Assembly (NCBI RefSeq): GCF_014643535.1
Contig: NZ_BMJQ01000012.1
Span: forward strand, 124,001 to 188,000
Origin: Aliidongia dinghuensis
GTDB taxonomy: Bacteria > Pseudomonadota > Alphaproteobacteria > ATCC43930 > CGMCC-115725
Reading direction: 5' to 3'
Length of the DNA stretch: 64,000 nt
Position 1 is the stretch's first letter. The number at the start of each line of letters is the position of its first letter. Shown piece by piece: positions 1-64,000 of this stretch. The translations under genes were made by a program, and so were the position numbers. Below the pieces are notes generated by a model. The model saw only the letters and a program-made list of their open reading frames with translations. It made no database searches and was not told the DNA's origin.

Positions 1-446
1 GTAACGAAGGCGTTTCGGCCTTCACGAGCCGCACCGACGGCGCCATCGGCTACGTCGAATACGCCTATGCGAAGCAGAACAAGCTCGCCTATGCGCTGGT
101 GCAGAACAAGGAAGGCGCCTTCCCGGAGCCGAACCTGAAGAGCTTCCAGGCTGCCGCCGCGAACGCCGACTGGGCCCATGCCACGGGCTTCAAGGTGATC
201 CTGGCGAACCAGCCGGGCAAGGACAGCTGGCCGATGACCGCGTCGACCTGGGCGCTCGTCTACAAGAACCAGGACAAGGCCGACATCGGCAAGTCGGTGC
301 TGACGTTCTTCGACTATGCCTATAAGAATGGTCAGCCGGCGGCCGAATCGCTCGACTATGTCCCGATGCCGGACAATGTCGTGAAGCTGATCGAGGAGAG
401 CTGGGCCAAGGACGTCAAGGGCGACGGCAAGGCGCTCTGGCCGTAA
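1..446 (+). CDS. pstS: PstS phosphate-binding protein, C-terminal part
   Basis: This is the last 147 or so residues of the periplasmic phosphate-binding protein of the high-affinity Pst ABC transporter. The frame is open from base 3 and the start codon lies to the left of the window. The segment GAIGYVEYAYA, about residues 13-23 of the visible part, is the typical late motif of PstS. It is followed on the same strand by pstC, pstA, pstB, phoU and phoB, so it is the first visible gene of a Pho operon. Any Pho box would lie outside the window. Confidence 0.93.
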   Translation, partial: NEGVSAFTSRTDGAIGYVEYAYAKQNKLAYALVQNKEGAFPEPNLKSFQAAAANADWAHATGFKVILANQPGKDSWPMTASTWALVYKNQDKADIGKSVLTFFDYAYKNGQPAAESLDYVPMPDNVVKLIEESWAKDVKGDGKALWP

Positions 447-533
447 GCCTGAACCAGACTTCCTGAAAGCTGTGGGGGAAGGGCGGCATTCTGCTACCCT
501 TCCCTCGCGCGCATGAGGAGCAAGACGCGACCC

Positions 534-1505
534 ATGGTCGATATTCCCAGCAGCAGCAGCAGAGTGCTTCAACTGCGCGGCCCGCAGCATCTGTTCGACA
601 GGCTGTTCCGCAGCGCCACTCTGTTCTTCGGACTGTTCATCCTGCTGCTCCTGGGCGGCGTGGCAGTCTCGCTCGTCGTGGGATCGTCCGCGGCGTTCAG
701 CAAGTTCGGCCTGCCGTTCCTCTGGACCGACATCTGGAACCCGGCGACGGAACGGTTCGGCGCCCTCGTGCCGATCTACGGCACGCTCATGACCTCGCTC
801 ATCGCGATGGTCGTCGGCATTCCCTTGAGCTTCGGCGTTGCCGTCTTCATCACCGAGCTGTGCCCGCCGGTGCTGAAGCGCCCGCTGTCGATCGCGATCG
901 AGCTTCTGGCTGGCATCCCCAGCATCATCTACGGCATCTGGGGCCTGTTCGTGTTCGCGCCCTTCCTGCAGGCGTATGTCCAGCCGTTCCTGATCGCGAC
1001 CCTGGGCCACATCCCGGGGCTGGGCGTGCTCTTCGCCGGCCCGCCGTTCGGCATCGGCATCCTGACCGCCGGCCTCATCCTCGCGATCATGGTGCTGCCG
1101 TTCATCTCGTCGATCATGCGCGACGTGTTCGAGACCGTGCCCCCCATGCTGCGCGAGTCCGCCTACGGGCTCGGCTGCACGACGTGGGAGGTGATCTGGC
1201 GCGTGGTGCTGCCCTACACCAAGGTCGGCGTCGTCGGCGGCATCATGCTGGGCCTCGGCCGTGCCATGGGCGAGACCATGGCGGTCACCTTCGTGATCGG
1301 CAACGCCCACCAGATCCGGACCTCGCTGCTGGCACCGGGCACGACGATCTCCTCAGCGCTCGCTAATGAATTCACCGAGGCGACGACGCCGGTCTACACC
1401 TCGTCGCTCATCACCCTCGGCCTCATCCTGTTCTTCATCACCTTCATCGTGCTGGCGGCGGCGAAATACATGCTGATCCGCATGCAGCGCCAGGCGGGGG
1501 GCTGA
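534..1505 (+). CDS. pstC: PstC phosphate ABC transporter permease
   Basis: This is one of the two inner-membrane permease subunits of the Pst phosphate importer. The protein is strongly hydrophobic with about six membrane segments. A BPD-type EAA loop around residues 205-230 ([20 protein letters not shown]) contacts the ATPase PstB. The family motif GRAMGETMA follows at about residue 243. I chose ATG 534 because a GAGGAG lies 13 bases upstream. ATG 513 in the same frame is possible but has no ribosome site. The stop is three bases before pstA, which implies translational coupling. Confidence 0.93.
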
Positions 1506-1508
1506 GCC

Positions 1509-2363
1509 ATGGCCAAGGATCTCGCGCGTTACGCGCGGCGCCAGCGCAAGAACTGGATCGTCCTGGGTCTCTCGCTCTGCGCCACCGGCGTCGGCCTGTT
1601 CTTCCTCGGTGCCATTCTCTATGCCCTCCTGGTCGAGGGCATCGCGGCCATCCGGCCGTCGCTCTTCACCGAGATGACGCCGGCGCCCGGCAGCGACGGC
1701 GGCCTGTTGAACGCGCTCTTCGGCTCAGCGGTCATGACGATCGTCGGCACGGTTGTCGGCACGCCGATCGGCGTCCTGGTCGGCACCTACGTCGCCGAAT
1801 ACAGCCGTGGCAACAAGCTCGGCCAGGCGATCCAGTTCATCAATGACGTGCTGCTCTCGGCACCGTCGATCATCGTCGGCCTGTTCATCTACCAGCTGAT
1901 GGTCGTGCCGATGGGCCATTTCTCCGGCTGGGCCGGCAGCATGACGCTCGCCATCCTGGTGATCCCGGTCGTGACCCGCACGACCGTCGACATGCTGGCG
2001 CTGGTGCCGAACGCGCTCCGCGAGGCGGCGGCGGCCTTGGGCACGCCGAAATGGCGCATCACGGTCTCGGTGTGCTATCGCGCGGCGCGCCAGGGCATGC
2101 TCACCGGCATCATGCTCGCGGTCGCCCGCATCAGCGGCGAGACGGCACCGCTGCTCTTCACCGTGCTCTCGAACCAGTTCTGGAGCACCGACATGAACCG
2201 GCCGATCGCGAGCCTGCCGGTCGTCATTTCGAATTTCGCGCTCAGCCCCTATCCTGACTGGCAGCGCCTCGCCTGGGGCGGCGCGCTTCTGATCACGCTC
2301 GCGATCCTGTGCCTCAACATCACCGCCCGCTCCCTCGCCTCCTTCGGCAGTATCAAGCAATGA
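1509..2363 (+). CDS. pstA: PstA phosphate ABC transporter permease
   Basis: This is the second permease subunit of the Pst phosphate importer, 284 residues with about six membrane segments. The EAA-type cytoplasmic loop ([16 protein letters not shown], about residues 165-180) and the following [13 protein letters not shown] stretch are typical of PstA. The gene begins three bases after pstC. Its stop overlaps the pstB start in an ATGA (2360-2363), so the subunits should be made in matched amounts. Confidence 0.94.
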
Positions 2364-3232
2364 ACTCAGAGCCCCTGAAGACGCCCGCCGGCGAGCCGAA
2401 CTACTCCGATGTCGCTTCGTCCGGTCTCGGTGCGGCCGCGGTGTCGCCGACGAAGGATCCGGTCGCGGCCGGCAAGCTGGTCGAGAAGATCGAGATCAAG
2501 GATCTGCGCTTCTACTACAAGAAGTACGAGGCGCTGAAGACGATCAACCTGACGCTCGCCGACAAGCGGGTGACTGCGTTCATCGGTCCCTCGGGCTGCG
2601 GCAAGTCGACCCTGCTGCGCGTGCTAAACCGCATGTACGCGCTCTATCCGGAGCAGCGGGCAGAGGGCCAGGTGCTGGTCGACGGCGAGAACATCCTCGA
2701 CCCCAAGGTCGACCTCAACCTGCTCCGGGCCAAGATCGGCATGGTGTTCCAGAAGCCGACGCCGTTCCCGATGTCGATCTTCGACAACATCGCGTTCGGC
2801 ATCAATCTCTACGAGGACCTGCCGCGCGCGGAGCTCGAGGACCGGGTCGAGCAGGCGCTCCGGAAGGCGGCCCTCTGGACCGAGGTCAAGGACAAGCTGA
2901 AGCAGTCGGGCCTGGGCCTCTCGGGCGGCCAGCAGCAGCGCCTCTGCATCGCGCGCGCCATCGCGGTGAAGCCAGAGATTCTGCTGCTGGACGAGCCCTG
3001 CTCGGCGCTCGACCCGATCTCGACCCAGAAGATCGAGGAGCTGATCTCGGAGCTTAAGACCGACTATTGCATCGTCATCGTCACCCACTCGATGCAGCAG
3101 GCGGCGCGCAGCTCCGATTTCACCGCCTTCATGTATCTGGGCGAGCTCATCGAGTTCAACGACACCGAGACGGTGTTCACGAACCCGCATAATAAGCGCA
3201 CCGAGGATTACATCACCGGCCGGTTCGGCTGA
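2360..3232 (+). CDS. pstB: PstB phosphate ABC transporter ATP-binding protein
   Basis: This is the ATPase that powers phosphate import through PstC/PstA. Its 290 residues carry Walker [10 protein letters not shown] (about 76-84), Q-loop [10 protein letters not shown] (about 130-139), signature LSGGQQQR (187-194), Walker B LLLDEP (208-213) and the H-loop His at about 243. The N-terminal 40 residues ahead of the ABC domain are polar and alanine-rich, a modest extension compared with enterobacterial PstB. ATG 2360 overlaps the pstA stop. An in-frame upstream ATG at 2309 inside pstA is unlikely. Confidence 0.96.
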
Positions 3233-3267
3233 GGCTCGAGAGCGAAAGCGCGGGGCAGGAGCAGGGC

Positions 3268-4017
3268 ATGCCGACCGATCACATCATGAAGACCTACGAC
3301 GACGAGCTGAAGCGGCTCAACAACGCCATCATCCGCATGGGTGGATTGGCGGAGAGCCAGGTCGCCGCCTCGATTCAGGCGACCGTCAAACGCGACAGCG
3401 AACTCGCCCACGAGGTCGTCGAGCAGGACGCGCAGGTCGATGCGCTCGAGGCCGAGGTCGAGGCGCTCGCCATGCGGCTCCTGGCGCTCAGGCAGCCGAT
3501 GGCGCGCGACCTGCGCGAGATCGTCTCGTCGCTCAAGATCGCGTCCGACCTCGAACGGATCTGCGATTATGCGGCGAACGTGGCCAAGCGCTCGATCGCG
3601 CTCAACCAGGCGCCGGTGGCGAAGCCGGTCTACGCCATTCCGCGCATGGGCAAGCTCGCCCAGGCGCTGATCAAGGACGTGCTCGACGCCTATGTCCAGG
3701 GCGATGCCGACAAGGCCATGCACGTCTGGCTCTCGGACGAGGAGCTGGACGAGCTCTATACGAGCCTGTTCCGCGAACTCCTGACCTACATGATGGAAGA
3801 TCCGCGCAGCATCACCGCCGGCACGCATCTCCTGTTCATGGCGAAGAATATCGAGCGGATCGGCGACCACGCGACCAACATTGCCGAGACGATCTACTAC
3901 CTCATCCATGGCACGCCGTTGAAGGAGGCTCGGCCGAAGCGCGACCGGTCGAGCACCTCGGTCGTTCTGCCGGGGCCGGTCGCGGTCGCCACCACCGATA
4001 GCGAAGAGACGAAATGA
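3268..4017 (+). CDS. phoU: PhoU phosphate signalling regulator
   Basis: PhoU links Pst transporter status to the PhoR/PhoB two-component system and restrains Pho activation when phosphate is plentiful. The 249-residue, mainly helical protein has the two PhoU repeats, each with the metal-binding (E/D)xxxD signature: LERICDYAANVAK at about residue 95 and NIERIGDHATNIAE at about 200. AGGAG sits seven bases ahead of ATG 3268. The stop overlaps the phoB start (ATGA at 4014). The C-terminal 40 residues are polar and unlike the conserved core. Confidence 0.95.
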   Translation: MPTDHIMKTYDDELKRLNNAIIRMGGLAESQVAASIQATVKRDSELAHEVVEQDAQVDALEAEVEALAMRLLALRQPMARDLREIVSSLKIASDLERICDYAANVAKRSIALNQAPVAKPVYAIPRMGKLAQALIKDVLDAYVQGDADKAMHVWLSDEELDELYTSLFRELLTYMMEDPRSITAGTHLLFMAKNIERIGDHATNIAETIYYLIHGTPLKEARPKRDRSSTSVVLPGPVAVATTDSEETK

Positions 4018-4706
4018 AGCCTCTGGTCATGATCGTCGAGGACGAGGCGCCCCTCGTCACTCTGCTCAAGTACAATCTGGAAAAGGAAGGCTTCGGCGTC
4101 TGCGAGGCAACCGACGGCGAGGAGGCGCTGGTGCAGATCGCCGAGCGCAAGCCCGACGTCGTGCTGCTCGACTGGATGCTGCCGCTCGTCTCCGGCATCG
4201 AGGTCTGCCGCCAGATCCGCCGCTCGCCCACCTCGCGCACGCTGCCGGTCATCATGCTGACCGCGCGCGGCGAGGAGGCCGACAAGATCCGCGGCCTAAA
4301 CAGCGGTGCCGACGACTACATCACCAAGCCGTTCAGCCCGTCGGAGCTGATCGCGCGGGTGCGCGCCGTCATGCGCCGGGCGAAGCCCGACAGCGCCGGC
4401 GAGAGCCTCGGCTTCGCCGACGTGTCGATGGATCTCGCAGCCCATCGCGTGACGCGCGGCGGCCGGCCGATCCATCTGGGCCCGACCGAGTTCCGCCTGC
4501 TGCGCTTCCTCCTGGAGCACCCGGGCCGGGTGTTCTCGCGCGAGCAGCTGCTGGACGCGGTCTGGGGCCACGACGTCTATGTCGAGCCGCGTACCGTCGA
4601 CGTGCACATCCGCCGCCTGCGCAAGGCCCTGAACGGCCCGAACGAGATGGATGTCATCCGCACCGTCCGCTCCGCCGGCTACGCGCTCGACGAGGCGCGG
4701 GACTGA
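4014..4706 (+). CDS. phoB: PhoB phosphate-response regulator (OmpR family)
   Basis: This is the DNA-binding response regulator of the phosphate starvation response, 230 residues. The receiver domain (1-120) has the acidic pocket at Asp10/Glu11, the phospho-acceptor Asp53 (LLDWMLP), Thr83 and Lys105. The C-terminal winged helix (about 130-228) contains the usual RTVDVHIRRLRKAL helix and ends in VRTVRSAGYAL. It is the last gene of the operon. A histidine kinase PhoR is not seen downstream and may lie upstream of the window. Confidence 0.95.
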   Translation: MKPLVMIVEDEAPLVTLLKYNLEKEGFGVCEATDGEEALVQIAERKPDVVLLDWMLPLVSGIEVCRQIRRSPTSRTLPVIMLTARGEEADKIRGLNSGADDYITKPFSPSELIARVRAVMRRAKPDSAGESLGFADVSMDLAAHRVTRGGRPIHLGPTEFRLLRFLLEHPGRVFSREQLLDAVWGHDVYVEPRTVDVHIRRLRKALNGPNEMDVIRTVRSAGYALDEARD

Positions 4707-4718
4707 ACGATATCCCCA

Positions 4719-4806
4719 TCATTCCCGCGCAGGCGGGAATCCAGGGTTGCCGGAAAGATCCTTCGCTTGCCCTGGATCCCCGCCTCCGCAGGGATGACGG
4801 AATGAG
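4719..4806. repeat. Palindromic REP-like intergenic element
   Basis: The spacer after phoB holds a long imperfect palindrome. The left arm TCATTCCCGC..GCGGGAATCCAGGG is mirrored by CCCTGGAT..CCGC..GGGATGACGGAATGA, with about 30 bases between. Elements of this look are common and dispersed in alphaproteobacterial spacers and can also serve as mRNA 3' ends. Only one copy of this subtype is visible in the window. Confidence 0.7.
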
Positions 4807-4830
4807 AGCGTAGGTCCTCCAAAAGCAACA

Positions 4831-4862
4831 AAGGGCGCCGCCGGTCATCCGGCGGCGCCCTT
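4831..4862. terminator. Bidirectional hairpin terminator between phoB and ppa
   Basis: There is a perfect 14-bp inverted repeat (AAGGGCGCCGCCGG and its complement) around a four-base TCAT loop. It is flanked by A/T bases that give short U tracts in both directions. It lies 24 bases past the ppa stop and downstream of the phoB-side REP element, so it can end both convergent transcripts. Confidence 0.75.
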
Positions 4863-4886
4863 CGCTTGTTCAATCCTAGGCCCGGC

Positions 4887-5420
4887 TCAGCGGTCGGCCC
4901 TGTAGCGCTCCATGCCCTGGCGGATGAGGTCGGCCGCCTCTTCCGGGCCGCACCAGTGCTTGACCTTCACCCACTTGCCCTTCTCCAGGTCCTTGTAGTG
5001 GGTGAAGAAATGCTCGATCTGCTCGATCAGGATGTGGTGGATGTCCTTGTAGGACGTCACGTCCTCGTAGAACGGGTGCAGCTTGTTGACCGGCACCGCC
5101 AGGATCTTCTCGTCCTGGCCGCTCTCGTCCTCCATGATCAGCGCGCCGATCGGGCGCGACGGCAGGACGACGCCCGGCACCAGCGGATGGCGGCCGAGGA
5201 CCATGCAGTCGACCGGGTCGCCGTCGTCGGACAGCGTGTGCGGGATGAAGCCGTAATGGGCCGGATAATGCATCGCCGTATGCAGGAACCGGTCGACGAA
5301 CATGGCACCCGATTCCTTGTCGACCTCGTACTTGACCGGCGGGCCGCCCATCGGGATTTCGATGATGACGTTGACGTCGTAGGGCGGATTCTTCCCGGTC
5401 GGGATCTTGCTGATATCCAT
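4887..5420 (-). CDS. ppa: Inorganic pyrophosphatase
   Basis: This soluble family I pyrophosphatase hydrolyses PPi to two phosphates, pulling biosynthetic reactions forward. It has 177 residues, the normal prokaryotic size. The metal-binding signature DGDPVD lies at residues 66-71 (Asp66, Asp68, Asp71). The opening MDISKIPTGKNPPYDVNVII is the standard N-terminus and sets the start at 5420, although the frame stays open further upstream. It is convergent with phoB. The 100-base spacer to the AmpG-like gene shows nothing recognisable. Confidence 0.95.
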   Translation of the reverse strand: MDISKIPTGKNPPYDVNVIIEIPMGGPPVKYEVDKESGAMFVDRFLHTAMHYPAHYGFIPHTLSDDGDPVDCMVLGRHPLVPGVVLPSRPIGALIMEDESGQDEKILAVPVNKLHPFYEDVTSYKDIHHILIEQIEHFFTHYKDLEKGKWVKVKHWCGPEEAADLIRQGMERYRADR

Positions 5421-5521
5421 TAGGCGTCTCGAAACGTTTGAGGTCGGTGAAGCGTCCAGCCGGAAGCGCCCGGAGGGAGCGCGGTCGCGATCAATGAGCT
5501 CTGGGCAATAGGCCCTGGGCT

Positions 5522-6790
5522 CTAACGCCCGCTGCTGCCGATTTCTTCCGCGAGGCCGCCCTCGGGCCGGGTCCGGAGCGCCAGCCACAGGAGCAGCGCC
5601 AGACCGGGCAGGGGCAGGCCGATCGAAAATACGAAGAACCACAGCCAGCCGAGCCAATCGGCAGCCGCACCGCCGGCGGATACGAAGAAGTTCCGGGCGA
5701 ACGCGGCCAGCGCGGAGAGTAGCGCATATTGCGTTGCGGTATAAGTCCGGCTGCACAGGGCAGATAGGTACGCAACGAATGCCGCGGAGCCGATGCCGCC
5801 CGCGACGTTCTCGAACGCGATGGTCGCCGTCAGCACGGTCAGGTCATGGCCGGCGAGCGCCTGCGCCACATACATGGCGTTCGATCCCATCTGCAGGACG
5901 GCGCCCAGGAACAGCGTGCGGATGGTGCCGTAGCGATAGACGAGCGAGCCACCCAGCGCCACGCCGACGATCGTGGCGATGATGCCGAACACCTTGCTGA
6001 TGCTGGCGATCTCGATCTTGGAGAAGCCCAGCGACAGATAGAGCGGCCCGGCGTAATGGCCGGTCACCGCATCGGCCATCTTGTAGACGAGAACGAAGAG
6101 GAGGATGAGAAACCAGCGCGGGCGCAGGGCGAAGTCGCGGAAGGGCGCCAGCACGGTCTCGGCGAAGCCGCCGCGCGGCGCGCGCTCGACCTGGGGCTCC
6201 GGCGTCGCCAGCACGGTCGCAACGCCGACCAGCATGAGTGCCGCCATGACCTGATAGGCGGCGGGCCAGCCCCAGGCGGCAGCGGCATAGAGCGCGCCCG
6301 CGCCGGACGCGATCATGCCCAGCCGATAGCCGAACTGGGTCGCGGCCGCACCGGCGCCCTGCTCCTCCGGCAGCAGAAGCTCGACGCGATAGGCGTCGAC
6401 GACGATGTCCTGGCTCGCCGAAAAGAAGGCGACGAGCACGGCCATGAGGGCGGTCGGCACGGGGGCGGCCGCCGGGTCGGTCAGGCTCAGACCCAGGAGG
6501 CTGAGCGCGACGCCGGCCTGGAACAGGATCGCCCAGGAACGGCGGCGGCCGAGACGGCGGGTCAGGCCCGGGATGGCCAGCCGGTCGACCAGCGGCGCCC
6601 AGAGGAACTTGAAATTGTACGAGACGGCGACGAGTGCGAAGAGGCCGATCTCGCGCAGCGAGACCTGGGCGTCGGCGAGCCAGAGTGCCAGCGTCGAGCC
6701 GCTCAAGGCGAGCGGCAGCCCGCTCGAGAAGCCCATGCCCAGGATCGCGACGAGGCGCGGGCGGCCGTAGATCCTGATCGTCTCAAGCAT
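5522..6790 (-). CDS. AmpG-like MFS permease (muropeptide transporter family)
   Basis: This is a 422-residue major facilitator protein with about 12 membrane segments. The N-terminus (GMGFSSGLPLALSGSTLALW) and the LWAPLVDRL motif near residue 65 match the AmpG family, which imports anhydro-muropeptides for cell wall recycling. The cytoplasmic loop basic cluster (LTRRLGRRRSW) near residue 80 is the MFS loop 2-3 motif. No other recycling gene is adjacent, so substrate assignment rests on family resemblance. Confidence 0.82.
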   Translation of the reverse strand: MLETIRIYGRPRLVAILGMGFSSGLPLALSGSTLALWLADAQVSLREIGLFALVAVSYNFKFLWAPLVDRLAIPGLTRRLGRRRSWAILFQAGVALSLLGLSLTDPAAAPVPTALMAVLVAFFSASQDIVVDAYRVELLLPEEQGAGAAATQFGYRLGMIASGAGALYAAAAWGWPAAYQVMAALMLVGVATVLATPEPQVERAPRGGFAETVLAPFRDFALRPRWFLILLFVLVYKMADAVTGHYAGPLYLSLGFSKIEIASISKVFGIIATIVGVALGGSLVYRYGTIRTLFLGAVLQMGSNAMYVAQALAGHDLTVLTATIAFENVAGGIGSAAFVAYLSALCSRTYTATQYALLSALAAFARNFFVSAGGAAADWLGWLWFFVFSIGLPLPGLALLLWLALRTRPEGGLAEEIGSSGR

Positions 6791-6850
6791 CTCTAGTGCA
6801 TGATGGAATTAGATTTGCTCTCGGTTCACGCGGTCGCCGCTCGTTTGGCT

Positions 6851-6877
6851 CCCTCTCCGCCCTGAGGGCGGAGAGGG
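6851..6877. repeat. GC-rich palindrome, CCCTCTCC family
   Basis: This perfect inverted repeat of about 12 bp (CCCTCTCCGCCC / GGGCGGAGAGGG) lies in the spacer between the AmpG-like gene and the first cyclophilin. It resembles palindromes at 34596-34676, 47753-47817 and 51179-51205. There is no clear U tract, so it is better viewed as a dispersed palindromic element than a classic terminator. Confidence 0.55.
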
Positions 6878-6951
6878 ACTTGTACGGCGCTCCGATCGAA
6901 CCTGATGCATATCGTTCTAGGAGGCCACCCGCAGGGTCCAGGATCGGGCGC

Positions 6952-7440
6952 TCAGGCCGCTTCGACGTCGGCCGCGACCTTCATGCTCACGATCTTGTCC
7001 GGGTCGGTGACGCTGCCGTTGCGCGCCGAGTTGCCCTTCTTGATCGCGTCGATGTGCTCCATGCCGGAGACGACCTCGCCCCAGGCCGTGTACTGGCCGT
7101 CGAGATGTGGCGAGGTGCCGAGCATGATGAAGAACTGGCTGTCGGCCGAGTTCGGGTCCATGGCGCGCGCCATGGAGCAGACGCCGCGGACGTGCTTCTT
7201 GTCGTTGAATTCGGCCTTGAGCTTGCTGCCCGAGCCGCCGGTGCCGTCGCCGCGCGGGCAGCCCGTCTGCACCATGAAGCCGTCGATCACGCGGTGGAAC
7301 ACGATGCCGTCGTAGAAGCCCTCACGCGCCAGCCGCTTGATCTGGGCGACATGGTTCGGCGCCAGGTCGGGGCGCATTTCGATGACGACACGGCCGGTCG
7401 GCACTTCGAGATAGAGGGTGTTTTCGAGATCTGCCGCCAT
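6952..7440 (-). CDS. Peptidyl-prolyl cis-trans isomerase, cyclophilin type (cytoplasmic)
   Basis: This 162-residue cyclophilin accelerates proline isomerisation during folding. It has no signal peptide and begins MAADLENTLYLEVPTGRVVI. The active-site core FHRVIDGFMVQTGCP (about 50-64) contains the catalytic Arg, and SQFFIML (about 101-107) and the glycine-rich GDGTGGSG loop are present. It closely resembles the secreted paralogue just upstream in the same direction (7587-8159), so the pair looks like a tandem duplication that diverged by gain or loss of the leader. A 13-bp repeat array separates the two. Confidence 0.93.
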   Translation of the reverse strand: MAADLENTLYLEVPTGRVVIEMRPDLAPNHVAQIKRLAREGFYDGIVFHRVIDGFMVQTGCPRGDGTGGSGSKLKAEFNDKKHVRGVCSMARAMDPNSADSQFFIMLGTSPHLDGQYTAWGEVVSGMEHIDAIKKGNSARNGSVTDPDKIVSMKVAADVEAA

Positions 7441-7505
7441 GGCGGTCCTCCAGCGTTCCGGAAAGGAAAAAGTCGCGGGACCTTAGCGATCCCGCGACGG
7501 TCTAA

Positions 7506-7578
7506 CAAGTCGGGCTGGCAAGTCGAGCTGGCAAGTCGAGCTGGCAAGTCGAGCTGGCAAGTCGGGCCGGCAAGCCGG
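7506..7578. repeat. 13-bp direct repeat array, 5.6 copies
   Basis: The unit CAAGTCGAGCTGG (13 bp) is repeated head-to-tail five times plus a partial copy, with single-base variants in the outer copies. The array fills most of the spacer between the two cyclophilin genes and stops nine bases before the stop of the secreted one. There are no spacers between units, so it is not a CRISPR array. A period of 13 would be frame-breaking in coding DNA, which fits a noncoding location. Confidence 0.9.
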
Positions 7579-7586
7579 CGGATGCC

Positions 7587-8159
7587 TTACGACTTCTTGT
7601 CCGCGTCGGCCGCGATCTGCAGGCGGATGATCTTGTCCGGATGGGCGACGGCGCCGTTGTTGGCCTCGGTCCCGGCCGCGAGCTTGTCGACGAACTCCAT
7701 GCCCGAGACGACCTGGCCGAAGACGGTGTACTTGCCGTCGAGGAAGCCCGCGTCGCCCGTGGTGATGAAGAACTGGCTGTCGGCGGAATCGAACGAGTTG
7801 GCGCGCGCCATGCCGACGATGCCGCGGGCGAAATGCTCGTGCGAGAATTCCGCCTTGATGTTCTTGCCCGAGCCGCCCGAGCCGTTGCCGAGCGGATCGC
7901 CGGTCTGCGCCATGAAGCCCGGGATGACGCGGTGGAAGGTGAGCCCGTCGTAGAAGCCGCGGTGCACCAGCTCCTTGATGCGCGCCACATGGTTGGGCGC
8001 CAGGTCGGGCCGCAGCTTGATCACGACGCGGCCGGCGGGAATGTCGAGGTAGAGCGTGTTCTCCGGGTCGGTCGCCTGGGCGTGGGCGGCCCCGGAGACG
8101 ACCAGCGGGGCCATCACGAGGGCGACGAGAAGGAGCAGGACGCGAAACAGCTTCTGCAT
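7587..8159 (-). CDS. Peptidyl-prolyl cis-trans isomerase, cyclophilin type (periplasmic)
   Basis: This 190-residue cyclophilin has a clear Sec signal peptide: MQKLF, a hydrophobic stretch LLLLVALVMAPLVVSG, and an AHA-Q cleavage region near residues 26-28. The catalytic block FHRVIPGFMAQTGDP and the SQFFITTGD motif are intact, so it should act as a periplasmic folding helper. The mature part aligns nearly end to end with the neighbouring cytoplasmic copy at 6952-7440. It is divergent from a TetR gene across a 150-base spacer. Confidence 0.93.
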   Translation of the reverse strand: MQKLFRVLLLLVALVMAPLVVSGAAHAQATDPENTLYLDIPAGRVVIKLRPDLAPNHVARIKELVHRGFYDGLTFHRVIPGFMAQTGDPLGNGSGGSGKNIKAEFSHEHFARGIVGMARANSFDSADSQFFITTGDAGFLDGKYTVFGQVVSGMEFVDKLAAGTEANNGAVAHPDKIIRLQIAADADKKS

Positions 8160-8311
8160 GGTCGATCCTTATGGGGGGTCCTGGCCTTATGGGCGATCCT
8201 GGGGACCGGTGAGGAAAGGCCGCGACGATAGCGGAGCCGCCGCTGCCGGAAAAGCCTGGCATGTCGCCTCCCTGCTGGCTTCGGCGATCGCCTGCATGCT
8301 AGCGTCATGCA

Positions 8312-8917
8312 ATGGCAACCCAGGAAGAACGCTCGGCCGCTTCGCTGGCCAAATTGATGGCTGCCGCCCGCAGCCTGTTCCGCGCCCACGGCTATGCAGA
8401 AACCTCGGTTGACGACATTACCCGGGCGGCGGAGCTCACCAAGGGCGCGTTCTACCATCATTTCACCGACAAGAAGGCGATCTTTCACGCCGTCTATGAA
8501 GAGGGGGAGGACCAGCTCCTCGCCGACATCATGGCGGCGTGCGGCCATGGCGATCCCTTCAGCATGCTGAAGGGCGGCTGCCTCGCCTTCCTCGATCTGA
8601 TGATGGATGCCGGGACCCAGCGGCTTCTGTTGCGCGAGGGGCCGTCGGTCCTGGGCTGGGATGTGTGGCGCGAGGTCTGCGCCCGCCATTCGCTGGGCCT
8701 GATCACGGCCGGCATCCGCGGGGCGATCAAGGCCGGTCAGATCCGGCCCCGGCCGATGGAGCCTTTGGCGGCAACGATCTACGGGGCCTTGACGGAAGCC
8801 GCGCGCTACCTGGCGCAGCTCGACGATCCGGCGGCCGGGCTTGCCAGCGTGCGGGCCGAGATCGAAGGGATGCTCGACGCACTGCGCACGCAGCCGGAGC
8901 AGGCTCCGGCTGCGTGA
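8312..8917 (+). CDS. TetR/AcrR family transcriptional regulator
   Basis: This 201-residue protein has an N-terminal TetR helix-turn-helix (about 12-58). The recognisable core is ARSLFRAHGYAETSVDDIT followed by LTKGAFYHHFTDKKAIF. The C-terminal ligand domain (about 70-195) resembles the TetR_C_11-like group seen with GST or efflux genes, but this is not certain. It is divergent from the secreted cyclophilin and convergent with a glutathione S-transferase. The natural target is not evident. Confidence 0.88.
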   Translation: MATQEERSAASLAKLMAAARSLFRAHGYAETSVDDITRAAELTKGAFYHHFTDKKAIFHAVYEEGEDQLLADIMAACGHGDPFSMLKGGCLAFLDLMMDAGTQRLLLREGPSVLGWDVWREVCARHSLGLITAGIRGAIKAGQIRPRPMEPLAATIYGALTEAARYLAQLDDPAAGLASVRAEIEGMLDALRTQPEQAPAA

Positions 8918-8942
8918 GCGTTTCGTACCGAACGCGCGCGCT

Positions 8943-9587
8943 TCAGCGACGCTGCGCCGCGACGCGCGCCTCGCGTTCCTCCGCGAACACGGCCGCAATG
9001 GCCGGCCGGGCCGCGACCCGGTCGAAATAGGCGCCGAGCTCGGGCCAGGGCGAAAGGTCGAATTCCACGTAGCGCGCCCAGATCAGCATGTTGAACAGAT
9101 AGGCGTCGGCTACGGTGAAATACTCGCCCATGAGGAACGAGCCGGTGCTGAGTGCCCGGGCGACATGCCCGAAGCGCTGCGGCAGGAGATGCCGCGCCAG
9201 GCGGCGTGCGCTTTCGGCCCCGGCCGGATCAACCGTCGGGGCAATGATCAGCAGCACACTTAGAATCTTGTGCAGCTCGCCGGCGACGAAGCTCAGCCAT
9301 TCCTGCAGCCGATAGCGCTCGAACGACGTGGCCGGCGGCACCAGCTGCCGGCCGGACGCCTGGTCCCCGACATATTGGAGAATGGCGCCGACCTCGGTCA
9401 GCACGGCGCGGTCGTCGAGTACCAGCGTCGGCACCTGGCCCTTCGGATTGAGGGTTGTGAGGTCGGTGCCGTCCTGGGCCCGCTTGGTCGCGAGATCGAC
9501 CCAGCGGGTCTCCACGTTGAGCCCGGCCTCGGCAAGCGCCAAGCGGACGGTGAAGGAACAGGCGAACGGACTGGCGTAGAGCTTCAT
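8943..9587 (-). CDS. Glutathione S-transferase family protein
   Basis: This 214-residue cytosolic protein has the two-domain GST plan. A thioredoxin-fold N-terminus (MKLYASPFACSFTVRLAL, then NPKGQVPTLVLDD around residue 50 and a cis-Pro) is followed by an all-helical C-terminal domain. It should conjugate or bind glutathione, substrate unknown. Its ATG overlaps the stop of a 59-residue ORF upstream (ATGA, 9584-9587), which suggests co-translation. Confidence 0.88.
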   Translation of the reverse strand: MKLYASPFACSFTVRLALAEAGLNVETRWVDLATKRAQDGTDLTTLNPKGQVPTLVLDDRAVLTEVGAILQYVGDQASGRQLVPPATSFERYRLQEWLSFVAGELHKILSVLLIIAPTVDPAGAESARRLARHLLPQRFGHVARALSTGSFLMGEYFTVADAYLFNMLIWARYVEFDLSPWPELGAYFDRVAARPAIAAVFAEEREARVAAQRR

Positions 9588-9763
9588 GGTGCTGGCTCCC
9601 GTGATTTTGCGGCTTGCTGGTCGAGGGGGGCGGTCGTGGCGGGGGTCCCGGCGGTCGCCGCAACGGCGGCCTTGCCGGCCTCGTCGCGGGGTGCGTTGGT
9701 GACGGCGTCGCTCGTGGCGTCACCGGCGGCGAACAGGGCAATCACGATCCAAATGGCGATCAT
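9584..9763 (-). CDS. Small putative membrane or secreted protein, 59 residues
   Basis: This short ORF has a well placed GGGAGG five bases before ATG 9763. It begins with a hydrophobic helix (MIAIWIVIALFAAGD) and continues with an Ala/Thr/Pro-rich polar tail of about 40 residues. Its TGA overlaps the ATG of the glutathione S-transferase gene, the usual sign of translational coupling. I do not recognise a family. The ribosome site, hydrophobic start and exact stop/start overlap are the support. It could also be only a leader ORF. Confidence 0.5.
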   Translation of the reverse strand: MIAIWIVIALFAAGDATSDAVTNAPRDEAGKAAVAATAGTPATTAPLDQQAAKSREPAP

Positions 9764-9806
9764 CGCAGCCTCCCGGTCATGCGGTTCAGATCATCAGACC
9801 CAGAGT

Positions 9807-9844
9807 ACATACCATGAGTACGCAATATCATACTAGCGGTATGT
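9807..9844. promoter_or_regulatory. Nested inverted repeats in a divergent AT-rich spacer
   Basis: An ACATACC at 9807-9813 is matched by GGTATGT at 9838-9844. Inside the right half, CATAC (9829-9833) and GTATG (9839-9843) form a compact 5-5-5 palindrome. The spacer separates the GST-linked small ORF from the plus-strand nucleotidyltransferase and is locally AT-rich, so this is a candidate operator for one or both. No regulator is assigned. Confidence 0.4.
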
Positions 9845-9905
9845 AAGATCGCACTTCCGCCTTCCGGTGGTGCGGGCCACAAGACGGGACGATGAGGAGG
9901 CGAGC

Positions 9906-10481
9906 ATGACCGAGGAGGACCGGGCGGCTTTGCTCCGGCAATGGGCGCTGGAAAATCGAGCCAACGCCGAGATCCTGCGCCGGCTGCCGGCGCTGGGATT
10001 GCCCGAGGCGTATCTGGTCGCAGGCTGCCTCTATCAGGCGGTGTGGAACCGGCTTGCCGGGCGGGCGGCCGAGGCCGACATCAAGGACTACGACGTGTTC
10101 TATTTCGACGGAGCGGACTTGAGCTGGGAGGCCGAGGACCGGGTGATCCGCCAGGCGCGCGACCTGTTCGCCGACTTGGGCGTCGAGGTCGAAGTGAAGA
10201 ACCAGGCGCGCGTCCATCTCTGGTACGGCCAGCGCTTCGGTGCGGGCTATCCGGCGCTGACATCCGTCGAGGACGGCATAGGGCGCTATCTCGTCGCCTG
10301 CACCTGCGTCGGCATCCGGGCCGCCGACGGCGCGCTTCACGCGCCCTACGGCCTCGCCGAGCTGTGGGACGGCATCCTGCGCATGAACGCAGCCAATCCC
10401 CGGCCGGCGCTGTTCCAGGCCAAGGCCGAGAGCTACCGGGCGCGCTGGCCGTGGCTCACCATCGTGTCGCCCAGCACATAA
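9906..10481 (+). CDS. Nucleotidyltransferase family protein (NTP_transf_6 type)
   Basis: This 191-residue protein has the family signature AGCLYQAVWNRL (about 39-50) followed by IKDYDVFYFDGADLSWEAED (about 60-79), the expected acidic nucleotidyltransferase-fold motif. The DxD-like acidic pair in KDYDVFYFD is intact. The biochemical substrate of this family is not established. GAGGAGG sits six bases upstream of ATG 9906, so I prefer it to the in-frame ATG at 9867. It is convergent with typA. Confidence 0.82.
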   Translation: MTEEDRAALLRQWALENRANAEILRRLPALGLPEAYLVAGCLYQAVWNRLAGRAAEADIKDYDVFYFDGADLSWEAEDRVIRQARDLFADLGVEVEVKNQARVHLWYGQRFGAGYPALTSVEDGIGRYLVACTCVGIRAADGALHAPYGLAELWDGILRMNAANPRPALFQAKAESYRARWPWLTIVSPST

Positions 10482-10560
10482 GCCGAGGGCTGCTTGAACC
10501 CGCGACGCCGAACCATGGCGCCGGCTGCGTCAAGACGACTCGCGGCTGATCCAAAACGGC

Positions 10561-10597
10561 AAAAGGGCCGGATCGGCTGCCCGATCCGGCCCTTTTT
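10561..10597. terminator. Hairpin terminator after typA, shared with the nucleotidyltransferase
   Basis: The inverted repeat AAAAGGGCCGGATCGG / CCGATCCGGCCCTTTTT has a short loop and T tracts on both strands. It lies between the convergent nucleotidyltransferase and typA stops, 15 bases past the typA stop, and can terminate both. Confidence 0.8.
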
Positions 10598-10611
10598 GTG
10601 GGATCCGATCC

Positions 10612-12429
<1,818 letters not shown>

Positions 12430-12459
12430 GGGACTCTCGGATGTCTCTTTCAGGCCGTC

Positions 12460-13443
12460 TCAGGCCTTGATATGGGCCGCGAGCGACGTCTCGGGGCGGG
12501 CGCCGTAGTGGCTGATGATCTCGGCGGCCGCCAGGCTGCCGATCCGCCCGCATTCGGCGAGCGGCAGGTTGCGGGTCAGGCCATAAAGGAAGCCCGCGGC
12601 ATAAAGGTCGCCGGCGCCGGTCGTGTCCACGACACGCGCGACCGGCGCGGCCGGAACCGCGACCGCTTCCGTGGCACTGACGATGACCGAGCCCTTGGCG
12701 CTGCGGGTCACCGCGGCGAGCTCGGTCATGCGGCGGACACGTGCCACCGCCTGGTCGAAATCGTCGGTCTCGAAGAGAGCGGTCAGTTCCGCCTCGTTCG
12801 CGAACAGCACGTCGACATGGCCCTCGACCAGGTCGAGAAACGCCTGGCGATGGCGATGGACGCAGAAACTGTCCGACAGCGACAGCGACACCTTGCGGCC
12901 GGCGGCATGCGCGATCTCGGCCGCCTTGCGGAAGGCGGCCTGCGCCAGGGGCGGATCGTAGAGATAGCCCTCGAGGTATGTCACCTGCGCGCTCTGGATG
13001 AAATCCGCATCGACGTCCGCGGGGCTCAAGCCCACGCAGGCGCCGAGGAACGTGTTCATGGTGCGCTGCGCGTCCGGCGTGACCAGGATGAGGCAGCGCG
13101 CCGTCGCCGGGCCGTCCACGGCGGCCGGCGTCGGGAAGGTGACGCCCGCCGCCGTGATGTCGTGGCGGAAGACCTTGCCCAGCAGGTCGTCGCGCACCTT
13201 GCCGATATAGCCGGCCGTGCCGCCGAGAGAGGCGAGGCCCGCGATGGTATTGCCGGCGGAGCCGCCCGAGGCTTCGATGCCCGGGCCCATGGCGGCATAG
13301 ATCGCTTCGGCGCGCGCTTCGTCGATCAGCATCATGGCGCCCTTGTCCATCGCATGGGCGGCGAGGAAGGCGTCGTCGGCCTGGCTGATCACGTCGACAA
13401 TGGCATTGCCGATGCCGACGACGTCGAACGGTGCGGTCGTCAT
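12460..13443 (-). CDS. PfkB-family sugar/nucleoside kinase, probably adenosine kinase
   Basis: This 327-residue ribokinase-fold protein begins [20 protein letters not shown], typical of the alphaproteobacterial adenosine kinase group. Glycine-rich [16 protein letters not shown] (about 58-73) is the substrate lid motif. The C-terminal PfkB signature [17 protein letters not shown] (about 275-291) carries the catalytic Asp. Start 13443 is chosen from the family N-terminus. The frame runs further upstream to 13512 through an element shared with another spacer. Adenosine as substrate is a family inference. Confidence 0.85.
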
Positions 13444-13456
13444 GGACGAGGCATAT

Positions 13457-13500
13457 CCTGGACAGAGGACAAATTTTGCGGCGCAGTATATGAATTTCCG
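13457..13500. promoter_or_regulatory. 44-bp conserved intergenic element, copy 1
   Basis: The plus-strand pattern is CCTGG-N6-GACAAA, then GCGGCGCAGTA, then AATTTCCG. The same blocks in the same order and total length occur at 26627-26670. It sits 13 bases ahead of the kinase start on the minus strand and about 95 bases ahead of the EI24 gene on plus. An AT-rich core around a TGC-GCC-GCA dyad suggests a promoter or operator. Identity unknown. Confidence 0.4.
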
Positions 13501-13594
13501 CTCCGCTGGCAACCGACCCGGGCGCAGGGGTAGTATCCGCTAACGCCGCGACGTCCTGCCCTTTCCTCTTTGCTCGCTCGAGCTTCATCCATCG

Positions 13595-14266
13595 ATGGTC
13601 TCCGCTCTCACCCGCGCCTTTGCGCAATTGCCTCAGCCCGAAATGCGCGGACCGCTCATCCGCTCCCTCGTCTGGGCCTTGCTGGTCTTCGCGGCACTCT
13701 GGGTCGTCGTCGCCGGCGTCATCCACGCGATGCTCGCCCGGCAGGAGCATTGGATCGAGCTGCTGGCCGACCTGCTCGGCGCCTTCGCCGCCCCGGTCGT
13801 GACCTGGCTCCTGTTCCCGAGCGTCGTGCTGATGATCCTCAGCTTCTATGCCGAGGCGATCATCGTCGCGGTCGAACGGCGCTATTATCCCAATCTTGCC
13901 ACGCCGCCGACCGCTCGGCGAATGGCAAACCTGTGGAGTGGCGTCAGGCTGGCCCTCATTGGCTTGGCGCTCAACCTCGTTGCACTACCCCTATACCTGC
14001 TGTTTCCCGGCTTGAATCTGATTCTATTTCTCGGCCTGAACGGCTACCTTCTCGGGCGCGAATACTTCGATGCCGTGGCGCTCCGGCGGGTCGACTGGCG
14101 CGCGGCTGAGCGGCTGTGGCGACGGCATCGGCCGAGGTTCCTCCTCACCGGCATGGTCGTCGCAGGGTTGTTTGCCCTTCCGGTCGTCAACCTCGTGGCG
14201 CCGATCATCGGTCTCGCGGCTGCCGTCCATCTGGTCGAACGGTTCCGGGAGCTGGATCCGATCTGA
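13595..14266 (+). CDS. EI24 domain-containing inner membrane protein (CysZ-like)
   Basis: This 223-residue integral membrane protein has about four to five hydrophobic segments. The signature LFLGLNGYLLGREYFDAVALRR (about 145-166) is the EI24/CysZ motif. CysZ mediates sulfate entry in some bacteria, but many alphaproteobacterial members have no assigned role. There is no cysteine biosynthesis gene nearby to support a sulfate role here. Confidence 0.82.
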   Translation: MVSALTRAFAQLPQPEMRGPLIRSLVWALLVFAALWVVVAGVIHAMLARQEHWIELLADLLGAFAAPVVTWLLFPSVVLMILSFYAEAIIVAVERRYYPNLATPPTARRMANLWSGVRLALIGLALNLVALPLYLLFPGLNLILFLGLNGYLLGREYFDAVALRRVDWRAAERLWRRHRPRFLLTGMVVAGLFALPVVNLVAPIIGLAAAVHLVERFRELDPI

Positions 14267-14353
14267 ACGGGCCGCTGCCGGATAAGGTCGCCTGAATAAT
14301 CTTGCCTCTGGCAGACGCGCCAGGGTGAAGTTGCTCCAAGCTCGTTGTCGACA

Positions 14354-14383
14354 ATCGCACGTCAAACACATCGCACGTCAAAC
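14354..14383 (+). repeat. Two 14-bp direct repeats upstream of the bactofilin gene
   Basis: ATCGCACGTCAAAC occurs at 14354-14367 and again at 14370-14383, giving a period of 16 bases. The second copy ends 16 bases before ATG 14400. It could be a binding site for a dimeric regulator or one of the short tandem duplications frequent in this window. Confidence 0.7.
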
Positions 14384-14399
14384 TCTGGGGATCCGATAC

Positions 14400-15146
14400 A
14401 TGTTCCGCCGCAAGAAGACTGAAGGCGAAGACGGAGCGCCCGATCAGGCGCTCGCGCCGGAAAATCTCGTGGCTCCGGCCGCCAAGACTGCCCCGCGGCC
14501 GGGTCCCAGCCCGGCCCTGGCCCAGCCCTCGCAACCGACCCTGCCCAACCGTGTGTCAACCATTCCGATGCGTCCCGCCATGCCTGAGGTAGTAAGACCG
14601 ATGACCACCGAATTGCCCCGCCGTCCCGCCGAGCCGTCCCCCGCCGCCCCGAGTGCCGCGTCGTCCTTCGGCGCCACGCCGGCTGCGGCTCCGGCTGCCG
14701 CCCCGGCCGCCAGGCTCGAACCGGAGCTGCGCCAGCTGCTCGTCGGTCGCGAGATCACGCTCTCGGGCGAGATCACGACCTGCGACCGCCTGCTGGTCGA
14801 GGGCAGCGTCGAGGCGAACCTGGCGAACTGCAAGGAAGTGGAGATCGCCCAGACCGGCCTGTTCAAGGGCACGGCCTCGGTCGACAACACCGAAATCCGC
14901 GGCCGGTTCGAAGGCTCGCTTACGGTGAAGAAGCGGCTGCTCATCAAGGCGACGGGCCGGGTCTCCGGCACGATCCGCTACGGCCAGCTCGAGATCGAAT
15001 GCGGCGGCCAGGTCTCGGGCGACGTGCAGGCGACCGGCATGGAAGAGTTCGAGGCCAAGCCCACGAGCGGGTCGGCGTCCGCCAGCGCCCCGGCCTCGGC
15101 CGCCAGCGACTCGCACAAAGACATGAACGCGACCCGGATCGTCTGA
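14400..15146 (+). CDS. Bactofilin family cytoskeletal protein
   Basis: This 248-residue protein has a central bactofilin (DUF583) beta-helix domain, about residues 110-220, built of short repeating strands (LLVEGSVEANL, GRFEGSLTVKKRLL, GRVSGTIRYGQLEIECGGQVSGDV). It is flanked by Pro/Ala-rich disordered tails, as usual. Bactofilins polymerise without nucleotide and organise cell shape or wall enzymes at the membrane. ATG 14400 is preferred. An in-frame ATG at 14325 would add 25 basic residues and overlap the direct repeats. Confidence 0.9.
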   Translation: MFRRKKTEGEDGAPDQALAPENLVAPAAKTAPRPGPSPALAQPSQPTLPNRVSTIPMRPAMPEVVRPMTTELPRRPAEPSPAAPSAASSFGATPAAAPAAAPAARLEPELRQLLVGREITLSGEITTCDRLLVEGSVEANLANCKEVEIAQTGLFKGTASVDNTEIRGRFEGSLTVKKRLLIKATGRVSGTIRYGQLEIECGGQVSGDVQATGMEEFEAKPTSGSASASAPASAASDSHKDMNATRIV

Positions 15147-15459
15147 TCCGGTTGCCGGACGCCCCGGGGGCCTGGTCGGCGGAGGTTCCGTCGGCCAAGC
15201 ACCCGGGATCCCGGCGATTTTCCTTTACAGAATCTAAACACTCGGCCGCTACGGTCCTGGGTTGTATTTCGAAAGATGCGTCGAGTCGCGGGATTCCCCT
15301 GGGATTCCTGTTGCGTCGCAAGATCGGAATCCGGCAAGTATCCGCGGGGCGGTTTTCAGGGGGTTTATTGTGGTTGCCACGTCCGGCTCGGCCGCGGGCG
15401 TCGTAGAGGGCGCGTGTCCGGTTCCTCGCGGTTGGGCCGCTGGCCTGCCGCCGAAACAA
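15147..15459. other. Gene-free spacer between bactofilin and lipoprotein genes
   Basis: This stretch of about 310 bases includes a less GC-rich patch near 15220-15265 that could hold a promoter and a near-repeat GGGATTCC-CCT-GGGATTCC around 15290. No RNA gene or convincing ORF was seen, apart from the open upstream extension of the lipoprotein frame. Confidence 0.5.
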
Positions 15460-15864
15460 GTGTCGAAACGTGTTCGGGGCCCCGTCGCGGCCGCCCTTAT
15501 CGCCCTCAGCCTTGCGGCCTGCTCGACCGGCGCCCCCCAGGCGGCACTCTCACCCGCCGACGTCAGCTATCGCTCGCCCCAGCCGGCGCGCGCCCACTTC
15601 GCCGTGGCCGAGATGGCGTCGCTCCATGACATGTCCGACCGGCAGCTGGTGCAGCGCCTGGGCACGCCGGATTTCACCCGCCGCGATCCGCCGGCGGAGA
15701 TCTGGCAGTATCGCAGCGCCTCCTGCGTGCTCGACGTGTTCCTCTATCCTGGTGACGGCGGGCTCAAGGTCGCGCATGCGACGACGCGCGACCGGATCAA
15801 GCTCGGTACCCCCGACAACGGTTGCACGCCGTTCCCTGACCAGCGCTCCGCCTCGGCGAAGTAA
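15460..15864 (+). CDS. Putative lipoprotein of unknown function
   Basis: This reading frame encodes a lipoprotein-like leader VSKRVRGPVAAALIALSLAAC with the lipobox LAAC (Cys at about residue 21). It is followed by a conserved-looking domain with LVQRLGTPDFTRRDPPAEIW and two cysteines (SCVLDVF, NGCTPF). The frame is open far upstream. I chose GTG 15460 because it places the leader at the N-terminus. GTG 15370, preceded by GGGGG, is the other option. No family name is recognised. It is convergent with nth. Confidence 0.62.
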   Translation: MSKRVRGPVAAALIALSLAACSTGAPQAALSPADVSYRSPQPARAHFAVAEMASLHDMSDRQLVQRLGTPDFTRRDPPAEIWQYRSASCVLDVFLYPGDGGLKVAHATTRDRIKLGTPDNGCTPFPDQRSASAK

Positions 15865-15870
15865 GCTTCT

Positions 15871-16527
15871 TCAGGCAGCCAGCTCCGTCTTGGCTGGGTA
15901 GCGGCACTGGTCCGCGACCGGGCAGGTCGGGCACTCGGGCTTGCGGGCCTTGCAGGTATAGCGCCCGTGCAGGATCAGCCAGTGGTGGGCGTGAAGCCGC
16001 CAGCGGGCCGGCACGCGCTTCATGAGCGCATCCTCGACCGCGCGCGGCGTCTTGCCGGGGGCGAGGCCCGTGCGGTTGCCGACCCGGAAGATATGGGTGT
16101 CGACCGCAATGGTCGGCTTGCCGAACGCCACGTTCAGCACCACGTTCGCGGTCTTGCGGCCGACGCCCGGCAGCGCCTCCAGCGCCTCGCGGTCGCGCGG
16201 CACCTCGCCGCCATGCTGGGCGACCAGGATCTCCGACAGTTTCAGCACGTTCTTGGCCTTGGTGTTGAACAGGCCGATCGTCTTGATGTGCTCGCGGATG
16301 GTCTCTTCGCCCAGCGCCGCCATCCTGGCCGGCGTGTCGGCGATCTGGAACAAGGTCTTCGTCGCCTTGTTGACGCCGACGTCGGTCGCCTGGGCCGACA
16401 GCACGACCGCGACCAGGAGCGTGAAAGGGTTGGAATATTCGAGCTCGGTCTCCGGCGCCGGCAGCCGCTCGGCAAGCCGTTGAAAGAACCCCTCGATGTC
16501 GGATTTGGTCATCAGCGCGGACGTCAT
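15871..16527 (-). CDS. nth: Endonuclease III (DNA glycosylase/AP lyase)
   Basis: This base excision repair enzyme removes oxidised pyrimidines and nicks the abasic site. The 218-residue protein has the helix-hairpin-helix LPGVGRKTANVVLNV with the catalytic Lys. It is followed by the catalytic Asp in VDTHIFRVGNR. The C-terminal [4Fe-4S] loop has the exact C-x6-C-x2-C-x5-C spacing (CKARKPECPTCPVADQC). Start 16527 (MTSALMTKSD) is preferred over an upstream ATG at 16572. Confidence 0.96.
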   Translation of the reverse strand: MTSALMTKSDIEGFFQRLAERLPAPETELEYSNPFTLLVAVVLSAQATDVGVNKATKTLFQIADTPARMAALGEETIREHIKTIGLFNTKAKNVLKLSEILVAQHGGEVPRDREALEALPGVGRKTANVVLNVAFGKPTIAVDTHIFRVGNRTGLAPGKTPRAVEDALMKRVPARWRLHAHHWLILHGRYTCKARKPECPTCPVADQCRYPAKTELAA

Positions 16528-16621
16528 GATGGCGGGGAGAGTATAGGGCGGCGGATGCCCGCGCCAGCCCATGTGGCCCGGCTTTACCGGCCCACGTGCG
16601 CGGCTTTATGATTACGAAATC

Positions 16622-17110
16622 ATGAATGATGCCGTATCCGAGCCGACGCCGCTCTACGAAACGGTGCTCCGGCCCCATCGCAGCCTGACGCCCTGGGGTT
16701 TCCTGCTGCTGATGCTGGCCATGGCCGGGGTCAGCTTCGTGACCGGCATCGCCTTCGTGAGGATGGGCGCCTGGCCGGTGACCGGCTTCTTTGTGCTCGA
16801 CCTGCTGCTGCTCTATGGCGCCTTCCGCCTGTCCTATCGGGCGGCCCGCGTCAGCGAGACCATCCGCCTCGTCGGCGACGACGTCACGGTCGAACGGGTG
16901 GGCGTACGCGGCGAGGTCCGGCGCTGGCGCTTCCAGGCGTTCTGGCTGCGCATCAAGCTGATCGAGATCGACGGTCGCGCCAGCCGCCTGGTGCTGACCT
17001 CGCACGGCCGCGAGCTCGCGGTCGGCAGCTTCCTGTCACCTGACGAGCGCCGCCGGCTCGCGGGCGAGCTCGACGACGCGCTCGTCCGCTATCGCACCCA
17101 TCCGGTCTGA
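16622..17110 (+). CDS. DUF2244 domain-containing membrane protein
   Basis: This 162-residue protein has the DUF2244 opening LRPHRSLTPWGFLLLM (about 17-32), a hydrophobic hairpin of two membrane helices (about 28-70) and a soluble C-terminal half. The function of the family is unknown. It is often encoded next to nth in alphaproteobacteria and is divergent from nth here with about 95 bases between. ATG 16622 is chosen over the in-frame ATG at 16571 since it starts nearer the conserved region. Confidence 0.85.
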   Translation: MNDAVSEPTPLYETVLRPHRSLTPWGFLLLMLAMAGVSFVTGIAFVRMGAWPVTGFFVLDLLLLYGAFRLSYRAARVSETIRLVGDDVTVERVGVRGEVRRWRFQAFWLRIKLIEIDGRASRLVLTSHGRELAVGSFLSPDERRRLAGELDDALVRYRTHPV

Positions 17111-17116
17111 TCCGGC

Positions 17117-17989
17117 TTATTGCGCCTCGACGGTCCGATGCAGGGCCACGCCGACGACGACCAGGCCGATGCCTGCGAGCTCTGCCGGGCTTGGAACCTG
17201 CTTCAGCACGAGAAAGCCGATCGCCGCCGCCGTGGCTGGCAGGATCGACAGCATGAGCGCGAAGCTCGCGCGCGGCAGGCGCGCCATGGCGAGTTGGTCT
17301 GTGACGTAGGGGATGACCGAGGAGGACACGCCGACGCCGATGCCGGCCGCGAGCAGCCAGGGCTCGCGGAACGCCGGCGCCGCGTCGCCAAGGCCGAACG
17401 GCAGGGCCGCGACCATGGCAATCATCATGGCAAGGCCCAGGCGGTCGATACCGCCGGCGCCCGACAGCCGGTGGCCGAGCACGATGTAGAGCACGAACAG
17501 CGCGCAATTGGCGAAGGCGAAGACATAGCCCAAGGGCGCGCCCGCAATGCGCACGTCGGTCAGAACGAAGACGCCTGCCGCTGCCAGCAGCAGAGCCGCA
17601 AGATTGCGCGGCGAACGAAGGCCCAAAGCCGCAAGCCCGATCGGGCCCAGGAACTCGATCGCGCCGACCGTGCCGAGCGGCAAAGCCTGGATCGCCAGAT
17701 AGAACACGGAATTCATGACGGCGAGCACGATGCCGAGCCCGAGGGCTGCCAGGCGCTCAGCCGGGGCCAGCCGGCCGAAGGTGCGCCAGGGCCGCCGCCA
17801 GAGCGCGAAGATCACGGCGGCGCTCGCGATGCGCAGCCAGGCGACGCCGAGCGGCTCGATCCGGGCGAACAGCAGGACCGCGAACGAGGGGCCGAGATAG
17901 TGGAACACCGCGCTCACGACGAAATAGGCGTGCGGCGGCACCCGCTCGACGAGCGGCGGTGGGTTTGGCAGGGCTTGGTCGGTCGGCAT
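17117..17989 (-). CDS. EamA/DMT family exporter (RhtA-like)
   Basis: This 290-residue protein has about ten membrane helices in two EamA halves. Motifs such as FLGPIGLAALGLRSPRNLAALLLA resemble RhtA-type threonine/homoserine exporters. It lies divergent from an Lrp/AsnC regulator at 18082, the common pairing for amino-acid-responsive control of an exporter. The substrate is inferred only from this pairing. Confidence 0.85.
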   Translation of the reverse strand: MPTDQALPNPPPLVERVPPHAYFVVSAVFHYLGPSFAVLLFARIEPLGVAWLRIASAAVIFALWRRPWRTFGRLAPAERLAALGLGIVLAVMNSVFYLAIQALPLGTVGAIEFLGPIGLAALGLRSPRNLAALLLAAAGVFVLTDVRIAGAPLGYVFAFANCALFVLYIVLGHRLSGAGGIDRLGLAMMIAMVAALPFGLGDAAPAFREPWLLAAGIGVGVSSSVIPYVTDQLAMARLPRASFALMLSILPATAAAIGFLVLKQVPSPAELAGIGLVVVGVALHRTVEAQ

Positions 17990-18081
17990 GCCGATCAGTA
18001 TGGCGGCGCCGGCGTCGATGCTCTATAAGCGGATGAAGGTATGAAACGCTATCCTCCTTCACGTCGAAGGAAATTGTCCGA

Positions 18082-18546
18082 ATGAGCTTTCAAGTTTCGA
18101 CGCTTCTGGCCGATGAGACCAACATCTCGATTCTGCGCGCGATGACGGAGCGGCCGCGCATCGGCATGTCCGAGCTGGCGCGGGCCGTCGGCATGTCGGC
18201 CCCGGCGGTGCGCGAACGGGTGCAGCGGCTCGAGGAGGCGGGCGTCATCCGCGGCGTCCGCCTCGAGCTCGATCCCAAGGCGCTGGGCTATCCGGTCGCG
18301 GTCATGGTGCGGATCCGCCCGATGCCCGGGCAGCTGCCGAAGATCATCGAGCTGGCGCGGCTGAGCCCGCGCGTCGTCGAGTGCCACCGCATCACCGGCG
18401 AGGATTGCTTCATCCTGAAGATGCATCTGGAGAGTATCGACGCGCTCGACGGCGCGCTCGACGCTTTCCTCGCCTACGGGCAGACCACGACCTCGATCAT
18501 CCAATCCTCGCCGGTGCCGCCGCGCTCGCTGCCGCTGCCGGGCTGA
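18082..18546 (+). CDS. Lrp/AsnC family transcriptional regulator
   Basis: This 154-residue protein has an N-terminal helix-turn-helix (about 10-58; MSELARAVGMSAPAVRERVQ) and a C-terminal RAM ligand-binding domain (CHRITGEDCFILKMHLES, about 100-117). Members sense amino acids. It is divergent from the DMT exporter at 17117-17989, its most likely target. The stop is four bases from the convergent dapB stop. Confidence 0.92.
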   Translation: MSFQVSTLLADETNISILRAMTERPRIGMSELARAVGMSAPAVRERVQRLEEAGVIRGVRLELDPKALGYPVAVMVRIRPMPGQLPKIIELARLSPRVVECHRITGEDCFILKMHLESIDALDGALDAFLAYGQTTTSIIQSSPVPPRSLPLPG

Positions 18547-18550
18547 ACGC

Positions 18551-19354
18551 TCAGAGCCCGAGCACGTCCTTCATGCCGTAGAGGCCGGGCGGGCGGCCCT
18601 TGACCCAGAGGGCGGCGCGCACGGCGCCACGGGCATAGATGCGCCGGTCCGACGCCTTGTGGCCGAGCTCGACCCGCTCGCCGAGGCCGGCGAACATCAC
18701 GGTATGGTCGCCGACCACGTCGCCGCCGCGCAGCGTCGCGAAGCCGATCGTGCCGCTTGCGCGGGCCCCCGTGTGGCCGTCGCGGCTCTTGACCCAGACC
18801 TCGTCGAGCGGCACCTGGCGCCCGGCCGCCGCCGCGTGGCCCAAGGCCAGCGCCGTGCCCGACGGCGCGTCGACCTTCATGCGATGGTGCATCTCCAGCA
18901 CCTCGATGTCGTAGTCGGGGCCGAGCCGGGCGGCCGCCTGCTCGACCAGGCCCAGCAGCAGGTTGACGCCCAGGCTCATGTTGGCGGACCAGACGATCGG
19001 CGCCTGCCGGGCGGCCGCTTGGATCGCCGCCGTCTGGGCGGGATCGAGCCCGGTCGTGCCGACGACGAGCGCCTTGCCGGCTTCGGCAGCGAGGGCCGCA
19101 AGGCGCACGGTCACGGCCGGTGCGGTGAAATCGATCACGACGTCGCTCGCCTGGACGAGCGCCACCGCGTCATTGCCGACCGTGACGCCGAGCGGCGCCA
19201 GACCCGCGAGGCTGCCCAGGTCCTGGCCTTGGAGTGTTGCCGCTTGCGCGGTGCCGCCGGCGAGCATGGCGCCCGTGGTTCCCACGACCTCGGCGATCAG
19301 CATGCGGCCCATCCGGCCGCCGCAACCGACGATTCCGATCCGGCACTCACTCAT
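18551..19354 (-). CDS. dapB: 4-hydroxy-tetrahydrodipicolinate reductase
   Basis: This enzyme performs the NAD(P)H-dependent reduction step in the lysine/diaminopimelate pathway, feeding cell wall synthesis. The 267-residue protein has the Rossmann motif GCGGRMGRM near residue 9 and the substrate-binding catalytic block HHRMKVDAPSGTA (about 157-169). Start 19354 (MSECRIGIVGC) is set by the Rossmann motif, though the frame is open to 19705. It is divergent from murJ, which also serves peptidoglycan synthesis. Confidence 0.96.
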   Translation of the reverse strand: MSECRIGIVGCGGRMGRMLIAEVVGTTGAMLAGGTAQAATLQGQDLGSLAGLAPLGVTVGNDAVALVQASDVVIDFTAPAVTVRLAALAAEAGKALVVGTTGLDPAQTAAIQAAARQAPIVWSANMSLGVNLLLGLVEQAAARLGPDYDIEVLEMHHRMKVDAPSGTALALGHAAAAGRQVPLDEVWVKSRDGHTGARASGTIGFATLRGGDVVGDHTVMFAGLGERVELGHKASDRRIYARGAVRAALWVKGRPPGLYGMKDVLGL

Positions 19355-19493
19355 CTGGCTCACTCCTCGACGGTTGCGGCTGCTTTGCGCCGCCCGCTTT
19401 GCGCATCCCGGGTCCATGTGTATGGTTGCGGCCGTTTCCAGACAAGGGCGTCCGTCTTGGGGTGCCCGTTCCGACCGGAAGTCGCCGCCTCCC

Positions 19494-21044
19494 ATGTCCC
19501 TGTTCCGTTCCGTCGCGGCCATCGGCGGCAATACCATGATCAGCCGGGTGCTGGGCCTCGTGCGCGACACGCTCACGGCGCAGGCGCTGGGCGCCGGCCA
19601 CCTGTCCGACGTGTTCGTCGTGGCGCAGCGCCTGCCGAACATGTTCCGCACGATCTTCGCCGAGGGCGCCTTCTCGACCGCCTTCGTGCCGCTGTTCGCG
19701 CACAAGATCGCCGACGAGGGCGAGGCCGCCGCGCGCGCCTATGCCGAGCGCGCCATGGCGGTGCTCTTGACCGGGCTCCTGGCCGTGACCGTGCTGGCCG
19801 AAGCGTTCATGCCGTTCCTGATCCCGGCGATCGCCTTCGGCTTCACGGAGCGGCCGGAGCAGTTCGCCGCCGCGACGTCGCTGACGCGCGTGACCTTTCC
19901 CTATCTCCTGTTCATCTCGCTCGTCTCGCTGCAGGGCGGCATCCTGAATTCGCTCGGCCGATTCGGCGCCGTCGCCTTCACGCCGGTGCTCCTGAACATC
20001 TTCATGATCGCCGCCGTGTTCTGGGGCCGGGCGTTCGGACACGTGATCGACGCGCTCGCCTGGAGCGTCACCATCGCGGGCCTGGTGCAGTTCCTGTGGC
20101 TCGCCATCTCCTGCGCCCGGGCCGGCATGGCGCTCCGCCTACCAATGCCGCGCCTCACCCCGGACATCAAGCGGCTCATGGCGCTGATGGGGCCGGGCGT
20201 GTTCGGCGCCAGCGTCAACCAGATCAACCTGTTCGTCTCGACCAACGTCGCCTCCATGCTGCCGGCGGGGTCGGTGACCTACCTCTATTACGCCGATCGG
20301 CTGAACCAGCTGCCGCTCGCCGTCATCGGCATCGCGGTCGGCACGGCGATCCTGCCGAGCCTGTCGCGCCAGCTGCGCGGCGGCGACGTCAAGGCCGCGA
20401 CCGACACGCAGAACCGCGGTCTCGAATTCGCCTTTCTCTTCACGCTGCCGGCGGCGGCAGCGCTCGCCGTCATTGCCGAGCCGATCCTGTCGGTGCTGCT
20501 GGTGCGTGGCGATTTCACGCCGCTGGCGGCGCATGAGACGGCGCTCGCCCTCATCGTCTATGCCTTCGGCCTGCCGGCGCTGGTCGTGGTCAAGGTGCTG
20601 GTGCCGGCCTTCTATGCGCGCCAGGACACGCGCACGCCAGTCAAGATCGCGGTCGTCTCGCTCGTGGTCAATCTGGTGCTGACCCTGGTCTTGAGTCGCT
20701 TCTTCGCCCATGTCGGCAATGCGCTCGCGACCACCACGGCCGGCTGGGTCAATGTCGGGCTCTTGAGCGTGGCACTCCGGCGGCGCGGGCATCTGACGCT
20801 CGACCACCGGCTCATTGCGACCGTGCCGCGCCAGATCCTGGCGGCGATTGTCATGGCGGTCGTGCTGGTCGGCGTCGACCGGCTGCTGGCGGCGAGCCTC
20901 GGCAGTACGGCCGGCGCCGTGCGCTATCCGGCGCTGGCCGCCCTCATCGTGACCGGCCTCGTCAGCTACGGCCTCTTCGTGCTGCTGTTCGGCGCCGCCC
21001 GCGTGAGCGACCTGAAGCGGCTCATGCGGCGCCAACCCGCTTGA
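19494..21044 (+). CDS. murJ: MurJ lipid II flippase
   Basis: This inner membrane protein of the MOP superfamily moves lipid II across the cytoplasmic membrane. It has 516 residues and about 14 membrane helices. The N-terminus MSLFRSVAAIGGNTMISRVLGL and RDTLTAQALGAG are typical, as is FRTIFAEGAFSTAFVP (about 47-62) with conserved charged residues. Start 19494 matches the family N-terminus although the frame is open well upstream. Confidence 0.96.
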   Translation: MSLFRSVAAIGGNTMISRVLGLVRDTLTAQALGAGHLSDVFVVAQRLPNMFRTIFAEGAFSTAFVPLFAHKIADEGEAAARAYAERAMAVLLTGLLAVTVLAEAFMPFLIPAIAFGFTERPEQFAAATSLTRVTFPYLLFISLVSLQGGILNSLGRFGAVAFTPVLLNIFMIAAVFWGRAFGHVIDALAWSVTIAGLVQFLWLAISCARAGMALRLPMPRLTPDIKRLMALMGPGVFGASVNQINLFVSTNVASMLPAGSVTYLYYADRLNQLPLAVIGIAVGTAILPSLSRQLRGGDVKAATDTQNRGLEFAFLFTLPAAAALAVIAEPILSVLLVRGDFTPLAAHETALALIVYAFGLPALVVVKVLVPAFYARQDTRTPVKIAVVSLVVNLVLTLVLSRFFAHVGNALATTTAGWVNVGLLSVALRRRGHLTLDHRLIATVPRQILAAIVMAVVLVGVDRLLAASLGSTAGAVRYPALAALIVTGLVSYGLFVLLFGAARVSDLKRLMRRQPA

Positions 21045-21111
21045 CCCGTCCTTCCCGCCGGGCTAACCGGAACGTCCGCTCTCTCCCTCGAACCGCCTCG
21101 GTCCCCGTCCC

Positions 21112-22110
21112 ATGAACCGCATTCTGTCCGGCATCCAGCCGACCGGAAACCTGCATATCGGCAATTACCTGGGCGCCTTGAAGAACTGGGTGCGGCTGCA
21201 GGCCGAGTACGACTGCATCTTCTGCATCGTCGATCTCCACGCCATCACCGTGCCGCAGGATCCGGCCGCGCTGCGCGCCAGCACGCGCGAGGTGGCTGCG
21301 ACCTATATCGCGGCCGGCATCGACGCCGAGCGTGCGGTCATCTTCAACCAGTCGATGGTGTCGGCCCATGCCGAGCTCAGCTGGATCCTGACCTGCCTGA
21401 CGCCGCTCGGCTGGCTCAACCGCATGACCCAGTTCAAGGACAAGGCCGGCAAGAACAAGGATTCGGTCGGGCTCGGGCTCTATGCCTATCCCGTGCTGAT
21501 GGCGGCCGACATCCTGATCTACAAGGCGACGCACGTGCCGGTCGGCGAGGACCAGAAGCAGCATCTGGAGCTGGCCCGCGACCTGGCGCAGATGTTCAAC
21601 AAGACGTTCGCGCCGGACTTCTTCCCGCTGCCCGAGCCTGTGATCATGGGCCCGGCAACGCGCGTCATGTCGCTCCGCGACGGCACCAAGAAGATGTCGA
21701 AGTCGGACGCGTCCGATTATTCGCGGATCAACATGACCGACGACGCCGACACGATCGCGCTCAAGATCCGCAAGGCCAAGACCGATCCCCTGCCGCTGCC
21801 GGTGAGCGTAGAGGCCGCCGCCGCCCGGCCCGAGGCGGAAAATCTGCTCAGCATCTATGCGGCGCTGACCGATGCCAGCCTCGCCGACACGGTGGCGCGC
21901 TTCGCCGGCGGCGAATTCGCCCGCTTCAAGGAGACGCTGGCCGAGATCGCCGTCGCCAAGCTGGCGCCCATCGCAGACGAGCGCGCGCGCATCCTGGCGG
22001 ACGTGGGCGAGCTCGACCGGCTGTTGCGCCGCGGCGCCGAGCGGGCCAATGCGATCGCCGAGCCGACCATGGCGGCAGTCAAGGACCTGGTCGGCATGCT
22101 CAGGCCCTGA
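21112..22110 (+). CDS. trpS: Tryptophanyl-tRNA synthetase
   Basis: This class I aminoacyl-tRNA synthetase of 332 residues charges tRNA-Trp. The HIGH-type motif is [11 protein letters not shown] (about 11-21) and the KMSKS loop is KKMSKSDAS (about 197-205). It lies 67 bases after murJ on the same strand, a frequent alphaproteobacterial neighbour. Confidence 0.97.
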
Positions 22111-22124
22111 ACGGACTGGGTGAC

Positions 22125-22307
22125 CTACTGCGGCGCTTGCGGTTTGTTCCGCTCGGCCGAGTTGGTGATTGCCTGACCGGCCTTGCTAAGGTCCTCGCCT
22201 GCGCCGGCGGTCGTGTTGCAGGCGGCGATTGTCGGGCCGAGCGCGCCCAGCAGGACCAGCAGCAATAGGGTCTTGGCGGTTGTGCGGTTCGCGACGATCG
22301 GACGCAT
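22125..22307 (-). CDS. Entericidin-like small lipoprotein
   Basis: This 60-residue predicted lipoprotein has a basic N-terminus, a hydrophobic stretch TLLLLVLLGALGPTI and a lipobox IAAC (Cys near residue 29). A tail GAGEDLSKAGQAITNSAE follows, which matches the entericidin A/B pattern (GxxDLxxAGxAI). A GGAGG lies seven bases before ATG 22307, and I prefer this start to the ATG at 22358. Entericidins are envelope lipopeptides with an antidote/toxin role in enterobacteria. The role here is unproven. Confidence 0.75.
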   Translation of the reverse strand: MRPIVANRTTAKTLLLLVLLGALGPTIAACNTTAGAGEDLSKAGQAITNSAERNKPQAPQ

Positions 22308-22501
22308 GGCTTCCCTCCTGGGCGGCGACCTCGGGATCGAGGCCTCTGCCCGGGACAACCCGGTGCTCCCGGTCGGGTTCCCGCCGGATCATATGCGGCG
22401 CGTCTACTTTCTTATCCAATCGATCTTGGACGTCTGAAGCGGCGGCGCCCACGTCTTCTCCCGTCGGGCGGCGATCCGCTCGATCAACCAGGAGATGGAT
22501 C

Positions 22502-22783
22502 ATGACCAAGTCGATGCTCGCCGCCCTCTGCACCACCGTCGCTGTATTGGCCGGCGGCAGCGCGTTCGCTGCCCAGCCCTATCATCCGGACCAGCTGCCG
22601 CCGCTCTTCGTCGACCCGGCCAAGGCACAGGCCGCCTGCCCGGCCGACCAGGTCGTCTGGGTCAACTGGACCGCGCGCAAGTCGCACGTGCCCGGCCAGT
22701 GGTACTATGCCAACACCCGCAACGGCGCCTATGCCTGCGCCCAGGCGTCCGCCCAGGCCGGCATCGAGCCCGCGACGAACTAA
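22502..22783 (+). CDS. Small secreted protein of unknown function
   Basis: This 93-residue protein has a clear Sec signal peptide: MTKSMLAALCTTVAVLAGGSAFA with the cleavage site AFA-A near residue 23. The mature part has two cysteines (ACPADQ, YACAQ) that could form a disulfide, and aromatic-rich WVNWTARKSHVPGQWYYANT. GGAG precedes ATG 22502. I do not recognise a named family. A strong terminator follows. Confidence 0.72.
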   Translation: MTKSMLAALCTTVAVLAGGSAFAAQPYHPDQLPPLFVDPAKAQAACPADQVVWVNWTARKSHVPGQWYYANTRNGAYACAQASAQAGIEPATN

Positions 22784-22807
22784 GGTCAAATCCCTCGACC
22801 CACGGCA

Positions 22808-22844
22808 AAGCCGGTCCGGGCGCTTGAAGCGCCCGCGCCGGCTT
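22808..22844 (+). terminator. Rho-independent terminator after the small secreted protein
   Basis: An interrupted hairpin AAGCCGG..GGGCGCTT / AGCGCCC..CCGGCTT is followed within ten bases by TTTT. It separates the secreted-protein gene from the convergent ABC permease and may serve both strands. Confidence 0.65.
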
Positions 22845-22852
22845 CGTGCTTT

Positions 22853-23578
22853 TCAGACACCGTAAGGCTCCAGCGTCGGTGCTGCGGCCTGGTCCTCGGG
22901 CCGGAGGTGACGCATGAGGCGTCCCTCGGCGAGCGCCACGGCGCGCGTGATGCAGAACGTCAGGATCAGATAGACGGCGCCCGCATCGAGGAACGCCTCA
23001 TAGACGGCGAAGCTCTCGGCCACGATCGAGCGCGCGACGCCGGTGATGTCCAAGAGCGTGATCGTGCTCGCGAGCGACGATGACTTCACGACCAGGATGA
23101 TCTCGTTGCCGTAGGCCGGCAGCGTCAGCCTCAGCGCCTGCGGCAGCACGATCTTGCGCAGGATCAGCCAGTGGCTCATGCCGAGCGCCCGCGCCGCCTC
23201 GACCTCGCCGGTCGGCACCGCCATGATGCCGCCGCGCAGGATCTCGGCCTGATAGGCGGCGGTGTTGAGTGCAAAGGCGATGACCGCGCAGGAGAACGGC
23301 TGACGCAGGATCGGCCAGAGCGGGCTCGCATGGACCCAGGCGAACTGGCCGGCGCCGTAATATATCAGATAGAGCTGGACCAGGAGCGGCGTGCCGCGCA
23401 GGCAGAAGATATAGCCGAAGGCCGGCATCCAGAGCGCGCGGCGCGGGCTCACCCGCGCAAACGCGATCGGCACGGACAGTACGGCGCCGGCCACGAGCGA
23501 GAGCGCGATCAGCTCAAGGCTGAGCCAGGCGCCGGCGAGGAAGCGCGGCAGGCTCCCGAGCATCAATTGCCAATCCAT
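22853..23578 (-). CDS. Polar amino acid ABC transporter permease (HisM-like)
   Basis: This 241-residue inner-membrane subunit has about five helices. The conserved cytoplasmic loop EAARALGMSHWLILRKIVLPQALRL (about 125-150) is the EAA motif that docks the ATPase. It starts 9 bases after the companion permease and is last in a four-gene set, after two binding proteins and HisQ-like. No ATPase gene follows, since the next gene is convergent. Confidence 0.9.
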   Translation of the reverse strand: MDWQLMLGSLPRFLAGAWLSLELIALSLVAGAVLSVPIAFARVSPRRALWMPAFGYIFCLRGTPLLVQLYLIYYGAGQFAWVHASPLWPILRQPFSCAVIAFALNTAAYQAEILRGGIMAVPTGEVEAARALGMSHWLILRKIVLPQALRLTLPAYGNEIILVVKSSSLASTITLLDITGVARSIVAESFAVYEAFLDAGAVYLILTFCITRAVALAEGRLMRHLRPEDQAAAPTLEPYGV

Positions 23579-23587
23579 CGCTGCCCC

Positions 23588-24259
23588 TCAGACCCGCGCC
23601 AGGCCGCGCCGGGCGCGGCGTTCGAGTGCCGCGATGCCGAGGACGGAGATGGTCGTGAACAGGAGATAGACGCCGGCCGCGACGGCATAGAAGGTGAAGG
23701 GCTCGCGCGTGGCGCCGGCGGCGATCGCCGATTTCCGCATCAGCTCCTCGAGCCCCACGACCGAGATCAGCGACGTGTCCTTCAGGAGCACGAGCCAGAC
23801 GTTGCCGAGGCCCGGCAGCGCCAGCCGCCAGACCTGCGGCAGCAGGACGAGGCGGACCATCTGCACTCGGTCGAGGCCCAGCGCGCGGGCCGCCTCGGCC
23901 TGGCCCTTGGGCACGCCTGCGATCGCGGCGCGCAGCACCTCGGTCGTATAGGCGCCGCACAAGATCGAGAGCGCGAACAGGCCGGCGCCGAAGCCGTCGA
24001 CCTCGACATACTCGCCGGCAATCCAGGTGAGGAGCACGGTGCCGCCGAAATAGAGCAGCAGCAGGATCAGGAGCTCCGGCACGCCGCGCACGAGCGTGGT
24101 GTAGGCCTCGGCCGCGGCGCGCAGCCGTTTGGATTTCGATAGCTTGGCCGCGGCGCCGAGGCCGCCGATCATCAGGCCGAACACGAGGCTCAAGGCCGCG
24201 ACCAGCAGGGTCAGGCCCGCGCCGGTAAGGATCTGGCCGCCGAAGCCCTTCAAATCCAT
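23588..24259 (-). CDS. Polar amino acid ABC transporter permease (HisQ-like)
   Basis: This 223-residue permease is the partner of the 22853-23578 subunit. The EAA loop AEAARALGLDRVQMVRLVLLPQ (about 121-142) and the early motif LVRGVPELLILLLLYFGG (about 56-73) are typical of the His/Lys/Arg/Orn family. It starts 37 bases downstream of a binding-protein gene on the same strand. Confidence 0.9.
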   Translation of the reverse strand: MDLKGFGGQILTGAGLTLLVAALSLVFGLMIGGLGAAAKLSKSKRLRAAAEAYTTLVRGVPELLILLLLYFGGTVLLTWIAGEYVEVDGFGAGLFALSILCGAYTTEVLRAAIAGVPKGQAEAARALGLDRVQMVRLVLLPQVWRLALPGLGNVWLVLLKDTSLISVVGLEELMRKSAIAAGATREPFTFYAVAAGVYLLFTTISVLGIAALERRARRGLARV

Positions 24260-24296
24260 CGAGCTTGCTTTCGAGAAGAGCGGCCGGGAACGGCGC

Positions 24297-25064
24297 TCAA
24301 TAAATCGAGAAGGGGAAATATTTCGCGTCGATCTTGTCGTAGGTGCCGTCCTTGCGGATCTCGGCCAGCGCCTTGTCGAACGCGTCCTTGAGCTTGGTGT
24401 CGCCCGGCCGGACCGCGATGCCGGCGCCCTCGCCGAACCATTTCGGGTCCTTGAGCTCGGGTCCGACGAATTCGAAATCCTGGCCTTCGGGCTTGTTGAG
24501 GAAGCCTTCGAGCAGCACGATCGAATCGGCCAGCACCAGGTCGAGCCGGCCCGCCGTCAGGTCCAGGTCGGCATTTTCCTGGCTGTCGTAGAGCTTGATG
24601 TCGGCGACATCGGCGTAATTTTCCTGCAGGTATTGCGCATGAATGGTCGAGCGCTGGGCGCCGATCGTCTTGCCCTTCAACCCCTCCTTCGAGATCGTGA
24701 AGTCGGCGCCCTTCTTTTCGACGAAGCGGGCCGGCGTCTGATAGTACTTGTCGGTGAAATCGACCTTCTTCTTGCGCTCGTCCGTGATCGACATGGAGGC
24801 GACGATCGCATCGTATTTCTTGGCGAGCAGGCCCGGGATGATGCCGTCCCAATCCTGCGCCACGATCAGGCATTCGAGATGGGCGTGGTCGCAGAGCGCC
24901 TTGGCGATGTCGACGTCGAACCCCTCGAGCGTGCCGTCCGGCGCCTTGTAGTTGAACGGCGCATAGGCGCCTTCGGTCGCGATCCGGACCTTGTCCTGGG
25001 CCTGGGCGTGGCCGGCGATGCCGACCGCCGCCGCAATGAGCACGGCTGTGAGGGCTAGGCGCAT
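24297..25064 (-). CDS. Periplasmic amino acid-binding protein (HisJ/ArgT type), copy 1
   Basis: This 255-residue solute-binding protein has a signal peptide ending GHAQA near residue 22. The ligand-binding opening IATEGAYAPFNYKAPDGTL and GFDVDIAKALC are the SBP family 3 signature seen in lysine/arginine/ornithine/histidine carriers. It ends in YFPFSIY. It is very similar along its whole length to the upstream copy at 25145-25912, so the two likely feed the same permeases with different ligand preferences. Confidence 0.92.
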   Translation of the reverse strand: MRLALTAVLIAAAVGIAGHAQAQDKVRIATEGAYAPFNYKAPDGTLEGFDVDIAKALCDHAHLECLIVAQDWDGIIPGLLAKKYDAIVASMSITDERKKKVDFTDKYYQTPARFVEKKGADFTISKEGLKGKTIGAQRSTIHAQYLQENYADVADIKLYDSQENADLDLTAGRLDLVLADSIVLLEGFLNKPEGQDFEFVGPELKDPKWFGEGAGIAVRPGDTKLKDAFDKALAEIRKDGTYDKIDAKYFPFSIY

Positions 25065-25144
25065 CTCTTTCCTCCTGTCGTCTTCGCTCGGCCCTTGTTC
25101 GGAACGCTTCGCCTCAAGGCCGGGCGAAGCGTTCCGCCGGCCGC

Positions 25145-25912
25145 TTAGTAGATCGAGAAGTCGAAATATTTAGCGTTGATCTTCTGGTAAGTGCCGTTCG
25201 CCCGGATCGCGGCGATCGCCTTGTTGAAGGTCTCGCGCAGGGCGTCGTCGTTCTGGCGCACGGCGATCGCCGTGCCGGCGCCGAGCTTGAGCTCAGGCCC
25301 CACGAACGCGTAGTCGACGCCCTCGGGCTTGTTGAGGAAACTGCCGAGGAGCACGGCGGAGCTCGCCAGCACCAGGTCGAGCCGCCCGGACGTCAAGTCG
25401 AGCGTCACGTTCTCCTGGGTGTCGTAGAGCTTGACGTCGGCAACGTCGGCATAATTCTCCATGAGGTAGCTGGCATGGATGGTCGAGCGCTGCGCGCCGA
25501 TCACCTTGCCTTTGAGGCCGTCCTTGGTGAAGGTGAAGTTGGCGCCCTTCTTCGCCACGAAGCGTGCCGGCATCTGGTAATACTTGTCGGTGAAGGCGAC
25601 CTTCTTCTTGCGCTCCTCGGTGATCGCCATCGAGGCCACGATCGCGTCGTATTTCCTGGCGAGCAGGCCGGGGATGATGCCGTCCCAGTCCTGCGCCACG
25701 ATCGTGCAGTCGAGATGGGCCTCGGCGCAGACGGCATTGGCGATGTCGACGTCGAAGCCCTGGAGCGTGCCGTCCGGCGCCTTGTAGTTGAACGGCGGAT
25801 AGGCCCCTTCGGTCGCGATCCGGATCTTCTGCGGCGCATCCGCGGCCAGGACAGGAGCGGTGACAAGCCCGAGCAGCAGGCCGAACACAAGGGGGATGGC
25901 GCGAAGATTCAT
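25145..25912 (-). CDS. Periplasmic amino acid-binding protein (HisJ/ArgT type), copy 2
   Basis: This 255-residue paralogue has signal peptide cleavage near APVLAAD (residue 24). The ligand motif IATEGAYPPFNYKAPDGTL, the AQDWDGIIPGLLA block and the C-terminal YFDFSIY are shared with copy 1. Near residue 200 it lacks the few residues present in copy 1 (KDPKWFG), a lid-region difference that may alter specificity. It is the first gene of the operon. Confidence 0.92.
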   Translation of the reverse strand: MNLRAIPLVFGLLLGLVTAPVLAADAPQKIRIATEGAYPPFNYKAPDGTLQGFDVDIANAVCAEAHLDCTIVAQDWDGIIPGLLARKYDAIVASMAITEERKKKVAFTDKYYQMPARFVAKKGANFTFTKDGLKGKVIGAQRSTIHASYLMENYADVADVKLYDTQENVTLDLTSGRLDLVLASSAVLLGSFLNKPEGVDYAFVGPELKLGAGTAIAVRQNDDALRETFNKAIAAIRANGTYQKINAKYFDFSIY

Positions 25913-26108
25913 GACGGACCTCGAACACGGAAAAAAGCGGCGTCGAGGGTCGTGGCGCCGGCGGCTCGCGTCAAGCCTTACCGGGTGCCGTCATCTGTCA
26001 AAAAACTGCCGCCGCCGAGACGGGCTGGGACTGGGGGGAGCCAACGGCTCGACGGCGGCAGAGAGAAGCCGTGCCTGTTCGCGGGGGTCCGGCTTCGAAG
26101 AGATGTCG

Positions 26109-26330
26109 TCAGTCGGCGAGGCCGAGGGAATAGAAGCGAACGCGCGGCTGCTTGCGCCGCCGGCGCATCGGCTCCCGATCGAGCGTCGTGCCGAACAGCT
26201 TGTAGGCCTCCTGGCGGATGGCGTTCTCGCTCCGGCCAAGCTGCTGGGCGATCTCTTCGACCGGCAGTTTGCCCCAAGCGTGACCGAGCAGGCGGCGCTC
26301 GCTGTCCTGCCACTTCGGAAAACGGGCCAT
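26109..26330 (-). CDS. Small SANT/Myb-like helix-turn-helix protein, 73 residues
   Basis: This compact basic protein reads MARFPKWQDSERRLLGHAWG, then LPVEEIAQQLGRSENAIRQE. This is a single SANT/HTH-like fold with the W..E...L...W...EEIA..LGRS..AI pattern, followed by a strongly basic tail (RRRRKQPR). Likely DNA-binding, target unknown. GGAG lies six bases before ATG 26330. It begins 10 bases after a 34-residue membrane ORF on the same strand. Confidence 0.6.
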   Translation of the reverse strand: MARFPKWQDSERRLLGHAWGKLPVEEIAQQLGRSENAIRQEAYKLFGTTLDREPMRRRRKQPRVRFYSLGLAD

Positions 26331-26340
26331 GGGCGCTCCC

Positions 26341-26445
26341 TCAGTTAATCGCGTAGAGCGCCAGGCCGAGCGACAGCAGCCCGAGCACAAGCGGCATGGC
26401 GGTGGCGATGTCGCGGGGACGGAAGGCGGCGAGATAAGCACGCAT
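26341..26445 (-). CDS. Possible 34-residue single-pass membrane protein
   Basis: This very short ORF reads MRAYLAAFRPRDIATAMPLV, then LGLLSLGLALYAIN. It has a basic amphipathic start and one hydrophobic helix. GGGAG lies about nine bases before the ATG, and the next gene starts 10 bases after the stop. Support is limited to the ribosome site, composition and spacing, so it could be chance. Confidence 0.35.
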   Translation of the reverse strand: MRAYLAAFRPRDIATAMPLVLGLLSLGLALYAIN

Positions 26446-26753
26446 GACGGGCAAGCTCCCCTGGGCCAGCGGTTGGGGGGTCGGGTGGGCGTTCGGGTGG
26501 CCCAGGTGTAGCCCAGCACTGTGCCGCGATGATTTCGCGCAGCCGGGCGGTTTGTTTCGCAATGTTTCAGGCGGTTGGACGGTCATCCGCCGAAACCAAA
26601 ATCTGCGGCAAAACCGCCGGCCAAACCCTGGGTGCGCGACAAAATCTCGAGCGGCGCAATAAATTTTCCGGGGCGTCAAATGACCCTTGCCGTGCTGCCG
26701 CCCTTGGCTGCTACCATCATTCTCCAAGCGGCCGTCGACCGAGGGAGACGTGC
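26446..26753. other. Intergenic region with conserved element, no gene seen
   Basis: This roughly 300-base divergent spacer, less GC-rich than the coding regions, lies between the small-ORF pair and the GNAT gene. It holds the second copy of the 44-bp element (26627-26670). Long frames crossing it on both strands lack a convincing start or family match. Confidence 0.5.
26627..26670. promoter_or_regulatory. 44-bp conserved intergenic element, copy 2
   Basis: It has the same ordered blocks as 13457-13500: CCTGG-N6-GACAAA, GCGGCGCAATA, AATTTTCCG, with the same overall length. It lies about 85 bases ahead of the GNAT gene on plus and about 180 bases ahead of the small ORFs on minus. Function unknown. 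Confidence 0.4.
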
Positions 26754-27302
26754 ATGTGGTCGATCAGATCAGCCCGGGCGACGGACATCCAGGCGATTGC
26801 AAAGGTCGATGTCGAGACCTGGCAGACGACATATCCGGGCATGCTGCCCGACAATCTCCTGATGGCGCTCGACCCGCGCCAGCGCGCGCGCCAATGGTCC
26901 CGCTTCATCGCCCATCGGCCGGGCGACACGCTCATCGCGGTTGACGAGCGGGAGCATGTTCTGGGGTTCGGCAGCTGCGGCCCCCAGCGCGAGACGCTGC
27001 TGCCCTATGCCGGCGAGATCTTCACGCTCTATGTGGCACCCGACTACCAGGGCCAGGGCGTCGGCCGGCAGCTGTTGGTGGCACTGTTCCAGCGCATGAT
27101 CCGCGGCGGCCTCGGTTCCGCCATGCTCTGGGTGCTGGCCGCCAACCCATCCCGCTATTTCTATGAACGGGTCGGCGGACGCCGCGTCGCCGACCGGCTG
27201 CTCGACATGGGCTCGTTCGGCGTCCCGGCCGTCGCCTACGGCTGGCCCGATCTCGCCGATGCCGTCCGACGCGCGGCCGGCGCCCGCAGCCGGATCGATT
27301 AA
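26754..27302 (+). CDS. GNAT family N-acetyltransferase
   Basis: This 182-residue acetyl-CoA-dependent acyltransferase has the opening IRSARATDIQAIAKVDVETW. The acetyl-CoA binding loop YVAPDYQGQGVGRQLL (about 94-109, QGQGVG) is intact. The substrate is not predictable from sequence. GAGGGAG sits six bases before ATG 26754. The stop is 34 bases from the convergent ccmI stop. Confidence 0.88.
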   Translation: MWSIRSARATDIQAIAKVDVETWQTTYPGMLPDNLLMALDPRQRARQWSRFIAHRPGDTLIAVDEREHVLGFGSCGPQRETLLPYAGEIFTLYVAPDYQGQGVGRQLLVALFQRMIRGGLGSAMLWVLAANPSRYFYERVGGRRVADRLLDMGSFGVPAVAYGWPDLADAVRRAAGARSRID

Positions 27303-27336
27303 CGGCAGGTCGACTGAAGGCGGATCGATCGGTCCG

Positions 27337-28602
27337 TCATTTGGCCGCCTGCAGCTGCTCGATCGCCTTCTGCACCCGGCCGGCTTCCGGGGAGCCCGGC
27401 GGCAATTGGTCGAGCAGGGTCTTCCAGTGGTCGGCTGCCTCCTGCGTCCGCCCGGTCGCGGCCGCGGCCAGGCCCAATTGCCAGAGCGCATCGGGCTGCT
27501 TCGGGTCGCGCTGCAACACCTGGCGATAGGCCGCTTCCGCCTTTTGCCCCTCGCCCAGCACGACATAGGCGCGCGCCAGGCGCTGCCAGCCGGCAAGATC
27601 GTCCGGATGGGCCTCGAGCCGCGCCGCCAGCCCCTCGACCATGCCGCGGATCGCTTGACCCTGCTCGCCCGGCGGCAGCTTCGCGATCTGTGCCGCGGCC
27701 GAGTCGCGGGGCCCGCCCGGGTCGGTCGATGGGCTGGGGCTGGCATCGGGCGCACCACCGGCGAGCCGGCGCTCGGCCTCCTCGCGCATTTCCGTCACCG
27801 TCGCGCGCCAGGGCGCGCCCGCGGGCGCATCCGCCTCGAGCGCCTTCCAGCCCGCGATCGCCTGCGGCAGATCGCCATGCTGGGCAGCGGAGAGCGCCAG
27901 GTAGTAGCGCGCCTTGATCCGGTTGTGGTCGGCGGCGACGGCGCGGGTGAACAGGTCCATGGCCGGATCGGTCACCTGGCCTTGGGCGGATCCCACCAGC
28001 AGCTCGGCATAGCCCTCCATCACGTCGGGCCGGTCCTTCGACATGGCCATCGCCTTTTCGTAGGCCGCCTTGCCGTCGTCCCACGCGCCGAGGCTGGCGT
28101 CGGTCCGCGCTAGCAGCAGCCAGCCGTCGAGGCTCTCCGGATCGGCCTTGAGCCGCGCTTCGAGCGCCACCTTGACCTTGGCTGGGTCGAGCGTGCCGTC
28201 CTCTGCGAGCAGCGCCCGCTCGGCCGACCGGGATGCCAGCGGCTGGTCCGGCATGTCCGGCTCGCCCAGCGCCAGATAGAGTCCGACCGCGGCGATCGGC
28301 AGGGTCAGCATGACAAGGATCGCGGCAAACCGGGCCGGGCGGGGCGCCGGCGGCGGCGCCTCGGCCTTGGCGGTCGCGGCGAGCAGCCGGCGCTCGATTT
28401 CGAGCCAGGCCGCCGCCGCCTCGCTGGCGCTGAGCGTGCCGCGCTCTTCGTCACGGCGAAGCTCGTCCAGCTGGTCGCGATAGACGGCGATGTCGAAGTC
28501 GGCGCGCGCCACGGCCGCCGCGTTCACGCGCAGCAACGGCCTGAGCAGGCCCGCCAGCACGCCGCCGGTCATGAGCGCCAGCACCACCCACAGCCAGATC
28601 AT
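27337..28602 (-). CDS. ccmI: CcmI cytochrome c maturation chaperone with TPR repeats
   Basis: This 421-residue last gene of the ccm operon presents apocytochrome c to the haem ligation complex. Two N-terminal membrane helices (about 2-20 and 95-115) flank a cytoplasmic leucine-zipper-like loop with FDIAVYRDQLDELRRDEERG. The periplasmic part holds TPR-like repeats (about 150-420). Its start codon lies in a 17-bp repeat that also carries the ccmH stop. Confidence 0.92.
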   Translation of the reverse strand: MIWLWVVLALMTGGVLAGLLRPLLRVNAAAVARADFDIAVYRDQLDELRRDEERGTLSASEAAAAWLEIERRLLAATAKAEAPPPAPRPARFAAILVMLTLPIAAVGLYLALGEPDMPDQPLASRSAERALLAEDGTLDPAKVKVALEARLKADPESLDGWLLLARTDASLGAWDDGKAAYEKAMAMSKDRPDVMEGYAELLVGSAQGQVTDPAMDLFTRAVAADHNRIKARYYLALSAAQHGDLPQAIAGWKALEADAPAGAPWRATVTEMREEAERRLAGGAPDASPSPSTDPGGPRDSAAAQIAKLPPGEQGQAIRGMVEGLAARLEAHPDDLAGWQRLARAYVVLGEGQKAEAAYRQVLQRDPKQPDALWQLGLAAAATGRTQEAADHWKTLLDQLPPGSPEAGRVQKAIEQLQAAK

Positions 28603-28640
28603 TTGTCGGGCCCGATCATTTGGTGGGCCAGATCATTTGT
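28597..28640. repeat. 17-bp tandem repeat at the ccmH/ccmI junction
   Basis: The unit GATCATTTGTCGGGCCC at 28597-28613 is followed by GATCATTTGGTGGGCCA at 28614-28630 and a third partial GATCATTTGTCG. On the minus strand each copy contains ATGATC. The first copy met by ribosomes supplies the ccmH stop and the last supplies the ccmI start, so a former ATGA overlap seems to have been stretched by duplication. Confidence 0.85.
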
Positions 28641-29091
28641 CGTCCGCCAGCAGCAGATCGACGCGGGCGCGTTCCTCGGACGTGAGCGGCGCCGGCGGCG
28701 CCGGCTGAGCGCGGCGGCGCTGTATCACGACGGCGGCACCGATGGCCAAGGCGACGGCCGGCCCGAACCACAGGACCCAGGTGGCCGGGTCGACCGGCGG
28801 CTTCAGCAGCACGAAATTGCCGTAGCGTGCCTGCAGGTAGGCCAGCACCTGTGCATTCGTGTCGCCGGCCGTGAGCCGCTCGCGCACCAGCACGCGCAGG
28901 TCATGGGCGAGGTCGGCGTTGGAATCGTCGATCGACTCGTTCTGGCACACGAGGCAGCGCAGCTCCTTGCTGAGGGCCCGGGCGCGCGCCTCCAGCACCG
29001 GGTCGGCGAGCCGCTCGTCCGGATTGACCGCGAGCGCCGGCCCGGCGGCGGCGAGCAACAGCAACAGAGCAAGGGTGAGCCGGGTGGTCAT
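28633..29091 (-). CDS. ccmH: CcmH apocytochrome c thiol reductase
   Basis: This 152-residue membrane-anchored thiol-disulfide protein keeps the CXXCH cysteines of apocytochrome c reduced for haem attachment. A signal peptide ([21 protein letters not shown]) is followed by the family motif [22 protein letters not shown] with redox pair CLVC near residue 46. A C-terminal membrane helix lies at about 105-125. The start overlaps the ccmG stop (ATGA, 29088-29091). Confidence 0.94.
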
Positions 29092-29672
29092 TGGGCCGAC
29101 AGCGCCTCGAGCCGCGGCAGGATCTCGGTCTTCAGCACGGAATCGGTGAGCGCGCCGGCATAGCGGTAGCGGATGCGCCCGTCGCGATCGAGGATGAAGG
29201 TCTCGGGCACGCCATAGACGCCGAAGTCGATCGCCGTGCGCCCGTCGAGATCGAGACCGATGCGCTGGTACGGGTTGCCAAGGTCGCCGAGGAAGCGGCG
29301 GGCGTCCTGTGGCTTGTCTTTGTAAGCAACGCCATAGACCGGCACGCCGGAGGCGGCGAGGCCGGTCAGCGTCGGGTGCTCGACGCGGCAGGGCGCGCAC
29401 CAGGACGCGAAGAAATTGACCAGCACCGGCTTGCCGCCGAGGTCGGCGCGCGCGAGGCCCGGCCGATCCTCGAGGATCGGCGGCAGAGTGAAGGCGGGCG
29501 CCGGCTTATCGATCATCGCCGACTTGAGCGCGGTCGGATCATGGCCCAAGCCCAGCGCGAACACGCCCACGAGGGCGGCAAAGGCTGCGACCGGCAGCAG
29601 GAACAGGAGGCGCCGGCCCATGCCGTTTGTCGGCTGAGTCGCGGCCGGCGCCGGTGACGTCTCAGGCGACAA
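29088..29672 (-). CDS. ccmG: CcmG/DsbE thiol:disulfide interchange protein
   Basis: This 194-residue periplasmic thioredoxin-like protein is anchored by an N-terminal helix ([20 protein letters not shown]). The active-site [14 protein letters not shown] near residue 90 and [15 protein letters not shown] further on are diagnostic. It supplies reductant to CcmH and apocytochrome c. Its start overlaps the ccmF end by 11 bases. Confidence 0.95.
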
Positions 29673-31647
29673 GCTCGGCCTCCGCTCGGCGGACGCGGCG
29701 GACCGGCGCGCCGATCCTGAGCCGACGGTCGCTCAAGGACAGGCCGCCGCCCACGACCATGATGACGGCGCCGAACCAGACCCACGGCACCAGCGGGTTG
29801 TAGTAGAGCCGGAAGATCCAGCCGCCGTCCGGCTGCGGGTCGCCCAGCACGACATATTTGTCGCTCAAGCCGTCGGTGTGGATCGCAACGTCGGTCGTCG
29901 TCATGCGCTGCAGCGGATAGGTCTTGCGCGACGGATGGACCGTGGCGAAGACCTGCCCATCGTGGCTTATGGTGACCGTCGCCTCTTCCGCCGAATAGTT
30001 CGGGCCGGGCACGGGATCGACCCGCTCGAAGCGATAGGTGTCGCCGGCGAGCGCGATACTGCCGCCCGGCTTCACGGTCTGGATCGCCTCCTGCTGCCAG
30101 CCGCTCGCAATCGTGATGCCGGCGATGGTCACGGCCAGGCCCGCATGGGCCACGGTCATGCCGATGGCCGCGCGCGGCACATGGACGAGCCGGTTCATGA
30201 CGACGCTCCAGGGCGCCCGAAACAGGCGGATGCGCTCGGCGAATTCCGCGAGCGTGCCGACGAGCAGCCAGGCAGCGAGCGCCATGCCAAACGGCGCCAC
30301 CGCCTCATGGCCCTTCGTCAGCGCGACCATGGCGATGGCGACCGCGACGGTGGCACCAAAGGCAAGCCGGAGCCGGGCCAAGACGCCGGCGAGATCCGCG
30401 CGCTTCCATGTCAGGAGCGGCCCGGCCGCCATGGTGACGATGAGCGGCACCATCAGCGGCACGAAGGTCGCGTTGTAATAGGGAGATCCCACCGAGACCT
30501 TGTCGCCGCCGATCACGTCGAGGAACAGGGGATAGAGCGTGCCGAGGAACACGGTGAGCGCCGCGGTCGCGAGCAGCAGGTTGTTCAGCACCAGTGCCGA
30601 TTCGCGGCTGATCGGCGCGAAGCTGCCGGTCGCGCGCAGCGCCGGTGCGCGAACCGCGAACAGCGTGAGCGAGCCGCCGATCGCAATGACCAGCAGCGCC
30701 AGGATGAAGGCGCCGCGCGCCGGGTCGACCGCGAAGGCGTGGACCGAGGACAGCACGCCCGAGCGCACGAGGAAGGTGCCGAGCAGCGAGAGCGAGAAGG
30801 TGACGATGGCGAGGAACAGGGTCCAGCCTTTGAGCGTGTCGCGCTTCTCGACCACGATCGCCGAATGCAGGAGCGCCGTGCCCGAAAGCCACGGCATGAA
30901 GGACGCATTCTCGACCGGGTCCCACGCCCACCAGCCGCCCCAGCCGAGCTCATAGTACGCCCACCAGCTGCCGAGGCAGATGCCGAGCGTCAAGGCGCAC
31001 CAGGCCAGCAGCGTCCAGGGCCGGACCCAGCGCGCCCAGGCGGCGTCGACCCGGCCCTCGATCAGGGCCGCGACCGCAAAGGAAAAGGCCATCGAGAAGC
31101 CGACGTAGCCGAGGTACAGGAACGGCGGATGGAACGCCAGGCCCGGGTCCTGCAGGATCGGGTTCAGCCCCTGGCCGTCCGGCGGCACCGGCAGCACACG
31201 CAGGAACGGGTTCGACGTGAACAGGATGAAGGCCAAGAAGCCGACACCGATCATGCCGTGAACCGAGAGCACGCGCGCCTTCAACGCCGGCGGCAGGTTG
31301 CGGCCGAAGGCGGCGACGGCGGCGCCGTAGAGCGTCAGGATCAGCGCCCACAGCAGCATGGAGCCCTCGTGGTTGCCCCAGACGCCGGTCACCTTGTAGA
31401 TGAGCGGCTTCAGCGAGTGGCTGTTCTCGACCACGTTCTTCAGCGAGAAGTCCGACGTGACATAGGCGTGGACGAGGGCGCCGAACGCGATCGCGACCGC
31501 GCCGAACTGCAGCAGTGCCGCCATCGGCGCCACGTCCATGAGCGGCCGGCGGCCCAACTGCGCTCCCGCCATCGGCAGGATCGCCTGCACGATCGCGATC
31601 AAGAGCGCCAGGATCAGCGCGAAATGGCCGAGCTCGGCGATCATCAT
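29662..31647 (-). CDS. ccmF: CcmF haem lyase subunit
   Basis: This 661-residue polytopic membrane protein carries the WWD signature WGGWWAWDPVENASFMPWL (about 235-253), conserved haem-ligand histidines in flanking loops and about 15 membrane segments. It joins haem from holo-CcmE to apocytochrome c. Start 31647 (MMIAELGHFALILALL) gives the family N-terminus and overlaps the ccmE stop. Confidence 0.96.
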   Translation of the reverse strand: MMIAELGHFALILALLIAIVQAILPMAGAQLGRRPLMDVAPMAALLQFGAVAIAFGALVHAYVTSDFSLKNVVENSHSLKPLIYKVTGVWGNHEGSMLLWALILTLYGAAVAAFGRNLPPALKARVLSVHGMIGVGFLAFILFTSNPFLRVLPVPPDGQGLNPILQDPGLAFHPPFLYLGYVGFSMAFSFAVAALIEGRVDAAWARWVRPWTLLAWCALTLGICLGSWWAYYELGWGGWWAWDPVENASFMPWLSGTALLHSAIVVEKRDTLKGWTLFLAIVTFSLSLLGTFLVRSGVLSSVHAFAVDPARGAFILALLVIAIGGSLTLFAVRAPALRATGSFAPISRESALVLNNLLLATAALTVFLGTLYPLFLDVIGGDKVSVGSPYYNATFVPLMVPLIVTMAAGPLLTWKRADLAGVLARLRLAFGATVAVAIAMVALTKGHEAVAPFGMALAAWLLVGTLAEFAERIRLFRAPWSVVMNRLVHVPRAAIGMTVAHAGLAVTIAGITIASGWQQEAIQTVKPGGSIALAGDTYRFERVDPVPGPNYSAEEATVTISHDGQVFATVHPSRKTYPLQRMTTTDVAIHTDGLSDKYVVLGDPQPDGGWIFRLYYNPLVPWVWFGAVIMVVGGGLSLSDRRLRIGAPVRRVRRAEAELVA

Positions 31648-32192
31648 GGCTTGCTGGTCCCCCGGCTGGTCACCGGGGCGTTCACCGGGGCGTTCACCGG
31701 CTGCACGGTCATCGATTGCGCCGGCGGGCTGGCGGCACCGGGCGCCGCCGCCTCGGCATCCGGGCGCCATTCGCCGGATTTCTTGAGCGCGGCCGCGACC
31801 TCGGGCGGCATGTATTTCTCGTCGTGCTTGGCCAGCAGGGTCGCGGCCGTGAAGCTGCCGTCCGGCGCAAGCTTACCCTCGGCGACCACGCCCTGGCCCT
31901 CGCGGAACAGCGCCGGCGCCACGCCGACGTAGCTTACCGCGAGGTCGGTCTTGCCGTCGGTCACCTTGAACTGGAAACGCTTGCCGCCGTCGGAGGTGAC
32001 CAGGCTGCCGGTCTCGACCAGCCCGCCGATGCGCAAGCGCTTGGTTGTGCCCGGATGCTTCTGCACGAGGTCGGTCGGGCTGTAGAAGAACACGAGATTG
32101 TCGTCGAACGCGTTCAGCACGAGCGCCGTCGCGATGCCGAGGCAGGTCATGCCGGCCAGCACGAAGATCAGGCGGCGGCGTTTACGGGTCAT
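31644..32192 (-). CDS. ccmE: CcmE haem chaperone
   Basis: This 182-residue protein has an N-terminal membrane anchor (about 7-27) and a periplasmic OB-fold domain. Haem binds covalently to the His of LLAKHDEKYMPPEV (about 119-132, HxxxY). The C-terminal tail is Ala/Pro-rich and contains a 12-bp in-frame tandem duplication (VNAPVNAPV). The start overlaps the ccmD stop, and the stop overlaps the ccmF start. Confidence 0.95.
   Translation of the reverse strand: MTRKRRRLIFVLAGMTCLGIATALVLNAFDDNLVFFYSPTDLVQKHPGTTKRLRIGGLVETGSLVTSDGGKRFQFKVTDGKTDLAVSYVGVAPALFREGQGVVAEGKLAPDGSFTAATLLAKHDEKYMPPEVAAALKKSGEWRPDAEAAAPGAASPPAQSMTVQPVNAPVNAPVTSRGTSKP
31671..31700. repeat. 12-bp in-frame tandem duplication at the 3' end of ccmE
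   Basis: CACCGGGGCGTT occurs at 31671-31682 and 31683-31694, and a third partial copy follows. It encodes the repeated VNAP in the CcmE tail. The period is a multiple of three, so the frame is kept. Confidence 0.85.
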
Positions 32193-32365
32193 CGATCCTC
32201 CCCGCGGCGCTCACCCGTGATCTGGGCGAGGCGGCGCTGCGCCATGCGATACCGCCGGATCGACAGGGTCGCCACGAGGCCGAGTGCCGCAGCGGCAATG
32301 CCGTAGGCGGGCCAGACGAAGATTGCGTAGCCGCCCATGGCGGCCCAGGTCGCAAGGCCCGTCAT
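32189..32365 (-). CDS. ccmD: CcmD small haem exporter subunit
   Basis: This 58-residue single-pass membrane protein has a short N-terminal segment (MTGLATWAAMGGYAIFVWPA), one hydrophobic helix and a basic tail (IRRYRMAQRRLAQIT). This is the CcmD pattern needed to release holo-CcmE from CcmABC. It sits exactly between ccmC and ccmE, and its TGA overlaps the ccmE ATG. The start codon lies in the first copy of a 14-bp tandem repeat shared with the ccmC stop. Confidence 0.88.
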   Translation of the reverse strand: MTGLATWAAMGGYAIFVWPAYGIAAAALGLVATLSIRRYRMAQRRLAQITGERRGEDR

Positions 32366-32388
32366 CCGAACACCGTCATCCGAACACC
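32361..32388. repeat. 14-bp tandem repeat at the ccmC/ccmD junction
   Basis: GTCATCCGAACACC occurs at 32361-32374 and 32375-32388. Each copy holds a TCAT, which is ATGA on the coding strand. One copy provides the ccmC stop, the other the ccmD start. As 14 is not a multiple of three, the duplication probably split a former ATGA overlap. Confidence 0.9.
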
Positions 32389-33116
32389 CGCGAATCCGCC
32401 GCTTCCAGCTGCGTCACTTCAAGCGCGCGGATCTTGCGCTCGATCAAGGCCGCGCGCATGCGCACGACGAGCAGCGTCGCGAACAGCAGGGTGAAGGCGA
32501 GCCCCATGACCAGGAGCGGCCAGAGCAGCGACGGGTCGATGGTCGGGCCGCCCATGCGCAGCACGCTCGCCGGCTGGTGCAGCGTGTTCCACCAGTCGAC
32601 CGAGAACTTGATGATCGGCACGTTGACGAAGCCGACGAGCGCCAGGATCGCCGCCGCGCGCCGACCGCGGACCGGGTCGTCGAACGCGCTCGAGAGCGCC
32701 ATGTATCCCAGATAGAGGAAGAACAGCACCAGGACCGAGGTCATGCGCGCGTCCCATGCCCACCAGGTGCCCCACATGGGCTGGCCCCAGAGCGAGCCCG
32801 AGACGAGGCAGAGCCCGGTGAAGGTGGCGCCCAAGGGCGCTGTCTCCTCGGCGGCGATCTCGGCCAAGGGATGGCGCCAGATGAGCGCGCAGGCGCTCGC
32901 CGCCGCCAGGCTGGTATAGGCGCACATCGCCATCCAGGCCGACGGCACATGGATGAACATGATGCGCACGCTCTCGCCCTGCTGATAGTCGGGCGGCGCT
33001 ACGAAGAGCGCCAGCACGAGCCCAACGCCAAGCAAGAGCGCGGTCGCGGTGGCGAGCCAAGGCAGCGCGGGCTCACTCAAGCGCATGAAGCGGGCGGGGT
33101 TGGCGAAACGATGCAT
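32376..33116 (-). CDS. ccmC: CcmC haem exporter subunit
   Basis: This 246-residue protein has six membrane helices and the WWD motif WGTWWAWDARMTS (about 125-137) for haem presentation to CcmE. Start 33116 (MHRFANPARFMRLSEPALPW) is chosen from family length. The long upstream open frame lies over ccmB on the same strand and is not translated as such. Confidence 0.95.
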   Translation of the reverse strand: MHRFANPARFMRLSEPALPWLATATALLLGVGLVLALFVAPPDYQQGESVRIMFIHVPSAWMAMCAYTSLAAASACALIWRHPLAEIAAEETAPLGATFTGLCLVSGSLWGQPMWGTWWAWDARMTSVLVLFFLYLGYMALSSAFDDPVRGRRAAAILALVGFVNVPIIKFSVDWWNTLHQPASVLRMGGPTIDPSLLWPLLVMGLAFTLLFATLLVVRMRAALIERKIRALEVTQLEAADSRVFG

Positions 33117-33181
33117 CGACTGTCTTCTACCGCATTCTTTGTCGGCGCTCTTGCATTTATCGGTGTTCTTGGCGGCCGGCG

Positions 33182-33853
33182 CTATTCCAGCGCTTGTCGC
33201 AGGGCCGCCGCCGCCGCCCATGGGCAGAGTGGCAGAGCCAACGCCAAGAGCGCACCCAGTACCATGACATGGGTCAAGCCGTCGCCTATTCCAGCCGGGT
33301 CGGCCGCCGCCACGCCGAAGATCAGCACGGGGATCTCGAGCGGCAGGACCAGCAGCGAGACCAGCACCGCCGCGCGCCGGGCGCCCAAGGTCAGCGCCGC
33401 ACCGACCGCGCCCAGGAGGCTCAGGGTCGGCGTGCCGAGCGCCAGCGCCAGGACGAGGCGCGGCAGGCTCGCAGCGTCGAACTGCAGCATGGAGGCGACG
33501 ATCGGCGCCGCGACCAAAAGCGGCAGGCCGCTCAAGAGCCAATGGGCGAGCGCCTTCGCGAGCACCGCGAGCTCGAGCGGCAGCGGCGAAAGGGCCATGA
33601 GGTCGAGCGTGCCGTCCTCCCAATCGCCCTGGAACAGCCGGTCAAGCGCCAGCAGCGAGGCGAGCAGCGCCATGACCCAGACGATGCCGACCGCGTCGCG
33701 CGCCAGCGCCTCGGGCTCGGGTCCGAGCCCGAACGGGAAAAGCAGGGCGGCCAGCACGAAGAAGATCACTGCCATCAGCCCGTCGCCGCCCTGGCGGAAC
33801 GCCAGGCGCAGGTCGCGCAGCAGCAGGGCGCGAAAGCCGCTCATCCAAATCAC
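33182..33853 (-). CDS. ccmB: CcmB haem exporter membrane subunit
   Basis: This 223-residue protein has six membrane helices and the typical opening FRALLLRDLRLAFRQGGDGLMAVIFFVL. It includes the conserved block LFQGDWEDGTLDLMALSPLPLELAVLAKALAHWL. It forms the membrane part of the CcmAB ATPase. The start overlaps the ccmA stop (ATGA, 33850-33853). A 65-base gap precedes ccmC. Confidence 0.95.
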   Translation of the reverse strand: MIWMSGFRALLLRDLRLAFRQGGDGLMAVIFFVLAALLFPFGLGPEPEALARDAVGIVWVMALLASLLALDRLFQGDWEDGTLDLMALSPLPLELAVLAKALAHWLLSGLPLLVAAPIVASMLQFDAASLPRLVLALALGTPTLSLLGAVGAALTLGARRAAVLVSLLVLPLEIPVLIFGVAAADPAGIGDGLTHVMVLGALLALALPLCPWAAAAALRQALE

Positions 33854-34494
33854 CAGGCGGTCGCGGCGGCCGGCCGGGCCGGCGGGAAATCGGCGATCGA
33901 CAGGTGCCGCGCCCGGGCGAGCGCCAGCGGCTGGTGGGTCGCGAGCAGCACGATGCCGCCCCGGGCCCGATGCCGTTCGATGAGGTCGGTCACGAGCGCC
34001 AGCGCCTCGTCGTCGAGCCCGACCGTCGGTTCGTCCAAAAGCCAGAGTGGCGCCTGCCAGGCGATGAGGCGGGCGAGCGCCAGGCGCCGGCGCTGGCCGG
34101 ACGACAGAAACCGGCAGGGCTGCGCCGCGGCGCGGGCCAGGCCCATGGTTGTGAGTGGACCCAGCGTGTCGTCGAGCGGCCGGCCTGCGAGATCGGCCCA
34201 GAAGCGCAGGGTCTCGCGCGCGGTCAAGGCCGGCTTCAATGCCTCCTGATGGCCGACGAAATGCAGGACGCGCTGGTAGCTCTCGAGATCGTCCGCGATC
34301 GGCGCACCGTTCCAGCGGAGCGTGCCGGCGGTCGGACGGCCGAAGCCCGCGACGAGGCGCAGCAGGCTCGACTTGCCGCTGCCGTTCGGCCCGGTCAGCA
34401 CCAGCGCGTCGCCCGGCTCGAGCGCGAAGCCGAGGCTGCTGAACAGTGGCCGCTCGCCCCGGACCCCAGACAGGCTCTCGGCGCTCAGCCGCAT
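33850..34494 (-). CDS. ccmA: CcmA haem exporter ATP-binding protein
   Basis: This 214-residue ABC ATPase has Walker A TGPNGSGKSS (about 36-45), signature LSSGQRRRLALAR and Walker B LWLLDEPTVGLD. With CcmB it drives release of holo-CcmE. It is the first gene of ccmABCDEFGHI. Start 34494 (MRLSAESLSGVRGERPLF) is chosen to match family length rather than the longer open frame to 34596. Confidence 0.95.
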   Translation of the reverse strand: MRLSAESLSGVRGERPLFSSLGFALEPGDALVLTGPNGSGKSSLLRLVAGFGRPTAGTLRWNGAPIADDLESYQRVLHFVGHQEALKPALTARETLRFWADLAGRPLDDTLGPLTTMGLARAAAQPCRFLSSGQRRRLALARLIAWQAPLWLLDEPTVGLDDEALALVTDLIERHRARGGIVLLATHQPLALARARHLSIADFPPARPAAATAW

Positions 34495-34595
34495 GCGCTC
34501 CGTCCGATAAGCCTGTCGATGTGCATGGGCCCGCCCGCGGGAAAAAGGGCGGAACTCATACCATCGGCGGCGGCATTTGTCGCGAAAACGCTGCA

Positions 34596-34676
34596 AACCC
34601 TCGCCCGCGGAAGCGGGAGAGGGTGCCGAGCGCGAGGGTCGGGCCCCTTCCCTCTCCCGCCCGCGCGGGCGAGGGG
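34596..34676. repeat. Paired palindromic element upstream of ccmA
   Basis: The arm CCCTCGCCCGCGGAAGCGGG-AGAGGG at 34598-34623 is mirrored by CCCTCTCCCG..GCGGGCGAGGGG at 34650-34676. It is similar in style to 47753-47817. It fills most of the ccmA/DUF1223 spacer. Confidence 0.65.
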
Positions 34677-34686
34677 CAGTCAGCCC

Positions 34687-35427
34687 TTACCCCGCCAAGT
34701 CCCTGGCGGCCAGGATCGGGCCGGGTGCCACGGGTTGGACGAACAGGATGGCGCCCTCGGCCTCGACATTCGGCATCGGATATTCGGCGGCCGTGCCGTT
34801 CCACTCGCCAAGACGCACCAGCGAGCGCACGACCTGGTATTCGGTCAGTGTCCGCCCACCGTTCTCGCCGCGCCCGACCGGCGTCACGTGGCTCCGGTCG
34901 TAGCCGGCGAGCCAGACATCGGCCTGGACCGCGTCGCCCGCGCCGATCCGGACCGTGCGGCCGCCCTTGTCGTCGGTACGGATGTCGATGGCGGGGCCGG
35001 CGTCGGCCCGGCGCCGTGCCGAGTTGATGAGGGCCAGGATATTCTCCCGGTCGGACCCGACCGCGTCGGCCGCCCCGTCGACGACGAGCTGCGGCGTGTA
35101 GATCGAGCGCTTGCCGAGCCGGCGCGCATAGTCGTTCTGCCGGGCGGTCGCGGTGGCACTCGAGAACGGGTCGCGCCAGCCGAGCCCGTTCCAGTAGTCA
35201 ACATGGAACGCGAGCGCCAACACGCCCGGCCGGCGCGCGAGCTCGCCCAGGAGCGCGTCCGCCGGCGGGCAGGAATTGCAGCCCTGCGAGGTGAAGAGCT
35301 CGATCAGCACCGGCCGCGCGCCCTGGCCGGCGCCCGGGTCGCTCTGGGCGTCGACCTGGTGAATGCGGGCAGAGCCGGCGAGGGCGAAACCGGCGGCGAA
35401 GAGCGCGAGGCGGCGAAGCATGGTCAT
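34687..35427 (-). CDS. DUF1223 domain-containing secreted thioredoxin-like protein
   Basis: This 246-residue protein has a signal peptide (MTMLRRLALFAAGFALAGSA). The DUF1223 opening VLIELFTSQGCNSCPPADALL (about 40-60) has the redox-type CNSC pair, followed by FHVDYWNGLGWRDPFS. The family is thioredoxin-like and extracytoplasmic. A role in cysteine redox or metal handling would fit its position beside the ccm operon, but that is inference. Confidence 0.88.
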   Translation of the reverse strand: MTMLRRLALFAAGFALAGSARIHQVDAQSDPGAGQGARPVLIELFTSQGCNSCPPADALLGELARRPGVLALAFHVDYWNGLGWRDPFSSATATARQNDYARRLGKRSIYTPQLVVDGAADAVGSDRENILALINSARRRADAGPAIDIRTDDKGGRTVRIGAGDAVQADVWLAGYDRSHVTPVGRGENGGRTLTEYQVVRSLVRLGEWNGTAAEYPMPNVEAEGAILFVQPVAPGPILAARDLAG

Positions 35428-35476
35428 GATGGGAGGATTAGGCGCCGGCCCCGCCGCCGGCGCCAGTCAACTCCGG

Positions 35477-36541
35477 TCACGTTCGGGTGAGCCTGTCTTT
35501 CCCTTGCCCGTCTTTCCCTTGATGTAGGCCGCCACCGTCGAGCCAGTCCTGGGCCTGGGCCCGGCCCTGGTCGCGGAGCGCCGTCAGGAACGTCCAGTCG
35601 AGATCGAGCGCGCTGCCCGGCGGCGCACCGTCGGTCTCGATGACCAGCCGGTGCAGCCGGAAGCGCCCGGCCGCGGCGTCGGGTGCGAGCGCCGCCCATT
35701 CCTCGATGAGCGGCCGGTTGAACACGATCTGGTTCAGCCGCTGCGCGATCTCCCGGGCGCTCGTCGGCAGGCCGTCGTGCTCGACCGGGTTCAGCTGGAC
35801 GACCAGCAGATCGTCCGGCGGCTTGCCTTCGATGAGCGCTTTGAGCGGCGGATTGAGCGAATAGCCGCCGTCCCAATAGGCCTCGCCCTCGATCTCGACC
35901 GCCTGGTGGATGAACGGCAGGCAGGCGGACGCGATGACCGCGTCGAGCGTGATTTCGCCGCGGCGGAACAGGCGCGGCTCGCCGTCGCGGATTCGTGTCG
36001 CGGCGATGATCAGCTCCGGCGCCGCCGCGTCGGCGAGGACGGCGAAATTCACCTCCTCGGCCAGCACCTCGCGCAGCGGGTTCACGTCGAGCGGGTTCAG
36101 CTGATAGGGCGAGAACAGGCGCGAGGTGACATCGAGCGCCACCGCGCCGGCCGACTGGCCGAGCCCCGGCAGCCAGCTCGGCCGGGCGAAGCTCGCCTTT
36201 TCGGAGAGTCGCCGCCATACCCGTTCGAGGCCGAGGCGCGCCGCCTCGGGGCCGCCCAGCACCCAGTTGCTGATGAGCGTCACGCCGTTGACGGCACCGG
36301 CGCTGGCGCCGCTCACGGCACTAAGCGGCAGGTCCGGCTCTTCGAGCAGGCGGTCGAGCACGCCCCAAGTGAAGGCGCCGAGCGCGCCGCCGCCCTGCAG
36401 GCCCAGGGCCAGCCTTCGGCGGCCGGCCGATGGTTTGGGCTGGGGTTCCTCATGCTCGGGTTCGGCGGCGGGCTTGCCCGGCCTGATCCAACGGCCCAGC
36501 TGATCGACGACCCAGGCGGTCTGGCGGCGCGACTTGGCCAT
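35477..36541 (-). CDS. Patatin-like phospholipase family protein
   Basis: This 354-residue predicted lipid acyl hydrolase has the oxyanion loop LQGGGALGAFTWG (about 49-61). The nucleophile elbow is GASAG (Ser about 81), and the catalytic Asp lies in WDGGY (about 219). All catalytic motifs are present. The C-terminus carries a 15-bp in-frame duplication (QGKDGQGKD). The soluble N-terminal 40 residues are Pro/Glu-rich. Confidence 0.9.
   Translation of the reverse strand: MAKSRRQTAWVVDQLGRWIRPGKPAAEPEHEEPQPKPSAGRRRLALGLQGGGALGAFTWGVLDRLLEEPDLPLSAVSGASAGAVNGVTLISNWVLGGPEAARLGLERVWRRLSEKASFARPSWLPGLGQSAGAVALDVTSRLFSPYQLNPLDVNPLREVLAEEVNFAVLADAAAPELIIAATRIRDGEPRLFRRGEITLDAVIASACLPFIHQAVEIEGEAYWDGGYSLNPPLKALIEGKPPDDLLVVQLNPVEHDGLPTSAREIAQRLNQIVFNRPLIEEWAALAPDAAAGRFRLHRLVIETDGAPPGSALDLDWTFLTALRDQGRAQAQDWLDGGGLHQGKDGQGKDRLTRT
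35495..35521. repeat. 15-bp in-frame tandem duplication at the 3' end of the patatin gene
   Basis: GTCTTTCCCTTG begins at 35495 and again at 35510. The period of 15 keeps the frame, and the duplication sits within the last 15 codons of the gene. Confidence 0.8.
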
Positions 36542-36604
36542 CCGGCTTTCCTTCCTCGGCGGTGATCCCTGGAAAGATGCTGGCTCGGGGCTGATGTTGG
36601 GCCG

Positions 36605-37438
36605 TCAATGTGACATCAGTACCGGCAGGGTCATGTGGTCGAGGATCGCGCGCGTGACGCCGCCCATGATCAACTCGCGCAGGCGGCTGTGGCCGTAGGC
36701 GCCCATGACCAGGAGATCGGACGACAGGTCCGCCGCCAGCGACAGCAGCAGATCGGGCACGGCGATGGTGCCGCCGCCGTCGTTGCGCGCCTCGGCGGCG
36801 ACGTTGTGGCGGGCGAGATGGGCGGCGAGTGCCGCCGCCCCTTGCGTCGCCGAGCCGCCGCTCTGCAGCTTGTCGCCGACCGTGACGATCGTGACCCGTT
36901 CGGCCCGGGTCAGAAGCGGCATGGCGTCGCCGACTGCGCGCGCCGCCTCACGGCCGCCGTCCCAGGCGACGAGCACGCGTCGGCCGAGCGAGGGGAACCG
37001 GCCGGCGTAGGGCATGATGAGGCACGGCCGGCCGGCCGACAGCGGCACATGCTCGGCCAAGCCCGGTGTCGAGCTGAATGGCGCCGCCTGCGGCTCGCTC
37101 TGGCCCAGCACGATGAGGTCGGCATAGCGGCCGTGCTGCGTCACCGTCCGGTCGGCAAGCCCGCTCGCCTCGCGCCATTCGCGGCCGATCGCCCGGCCGG
37201 CGACCTGGCGGTCGAACAGTTCGCGCGCCCGCGCCCGGTCCGCCTCGGCCCGTTCGGCGGCGTAGCGGATCACCATTTCGGTGGCGTAGCCCTCGATCCA
37301 GGGCATCTCCTCGGCCGTCGACGCGATATGCAGCCCGACCAGATGGCCTTCGCCTGCCTCGGCCAGTGCAGCCGCAGCCTCGACGCGCCATTCCGCCGCC
37401 CTGCCGCCGTCGACATGGACCAGGATGTCTTTGAGCAT
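36605..37438 (-). CDS. Universal stress protein with two UspA domains
   Basis: This 277-residue cytosolic protein has an N-terminal UspA half starting MLKDILVHVDGG and a second half beginning RRVLVAWDGGREAARA near residue 155. The C-terminal ATP-binding motif is GAYGHSRLRELIMGGVTRAI (G-x2-G-x9-G form, about 249-268). Stress binding role, ligand unknown. It lies downstream of acnA in the opposite reading order of the map. Confidence 0.9.
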   Translation of the reverse strand: MLKDILVHVDGGRAAEWRVEAAAALAEAGEGHLVGLHIASTAEEMPWIEGYATEMVIRYAAERAEADRARARELFDRQVAGRAIGREWREASGLADRTVTQHGRYADLIVLGQSEPQAAPFSSTPGLAEHVPLSAGRPCLIMPYAGRFPSLGRRVLVAWDGGREAARAVGDAMPLLTRAERVTIVTVGDKLQSGGSATQGAAALAAHLARHNVAAEARNDGGGTIAVPDLLLSLAADLSSDLLVMGAYGHSRLRELIMGGVTRAILDHMTLPVLMSH

Positions 37439-37514
37439 GGTTCGATCCTCCGAAGGGATGTCACGATACCAACGCTTGAACACCGCATATGGTACGCCAC
37501 GGCGGAGAACGCCC

Positions 37515-37550
37515 CAAAAGAAAACGGCCGGGGCGTCGCCGCCCCGGCCG
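37515..37550 (-). terminator. Rho-independent terminator after acnA
   Basis: Inverted repeat CGGCCGGGGC / GCCCCGGCCG (37525-37550) has a six-base loop. On the minus strand it is followed by TTTTCTTTTG, so it ends the acnA transcript 34 bases after the stop. Confidence 0.85.
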
Positions 37551-37583
37551 ATCTCCGTCAGAATGAAGGCCGCAAGCCTTTGA

Positions 37584-40286
<2,703 letters not shown>

Positions 40287-40801
40287 GGCGAACTCCTTTG
40301 GCTCGGCAATGTCGTGAGGGCGGGCGGGCGGCGCTGGCCGCGAGACGGCCGAAGGCGCCCGCATCCCTCACGGGGATCGGAAGCTGGCGTGCGTTCCCGT
40401 TGATATCGCAGTTGCGCGACCGGAACAACAGGGGCTTCGCCCTTCCTATCGGGCATCCCAGGGGCTTTTCCAGGGCTGGCCGCCGTCATTTTGTCGGGAC
40501 ATCGTTCTGCCGGCTGCGGCACCCGCATAATTCCCGCACAATTCGCCCGTAGAACTCGGCCATAGAGTCCCGCACGAGACCGGAGAACCGGCCGGAGACG
40601 GGACCAGGCAGGGAGGCGGCATGGCTTCGAACGAGGCATCCGGCTGGGCGTGCCCCAGTTGTGCATACTGGCGTCCGCGTCGGCTTGACCGACCCCAGAG
40701 CATCACGCATGCTCACCTTCAATGAATTCAAAGGCTCCCGCGGCTTTCGCGAAGGTGCCGACGCCCGGCAAAGAGGCGGCACGAAGGGAGGCGACCTTCC
40801 G
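40287..40801. other. Divergent regulatory spacer between acnA and the liv-type operon
   Basis: About 515 bases with no gene I would defend. It must hold promoters for both acnA (minus) and the transporter operon (plus). The liv ATPase frame is open leftward to 40661, with an in-frame ATG at 40710 as an alternative start. No known riboswitch or small RNA was recognised. Confidence 0.5.
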
Positions 40802-41608
40802 GTGACAACCGATCCGGTGCTCGTCGCACGCGACGTTTCCATCCGCTTCGGCGGGGTCAAGGCGCTGACCGACGTCAGCTTCGAGGTCAAGTCCGGCGAG
40901 CTCTTTTCCATCATCGGGCCGAACGGCGCCGGCAAGACGTCGCTCTTGAACTGCATCTCCGGCCGCTACCGCCCGACCGCGGGCTCGATCCATCTCCTGG
41001 GCCGCGACGTCACGCATTTGAAGCCCAACAAGCGCGCGGCGATCGGCATCGGCCGGACGTTCCAGAACCTGGCGCTGTTCGGGCACATGTCCGTGCTCGA
41101 CAACATCATGGTCGGCCGGCACCACCTCCTAAAAAACAACTTCCTCTCCGGCGCGCTCTATTGGCTGGGCGGCGCCCAGAAGGAGGAGCTCGCGCACCGG
41201 CGCGAGGTCGAGGACATTATCGACTTCCTCGAGATCGAGGCGGTCCGCCATGCGACCGCCGGCACGCTCTCCTACGGCTTGAGGAAGCGCGTCGAGCTCG
41301 CCCGTGCCGTCGCCTTGAAGCCGAAGCTCCTGCTGCTCGACGAGCCGATGGCCGGCATGAACCTCGAGGAAAAGGAGGACATGGCGCGCTACATCCTCGA
41401 CCTCAACGAGGAATGGGGCATGACCATCGTCATGATCGAGCATGACATGGGCGTGGTCATGGACATCTCGCACCGGGTCATGGTGCTCGACTTCGGCCGG
41501 AAGATCGCCGAGGGCCTGCCGGCCGACGTGCTCGAGGACGAGTATGTGAAGAAGGCCTATCTCGGCGAGGAGCTGCCGGGCCTCGAGGCGGAGGAAGCCG
41601 CCGCATGA
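40802..41608 (+). CDS. livG: Branched-chain-type ABC transporter ATP-binding protein (LivG-like)
   Basis: This 268-residue ATPase has Walker A GPNGAGKTS (about 37-45), signature LSYGLRKRVELARA and Walker B LLLLDEPMAGMN, with the long LivG-type insertion between. GTG 40802 is preferred (GGGAGG upstream, VTTDPVLVARDVSIRFGG). ATG 40710 would add 31 atypical residues. The stop overlaps the next gene (ATGA, 41605). First gene of a seven-gene operon that contains two CoA ligases. Confidence 0.92.
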   Translation: MTTDPVLVARDVSIRFGGVKALTDVSFEVKSGELFSIIGPNGAGKTSLLNCISGRYRPTAGSIHLLGRDVTHLKPNKRAAIGIGRTFQNLALFGHMSVLDNIMVGRHHLLKNNFLSGALYWLGGAQKEELAHRREVEDIIDFLEIEAVRHATAGTLSYGLRKRVELARAVALKPKLLLLDEPMAGMNLEEKEDMARYILDLNEEWGMTIVMIEHDMGVVMDISHRVMVLDFGRKIAEGLPADVLEDEYVKKAYLGEELPGLEAEEAAA

Positions 41609-43548
41609 AACCCTCCGTCCTGCCGCCGCTGCCCGATCTCGCGCGCTGCGACACGCTGCCGAAGCTGCTGGCTTATAATGCCGAGCAGTTCGGCCGCGAT
41701 GTGGCGCTCCGGGAAAAGCGGCTCGGGCTCTGGACCGAATTCACCTGGAGCCAGTACCAGGACGGCGTCAGGAAGCGCACTTATGGCCTGGCGAGCCTCG
41801 GCATAGGCCGGGGCGATGTCGTGGGATTGATCGGCGACAACCGGCCGGGCTGGCTCATGGGCGAGCTCGCGGCCCATGCGCTGGGCGCCATCAGCCTCGG
41901 CATCTATCGCGACGCGCTCGACGAGGAGGTGGCCTATCTCGTCAACCACGCCGGCGTCCGGGTGATCCTGGCCGAGGACGAGGAGCAAGCGGACAAGCTG
42001 CTGGCGTTGGGCGAGCGCATCCCCACGGTCCGGCACATCATCTATGCCGACCCGCGCGGCATGCGCAAATACGACGATCCGCGCCTGATGGCCGAGACGG
42101 AGCTGTTCCGCCGCGCGGCCGAGGCCGAGGCGGCCGATCCCGGGCTCTACGCCCGCTCGGTCGCGGCCGGTACGGCCGACGATGTCGCGGTGCTGTGCAC
42201 GACTTCGGGTACCACCTCCCATCCCAAGCTCTCGATGATGCGCGGCGGCGGCCTCATCCGCCACTGTGCTTCCTATCTCCGCGTCGATCCCAAGGGGCCG
42301 GACGACGAATATGTCTCGGTCCTGCCCTTTCCCTGGATCATGGAGCAGATCTACGCGGTCGTGAAACCGCTCTTGTGCCGCATGCGCGTCAATTTCGTCG
42401 AAGAGCCCGAGACGACGATGCACGACATGCGCGAGATCGGGCCGACGTTCATCCTGCTGGCGCCGCGCGTGTGGGAACAGATCGCGGCCGACGTCAGGGC
42501 GCGCATGATGGACGCCTCGCCCTTGAAGCGCTTGCTGTTCGACCGGGGCCTGAAGCTCGGCATGGCAGCACTCGACCAGGGCCGGCGCTCGCCGGCCGCC
42601 GACATGCTGCTGTTCAGTGCGCTTCGGGATAGGCTGGGATTCTCGCGCCTGCGCTCGGCCGCGACTGGCGGGGCCGCACTCGGGCCTGACACGTTCCGCT
42701 TCTTCCTCGCCATGGGCGTGCCGCTCCGCCAGCTCTACGGCCAGACCGAGCTCGCCGGCGCCTACACGATCCATCGCAGGGGCGAGGTCGATTTCGACAC
42801 GGTCGGCGTCGCGTTCGACGAGACGATCGAGGTCGAGATCCGCGAGCCCGACCAGAACGGCGTCGGCGAGATCGTGACGCGCCATCCGAACATGTTCATG
42901 GGCTATTGGAACCAGCCGGAGGAGAGTGCAGCGGCGCTGCAATCCGGCTGGATGCCGACCGGCGATGCCGGCTATTGGAACAAGGCGGGCCAACTCGTCG
43001 TCATCGACCGCATCAAGGACATCGCGACGACCGCGGGCGGCGACCGTTTCTCGCCGCAGTACATCGAGAACAAGCTCAAGTTCTCGCCCTTCATCGCCGA
43101 GGCGGTCGTGCTGGGCCACGGCCGGCCACACCTGGCCGCCATGGTGTGCATCCGCTTCGACATCCTCTCCAAATGGGCGGAGAAGCACCGCATCGCGTTC
43201 ACGACCTACAGCGATCTCTCGGCCAAGCCGGAGATCCGCAGCATGATCCGGCGCGAGATCGAGGCGATCAACCGCGCGCTGCCGGATGCCCAGCGCATCC
43301 GCCGCTTCCTCCTGCTCTACAAGGAGCTCGACGCCGACGACGGGGAACTGACGCGCACGCGCAAGGTCCGGCGCGGCGTCATCGCCGAGAAATATGGCTC
43401 GATCATCGAGGCGATCTATCGCGGCGACCCGTCGATCCCGATCGACACGACCATCACCTTTCAGGATGGCACCAAGCAGCGCATCCGCACCACGCTCACG
43501 GTCGAGAACCTGGCGCCCGAGCCGGTCTCGACGCTGGCGGCCGAATAG
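41605..43548 (+). CDS. AMP-dependent acyl-CoA synthetase (long-chain type)
   Basis: This 647-residue ANL-family ligase activates a carboxylic acid with ATP and CoA. The AMP motif is LCTTSGTTSHPKLSM (about 196-210), a variant of TSGTTGxPKG. YGQTELAGAY (about 381-390) and the hinge DRIKDIATTAGGDRFSP (about 466-482) are present. It is embedded between the ATPase and permease genes of a LIV-type transporter, which suggests uptake and activation of an acid. Confidence 0.9.
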   Translation: MKPSVLPPLPDLARCDTLPKLLAYNAEQFGRDVALREKRLGLWTEFTWSQYQDGVRKRTYGLASLGIGRGDVVGLIGDNRPGWLMGELAAHALGAISLGIYRDALDEEVAYLVNHAGVRVILAEDEEQADKLLALGERIPTVRHIIYADPRGMRKYDDPRLMAETELFRRAAEAEAADPGLYARSVAAGTADDVAVLCTTSGTTSHPKLSMMRGGGLIRHCASYLRVDPKGPDDEYVSVLPFPWIMEQIYAVVKPLLCRMRVNFVEEPETTMHDMREIGPTFILLAPRVWEQIAADVRARMMDASPLKRLLFDRGLKLGMAALDQGRRSPAADMLLFSALRDRLGFSRLRSAATGGAALGPDTFRFFLAMGVPLRQLYGQTELAGAYTIHRRGEVDFDTVGVAFDETIEVEIREPDQNGVGEIVTRHPNMFMGYWNQPEESAAALQSGWMPTGDAGYWNKAGQLVVIDRIKDIATTAGGDRFSPQYIENKLKFSPFIAEAVVLGHGRPHLAAMVCIRFDILSKWAEKHRIAFTTYSDLSAKPEIRSMIRREIEAINRALPDAQRIRRFLLLYKELDADDGELTRTRKVRRGVIAEKYGSIIEAIYRGDPSIPIDTTITFQDGTKQRIRTTLTVENLAPEPVSTLAAE

Positions 43549-43556
43549 GGGGCCCC

Positions 43557-44450
43557 ATGGACCTTCACCTGCTGCTGCAGCTCTCGATCAACGGGCTCAT
43601 CGTCGGCACGCTCTATGGCGTCGTCGGCATGTGCTTCGTGCTCATCTACAAGGCGTCGCAGATCGTCAATTTCGCGCAGGGCGAGTTCCTGCTGATCGGC
43701 GCCTGGGTGTGCTGGTGGTTGCTCACCAAGTACCACCTGCCGTTCGTCTGGGGCTTCCTGGTGACACTCGCCTTCATGGTCGCCTTCGGCTTCCTGCTGC
43801 AGGTGGTGGTGCTCCGGCCCATGATCGGCGAGCCGGTGATCTCGGTCATCATGATGACGATCGGGCTCTCGATCTTCTGCCAGGCGCTGATGAAATGGAT
43901 CTTCGGCGTCCTGCCGCAGCCCTATCCGCAAGTGTTCGCGGTGAAATCGGTCAATATCTTCGGGCTCGAGGTGCAGACCGTCTATCTGATGGCCATGGCG
44001 ATCAGCCTCGTCATCATGGTGGGCTTCGCCTGGTTCTTCAAAATGTCGCGCACGGGCCTCGCCATGCGGGCGACCTCGTTCGACCAGCAGGTGGCGCAGT
44101 CGCTCGGCATCTCGGTCCGGCAGGTCTTCGCGGTCAGCTGGGCGATCTCGGCCATGGTCTCGGCGGTCGCCGGAGTCGTGGTCGGCGTCGTCAACGGCGT
44201 GTCGAGCGCACTCTCGTTCTTCGGCATCAAGGTGTTCCCGGCCGTGATCCTGGGCGGGCTCGATTCGATCGTCGGCTCCGTGCTCGGCGGGCTCGTCATC
44301 GGCGTGCTCGAGAACTGGGCGCAGTTCGTCGACAGCCAGTTCCTGAAATGGGGCAATCTCTACGAAGTGGCGCCCTTCTACGTCCTGATCGTCATCCTCA
44401 TGATCAAGCCGTACGGCCTCTTCGGCAAACGCGACATCGAGCGGGTCTGA
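43557..44450 (+). CDS. livH: Branched-chain-type ABC permease (LivH-like)
   Basis: This 297-residue permease has about eight helices. The family opening LSINGLIVGTLYGVVGMCFV and YKASQIVNFAQGEFLLIGA (about 33-51) and the late GLDSIVGSVLGGLVIGVLE are characteristic. ATG 43557 is eight bases after the ligase stop. The longer frame open from 42906 overlaps the ligase and is not a real extension. Confidence 0.93.
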   Translation: MDLHLLLQLSINGLIVGTLYGVVGMCFVLIYKASQIVNFAQGEFLLIGAWVCWWLLTKYHLPFVWGFLVTLAFMVAFGFLLQVVVLRPMIGEPVISVIMMTIGLSIFCQALMKWIFGVLPQPYPQVFAVKSVNIFGLEVQTVYLMAMAISLVIMVGFAWFFKMSRTGLAMRATSFDQQVAQSLGISVRQVFAVSWAISAMVSAVAGVVVGVVNGVSSALSFFGIKVFPAVILGGLDSIVGSVLGGLVIGVLENWAQFVDSQFLKWGNLYEVAPFYVLIVILMIKPYGLFGKRDIERV

Positions 44451-44454
44451 CGCC

Positions 44455-45528
44455 ATGGCCACTGCGACGCTCCGCCCGTGCGGCGACTTCAAGTCGCGCT
44501 ATGCGGCCGACCAGACGATCTTTCCGACGGTCTGGTCGCGCAACTTCTGCATCCTGGGCGTCGTGCTGGTCGCGGCGGCCCCGTTCCTTGTCGACCGGTA
44601 TGTGCTGAACCTGCTGATCCAGATCGGCTATCTCGGCATTGCCGCCTTGGGTCTCAATATCCTGGTGGGCTTCACCGGCCAGATCTCGATCGGCCATGCC
44701 GTATTCTTCGGCTTCGGCGGCTTCGCCTCGTGCTTTCTCAACAGCAACGCCGGCATCCCGCCCGTGCTGTCGATCCCACTTGCCGGGGTGATGACGACCG
44801 CGGTGGGATTGGTGTTCGGCATTCCGGCGGCACGGCTCAAGGGGCTCTATCTCGCGATCGCGACGCTTGCGGCGCAGTTCATTCTGCTCGACTTCTTCGG
44901 CCGGGCCGAATGGTTCACCGGCGGGTCGAACGGCACCGTCGCGGATCCGGTGAGCCTGTTCGGCTTCAAGTTCAACCACGACGAAAGCTACCTCTACGTC
45001 GTGCTGTTCTATGTGGTCGTGCTCTACGTCGCGGCCGCGAACCTGATGCGGACGCGCGACGGCCGGGCCCTGGTCGCCGTGCGCGACTATTACCTCGCGG
45101 CCGAGATGATGGGCGTGAACCTGACGAAATACCGGACCTTGTCGTTCGGCATCTCGTCCTTCTACGCCGGCATCGGCGGCGCCCTCTATGCGCACTACCT
45201 GGGCTTCATGTCGATCGAGGGGCTCGACATCAGCTTCTCGATCCAGTTCCTCGCCATGATCATCATCGGCGGCCTGGGCTCGATCATGGGCACGCTCATG
45301 GGCACTGCGTTCATGGTGCTCCTGCCGCAGCTCGTGAATTTCCTCGCCCGCTCCTTGGACGGCAGCGCCATCGACCATGCGCTGGGCCTGCACGAAGGCC
45401 TGCCGTTCCTGCGCGAGATGACGATCGGTGCGGCGATCATCCTGTTCCTGATCTTCGAGCCCGACGGGCTCGCCCACCGCTGGAAGCAGATCAAGGCGTA
45501 CTGGAAGCTCTACCCGTTCAGCTACTGA
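44455..45528 (+). CDS. livM: Branched-chain-type ABC permease (LivM-like)
   Basis: This 357-residue permease, partner of livH, has the LGLNILVGFTGQISIGHAVFF motif (about 62-82) and GGLGSIMGTLMGTAF near residue 275. An N-terminal extension of about 40 polar residues precedes the first helix. It starts four bases after livH. Confidence 0.93.
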   Translation: MATATLRPCGDFKSRYAADQTIFPTVWSRNFCILGVVLVAAAPFLVDRYVLNLLIQIGYLGIAALGLNILVGFTGQISIGHAVFFGFGGFASCFLNSNAGIPPVLSIPLAGVMTTAVGLVFGIPAARLKGLYLAIATLAAQFILLDFFGRAEWFTGGSNGTVADPVSLFGFKFNHDESYLYVVLFYVVVLYVAAANLMRTRDGRALVAVRDYYLAAEMMGVNLTKYRTLSFGISSFYAGIGGALYAHYLGFMSIEGLDISFSIQFLAMIIIGGLGSIMGTLMGTAFMVLLPQLVNFLARSLDGSAIDHALGLHEGLPFLREMTIGAAIILFLIFEPDGLAHRWKQIKAYWKLYPFSY

Positions 45529-45566
45529 CAAGAACAAAGCACGTCCAAGGGGAGGAAACCGAAGCC

Positions 45567-46850
45567 ATGAAGATGCTGAAACTGACGCTCATGCTGGCCG
45601 GTGCCGCGGCACTGGTTCCCTCGCTCGCGCGCGCCGATTATCCGATCGGCCACCTGAACGATTTCTCCGGCGGCACGGCCGACGTCGGCAAGCCCTACGG
45701 CCAGGGCGTCGACGATGCGCTCGCCTACATCAACGCCCATGGCGGCATCAACGGCACGAAGCTTGCGGTCGACGCGACCGACTACGGCTACCAGGTGCCG
45801 CGCGCGCTCGCCGCCTACAAGAACTGGACCGGGTCCAACAAGGTCGTCGCCATCATGGGCTGGGGCACGGCCGATACCGAGGCGCTGGTCAAGAGCGTGA
45901 CCGACGACCAGATCCCCTTTGTCTCCGCGTCCTACGCCGGCACCTTGACCGACCCGACCGGCAAGGGCGGCCCGGCGAGCGAGCGGGCGGCACCCTATAA
46001 CTTCTTCTATGGCCCCTCATATTCGGACTCGGCGCGCGCGCTCGTGCAGTGGGCGGCCGAGGATTGGAAGAAGAAGGGCGGCCAGGGCAAGCCCAAGTGG
46101 GTCCACATGGGCGCCAACCATCCCTATCCGAACGCCCCGCGCAAGGCTGAGGAAGAATACGCCAAGGAACTGGGCTTCGAGGTGCTGGACCCGGTCGTCT
46201 TCGCTCTCACCCCCGGCGACTACACAGCGCAATGCCTGACGCTCAAGCAGTCGGGCGCCAACTACGCCTATCTCGGCAATACCGGTGCCTCCAACATCGC
46301 CGTCTTGAAATCGTGCGAGACGGCCGGCGTCAAGGTGCAGTTCGTCGGCAACGTCTGGGGCATCGACGAGAACTCGCTCAAGGCCGCGGGTTCGGCCGGC
46401 AACGGCGTGGTGTTCCCGGTCCGCACCGCCGCCCTCTGGACCGACAACGTGCCGGCGCTGTCGCTGTTCAAGGAGATCGCCAAGAACTCCGACCCGTCGG
46501 GCAAGGAATACAAGGCCGTGCATTACCTGGCCGGCGTCTGCGCCGCCTTCTACCTGAAGGAGGCGATGGAATGGGCGGCCGCCAACGGCGGCGTCACCGG
46601 TCCGACCATCGCCAAGGGTTTCCAGGCCAAGGCCAACTGGGTCCCGAAGGGTACGGAAGGCGTGTGCAAGCCGTCGACCTGGACCGCCGAGGATCATCGC
46701 CCGACCTTGTCGGTCGAGCTCTACCAGACCCAGGTCACGGGCCCGACCGACAGCGGCACGGTGAGCGAGCTCATCGCCAAGGGCACGATGAAGCTCAACA
46801 AGGTCGCGACCATCGAGCTGCCGCGCAAGAAGGAATGGATCGGCTACTAG
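45567..46850 (+). CDS. LIV-type periplasmic substrate-binding protein
   Basis: This 427-residue secreted binding protein (signal MKMLKLTLMLAGAAALVPSLARA) has the Peripla_BP_6 fold (GHLNDFSGGTADVGKPYGQG at the N-terminus). It is longer than classic LivK (about 370) and closer to the group found with CoA-ligase-containing transporters. AGGGGAGG lies upstream of ATG 45567. The ligand is unknown, possibly an aromatic or other organic acid. Confidence 0.9.
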   Translation: MKMLKLTLMLAGAAALVPSLARADYPIGHLNDFSGGTADVGKPYGQGVDDALAYINAHGGINGTKLAVDATDYGYQVPRALAAYKNWTGSNKVVAIMGWGTADTEALVKSVTDDQIPFVSASYAGTLTDPTGKGGPASERAAPYNFFYGPSYSDSARALVQWAAEDWKKKGGQGKPKWVHMGANHPYPNAPRKAEEEYAKELGFEVLDPVVFALTPGDYTAQCLTLKQSGANYAYLGNTGASNIAVLKSCETAGVKVQFVGNVWGIDENSLKAAGSAGNGVVFPVRTAALWTDNVPALSLFKEIAKNSDPSGKEYKAVHYLAGVCAAFYLKEAMEWAAANGGVTGPTIAKGFQAKANWVPKGTEGVCKPSTWTAEDHRPTLSVELYQTQVTGPTDSGTVSELIAKGTMKLNKVATIELPRKKEWIGY

Positions 46851-46878
46851 CCGGTCCGGAGCGAGGGACTTGGGGCAG

Positions 46879-47715
<837 letters not shown>

Positions 47716-47752
47716 TGAGCTTCGCCTGAGTGAGTTAAGCCTGGCGGCACGA

Positions 47753-47817
47753 CCCTCACCCCAACCCTCTCCCGCAAGCGGGAGAGGGAGGGACCCGCGG
47801 CAGCGGGAGGGTGAGGG
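47753..47817. repeat. Palindromic CCCTCTCCCGC family element
   Basis: The spacer between livF and the paaK-like gene holds a nested palindrome: CCCTCACC..CCCTCTCCCGC on the left, GCGGGAGAGGG and GGGTGAGGG on the right. It is similar in style to 34596-34676 and could form a stable mRNA hairpin between the operon and the ligase gene. Confidence 0.65.
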
Positions 47818-47851
47818 CGGTGCCGCGGCATCCAGTCCAAGGGTCCGGGAC

Positions 47852-49084
47852 ATGACCGAGTATTACGACGCGCTGGAAACCCGGCCGCCGGAGGTGCGGG
47901 AGGCGGCTTTGTTCGCGGCCCTGCCGGCGCAGATCGCCCATGCCCAGGCGCGGGCACCCGGCTTCGCCCGGCTCCTGGCCGGCGTCGAGGCGGCGGCGAT
48001 CACGAGCCGGGCGGCGCTTGCCCAGCTGCCGCTCGTGCGCAAGTCCGACCTCATCGAGGCGCAGAAGGCGATGCGGCCCTTCGCCGGCTTCAACGCGATC
48101 GCGCCCGGCCGGCTCGCCCGCATCTTCCAATCGCCGGGACCGATCTACGACCCCGAAGGGCGCGGCACCGACTGGTGGCGGCTCGCCCGCGCGCTCCATG
48201 CCGCGGGCTTCCGCCCGGGCGAGCTCATCCACAACACGTTTTCCTATCACATGACCCCGGCCGGCTCGATCTTCGAGACCGGCGCCCATGCCTTGGGCTG
48301 CGCCGTGTTCCCGGCCGGCGTTGGCCAGACCGAGCAGCAGGTGCGGGCGATTGCCGACCTCGGACCCGTGGGCTATGCCGGCACCCCGTCGTTCCTGGGC
48401 CTGCTCCTCGACAAGGCGCGGGAGATCGGCGTCGCCATCCCGTCGCTGACCAAGGGGCTGGTCTCGGGCGAGGCTTATCCCGAGACGGCGCGTGCCCGTT
48501 TCGCCGAGGCCGGCATATCGGTGCTGCAATGCTATGCCACGGCCGACGTCGGCCTCATTGCCTACGAGACGCGGCCGCGCGGCGGACTGGTGCAGGACGA
48601 GGGCGTGCTGGTCGAGCTGGTCCGTCCCGGCACCGGCGATCCGGTTGGCGAGGGCGAGGTCGGCGAGGTCGTCGTCACCAGTTTCAATCCGGACTATCCG
48701 CTGATCCGCTTCGCGACCGGCGACCTGTCGCAGTTCCTCGACGGGCCGAGCCCGTGCGGCCGGACGAACCGGCGCCTCAAAGGCTGGCTCGGGCGGGCCG
48801 ACCAGACGACCAAGGTCAAGGGCATGTTCGTCCATCCGAGCCAGGTTGCCGAGATCGTCCGCCGCTATCCGGGCATCGAATGCGCGCGCCTCGTCGTCGA
48901 ACGCGAGGGGGAGAACGACCGCATGACGCTGGTGTGCGCGCTGGACCCCGGCGCCGCCGAGCCGGCCGTTGCGGCGCTGCAGGAGACGATCCAGGCTGTG
49001 ACAAAATTGCGAGGCGCGGTACGTTTCGTCGCATCGGGCGGCCTGCCGAATGATGGCAAGGTAATTGACGACACGCGTGCCTAG
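47852..49084 (+). CDS. Phenylacetate-CoA ligase-like protein (PaaK family)
   Basis: This 410-residue ANL-superfamily ligase has the PaaK layout: N-terminal QIAHAQARAPGFARLLAGV, IFQSPGPIYDPEG, the substrate/ATP block YATADVGLIAYET (about 229-241) and the A8 region GRADQTTKVKGMFVHPSQVAE. It follows the transporter operon on the same strand after a palindromic element, so it is probably functionally linked. The substrate is likely a short or aromatic acid but is unproven. Confidence 0.88.
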   Translation: MTEYYDALETRPPEVREAALFAALPAQIAHAQARAPGFARLLAGVEAAAITSRAALAQLPLVRKSDLIEAQKAMRPFAGFNAIAPGRLARIFQSPGPIYDPEGRGTDWWRLARALHAAGFRPGELIHNTFSYHMTPAGSIFETGAHALGCAVFPAGVGQTEQQVRAIADLGPVGYAGTPSFLGLLLDKAREIGVAIPSLTKGLVSGEAYPETARARFAEAGISVLQCYATADVGLIAYETRPRGGLVQDEGVLVELVRPGTGDPVGEGEVGEVVVTSFNPDYPLIRFATGDLSQFLDGPSPCGRTNRRLKGWLGRADQTTKVKGMFVHPSQVAEIVRRYPGIECARLVVEREGENDRMTLVCALDPGAAEPAVAALQETIQAVTKLRGAVRFVASGGLPNDGKVIDDTRA

Positions 49085-49245
49085 GCCGACGGCACGTGTT
49101 TGCCGCTAATGCGCGCAATCACACTTTCGCCATAATTATGCCCGGCCGGCGCCGCAATTGAATTGTGGACTGTGGGAGCCGCGCCACCGTCGAGACGGCG
49201 GTCGCGGCATCAGCGTAGCCTTGCGCATGCCTTCAGTCGGCGCTC

Positions 49246-49287
49246 GGGCGGCCTTTGGATCCGGACGGATCGGGGCCGCCCGTTTTT
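49246..49287 (+). terminator. Terminator after the PaaK-like gene
   Basis: Outer stem GGGCGGCC (49246-49253) pairs with GGCCGCCC (49274-49281) and inner GGATCC pairs with GGATC. GTTTTTCTT follows. It lies 160 bases past the ligase stop and next to the convergent helicase stop. Confidence 0.7.
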
Positions 49288-49289
49288 CT

Positions 49290-51155
49290 TCAAGAGGGCC
49301 GCAGGGCCCTGAGCGCCGCGCGATCCGCGCGGGCAAGCGTCACGACCCGCGTGAGTTCGCCATACGGCCGCTGGATCAGCCCCTGGAGCGTCGCGAGGCT
49401 GCGGCCCAGATGCTCGTCGAGTAGCGCGATCTCGGCCGGGCTCCAGCCGACGAGCCATTCCTCGAGCGATTTTGCCGGCTGCGGCCGGCCCGCCTTGGGC
49501 CGCACGGGTGCCGTGGCCTGCAAGCCGGGGCGGGCGATCCGACGGGAGCCCTGGCGCGCGAGCCAGCCGTCGAGCGAGCCCGGCCCGTCCCATTCGGGCC
49601 CATCCCATTCGAGCCCACCCGAGTCGAGGCCGTCCCCGTCGAGTGCCGCCGCCAACCCCTCAACCAGGAGCGGGCTCGGCCGCACGGCCTCCGGATCACC
49701 GTTGCGCTTCATGCGGCAGCGCGGCCAACTCAGGTGGAGCCGCGTTTCCGCCCGGGTCAGTGCCACATAGAACAGGCGGCGTTCCTCGGCGCGCGCCGCG
49801 GCGTCGGTCGCGCGATAGTGCGGCAGCGCGCCCAGGACGAGGCCGGGCAGGAACACGGCCTCGAACTCCAGGCCTTTCGATTCATGGATGGTGCGGAACG
49901 CGACGCCGGGCTTGTCACTATCCTCGATCGGGATGCGCTGCCGGCGCAGCGCCGCCCTGACGGTCTCGATCACGGTCTCGGCCGCGGGCCGCGCGCGATA
50001 GAGCACGGCGATCCGTTCGGGTGGCAGCTCCTCCTCGTCGACGAGGCGGGCGATGCGCCGCGCAATCCAGCGGCCCTCGGCCTCGGCATCCTCCGCCTCG
50101 TGGGCCACGACCTGGCCGGGATTGAGCCAGCCGTCACCGTCCCGGCGCTCGTCGAGGGCGATCGGCCGCGTGCCGCGGCGCCGGTCGCCGGCGATGACCG
50201 CACGCGCGAGGCCGGTGATCGCCCGGCCGCAGCGCAGGTTGGTGCCGAGCCGATAGGTCCGGGCGCCGGGGAAATCGCGGCCGAAGCGGCGGATGCGCTC
50301 AACCTCGGCATGGCGGAAGCCGAAGATCGCCTGGTCCTCGTCGCCGACCGCCCAGAGGCGCCCGCCGCCCACGAGGAACAGCTGGAAGAACGCGACCTGG
50401 GCCGCGGTCACGTCCTGGTATTCGTCGACGAGCAGGTCGGTGAAGCGCCCGAACAGCTTCTGCGCCAGCGCCGGCTCAGCCTGGCAGCGTGCGATCACGC
50501 GGTGCTGAATCTCCGCATGGTCGTAAAGCGCTGCCTTGTCCATGGCAGCGCGATAGTCGCCGTAGCAGCGGGCCGCCCGGCGCCACACGTCACCGACGTC
50601 GGCCGACTGGGCAAGCCGGCCGATCTCGGCCTCGCCCATCAACCGGGCGCGCAACCCGTCGAAGGCACCCAGCAGGTTGGTGCCGTCCTCGTCGGCATCG
50701 AGTGCCGTGCGGCCGAACAGGCGGACCGCGAAGCCCTCGCGGCTTTCGCCCGGCCGTTCCTCGTCCCCACGTCCCTCATTGGCGCGCCGGCGCTCATCGA
50801 CCAGCAGCCCGAAGTCGGCCGTGACGCCGAACGGACCGGCGGCGGCGCGCAGGATCGCTTGCGCGAACCCGTCGATCGTGCGGACGCGCCGCTCGAGCGC
50901 CCGGCGGTCCTGGGTGAAGGTCTCGAGCCGATCCAGCATCTCGGCGGTCGCGCGCCGCGTGAAGGTCACGAGCGCCATGCGATCGGGCTCGGCGCCCGCC
51001 TCGCGCCGGTGGAGATAGCGGGCGACGAGCGTGCGCGTCTTGCCGGCGCCGGCGCAGGCGTCGACCAGCGCATGGGCATGCGGTGCCGTCGCGGCGGCGA
51101 ACTGCTCGTCGGTCAGATCGAGCGCCGGCCGGCCGGCGTAATGGAGGAGCGGCAT
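49290..51155 (-). CDS. UvrD/Rep family superfamily 1 helicase
   Basis: This 621-residue ATP-dependent DNA helicase has motif I ACAGAGKTRTL (about 33-43), motif II DEYQD, motif III VGDEDQAIFGFRHA, motif V IHESKGLEFEAVFLPG and motif VI RLFYVALTRAETRL, all intact. The C-terminus ends in an HRDC-like segment (ALLDEHLGRSLATLQGLIQRP). It is shorter than UvrD, and its repair role is not defined. A 15-bp duplication (EWDGPEWDG) lies near residue 515. Confidence 0.9.
   Translation of the reverse strand: MPLLHYAGRPALDLTDEQFAAATAPHAHALVDACAGAGKTRTLVARYLHRREAGAEPDRMALVTFTRRATAEMLDRLETFTQDRRALERRVRTIDGFAQAILRAAAGPFGVTADFGLLVDERRRANEGRGDEERPGESREGFAVRLFGRTALDADEDGTNLLGAFDGLRARLMGEAEIGRLAQSADVGDVWRRAARCYGDYRAAMDKAALYDHAEIQHRVIARCQAEPALAQKLFGRFTDLLVDEYQDVTAAQVAFFQLFLVGGGRLWAVGDEDQAIFGFRHAEVERIRRFGRDFPGARTYRLGTNLRCGRAITGLARAVIAGDRRRGTRPIALDERRDGDGWLNPGQVVAHEAEDAEAEGRWIARRIARLVDEEELPPERIAVLYRARPAAETVIETVRAALRRQRIPIEDSDKPGVAFRTIHESKGLEFEAVFLPGLVLGALPHYRATDAAARAEERRLFYVALTRAETRLHLSWPRCRMKRNGDPEAVRPSPLLVEGLAAALDGDGLDSGGLEWDGPEWDGPGSLDGWLARQGSRRIARPGLQATAPVRPKAGRPQPAKSLEEWLVGWSPAEIALLDEHLGRSLATLQGLIQRPYGELTRVVTLARADRAALRALRPS
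49588..49617. repeat. 15-bp in-frame tandem duplication in the helicase gene
   Basis: TCCCATTCGGGCCCA at 49588-49602 is followed by TCCCATTCGAGCCCA at 49603-49617, one base different. It lies in the low-complexity linker before the C-terminal segment. Confidence 0.8.
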
Positions 51156-51178
51156 TCAAACCAGCCGATCATGCAGCT

Positions 51179-51205
51179 CCTCTTCGCCCCATTGGGGCGG
51201 AGAGG
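51179..51205. repeat. Short palindrome between the helicase gene and htpG
   Basis: CCTCTTCGCCCC and GGGGCGGAGAGG are separated by ATT, a near-perfect hairpin with the same core as 6851-6877. It is nine bases past the htpG stop and may assist termination or mRNA stability. Confidence 0.55.
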
Positions 51206-51214
51206 GGCTTTTAC

Positions 51215-53080
51215 TCAAGCAGCGAGGCCGCGCTCGAGGCAGCTGGCGAGCCGCTTGGCGAAGGCGACCGGGTCGGGCAGCGCCTCGCCTTCGACGATGC
51301 GGGCCTGGTCCAGCAGCAGCCAGGCGGCGTCCTCGAGCGCCGGGCCGGTGCCGAATTGCCCCAGGCGCTCGGCCAGGCGCTGGATCAGCGGGTGGCGCGG
51401 ATTGACCTCGAGCACCCGCTTCGCCTCCTCGCCCAGCTGCTTGTGCTGCTTCAGCAGGCGCGCCAGGTGCATGTCCATGTCGCCCTCGTCGGCGACCAGG
51501 CACACGGCGCTCTCGGTCAGGCGGTCGGTCGAGCGGACGTCCTTGACCGCATCGGCGAGCGTCAGCTTCAGAAGCGCTACGAGCTCGGCCGTGCCCGCCG
51601 GCGCCGGCGGCTCGGCCGGCTTCTGGCCGTCCTTGGCCGGACCTTCGATCGCGCTCAGGTCCGCGCCGCCGCGCGTGACGGAGCGGAACTCGTGCTCCTT
51701 GTACTTGGCGACCATCGGCAGCCAGAACTCGTCGACCGGGTCGGTCAAGAGCAGCACCTCGACGCCCTTGGCGCGGAAGCCTTCGAGCTGCGGGCTCCTG
51801 AGCGCTGCCTCCGGGCTGTCGGCGGTGATCGTATAGATCGCGGTCTGGCCGGGCTTCATGCGGCCGACATAATCCTCGAGGCTGACCAAGCCCTCGGCCG
51901 CGGTCGAGCGGAAGCGGGCGAGGCTCAAGAGTGCCTCCCGCTGCTCGAAATCCTCGTAGAGGCCTTCCTTCAGGACCGCGCCGAAATTGTCCCAGAACTT
52001 GGCATAGTCGGCCTGGGCGTCGGCTGCCTTCTTGGCGAGCTCGCCCAGGACACGCTTGGTGACGCCCTGGCGGATCTTGGCGATGAGCGGGCTCGCCTGC
52101 AGCGTTTCGCGGCTGATGTTGAGCGGCAGGTCCTCGCTGTCGACCACGCCCTTCAGAAAGCGCAGGTACGCCGGGACCAGCTCGGCGCAATCGTCGGTCA
52201 CGAATACGCGGCGGACATAGAGCCGGACCGAATGCTTGCGCGCCGGGTCGAACAGGTCAAACGGCTTAGCACCCGGCACGAACAGCATGCTCGTGTATTC
52301 GATGACGCCTTCGGCCTTGTAGTGCAGCGTCAGCCACGGGTCGTCGAAGGCATGGGCGACCGTGTGATAGAATTCCTTGGCCTGCTCGGCCGTGACCTCG
52401 TTCTTGGGCCGTGTCCAGAGCGCCGACGCGCTGTTCAGCGTCTCTTCCTTGCCGTCCTCCTCAAGCAGGATCGGCAGGGCGATATGGTCGGCATAGGTCT
52501 TGACCACATGCTTCAGGCGCGGCGCCAGCATGTAGTCCTTCTCTTCTTCCTTGAGATAGAGCGTGATGCGCGTGCCGACCTCGCTCGCGTCCACCGGTGA
52601 TACGGTGAACGAGCCCTTGCCGTCGGATTCCCATCGATGCGCCTGGCTCTCGCCCGCCTTGAGCGAGACGACCTCGACCTTGTCCGCGACCATGAAGGCG
52701 GAATAGAAGCCGACGCCGAACTGGCCGATCAGCGTCATGTCGCGCTTGGAATCCTGGCCCAGGCCCTTCAAGAAGGCCGAGGTGCCGGAGCGGGCGATCG
52801 TGCCCAGGTTCTCGATCAGCTCGATCTCGCTCATGCCGATGCCGTTGTCGATGACCGACAGCGTCTTCGCCGCCGGATCGGGCTTCAGCACCACGCGATA
52901 CTTGCCGTCCGCGGCCCCAAGCGCCGGCTCGGTCAGTGCCAGGTAGCGCCGTCGATCGCAGGCGTCCGACGCGTTCGAGATGAGCTCGCGCAGGAAGACC
53001 TTCTTATCGCTGTAGAGCGAGTGGGCGACGATATCGAGCAGCCGGGAGACTTCGGCCTGAAAGCTGCGGGTTTCTGCCAT
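51215..53080 (-). CDS. htpG: HtpG chaperone (Hsp90)
   Basis: This 621-residue Hsp90 homologue has ATP-binding motifs in the N-terminal domain: ELISNASDACD (about 31-41), DNGIGM (about 80-85) and GQFGVGFYSAFM (about 117-128). The middle domain (NISRETLQASPLI) and C-terminal dimerisation domain are complete. Start 53080 (MAETRSFQAEVSRLLD) matches the family. It is divergent from the Suv3-type helicase. Confidence 0.97.
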   Translation of the reverse strand: MAETRSFQAEVSRLLDIVAHSLYSDKKVFLRELISNASDACDRRRYLALTEPALGAADGKYRVVLKPDPAAKTLSVIDNGIGMSEIELIENLGTIARSGTSAFLKGLGQDSKRDMTLIGQFGVGFYSAFMVADKVEVVSLKAGESQAHRWESDGKGSFTVSPVDASEVGTRITLYLKEEEKDYMLAPRLKHVVKTYADHIALPILLEEDGKEETLNSASALWTRPKNEVTAEQAKEFYHTVAHAFDDPWLTLHYKAEGVIEYTSMLFVPGAKPFDLFDPARKHSVRLYVRRVFVTDDCAELVPAYLRFLKGVVDSEDLPLNISRETLQASPLIAKIRQGVTKRVLGELAKKAADAQADYAKFWDNFGAVLKEGLYEDFEQREALLSLARFRSTAAEGLVSLEDYVGRMKPGQTAIYTITADSPEAALRSPQLEGFRAKGVEVLLLTDPVDEFWLPMVAKYKEHEFRSVTRGGADLSAIEGPAKDGQKPAEPPAPAGTAELVALLKLTLADAVKDVRSTDRLTESAVCLVADEGDMDMHLARLLKQHKQLGEEAKRVLEVNPRHPLIQRLAERLGQFGTGPALEDAAWLLLDQARIVEGEALPDPVAFAKRLASCLERGLAA

Positions 53081-53221
53081 CCTTTGAACCATTAACCAGG
53101 TTGCCTAAAACTGGCCCTCATATGTAGGAGGGCCGCCGGGACCGCAAGAGCGGAGAGGCGCCGGCCTGGCAGTCGGCGGGCGGTGCTTGCATTTGTGCAT
53201 CATCCGCCCGATCTTGCCTGC

Positions 53222-55732
53222 ATGGGATCGACCCTCGAGCACGGGCGGGTCACGGCGGTATTGGGGCCGACCAATACCGGCAAGACCCATCTCGCCATCG
53301 AACGCATGCTGGGCCACGCCTCGGGCATGATCGGTTTCCCGTTGCGCCTCCTGGCGCGCGAGAACTACGACCGGATGGTGCGCGCGAAGGGGGCCCGGGC
53401 CGTCGCGCTCATCACCGGCGAGGAAAAGATCCTGCCGCCGAACCCGAGCTGGTTCGTCTGCACCGTCGAATCCATGCCTTTGGACCGCTATGTCGATTTC
53501 CTTGCGATCGACGAGATCCAGCTCGCGGCCGATCCGGAGCGCGGCCATATCTTCACCGATCGGCTGCTGCATGCGCGCGGCCGGTACGAGACCATGTTCT
53601 TGGGCTCCGACACGATCCGGCCGCTCATGCGCAAGCTCGTGCCCGAGGCCGAGGTCATCTCGCGCCCCCGCTTCTCGACCCTGACCTATACCGGCCCGCA
53701 GAAGGTGACGCGCCTGCCGCCCCGGAGCGCGGTCGTCGCCTTCTCCGTCTCCGACGTGTTCGAGCTGGCCGAACTGGTGCGGCGCCAGCGCGGCGGCACC
53801 GCCGTGGTGTTGGGCGCCTTGAGCCCGCGCGCGCGCAACGCCCAGGTCGCGATGTACCAGGCGGGCGAGGTCGACTACATGGTCGCGACGGACGCGATCG
53901 GCATGGGCCTCAACATGGACCTGGACCATGTCGCCTTCGCGCGGCTCATCAAGTTCGACGGGCGCGGGCCTCGGCGCCTGACCGCGCCCGAGATCGCGCA
54001 GATCGCCGGCCGCGCCGGACGGCACATGAACGACGGCACGTTCGGCACCACGGCCGAAGTCGGGCCGCTCGACGAGGAGCTGGTCGAGGCGGTCGAGGCC
54101 CATCGCTTTGACCCGCTGCAGGCGCTCTGGTGGCGCAATTCTCGCCTCGACTTCCGCTCGGCCGGGCTGCTCTTGAAGAGCCTCGAGGCGCGGCCGCCCT
54201 CGCCGGTGCTGCTGCGCGCCGACGCCGGTGACGACCAGCTGGCGCTCGAGGCGCTCGCCCGCCAGGCCGACATCGCCCGCCAAGCGACCAACCCGGGTGC
54301 TGTCCGCCTGCTGTGGGAAGTCTGCCAGATCCCCGATTTCCGCAAGGTCATGTCCGAGGATCACGCCCGGCTGCTGGCCCAGGTCTACCGCCACCTGACC
54401 GGCCCGGACGAGCGCCTGCCGCCGGACTGGGTGGCAAGCCAGATCACGCGCATCGACCGGCTCGACGGCGACATCGATACGCTGGTGCAGCGCATCGCCC
54501 ATATCCGCACCTGGACCTACATCACGAACCGCGTCGGCTGGCTTGCCGACGGCGCCCATTGGCAGGAGCGCACGCGCGCGGTCGAGGACAAGCTGTCAGA
54601 CGCGCTGCACGACCGGCTGACCCAGCGTTTCGTCGATCGCCGCTCCGCCTTCCTGGTGCGCAGCCTTGCCGAGGCGCGCGAACTGCTGGCCAGCGTCAAC
54701 GACGCGGGCGAGGTCTGGGTCGAGGGCCATTTCGTCGGCGCCATGACGGGCTTCTCGTTCCATCCCGACCCCGCGGCGTCGGGAGAGGGGGTCCGGACGC
54801 TGATGGCCGCGGCCAATCGCATGCTGCGCGGCGAGGTGCAGGCGCGCGCGCGCCGGCTGGCTGCGGCCGACGACACCGTCTTTACGCTGGCGCCGGATGG
54901 GACGCTCGGCTGGGAAGGCGAGGCGGTCGCACGCCTCGTCGCGGGCGACCAGCCGCTTGCCCCGCGCGTCGAGCTGCGCCCGGTCGATTTCCTCGACGGC
55001 GAGCTGCGCGATGCGGTCAAGCGCCGGCTCGAACGTTTCGTCCGCACGGCGATCGAGCATACGCTGGCGCCGATTCACGCGGCGTTGGCGAGCCCGCTGC
55101 CGGCCGCCGCGCGCGGGCTCGCGTTCCAGCTGGGCGAGGGGCTGGGTTCGCTCGATGCCGAGCCGGTCCGGCCGCTCGTCGCGGCGCTCGATGCCGACGA
55201 TCGCAAGGCGCTGGCTCGGCTCGGCATTCGTTTCGGAACAGAAACGATCTATTTCGATCGGCTCCTGAAGCCGGCGGCGGTAGCGTTGCGCGCCCTGCTC
55301 TGGGCGATCCACCAGGGCACCGGCCCCTTGGCCGTGCCGCCGCCCGGGCGCCTGTCCGTGGCGCGCGACAACCTGCCTGTCGCCTATTTCGACGCGATCG
55401 GCTATCGGCCGGTCGGCCCGCGCGCGATCCGGGCCGACCGGCTGGAGGCGCTCGCCGCGGCCTTGAGGGCCAAGGCGCGCGACGGCCGTTTCGGGCTCGA
55501 CGGCACGCTTGCGGCCCTCGTCGGCGCCCCGCTCGCCGAGCTGCCGGACGTCGTGACGGCGCTGGGCTATCGCGGCGTGGTCGAGAACGGTGCCGTGAGC
55601 TTCCTTGCCAAGCGCCGCGCCGTCCGGCGCAAGGAGGCCCGGTCGAAGGAGGCCCGGTCGCCGGCCCAGAAGCCGACGCCGTCGGCCGATCATCCGTTCG
55701 CCAAGCTCGGCGCACTCAGGGGCCACGCTTGA
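53222..55732 (+). CDS. Suv3-type RNA/DNA helicase
   Basis: This 836-residue superfamily 2 helicase resembles mitochondrial Suv3. Walker A is GPTNTGKTH (about 16-24), Walker B is AIDEIQLAAD (a DEIQ-type box, near 95-104), and motif VI is QIAGRAGRHMNDG (near 260). The C-terminal half is specific to the alphaproteobacterial/mitochondrial group and suggests RNA turnover. Start 53222 is preferred, with in-frame ATG 53183 possible. The end has a 15-bp duplication (KEARSKEARS) and overlaps the S4 gene start. Confidence 0.88.
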   Translation: MGSTLEHGRVTAVLGPTNTGKTHLAIERMLGHASGMIGFPLRLLARENYDRMVRAKGARAVALITGEEKILPPNPSWFVCTVESMPLDRYVDFLAIDEIQLAADPERGHIFTDRLLHARGRYETMFLGSDTIRPLMRKLVPEAEVISRPRFSTLTYTGPQKVTRLPPRSAVVAFSVSDVFELAELVRRQRGGTAVVLGALSPRARNAQVAMYQAGEVDYMVATDAIGMGLNMDLDHVAFARLIKFDGRGPRRLTAPEIAQIAGRAGRHMNDGTFGTTAEVGPLDEELVEAVEAHRFDPLQALWWRNSRLDFRSAGLLLKSLEARPPSPVLLRADAGDDQLALEALARQADIARQATNPGAVRLLWEVCQIPDFRKVMSEDHARLLAQVYRHLTGPDERLPPDWVASQITRIDRLDGDIDTLVQRIAHIRTWTYITNRVGWLADGAHWQERTRAVEDKLSDALHDRLTQRFVDRRSAFLVRSLAEARELLASVNDAGEVWVEGHFVGAMTGFSFHPDPAASGEGVRTLMAAANRMLRGEVQARARRLAAADDTVFTLAPDGTLGWEGEAVARLVAGDQPLAPRVELRPVDFLDGELRDAVKRRLERFVRTAIEHTLAPIHAALASPLPAAARGLAFQLGEGLGSLDAEPVRPLVAALDADDRKALARLGIRFGTETIYFDRLLKPAAVALRALLWAIHQGTGPLAVPPPGRLSVARDNLPVAYFDAIGYRPVGPRAIRADRLEALAAALRAKARDGRFGLDGTLAALVGAPLAELPDVVTALGYRGVVENGAVSFLAKRRAVRRKEARSKEARSPAQKPTPSADHPFAKLGALRGHA
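55631..55660. repeat. 15-bp in-frame tandem duplication at the 3' end of the Suv3-type gene
   Basis: AAGGAGGCCCGGTCG is repeated exactly at 55631-55645 and 55646-55660, encoding KEARSKEARS. It is in the basic C-terminal tail, about 25 codons before the stop. Confidence 0.9.
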
Positions 55733-56070
55733 CCGACGACGGCGCCACACTCCGCATCGACAAATGGCTGTGGCACGCGCGCTTCGCCAAGACGCGGTCG
55801 CTCGCCGCCCGGCTCTGCACCTTGGGCGCGGTCGAGCTCGGCGGCCGACCGGTGGCGAAGCCCAACCAGGCGGTGCGCATCGGCAGCCAGATCACGGTCG
55901 TGCATGGCCGCCAGCGTCGCCGGGTCGAGGTGCTGGGCCTGGGCACGCGGCGCGGACCGGCCACCGAGGCGCAGATGCTCTATCGCGAACTCGCCCCGCC
56001 AGAGCCGCTCACACGCATCCCGGACGACTGGGAACCGCTGCTGGCCGAGGACGAAAGCTTCCGGGATTAG
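55729..56070 (+). CDS. S4-domain RNA-binding protein (Hsp15/HslR type)
   Basis: This 113-residue protein has an S4 RNA-binding domain (LRIDKWLWHARFAKTRSLAA, about 8-27, then GRPVAKPNQAVRIGSQITV). Hsp15 rescues nascent-chain-blocked 50S subunits. The start is TTG 55729, overlapping the helicase TGA. There is no closer ATG, so the two are likely co-translated. The stop TAG overlaps by four bases with the convergent methyltransferase stop. Confidence 0.86.
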   Translation: MTDDGATLRIDKWLWHARFAKTRSLAARLCTLGAVELGGRPVAKPNQAVRIGSQITVVHGRQRRRVEVLGLGTRRGPATEAQMLYRELAPPEPLTRIPDDWEPLLAEDESFRD

Positions 56071-56654
56071 GGCTTCCGCGCGACGACGCGGCGGATCCGC
56101 TTGCCGGACGACTGGCTCACCGGCTCGTCGTCGAACAGGATCGCGGCATCGCCCAGCCCCTCGAATACCTGCGCGGGGTCGACCGCGGCATAAAGGCGGC
56201 CGTATTCGTCACGTCGCTCAGCGCCCTCGGTGACGCGCCAGCTGAGATAGAGCGTGCCGCCGGAACGCAGGATGTCGATCAGACGACCGACCGCGGCGGC
56301 CACCGTCGCCGGCGCCAGATGCATGATCACGGTTTCGCAGAGCACGTTGGCGAAGCTGGCCGGCGCAATCCCGTCCAGCGCCGGCAGCGCCGCCTTCTCG
56401 AACCGCAGCGCCGGGTGCCGCCGCCGCGCCTCGGCGATGAGCCCGTCGGACGCGTCGTAGCCGATCGCGGGAAAGCCGTTCCGGTCGAGCCAAGCCGTGT
56501 CGCGTCCCGCGCCGCAGCCGATGTCGGCGGTCGGGCCGGGCCCGAAGAAGCGGTGAAGCAGCGCCTGCATGTCGGCCGGCGCCGGCTGCGCGTTCCATTC
56601 CTCGGCGAAGGCGGCGGCGGCGCGGTCGTAAGCCCCCAGCGTTGCGTCATCCAT
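56067..56654 (-). CDS. Class I SAM-dependent methyltransferase
   Basis: This 195-residue methyltransferase has motif I DIGCGAGRDTAWLDRNGFPA (about 40-59) and IGYDASDGLI (motif II). LCETVIMHL is present in the post-I region. The substrate is unknown. Start 56654 (MDDATLGAYDRAAAAFAEEW) fits the fold, and the eight-base overlap with the upstream NTF2 gene suggests coupling. Confidence 0.82.
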   Translation of the reverse strand: MDDATLGAYDRAAAAFAEEWNAQPAPADMQALLHRFFGPGPTADIGCGAGRDTAWLDRNGFPAIGYDASDGLIAEARRRHPALRFEKAALPALDGIAPASFANVLCETVIMHLAPATVAAAVGRLIDILRSGGTLYLSWRVTEGAERRDEYGRLYAAVDPAQVFEGLGDAAILFDDEPVSQSSGKRIRRVVARKP

Positions 56655-57057
56655 CGGTCGCTTCCAGACGTTCGTAGCCAGGGAGATGGCCGGCGCTGCG
56701 CCAGGCCGGCGGCGGCTCGGCCGTCGCCCAATATTCCACGATCTCGCGGATGAGCACACCTTCGACCCGGAACAGCGAGGTCGCGAAAAAGCGCTGCGGC
56801 GGGTGCTCGACCCGCACCAGGCTCAGGATCCGCCCGTCGGCGAGCGGAGCCACCTCCTGCACATGGATCGACCAGCCCTCGGGATAGGCCGCGTTGACCG
56901 CGATCGCGGCATCGCCGCCGTGGAAGCGTTCGCCGCTGCAGGGCCAGGTCATGACGGCGTCATCGGCGAAGAGCGCCCGTGCCGCCGCCCAGTCGCGCCG
57001 CTCGAACCGCTCCCAGAGCGCGCGGACGATGGCGACGGCAGCGTTGTCGGCCGTCAT
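56647..57057 (-). CDS. NTF2/SnoaL-fold protein
   Basis: This 136-residue protein has the SnoaL-like pattern VRALWERFERRDWAAARALF, then DDAVMTWPCSGERFHG, and IVEYWATAEPPPAWR at the end. Such folds bind small molecules or act as isomerases, exact role unknown. Start 57057. The start overlaps the stop of the DUF938 gene and the stop overlaps the methyltransferase start, so three genes form one tight operon. Confidence 0.78.
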   Translation of the reverse strand: MTADNAAVAIVRALWERFERRDWAAARALFADDAVMTWPCSGERFHGGDAAIAVNAAYPEGWSIHVQEVAPLADGRILSLVRVEHPPQRFFATSLFRVEGVLIREIVEYWATAEPPPAWRSAGHLPGYERLEATDG

Positions 57058-57707
57058 CGCCGGCGAAACACCAGGCTCAGGTTGTTGGCCGGCATTTCGA
57101 CGATCTCGTCGAGCGCCAGGCCCGCGCCGTCGGCGACCTCGACCACGGCCTCCAGGTCGCGCACGCCCCAGGCCGGGTCCTGCCGGCGCAGGTTCTGGTC
57201 GAACGCCTCGTTGCTGGGCGCGGTATGGCGTCCGCCGCGCTTGTAGGGGCCGTAGAGCACGAGGGGTGCTCCCGCCGTCAGCACCCGTGCGGCACCACCC
57301 AACAGGCCGACGGCGGCCGCCCAGGGGGCGATATGGATCATGTTGATGGCGATGACCGCGTCGGCCCGGTCGACGGGCCAGTTCGGCTGCGCCGTGTCGA
57401 GCGCCACGGGGGCGAGCACGTTCGTGAGGCCGGCCTCCGCCGTCCAGGCGACGATGCTGGCGCGCGCCGCGGCGTCGATGTCGCTCGGCTGCCATGTCCG
57501 ATCAGGCAGGTGGCGGCCGAAGAAGACCGCGTGCTCGCCTGTGCCGCTTGCGACCTCGAGCACGAGGGCGGCCGGCGGCAGGACACGGGTGAGCAGCGCC
57601 AGGATCGGCCCGCGATTGCGCTCGGTGGCTGGCGCGAACCGGCGCGGATCGATCGGCGGATCGGCCCGCGTATCGTCCGGGCGAGTGGGATCGGGCGCGG
57701 AGGTCAT
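57054..57707 (-). CDS. DUF938 family SAM-dependent methyltransferase-like protein
   Basis: This 217-residue protein carries the DUF938 opening RRFAPATERNRGPILALL and SAM-binding VLEVASGTGEHAVFF (about 53-67). It also has WQPSDIDAAARASI and INMIHIAPW, all diagnostic of the family. The enzymatic product is unknown. First gene of the three-gene minus-strand operon, divergent from the TerB-like gene. Confidence 0.87.
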   Translation of the reverse strand: MTSAPDPTRPDDTRADPPIDPRRFAPATERNRGPILALLTRVLPPAALVLEVASGTGEHAVFFGRHLPDRTWQPSDIDAAARASIVAWTAEAGLTNVLAPVALDTAQPNWPVDRADAVIAINMIHIAPWAAAVGLLGGAARVLTAGAPLVLYGPYKRGGRHTAPSNEAFDQNLRRQDPAWGVRDLEAVVEVADGAGLALDEIVEMPANNLSLVFRRR

Positions 57708-57788
57708 GGCCCGCCGAGGATAACAGCGGCCGGCCGGGCGACGCCATGCTTGTTGAATGGGTGCGCTGCTCATGCTAGGCACCCGCGT

Positions 57789-58298
57789 ATGTTCGACCGC
57801 ATCCTCGATCTGCTGATGCCCGGCGACGCGCCGCGAGCCGCGATGGAGGTCCCTGTGGCGGTCGCGGCCCTGCTGGTCGAGGCGGCGCGGATGGACGATC
57901 GCTTCGATCCGGCCGAACGGACGGCGATCCGCCGGCTGCTTGGCCAGCGCTTCGACCTCGACGCCGCCGCGATCGACCGGCTGATCGACGCGGCGGAACG
58001 GGCGGTCGAGGGATCGAGCGCGCTCTATCGCTTCACCCGGGTCGTGGCCGAACGGTTCGACCCGGCGGCGCGGATCAGCATGATCGAGATGCTGTGGGAA
58101 GTGGCCTATGCCGACGGCGTGCTGGACCCGGAGGAGGATGCGCTGATCCGACGGATCGCCGGCCTGATCTTCGTCGAGGATCACGAGCGCGGGGCCGCGC
58201 GCCGGCGGGTGCTGGCCCGGCTCGGACAAGGACCGGGCCATGAGCCCGAGGCGGGGCAGAGGCCGGGGCAAGGATCGAAGCGCGGGCCATGGGGCTGA
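57789..58298 (+). CDS. TerB-like (tellurite resistance TerB family) protein
   Basis: This 169-residue acidic helical protein has the TerB core AALLVEAARMDDRFDPAERTAI (about 30-51) and the paired MLWEVAYADGVLDPEEDALIRRI (about 100-122). These are the two metal-binding-like acidic helices. A Gly/Gln/Pro-rich tail follows. No other ter gene is near, so a tellurite role is not implied. Confidence 0.83.
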   Translation: MFDRILDLLMPGDAPRAAMEVPVAVAALLVEAARMDDRFDPAERTAIRRLLGQRFDLDAAAIDRLIDAAERAVEGSSALYRFTRVVAERFDPAARISMIEMLWEVAYADGVLDPEEDALIRRIAGLIFVEDHERGAARRRVLARLGQGPGHEPEAGQRPGQGSKRGPWG

Positions 58299-58409
58299 GG
58301 CGCTGAATTTTGGACTTGCGGGAAGATCGCCCGCGCTCTTTCAATGCGGGCGGCTGCGGCCGCGGACAGGATCGCGGCCGCGCCGCCGTAACACGGGGAA
58401 ACAAGATCG

Positions 58410-58745
58410 ATGAGCTACGTCGTCACCGAAGCCTGCATCAAGTGCAAGTACATGGACTGCGTGGAGGTCTGCCCGGTCGATTGCTTCTACGAGGGCGAGA
58501 CCATGCTGGTCATCAACCCGGACGAATGCATCGATTGCGGCGTGTGCGAGCCGGAATGCCCGGCCGAGGCGATCGTGCCCGACAGCGACGGCCAAGCCGA
58601 GAAGTGGCTGCAGCTCAATCGCGATTACTCGGGCAACTGGCCTAATATCACCCGCAAGGGCGAAGCCCCGGCCGACGCCGATGCCTGGAAGGGCGTCGAG
58701 GGCAAGTTCGACAAGTTCTTCTCGCCCGAGCCCGGCAAGCGCTGA
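58410..58745 (+). CDS. fdxA: 7Fe ferredoxin FdxA
   Basis: This 111-residue electron carrier has one [3Fe-4S] and one [4Fe-4S] cluster. Cysteines in [20 protein letters not shown] and the second set [14 protein letters not shown] have the FdxA spacing. The C-terminal helix region is standard. The stop codon lies inside the first unit of a 16-bp tandem repeat. carD follows 380 bases downstream, a common alphaproteobacterial pairing. Confidence 0.95.
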
Positions 58746-58790
58746 CTTAGGCAAGCGCTGACTTAGGCAAGCGCCGATTTCGGCAAGTTC
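58734..58790. repeat. 16-bp tandem repeat spanning the fdxA stop
   Basis: GGCAAGCGCTGACTTA occurs at 58734-58749 and 58750-58765. A degenerate third copy (GGCAAGCGCCGATTTC, 58766-58781) and a partial fourth follow. The first unit contains the fdxA TGA. The period is not a multiple of three, which suits a noncoding extension. Confidence 0.88.
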
Positions 58791-59125
58791 GGGGCGGAAC
58801 TCCCGCCGGTAGCGGGGGCGTTCTACCCCGGGCTGCGGCGAAAGGCCGCCTGCGCGGCCGTCTGCTTCATGGTTGCCATGCCGACGCCGTATGGCGTTGG
58901 GCTGGTAATTGTCGTGACTTTTGTGTTACTGTTCTTTTCGAACGGAGCATTGAAGACGTCTCGGCACAGTCTGAACTTCCGGGCATCTTCGGTATGCGGC
59001 CCGCTCACCCCCATCCGTATGGTCGGATTGCATCCCTCGGTGCTGGCGAGGCATCTTTTTCGCGGGCAGCCGGGGGTTGTGACGAGCGCCTTACCGACCT
59101 GGCCACAGGCTTTTGAGAGAATCGG
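58746..59125. other. fdxA-carD spacer
   Basis: These 380 bases hold the 16-bp repeat tail, a hairpin near 58800-58830 and an AT-richer patch near 58910-58950 that could be the carD promoter. An in-frame ORF at 58869-59141 (MVAMPTPYGVGLVIVVTFVLL) is hydrophobic at its start but overlaps the carD start and lacks a family match, so it is not called. Confidence 0.45.
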
Positions 59126-59623
59126 ATGTCGGAAAAGTTAGCTTTTGCTGAGGGCGATTTCGTCGTCTACCCGAGTCATGGCGTCGGCAAGATCATGGGC
59201 ATCGAGGCCCAGGAGATCTCCGGTTATCGGCTGAATGTTTTCGTGGTGCATTTCGACAAGGACCGCATGACGCTCCGCGTTCCGGTCACCAAGGCCAAGG
59301 CTTCTGGCCTGCGTCGTCTGTCGACGCAGAAGGAGATGCAGGTGGCCCTGGTCAAGCTCAGGGGCCGGTCGAAGGCGAAACGCACCATGTGGAGCCGGCG
59401 CGCCCAGGAGTACGAAGCGAAGATCAACTCCGGCGATCCGGCGTCGATTGCCGAGGTCGTGCGCGACCTCTATCGCAATGCCGGCCAGCCGGACCAGTCC
59501 TACAGCGAGCGCCAGATCTATCAGGCGGCGCTTGACCGGTTGGTGCGCGAGTTCGCGGCCGTCGAGGCGATCGACGAGACCACGGCGACCGAACGCCTCG
59601 AGGAGATGCTGAACGCCGCCTGA
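59126..59623 (+). CDS. carD: CarD/CdnL transcriptional regulator
   Basis: This 165-residue protein has an N-terminal RNA-polymerase-interacting Tudor-like domain (DFVVYPSHGVGKIMGIE, about 9-25) and a C-terminal helical DNA-binding part with WSRRAQEYEAKINSGDP. It stabilises the open complex at rRNA and other promoters. Start 59126 is preceded by a weak GAGAGA. Confidence 0.95.
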   Translation: MSEKLAFAEGDFVVYPSHGVGKIMGIEAQEISGYRLNVFVVHFDKDRMTLRVPVTKAKASGLRRLSTQKEMQVALVKLRGRSKAKRTMWSRRAQEYEAKINSGDPASIAEVVRDLYRNAGQPDQSYSERQIYQAALDRLVREFAAVEAIDETTATERLEEMLNAA

Positions 59624-59682
59624 CGCCTGACGGACGGATCGGCACCGATCCGTCCGATGCGCCTGGGTGACCAAATGACAAG

Positions 59683-59727
59683 GCCGGCCTGCGGTCCCCG
59701 ATTCGTCGGGGGCGCACGCCGGCTTTT
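59683..59727 (+). terminator. Rho-independent terminator after carD
   Basis: GCCGGC (59683-59688) pairs with GCCGGC (59718-59723) around an inner GTCCCC..GGGGGC stem. TTTTGCGTTT follows. A second smaller inverted repeat GGACGGATCGG/CCGATCCGTCC lies just upstream at 59632-59655. Confidence 0.78.
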
Positions 59728-59786
59728 GCGTTTGTTCCCGTGTCGTGCCTCTGGCGCGATGTCGGGGGCCCGCGCTAAGCTCGCCC

Positions 59787-60605
59787 ATGATGAGCCAGCC
59801 GCGCACCCCGCCCCGTCGTCGTTTCGGTATCCTGGTTGGCCGGCGTCGCGTCTGGGCGATCTCGTCGATTCACGCCGACGTCGGTCGGCTCCGCACCATC
59901 CATGGCGCCATCGAACGGCGGCTGCAGCCGGGCGATGCGCTGGTCTATCTCGGCAACATGATCGGCCGCGGCCCCGCCGTGCGCGAGACGATTGCCGAGC
60001 TCCTGTCGTTCCGCAGCTTCTTCATCGCCCGGCCCGGCGCCTTCGCAAGCGATCTCGTCTACCTGCGCGGCAGCCAGGAAGAGATGTGGCAGAAGCTCCT
60101 GGAGCTGCAGTTCGCGCCCAACCCGGCCGAGGTCTATCGCTGGATGCTCGACCATGGCCTCGCCGCGACGCTCGACGGCTATGGCATCGATCGCCAGCAG
60201 GGGCTGACGGCGAGCCGTGACGGGCCGGTCGCCATCACGCGCTGGACGAACGCGGTCAGGAGCGCCGTCAACGGGGCGCCCGGCCACGGCAACCTGCTGA
60301 CGGCGCTCCGGCGCGCCGCCTACACTGCCGGCAACGAGCTCCTGTTCGTCCATGCCGGCATCGATCCGACCCGGCCCTTGACCGCCCAGCACGACAGTTT
60401 CTGGTGGGGCGGCGGTGGCTTCCTCGACCTGACGGAGCCCTACGGCGGCTTCGTCAAGGTCGTGCGCGGCTTCGACCGACATCACGGTGGGCTGCAGCAG
60501 GCGCCATTCGCCATCTCCATGGACCGGGGCTGCGGCTTCGGCGGGCCGCTCGCCGCCGCCTGCCTGACGCTCGACGGCCAGGTCGATGAGGCCTACGAGG
60601 CCTGA
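59787..60605 (+). CDS. PPP-phosphatase-like protein with degenerate active site
   Basis: This 272-residue protein is related to bacterial PPP metallophosphatases by layout: SSIHADVGRL (about 26-35) sits at the GDxHG block, YLGNMIGRGP (about 54-63) at GDxxDRG and VYLRGSQEEM (about 91-100) at GNHE. FVHAGIDPTRPL (187-198) matches the HAG block and DRGCGFGGPL the late DxGxxxGG block. Metal and catalytic residues Asp, Asp, Asn and the GNHE His are replaced, so catalysis is doubtful. Start 59787 has a second ATG immediately after. Confidence 0.72.
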   Translation: MMSQPRTPPRRRFGILVGRRRVWAISSIHADVGRLRTIHGAIERRLQPGDALVYLGNMIGRGPAVRETIAELLSFRSFFIARPGAFASDLVYLRGSQEEMWQKLLELQFAPNPAEVYRWMLDHGLAATLDGYGIDRQQGLTASRDGPVAITRWTNAVRSAVNGAPGHGNLLTALRRAAYTAGNELLFVHAGIDPTRPLTAQHDSFWWGGGGFLDLTEPYGGFVKVVRGFDRHHGGLQQAPFAISMDRGCGFGGPLAAACLTLDGQVDEAYEA

Positions 60606-60647
60606 GGGCCGCGATCACCAGTAGATTGCCCAGCGCGAGAGGAGCAC

Positions 60648-61547
60648 ATGGCGGCACGGGCGACGCGGTGGCAGATGGCGCTGGGGCAGATGGCGCTGGG
60701 GCTGATAGCGCTGACCGGCGGCATCATGCTTGGTCCGGGAACCGCCATCGCCCGTTCACGGACCGTGGCCGATGCACCGCCCGACCTGCCCGAGATCGCC
60801 GCCGGCACCGTCGCCTCAGTCGAGGATGGCGCGACGCTGACGCTCGACGATGGCCGCGTGCTGCGCCTCGCTGGCCTGCTGGCGCCTGCACCGCCGCTGG
60901 CGCTGGGCCCGGACACCGCTTGGCCCGCGGCTGATGCTGCCCGCCGGGCGCTCGCCGACCAGGTGCTGGGCCAACCGGTCAGCCTGCACGCGGCCGCCGC
61001 GGCGCCCGACCGGCACGGCCGGCTCCTGGGCCAGCTGGTGCTCAGCGACGGTACCTGGCTGCAGGCCGCCCTCGTCCGCGCCGGCGCCGACCGGGTCGAG
61101 CCCGCCGCCGCAACGGCGCCGCTGGCACCAGCCCTGCTCAAGGCCGAGGCCGATGCCCGGCGCCACCATCGCGGGCTCTGGCGCTTGCGCGCCTATGCCG
61201 TGCTGACGCCCGAGCGGCTCGCCGCGCGCGATACCGGCACTTTCGTGCTGGTCGAAGGCCGCGTGCTCAGCGTCGCCGCCACCCACGAGGCGACCTTCCT
61301 CGATTTCGCAGCCGACTGGCACCACGGCTTCACCGTGCGTGTGCCGCATGCGGTGCTGGCGAGGGCGCCGGCGTTCGACCCAGCTGCGTTCGAAGGCCGG
61401 CGGGTGCGCGTGCGCGGCTGGCTCGTGTGGGAGGGCCGGCCGATCCTCGAGCTTGCCGACCCGACCGCCCTCGAACCGCTCCCCGGCCGGCGCATGGCCA
61501 CCCAACCCGCGTCAAGGCTTCCCGCTGACGAGCGCTCTGCGCTATAA
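60648..61547 (+). CDS. Thermonuclease-like (SNase fold) secreted protein, degenerate
   Basis: This 299-residue protein has a signal-like N-terminus containing a 15-bp in-frame duplication (QMALGQMALG). The SNase-like part spans about 50-165 (VASVEDGATLTLDDGRVLRLAGLLAP and DRHGRLLGQLVLSDG). Arg73 and Arg125 match catalytic arginines, but the Ca-binding Asp and the catalytic Glu positions are Leu78 and Ala81. A second domain (about 200-285) may be an OB-fold. Nuclease activity is doubtful. Confidence 0.68.
   Translation: MAARATRWQMALGQMALGLIALTGGIMLGPGTAIARSRTVADAPPDLPEIAAGTVASVEDGATLTLDDGRVLRLAGLLAPAPPLALGPDTAWPAADAARRALADQVLGQPVSLHAAAAAPDRHGRLLGQLVLSDGTWLQAALVRAGADRVEPAAATAPLAPALLKAEADARRHHRGLWRLRAYAVLTPERLAARDTGTFVLVEGRVLSVAATHEATFLDFAADWHHGFTVRVPHAVLARAPAFDPAAFEGRRVRVRGWLVWEGRPILELADPTALEPLPGRRMATQPASRLPADERSAL
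60671..60715. repeat. 15-bp in-frame tandem duplication in the SNase-like gene
   Basis: GCAGATGGCGCTGGG is repeated exactly at 60671-60685 and 60686-60700, with a degenerate third copy to 60715. It lies in the signal-peptide region. Confidence 0.85.
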
Positions 61548-61556
61548 CGAGCTCAC

Positions 61557-61633
61557 GTCTCCGTAGCTCAGCAGGATAGAGCATCGGTTTCCTAAACCGG
61601 GGGTCACAGGTTCGAATCCTGTCGGGGACGCCA
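61557..61633 (+). tRNA. tRNA-Arg (anticodon CCU)
   Basis: A complete cloverleaf is present. The acceptor GTCTCCG pairs with CGGGGAC (one G-U), with a GCTC/GAGC D stem and anticodon stem TCGGT/ACCGG. The loop TTCCTAA gives anticodon CCU, and the T arm is ACAGG-TTCGAAT-CCTGT. Encoded CCA ends the gene at 61633. It reads AGG codons. Sequence after it shifts to lower GC. Confidence 0.97.
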
Positions 61634-61794
61634 TCGATCCATTTTCGTTGATTTTCAACGGCTTATAGCCGTTGCCCTGACGCCTCTCCCTGACAGTTCC
61701 AGGTGGGTCGCGGCATCGACCTGCCTACTTGCCTGCGACACAATAGCGCGGGGTGGATGCCCGCCGGCCAATCGCGCCAGCGGGCGCGCGATCC

Positions 61795-62328
61795 TCATCC
61801 CGATGTCGAGAGCGGAACCCCAGCCGCAGTAAGAAGCGCATTGAGTTCCTTCGGCGATCCCGCGGCGCCCAGCCGCGTCAGGATCTTGCCATCCTCATAG
61901 ATCCAGATCGACTGGCATTGGTAGCAAAGCAAGAAGTCGTACGTGTGTTCACCGTACAAGACCCTAATGGCGTGGCGCGGGTCGAAACACGCCGCGGCCG
62001 ACCCGCCGACCCAGTCGCCGATCGCTGACCGAAACGCTTTCACGGCGACTTCCGCGTCTTCGTCGGATAGCGCCGTCTTTCCTAGGACCTGGAAGCCGAG
62101 TAGCCCCTGATCGCCCTTCACGCGCGGTGCCCGCGGCTCAAGAGAGTAGAGAATAGGGCTGTTGTGCGCCGTAAGAGCCTGCTCGGCCGCGGCAGGCAAG
62201 GCTTGAAACGAGCGGGCGCCAGCATCCTGGCGAGGGGATGGGCCTGCTTGACAGCCGGCCAGCGTCACCATCAGTGCAAGAAGAACCGCGCGACCCGTTC
62301 CCAATATGCTCCTCCCCGGATTGCGCAT
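61795..62328 (-). CDS. Putative lipoprotein of unknown function
   Basis: This 177-residue protein has a lipoprotein signal: basic MRNPGRSILGTGRAVLLALM and lipobox LAGC (Cys near residue 26). The mature part contains a CYQCQSIWIYEDGK motif near residue 136 with a CxxC pair and looks globular. No family is recognised. It is the first gene past the tRNA and reads toward it. Confidence 0.7.
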   Translation of the reverse strand: MRNPGRSILGTGRAVLLALMVTLAGCQAGPSPRQDAGARSFQALPAAAEQALTAHNSPILYSLEPRAPRVKGDQGLLGFQVLGKTALSDEDAEVAVKAFRSAIGDWVGGSAAACFDPRHAIRVLYGEHTYDFLLCYQCQSIWIYEDGKILTRLGAAGSPKELNALLTAAGVPLSTSG

Positions 62329-62376
62329 CGATCCAAAGGTTGTATTGGCGTATGCTTATGCGCCTCTGGATGGTAT

Positions 62377-62689
62377 ATGCCAGAAGTCCCTGGAGTACAC
62401 AACGTTGACCAGGATACGGCGGAAGCGCACGCTGAAGCTCTGGCCAAGGATGTCTTGGGTGACGTCGTGACCCGACCTAGACGTAGCACTTGCCCGTCTC
62501 GAAACCGCCATCGAGCGCGCATCGCGGAGGTTGCGCTTTGCGAAGGTGGTTCAGCTGCGCTTCGCGCCCTTTGAGGCGAGCAAGGACCGCGGCTTCTTCC
62601 TGAGGAGTGGCGGCTATGGCCAGAAGTTTCTCAGGGACACCCTCGAATGCATTGCCCAAGGCCATCCTATCAATCGAAATGGGAATTGA
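62377..62689 (+). pseudogene. Possible frameshifted coiled-coil ORF
   Basis: The frame from ATG 62377 reads DTAEAHAEALAKDVLGDVV, a helical Ala-rich stretch. About 30 codons on, protein-like sequence continues in the +1 frame (PDLDVALARLETAIERASRR) to a stop at 62687-62689. The two halves together resemble short coiled-coil proteins of the DUF1640 style, so a frameshift near 62471-62500 is likely. The surrounding 62329-62721 region holds nothing else I can support. Confidence 0.32.
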
Positions 62690-62721
62690 TGTCCTGGGCG
62701 ACCGGCCGAAAAGCAAATTAG

Positions 62722-62991
62722 ATGACCATATTTGATCAATTAATTTCGGGAAAAATAAATAATAAGCACAAGTTTGTTCTTGTATACGGCGCGCTTGACT
62801 TTGGATGCGTTTCCTCAATAATATTCATATTGCTTGCCGGAGCGTGGAAGTCCCTATCAGAGATGTTGCTAATTTTCTTTATATTTCTACCTGCGGGGTA
62901 TCTCTGGGGATGGGGGATGTGGGTTTATCTATATTGGGCAAAACGCGGCATGCGAACCTTGGCCAGCAAGCTGTCCCGATCGAAGAAATAA
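62722..62991 (+). CDS. Small membrane protein, 89 residues
   Basis: This AT-rich ORF has two predicted membrane helices (about 19-39 and 46-72; GALDFGCVSSIIFILLAGAW and LIFFIFLPAGYLWGWGMWVY) and a basic C-terminus (KRGMRTLASKLSRSKK). Base composition differs sharply from the rest of the window. No clear ribosome site and no family match, but the hydropathy pattern is gene-like. Confidence 0.48.
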   Translation: MTIFDQLISGKINNKHKFVLVYGALDFGCVSSIIFILLAGAWKSLSEMLLIFFIFLPAGYLWGWGMWVYLYWAKRGMRTLASKLSRSKK

Positions 62992-63179
62992 GTAAGCAAT
63001 CGACCAAAATCCCAATGAACACAGACTGTTTTTCGATCATGGTTAAAGGCCACGATATTGGCCGGACGCGCACGTTACGGTCGCACCTCAGCTCTTTGCT
63101 GATGGGCACTCCGGTATTGTGGCGGTACCTATGTCAACGTGATCCGCATGGCCGATAGCGTTCCCAATCAGAGAGGTCT

Positions 63180-63730
63180 CTAAGCTCCTGCAGAGCGGCC
63201 ATCACTTGTTAACAGCCGATACACACTCGCTCTGCCGATCCCGAGCTTTGCCGCGATCTCCGTCGCCCCAACGCCGGCCGCGTGCAGCTCGCGCACCTCA
63301 TCCGCCTTTGCCCGCGCAGTCGGCTTCCGGCCCTTGTACTTGCCCTCGGCCTTCGCCTTGGCGATGCCCTCGCGCTGCCGTTCCAGCATGATCTCGCGCT
63401 CGAACTCGGCGATGCCTCCTAGGACCGTCAGCATCGCCTTGCCGGTTGCTGTGCCTGTGTCGATCCCCAGGTTAAGGATGCGCAGCGCGGCGTTCTTGGC
63501 GCGCAGCGACTCGACAATATCGAGCAGGTGAGCAACCGACCGCGCCAACCGGTCGAGCTTGGTGACAACCAGGGTATCGCCCTCGCGGACAAAATCTAGC
63601 GCGGCGGCGAGCTGGTCGCGCTGCTTCACGTCGACTGACGAGACCTGCTCGCGGAATAAGCGCGGTGTCATGCTGGCGGACGCAATTGCGCGCTTGGAGC
63701 TTGGGCGTCACCATGGACGTAACCGAATAT
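63180..63730 (-). pseudogene. N-terminally decayed serine resolvase/invertase
   Basis: The readable frame (63180-63671, 163 residues) carries the resolvase body: FREQVSSVDVKQRDQL, DTLVVTKLDRLARS, MLTVLGGIAEFEREIMLERQ and a C-terminal HTH (ATEIAAKLGIGRASVYRLL). The catalytic N-terminus is gone. Upstream, 63672-63730 still shows IFGYVHGDAQAPSAQLR in another frame, where YxRVST with the catalytic Ser should be. A deletion and frameshift therefore separate the remnants. It probably marks an old mobile element. Confidence 0.75.
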
Positions 63731-63743
63731 TGAGGAGGCGACC

Positions 63744-64000
63744 TTGAATTGTGGCTGCTATGTCAGGCAGGGATTGGTCTATCTCCCGACTTGGGCCAAG
63801 ACAGTGGACGGGGTCTACCTTGCCCAGGAGCCTCTGGCGGTCGTTTCGGTCCGGGATACTCCCGAGCTTGAGCTTGCCTTCAAAGAAAAGTTCCTTCACG
63901 GCAACCCCCGGATTCCGCGACCAGATTTCCGGGCCCTGAAGCCGATCTTCGAAACCCATGCCGGCGTAAAGAGCTGGTCGTCTTTCGAACGCGGCGCAGC
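63744..64000 (+). CDS. Unknown protein, TTG start, truncated by the window edge
   Basis: An open frame begins at TTG 63744 behind GAGGAGG (63732-63738, five-base spacing) and runs off the right edge after 85 codons. It reads as a globular protein (YVRQGLVYLPTWAKTVDGVY, then AFKEKFLHGNPRIPRPDF and FETHAGVKSWSSFERGA). It has no ATG, so it is easily missed. No family is recognised. Its ribosome site lies in the decayed 5' end of the resolvase. Confidence 0.6.
   Translation, partial: MNCGCYVRQGLVYLPTWAKTVDGVYLAQEPLAVVSVRDTPELELAFKEKFLHGNPRIPRPDFRALKPIFETHAGVKSWSSFERGA

Follow-up and report, generated by a model that had tools for sequence, protein, structure and literature searches.

A conserved bacterial family of predicted PPP-type pseudophosphatases encoded beside the gene for the transcription regulator CarD

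The PPP-type pseudophosphatases of which we have found accounts come from protists, being predicted in kinetoplastids and characterised in Plasmodium (PfPPP8), as far as our searches show. The kinetoplastid-specific PPPs, whose catalytic residues are substituted, were predicted to be pseudophosphatases in 2007, before PfPPP8, and substrate trapping or scaffolding has been proposed for them (PMC2175518, PMC2994645). PfPPP8, an apicomplexan PPP-type pseudophosphatase, is presented by its authors as the first in the PPP family and the first to be characterised experimentally (PMC10317984). The three pseudophosphatases of another account (PMC3827238) were considered as a precedent and set aside, because that account turns on the PTP superfamily. 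The Rhilphs are described as retaining every expected metal-binding residue, and the bacterial-type PPP motif is given as (I/L/V)D(S/T)G (PMC535813). In the open-licence literature that we searched, no earlier description was found of the family reported here or of any bacterial PPP-type pseudophosphatase.

The window, by which we mean the whole 64,000-nucleotide stretch of DNA analysed, contains on its forward strand an open reading frame of 272 residues with no internal stops (59787–60605), which its translation, predicted model and orthologue alignment lead us to annotate as a putative PPP-fold pseudophosphatase. All five catalytic motifs, encoded on the same strand, are changed to some degree. 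The GDxHG motif has become SSIHA (residues 26–30; 59862–59876), with the first metal Asp gone and His29 retained; translation and orthologue alignment place GNMIGRG at GDxxDRG (residues 56–62; 59952–59972) and GSQE at GNHE (residues 95–98; 60069–60080); FVHAG (residues 187–191; 60345–60359) retains a histidine that is not fixed in the family; and RGF (residues 227–229; 60465–60473) stands where canonical relatives have HGH, the former HGH(T) motif. Of the seven ligand or catalytic residues scored, H29 and H189 alone are retained. The original prediction, made from the DNA letters, had read these motifs as SSIHA, GNMIGRG, GSQE and GF, with histidines 29 and 189 kept, and the translation bears it out.

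Sequence databases barely register the protein. Pfam returned no match above cut-off (best Metallophos_3, E 0.11), and none of the 12 matches to Metallophos (PF00149) in the host genome lies at this gene, which thus lacks this mark of an active PPP. NCBIfam likewise gave nothing above cut-off, its sole match being ApaH (NF001204, E 0.0058, residues 23–77), which scored 16 bits where the ApaH model sets its cut-off at 176. A PHROGs match to a NinI-like serine/threonine phosphatase family (E 3e-5) and a PDB sequence match to a putative diadenosine tetraphosphatase (E 0.0017) were the other hits, and across 34 aligned orthologues the best Pfam E-value for any member was 0.0041. With no Pfam or NCBIfam match at cut-off, automatic annotation probably misses this family.

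An AlphaFold2 model of the window protein, built on an alignment of 73 sequences, is confident (pLDDT 94.1, pTM 0.91) and has a calcineurin-like phosphoesterase fold of the PPP type, as expected from the original claim that the fold around the motifs is preserved. The best solved structure by Foldseek is 2qjc (E 2.6e-10). By VIA-align, the model matches RLPH2 (5vjv) with Z 21.0 over 224 aligned residues (rmsd 3.2), the phosphatase of PnkP (4j6o) with Z 20.8, 2qjc with 20.2, lambda phosphatase with 18.6 and ApaH (9oly) with 17.6; between 197 and 224 residues, most of the chain, align with these PPP enzymes. A profile of 34 orthologues aligned by hhalign to a profile of nine canonical PPP relatives, all from the same class as the window and retaining the motifs, gave a probability of 99.8 and an E-value of 1e-27. 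This, with the alignment of the model to PPP enzymes, indicates that the motif resemblance is not due to chance, and predicted fold and profile similarity to canonical members together place the protein in the PPP superfamily. A canonical PPP relative also occurs in the host genome (G000:C3:350719-351384).

The protein thus has the same fold as the plant RLPH2 or Rhilph group and the alphaproteobacterial PPP enzymes, and with canonical alphaproteobacterial relatives it shares W119, G124, T128, Y132, H167, Q201, D203, W206 and D246. The last of these lies at the site of the bacterial-type PPP motif, where the window protein reads MDRG, and is kept in 98% of orthologues. Whereas the nine canonical relatives keep their motifs, the window protein lacks D27, D57, D60, N96, H97 and the HGH histidines. 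Its fold also resembles that of ApaH, the symmetrical Ap4A hydrolase (NF001204; 9oly, 2dfj), but the catalytic residues of ApaH are absent.

The gene is widely distributed within one class, which we infer to be the Alphaproteobacteria. In a class sample it was found in at least 103 of 289 genomes and at least 81 of 218 genera, these counts being lower bounds because at most eight first-look candidates were scored per genome (at most six in the phylum sample); by our reading of the sample listing, the carriers span 51 families. The weakest best match among them has an E-value of 2.0e-57, and a clear gap separates it from the next match, at 5.8e-21, which is a second one in a genome already counted. 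Among 99 relatives, 59 genomes match at E ≤1.7e-62 and one more holds a fragment at a contig end, and within the window's own family the gene is present in 35 of 39 genomes, its own included. A phylum sample of 397 genomes, class members among them, gave at least 14 strong matches, all from this class, and ten weaker ones. Carriers among the best 80 of 569 confirmed matches include Magnetospirillum, Azospirillum, Nitrospirillum, Skermanella, Kiloniella, Sneathiella, Pelagibius, Dongia and Telmatospirillum. On a quick tree of CarD, the product of the neighbouring gene (85 sequences from genomes with the pseudophosphatase gene and 40 from genomes without, omitting carriers whose CarD fell outside the retrieved stretch), gene presence is clumped, requiring 13 changes against 27–39 in 200 shuffles, which fits mostly vertical inheritance. 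A plasmid-borne or mobile oddity was considered and rejected: the best 20 of 28 plasmid matches to the window protein are at most 29.1% identical to it and, where annotated, are metallophosphoesterases or serine/threonine protein phosphatases, and a plasmid search with an Azospirillum orthologue returned none at 1e-10.

Directly upstream in the window, on the same strand, lies a gene for a CarD/CdnL-type RNA polymerase-binding regulator (59126–59623; PF21095 E 5.6e-24, PF02559 E 2.3e-14); in alphaproteobacteria CarD is described as an activator that binds RNA polymerase (PMC8407463, PMC5324124). The second conserved upstream neighbour encodes the ferredoxin FdxA (58410–58745, forward strand; NF045490, 168 bits against a cut-off of 135), preceded by a TerB-domain ORF, an S4-domain ORF and a Suv3-like helicase. 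Many genomes of the class show the order helicase, S4, TerB, FdxA, CarD, (pseudophosphatase), RpoH, and its counterpart in the window spans 53183–60605; the place of RpoH in some relatives is taken in the window by an SNase-like (nuclease-like) ORF (60648–61547).

Of the 103 class carriers, 100 were examined, and in 83 of them CarD is the immediate upstream neighbour on the same strand. The same holds at 74 of the 79 loci in the named set that were testable, four of the remaining five having CarD 1.1 to 1.3 kb upstream; the distance is about 1.4–1.5 kb at loci L196 and L230. At locus L197 (G132:C52) FdxA immediately precedes the pseudophosphatase gene and no CarD was found between them; the CarD match of that genome (E 9.8e-18) ranks below most of those listed. 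In the CarD search of the class sample, the carrier G209 yielded no match. RpoH, called by an NCBIfam sigma-32 match above cut-off, follows within 600 nt at 36 of the 98 class loci that were testable; CarD is adjacent at 34 of these and not at the other 2. It also forms the largest cluster of downstream ORFs (62 of 180 loci, drawn from two locus sets in which some genomes may occur twice). Seven other clusters, each of 43 to 60 loci, resemble out-of-frame or mixed GC-rich ORFs and were set aside.

The block also occurs without the gene. Around 40 CarD loci of non-carrier genomes, chosen among the better-scoring CarD matches and not at random, we detected no relative of the pseudophosphatase gene, and RpoH directly follows CarD at 14 of the 38 that were testable. 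The conserved block therefore has a definite place for the gene, at which gain or loss has occurred. CarD itself does not need the gene, being found in 261 of the 289 class genomes against at least 103 for the pseudophosphatase.

Taken together, our preferred reading, to which we assign a probability of about 0.6, is that the window gene belongs to a conserved family of PPP-type pseudophosphatases in which the fold has been kept, catalysis lost and a binding function adopted, most likely in a transcription setting. Its strongest competitor, which we place somewhat short of even odds, is that the protein does bind a partner, but one unrelated to CarD or transcription, its position simply reflecting the old helicase-S4-TerB-FdxA-CarD-RpoH block. 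Genes of mixed function make up that block, which is also found where the gene is absent, so that the neighbourhood may simply have been inherited, and at 14 of the 98 testable class loci, L196 and L230 among them, neither CarD nor RpoH is adjacent. The intergenic sequence also speaks for this alternative. In the window, the 163-nt gap between CarD and the pseudophosphatase gene (59624–59786, forward strand) contains unusually strong hairpins (z −4.85) and a terminator-like site at 59707–59728, one of 4 such sites in 3.3 kb against a shuffle mean of 1.7; the median CarD-to-gene gap is 109 nt, and a hairpin with a T-run, by a home-made criterion applied without a shuffle control, parts the two genes in 62 of 139 gaps of at least 30 nt. 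These terminator-like hairpins make it likely that CarD and the pseudophosphatase gene are often separate transcription units. On the other side stand the direct adjacency of CarD in most of the class genomes examined and the two class loci at which the gene sits beside RpoH though not beside CarD.

CarD sequences gave no convincing interface signature of a partner. Differences between the 85 CarD proteins from genomes with the gene and the 40 from genomes without are scattered and confounded by descent; position 108, for example, is Pro in 85 of 85 and 22 of 40, respectively. The window CarD ends in Ala-Ala, as do 77 of the 85 and 29 of the 40.

The loss of catalytic residues extends across the family. 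A search for orthologues carrying the substitutions found the same kind of substitutions throughout the class, and all 190 distinct orthologous sequences (189 of them covering the N-terminal half) keep at most three of the seven scored ligand or catalytic residues. The first Asp of GDxHG (residue 27) is Asp in none of 189. The first Asp of GDxxDRG (residue 57) is gone in 181 of 189, with Asp in 8, Asn in 166 and Gly in 15, and the second (residue 60) is Gly in all 189 and never Asp. Arg61 is kept in 79 of 188 and gone in 109. Residue 96 is Asn in 5 of 189 (lost in 184); residue 97 is His in 2 (lost in 187) and Gln in 182; residue 229 is His in 4 of 190 (lost in 186), Phe in 87 and Tyr in 69. 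By contrast, Glu98 is present in 189 of 189 and R227 in 175 of 190. Among the seven positions, only H29 is canonical in over 60% of orthologues. The former ligand columns 96, 189 and 229 are variable, and G56, G60, G95, E98 and G228 are fixed. The window protein's two retained histidines do not form a conserved pair, neither being fixed in orthologues (His29 in 170 of 189, His189 in 109 of 190). None of the signatures of an active PPP (GDxHG, GDxxDRG, GNH(E/D) and the HAG/HGH(T) histidines) holds in the orthologue alignment; intact GDxHG or HGHT strings in two orthologues were rejected, as they lie away from the site in their proteins.

We also considered that the protein might still be catalytic, as a remodelled hydrolase that needs little or no metal and uses Q97, E98, R94, R227 and H29 in place of the lost ligands, and judge this unlikely. 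Some positions in the old pocket loops, E98, Q97 and R227, are among the most conserved in the family, and the kinetoplastid ApaH-like phosphatases tolerate a neutral residue at the second Asp of GDxxDRG (PMC2175518), at least one of them, ALPH1, being described as a working parasite decapping enzyme (PMC8220851); loss of the second Asp alone is therefore no proof of inactivity. The loss here, however, involves many residues, D27, D57, N96, H97 and H229 in nearly every sequence and Arg61 in over half, and leaves H29 as the only one of the seven positions that is canonical in over 60% of sequences. Conservation points to there being no hidden metal site, and catalytic activity and metal are very probably absent from the family, although the frequency of H29 and the invariance of E98 leave strictly a little room for one remaining metal or altered chemistry.

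In place of the catalytic residues, a different set has come under constraint. Judged on 49 orthologues, residues that are fixed in the family and mostly absent from the nine canonical relatives include W23, D50, G60, F75, R76, R94, Q97, E99, K103, L104, Q108, R152, W153, T154, R158, G166, W207, G235 and G250, the list not being exhaustive. Many family-specific residues would lie on or beside helices 65–80, 96–104 and 147–162 of the model, as assigned by its DSSP string. The dN/dS ratio of the pseudophosphatase gene is 0.146 between the window and a congener, 0.304 between the window and genome G012, and 0.043 between G012 and G003; for CarD it is 0.036 between the window and the congener. The gene is under purifying selection, weaker than that on CarD. 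The five altered motifs, and one in-frame stop flagged in 5 of 104 class-sample matches, might have pointed to an ordinary PPP phosphatase gene in decay, but that reading has next to no probability and is ruled out by dN/dS (0.146 and 0.043 in two pairs), by conservation (the same loss in 190 orthologues, with 51 alignment columns at identity ≥92%) and by open frames, the window frame being intact and the frames at the five flagged loci running from model positions 8–11 to 265–276, which puts the stop at an edge. The original suggestion that this is not a decaying gene therefore stands, with orthologues under purifying selection across the class, and its description as a pseudophosphatase is strongly supported by fold, by loss in orthologues and by selection, the loss of activity being predicted from sequence.

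We envisage that an ancestor akin to the alphaproteobacterial or plant RLPH-type and ApaH-type PPP phosphatases would have lost the general acid together with the dinuclear metal site while retaining the fold, and that a new set of residues would have been fixed around the old active-site loops and neighbouring helices. A phosphatase with fold and pocket rim but without metal ligands may bind and not cut, and with the metal site lost and the fold and new fixed residues in place, non-catalytic binding would be the most likely mode of action; the family probably works in this way, with the remodelled pocket holding, inside it or across its mouth, either a protein or a ligand that is phosphorylated or a nucleotide. 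Given the place of the gene after CarD and often before RpoH, its most likely single setting would be control of transcription initiation, with CarD, a sigma factor or RNA polymerase as the target, and a link of the family to CarD or RNA polymerase is proposed tentatively.

A more specific version, which we regard as a long shot, is a ligand-sensing partner of CarD/CdnL whose pocket would bind a starvation nucleotide, for instance (p)ppGpp or Ap4A, uncleaved, the loaded form controlling how CarD holds RNA polymerase or how it is passed to ClpXP. In Caulobacter, CdnL is described as being cleared by ClpXP in starvation in a SpoT-dependent manner, and a hypothetical (p)ppGpp-sensitive adaptor for this clearance was proposed (PMC11034885). 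Caulobacter CdnL is described as having a ClpXP degron of the Ala-Ala type, with which the window CarD also ends.

Among the dead phosphatases known elsewhere, PfPPP8 likewise has a PPP domain with an altered GDxxDRG, which reads GNLINRG against GNMIGRG in the window protein (PMC10317984). PfPPP8 is a eukaryotic cell-division ring protein in which one core motif is reported altered, whereas all are altered here; the likeness is one of motif, and the losses may be independent. The kinetoplastid-specific PPPs are also eukaryotic and are set beside the family by description. The DNA polymerase B subunits (Dpb2) are described as a dead calcineurin-like phosphoesterase fold turned structural part of a nucleic-acid machine (PMC7308368); they belong to another protein family, have an embedded OB domain and are likewise compared by description. 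Set against these systems, what appears to be new here is a widely conserved bacterial PPP-type pseudophosphatase, encoded beside the gene for a global transcription factor. A family of this kind in bacteria, retained in many taxonomic families of a single class, would stand apart from the protist cases and lend itself to simple bacterial genetics. By its position next to CarD it is an inexpensive and testable candidate regulator of transcription initiation.
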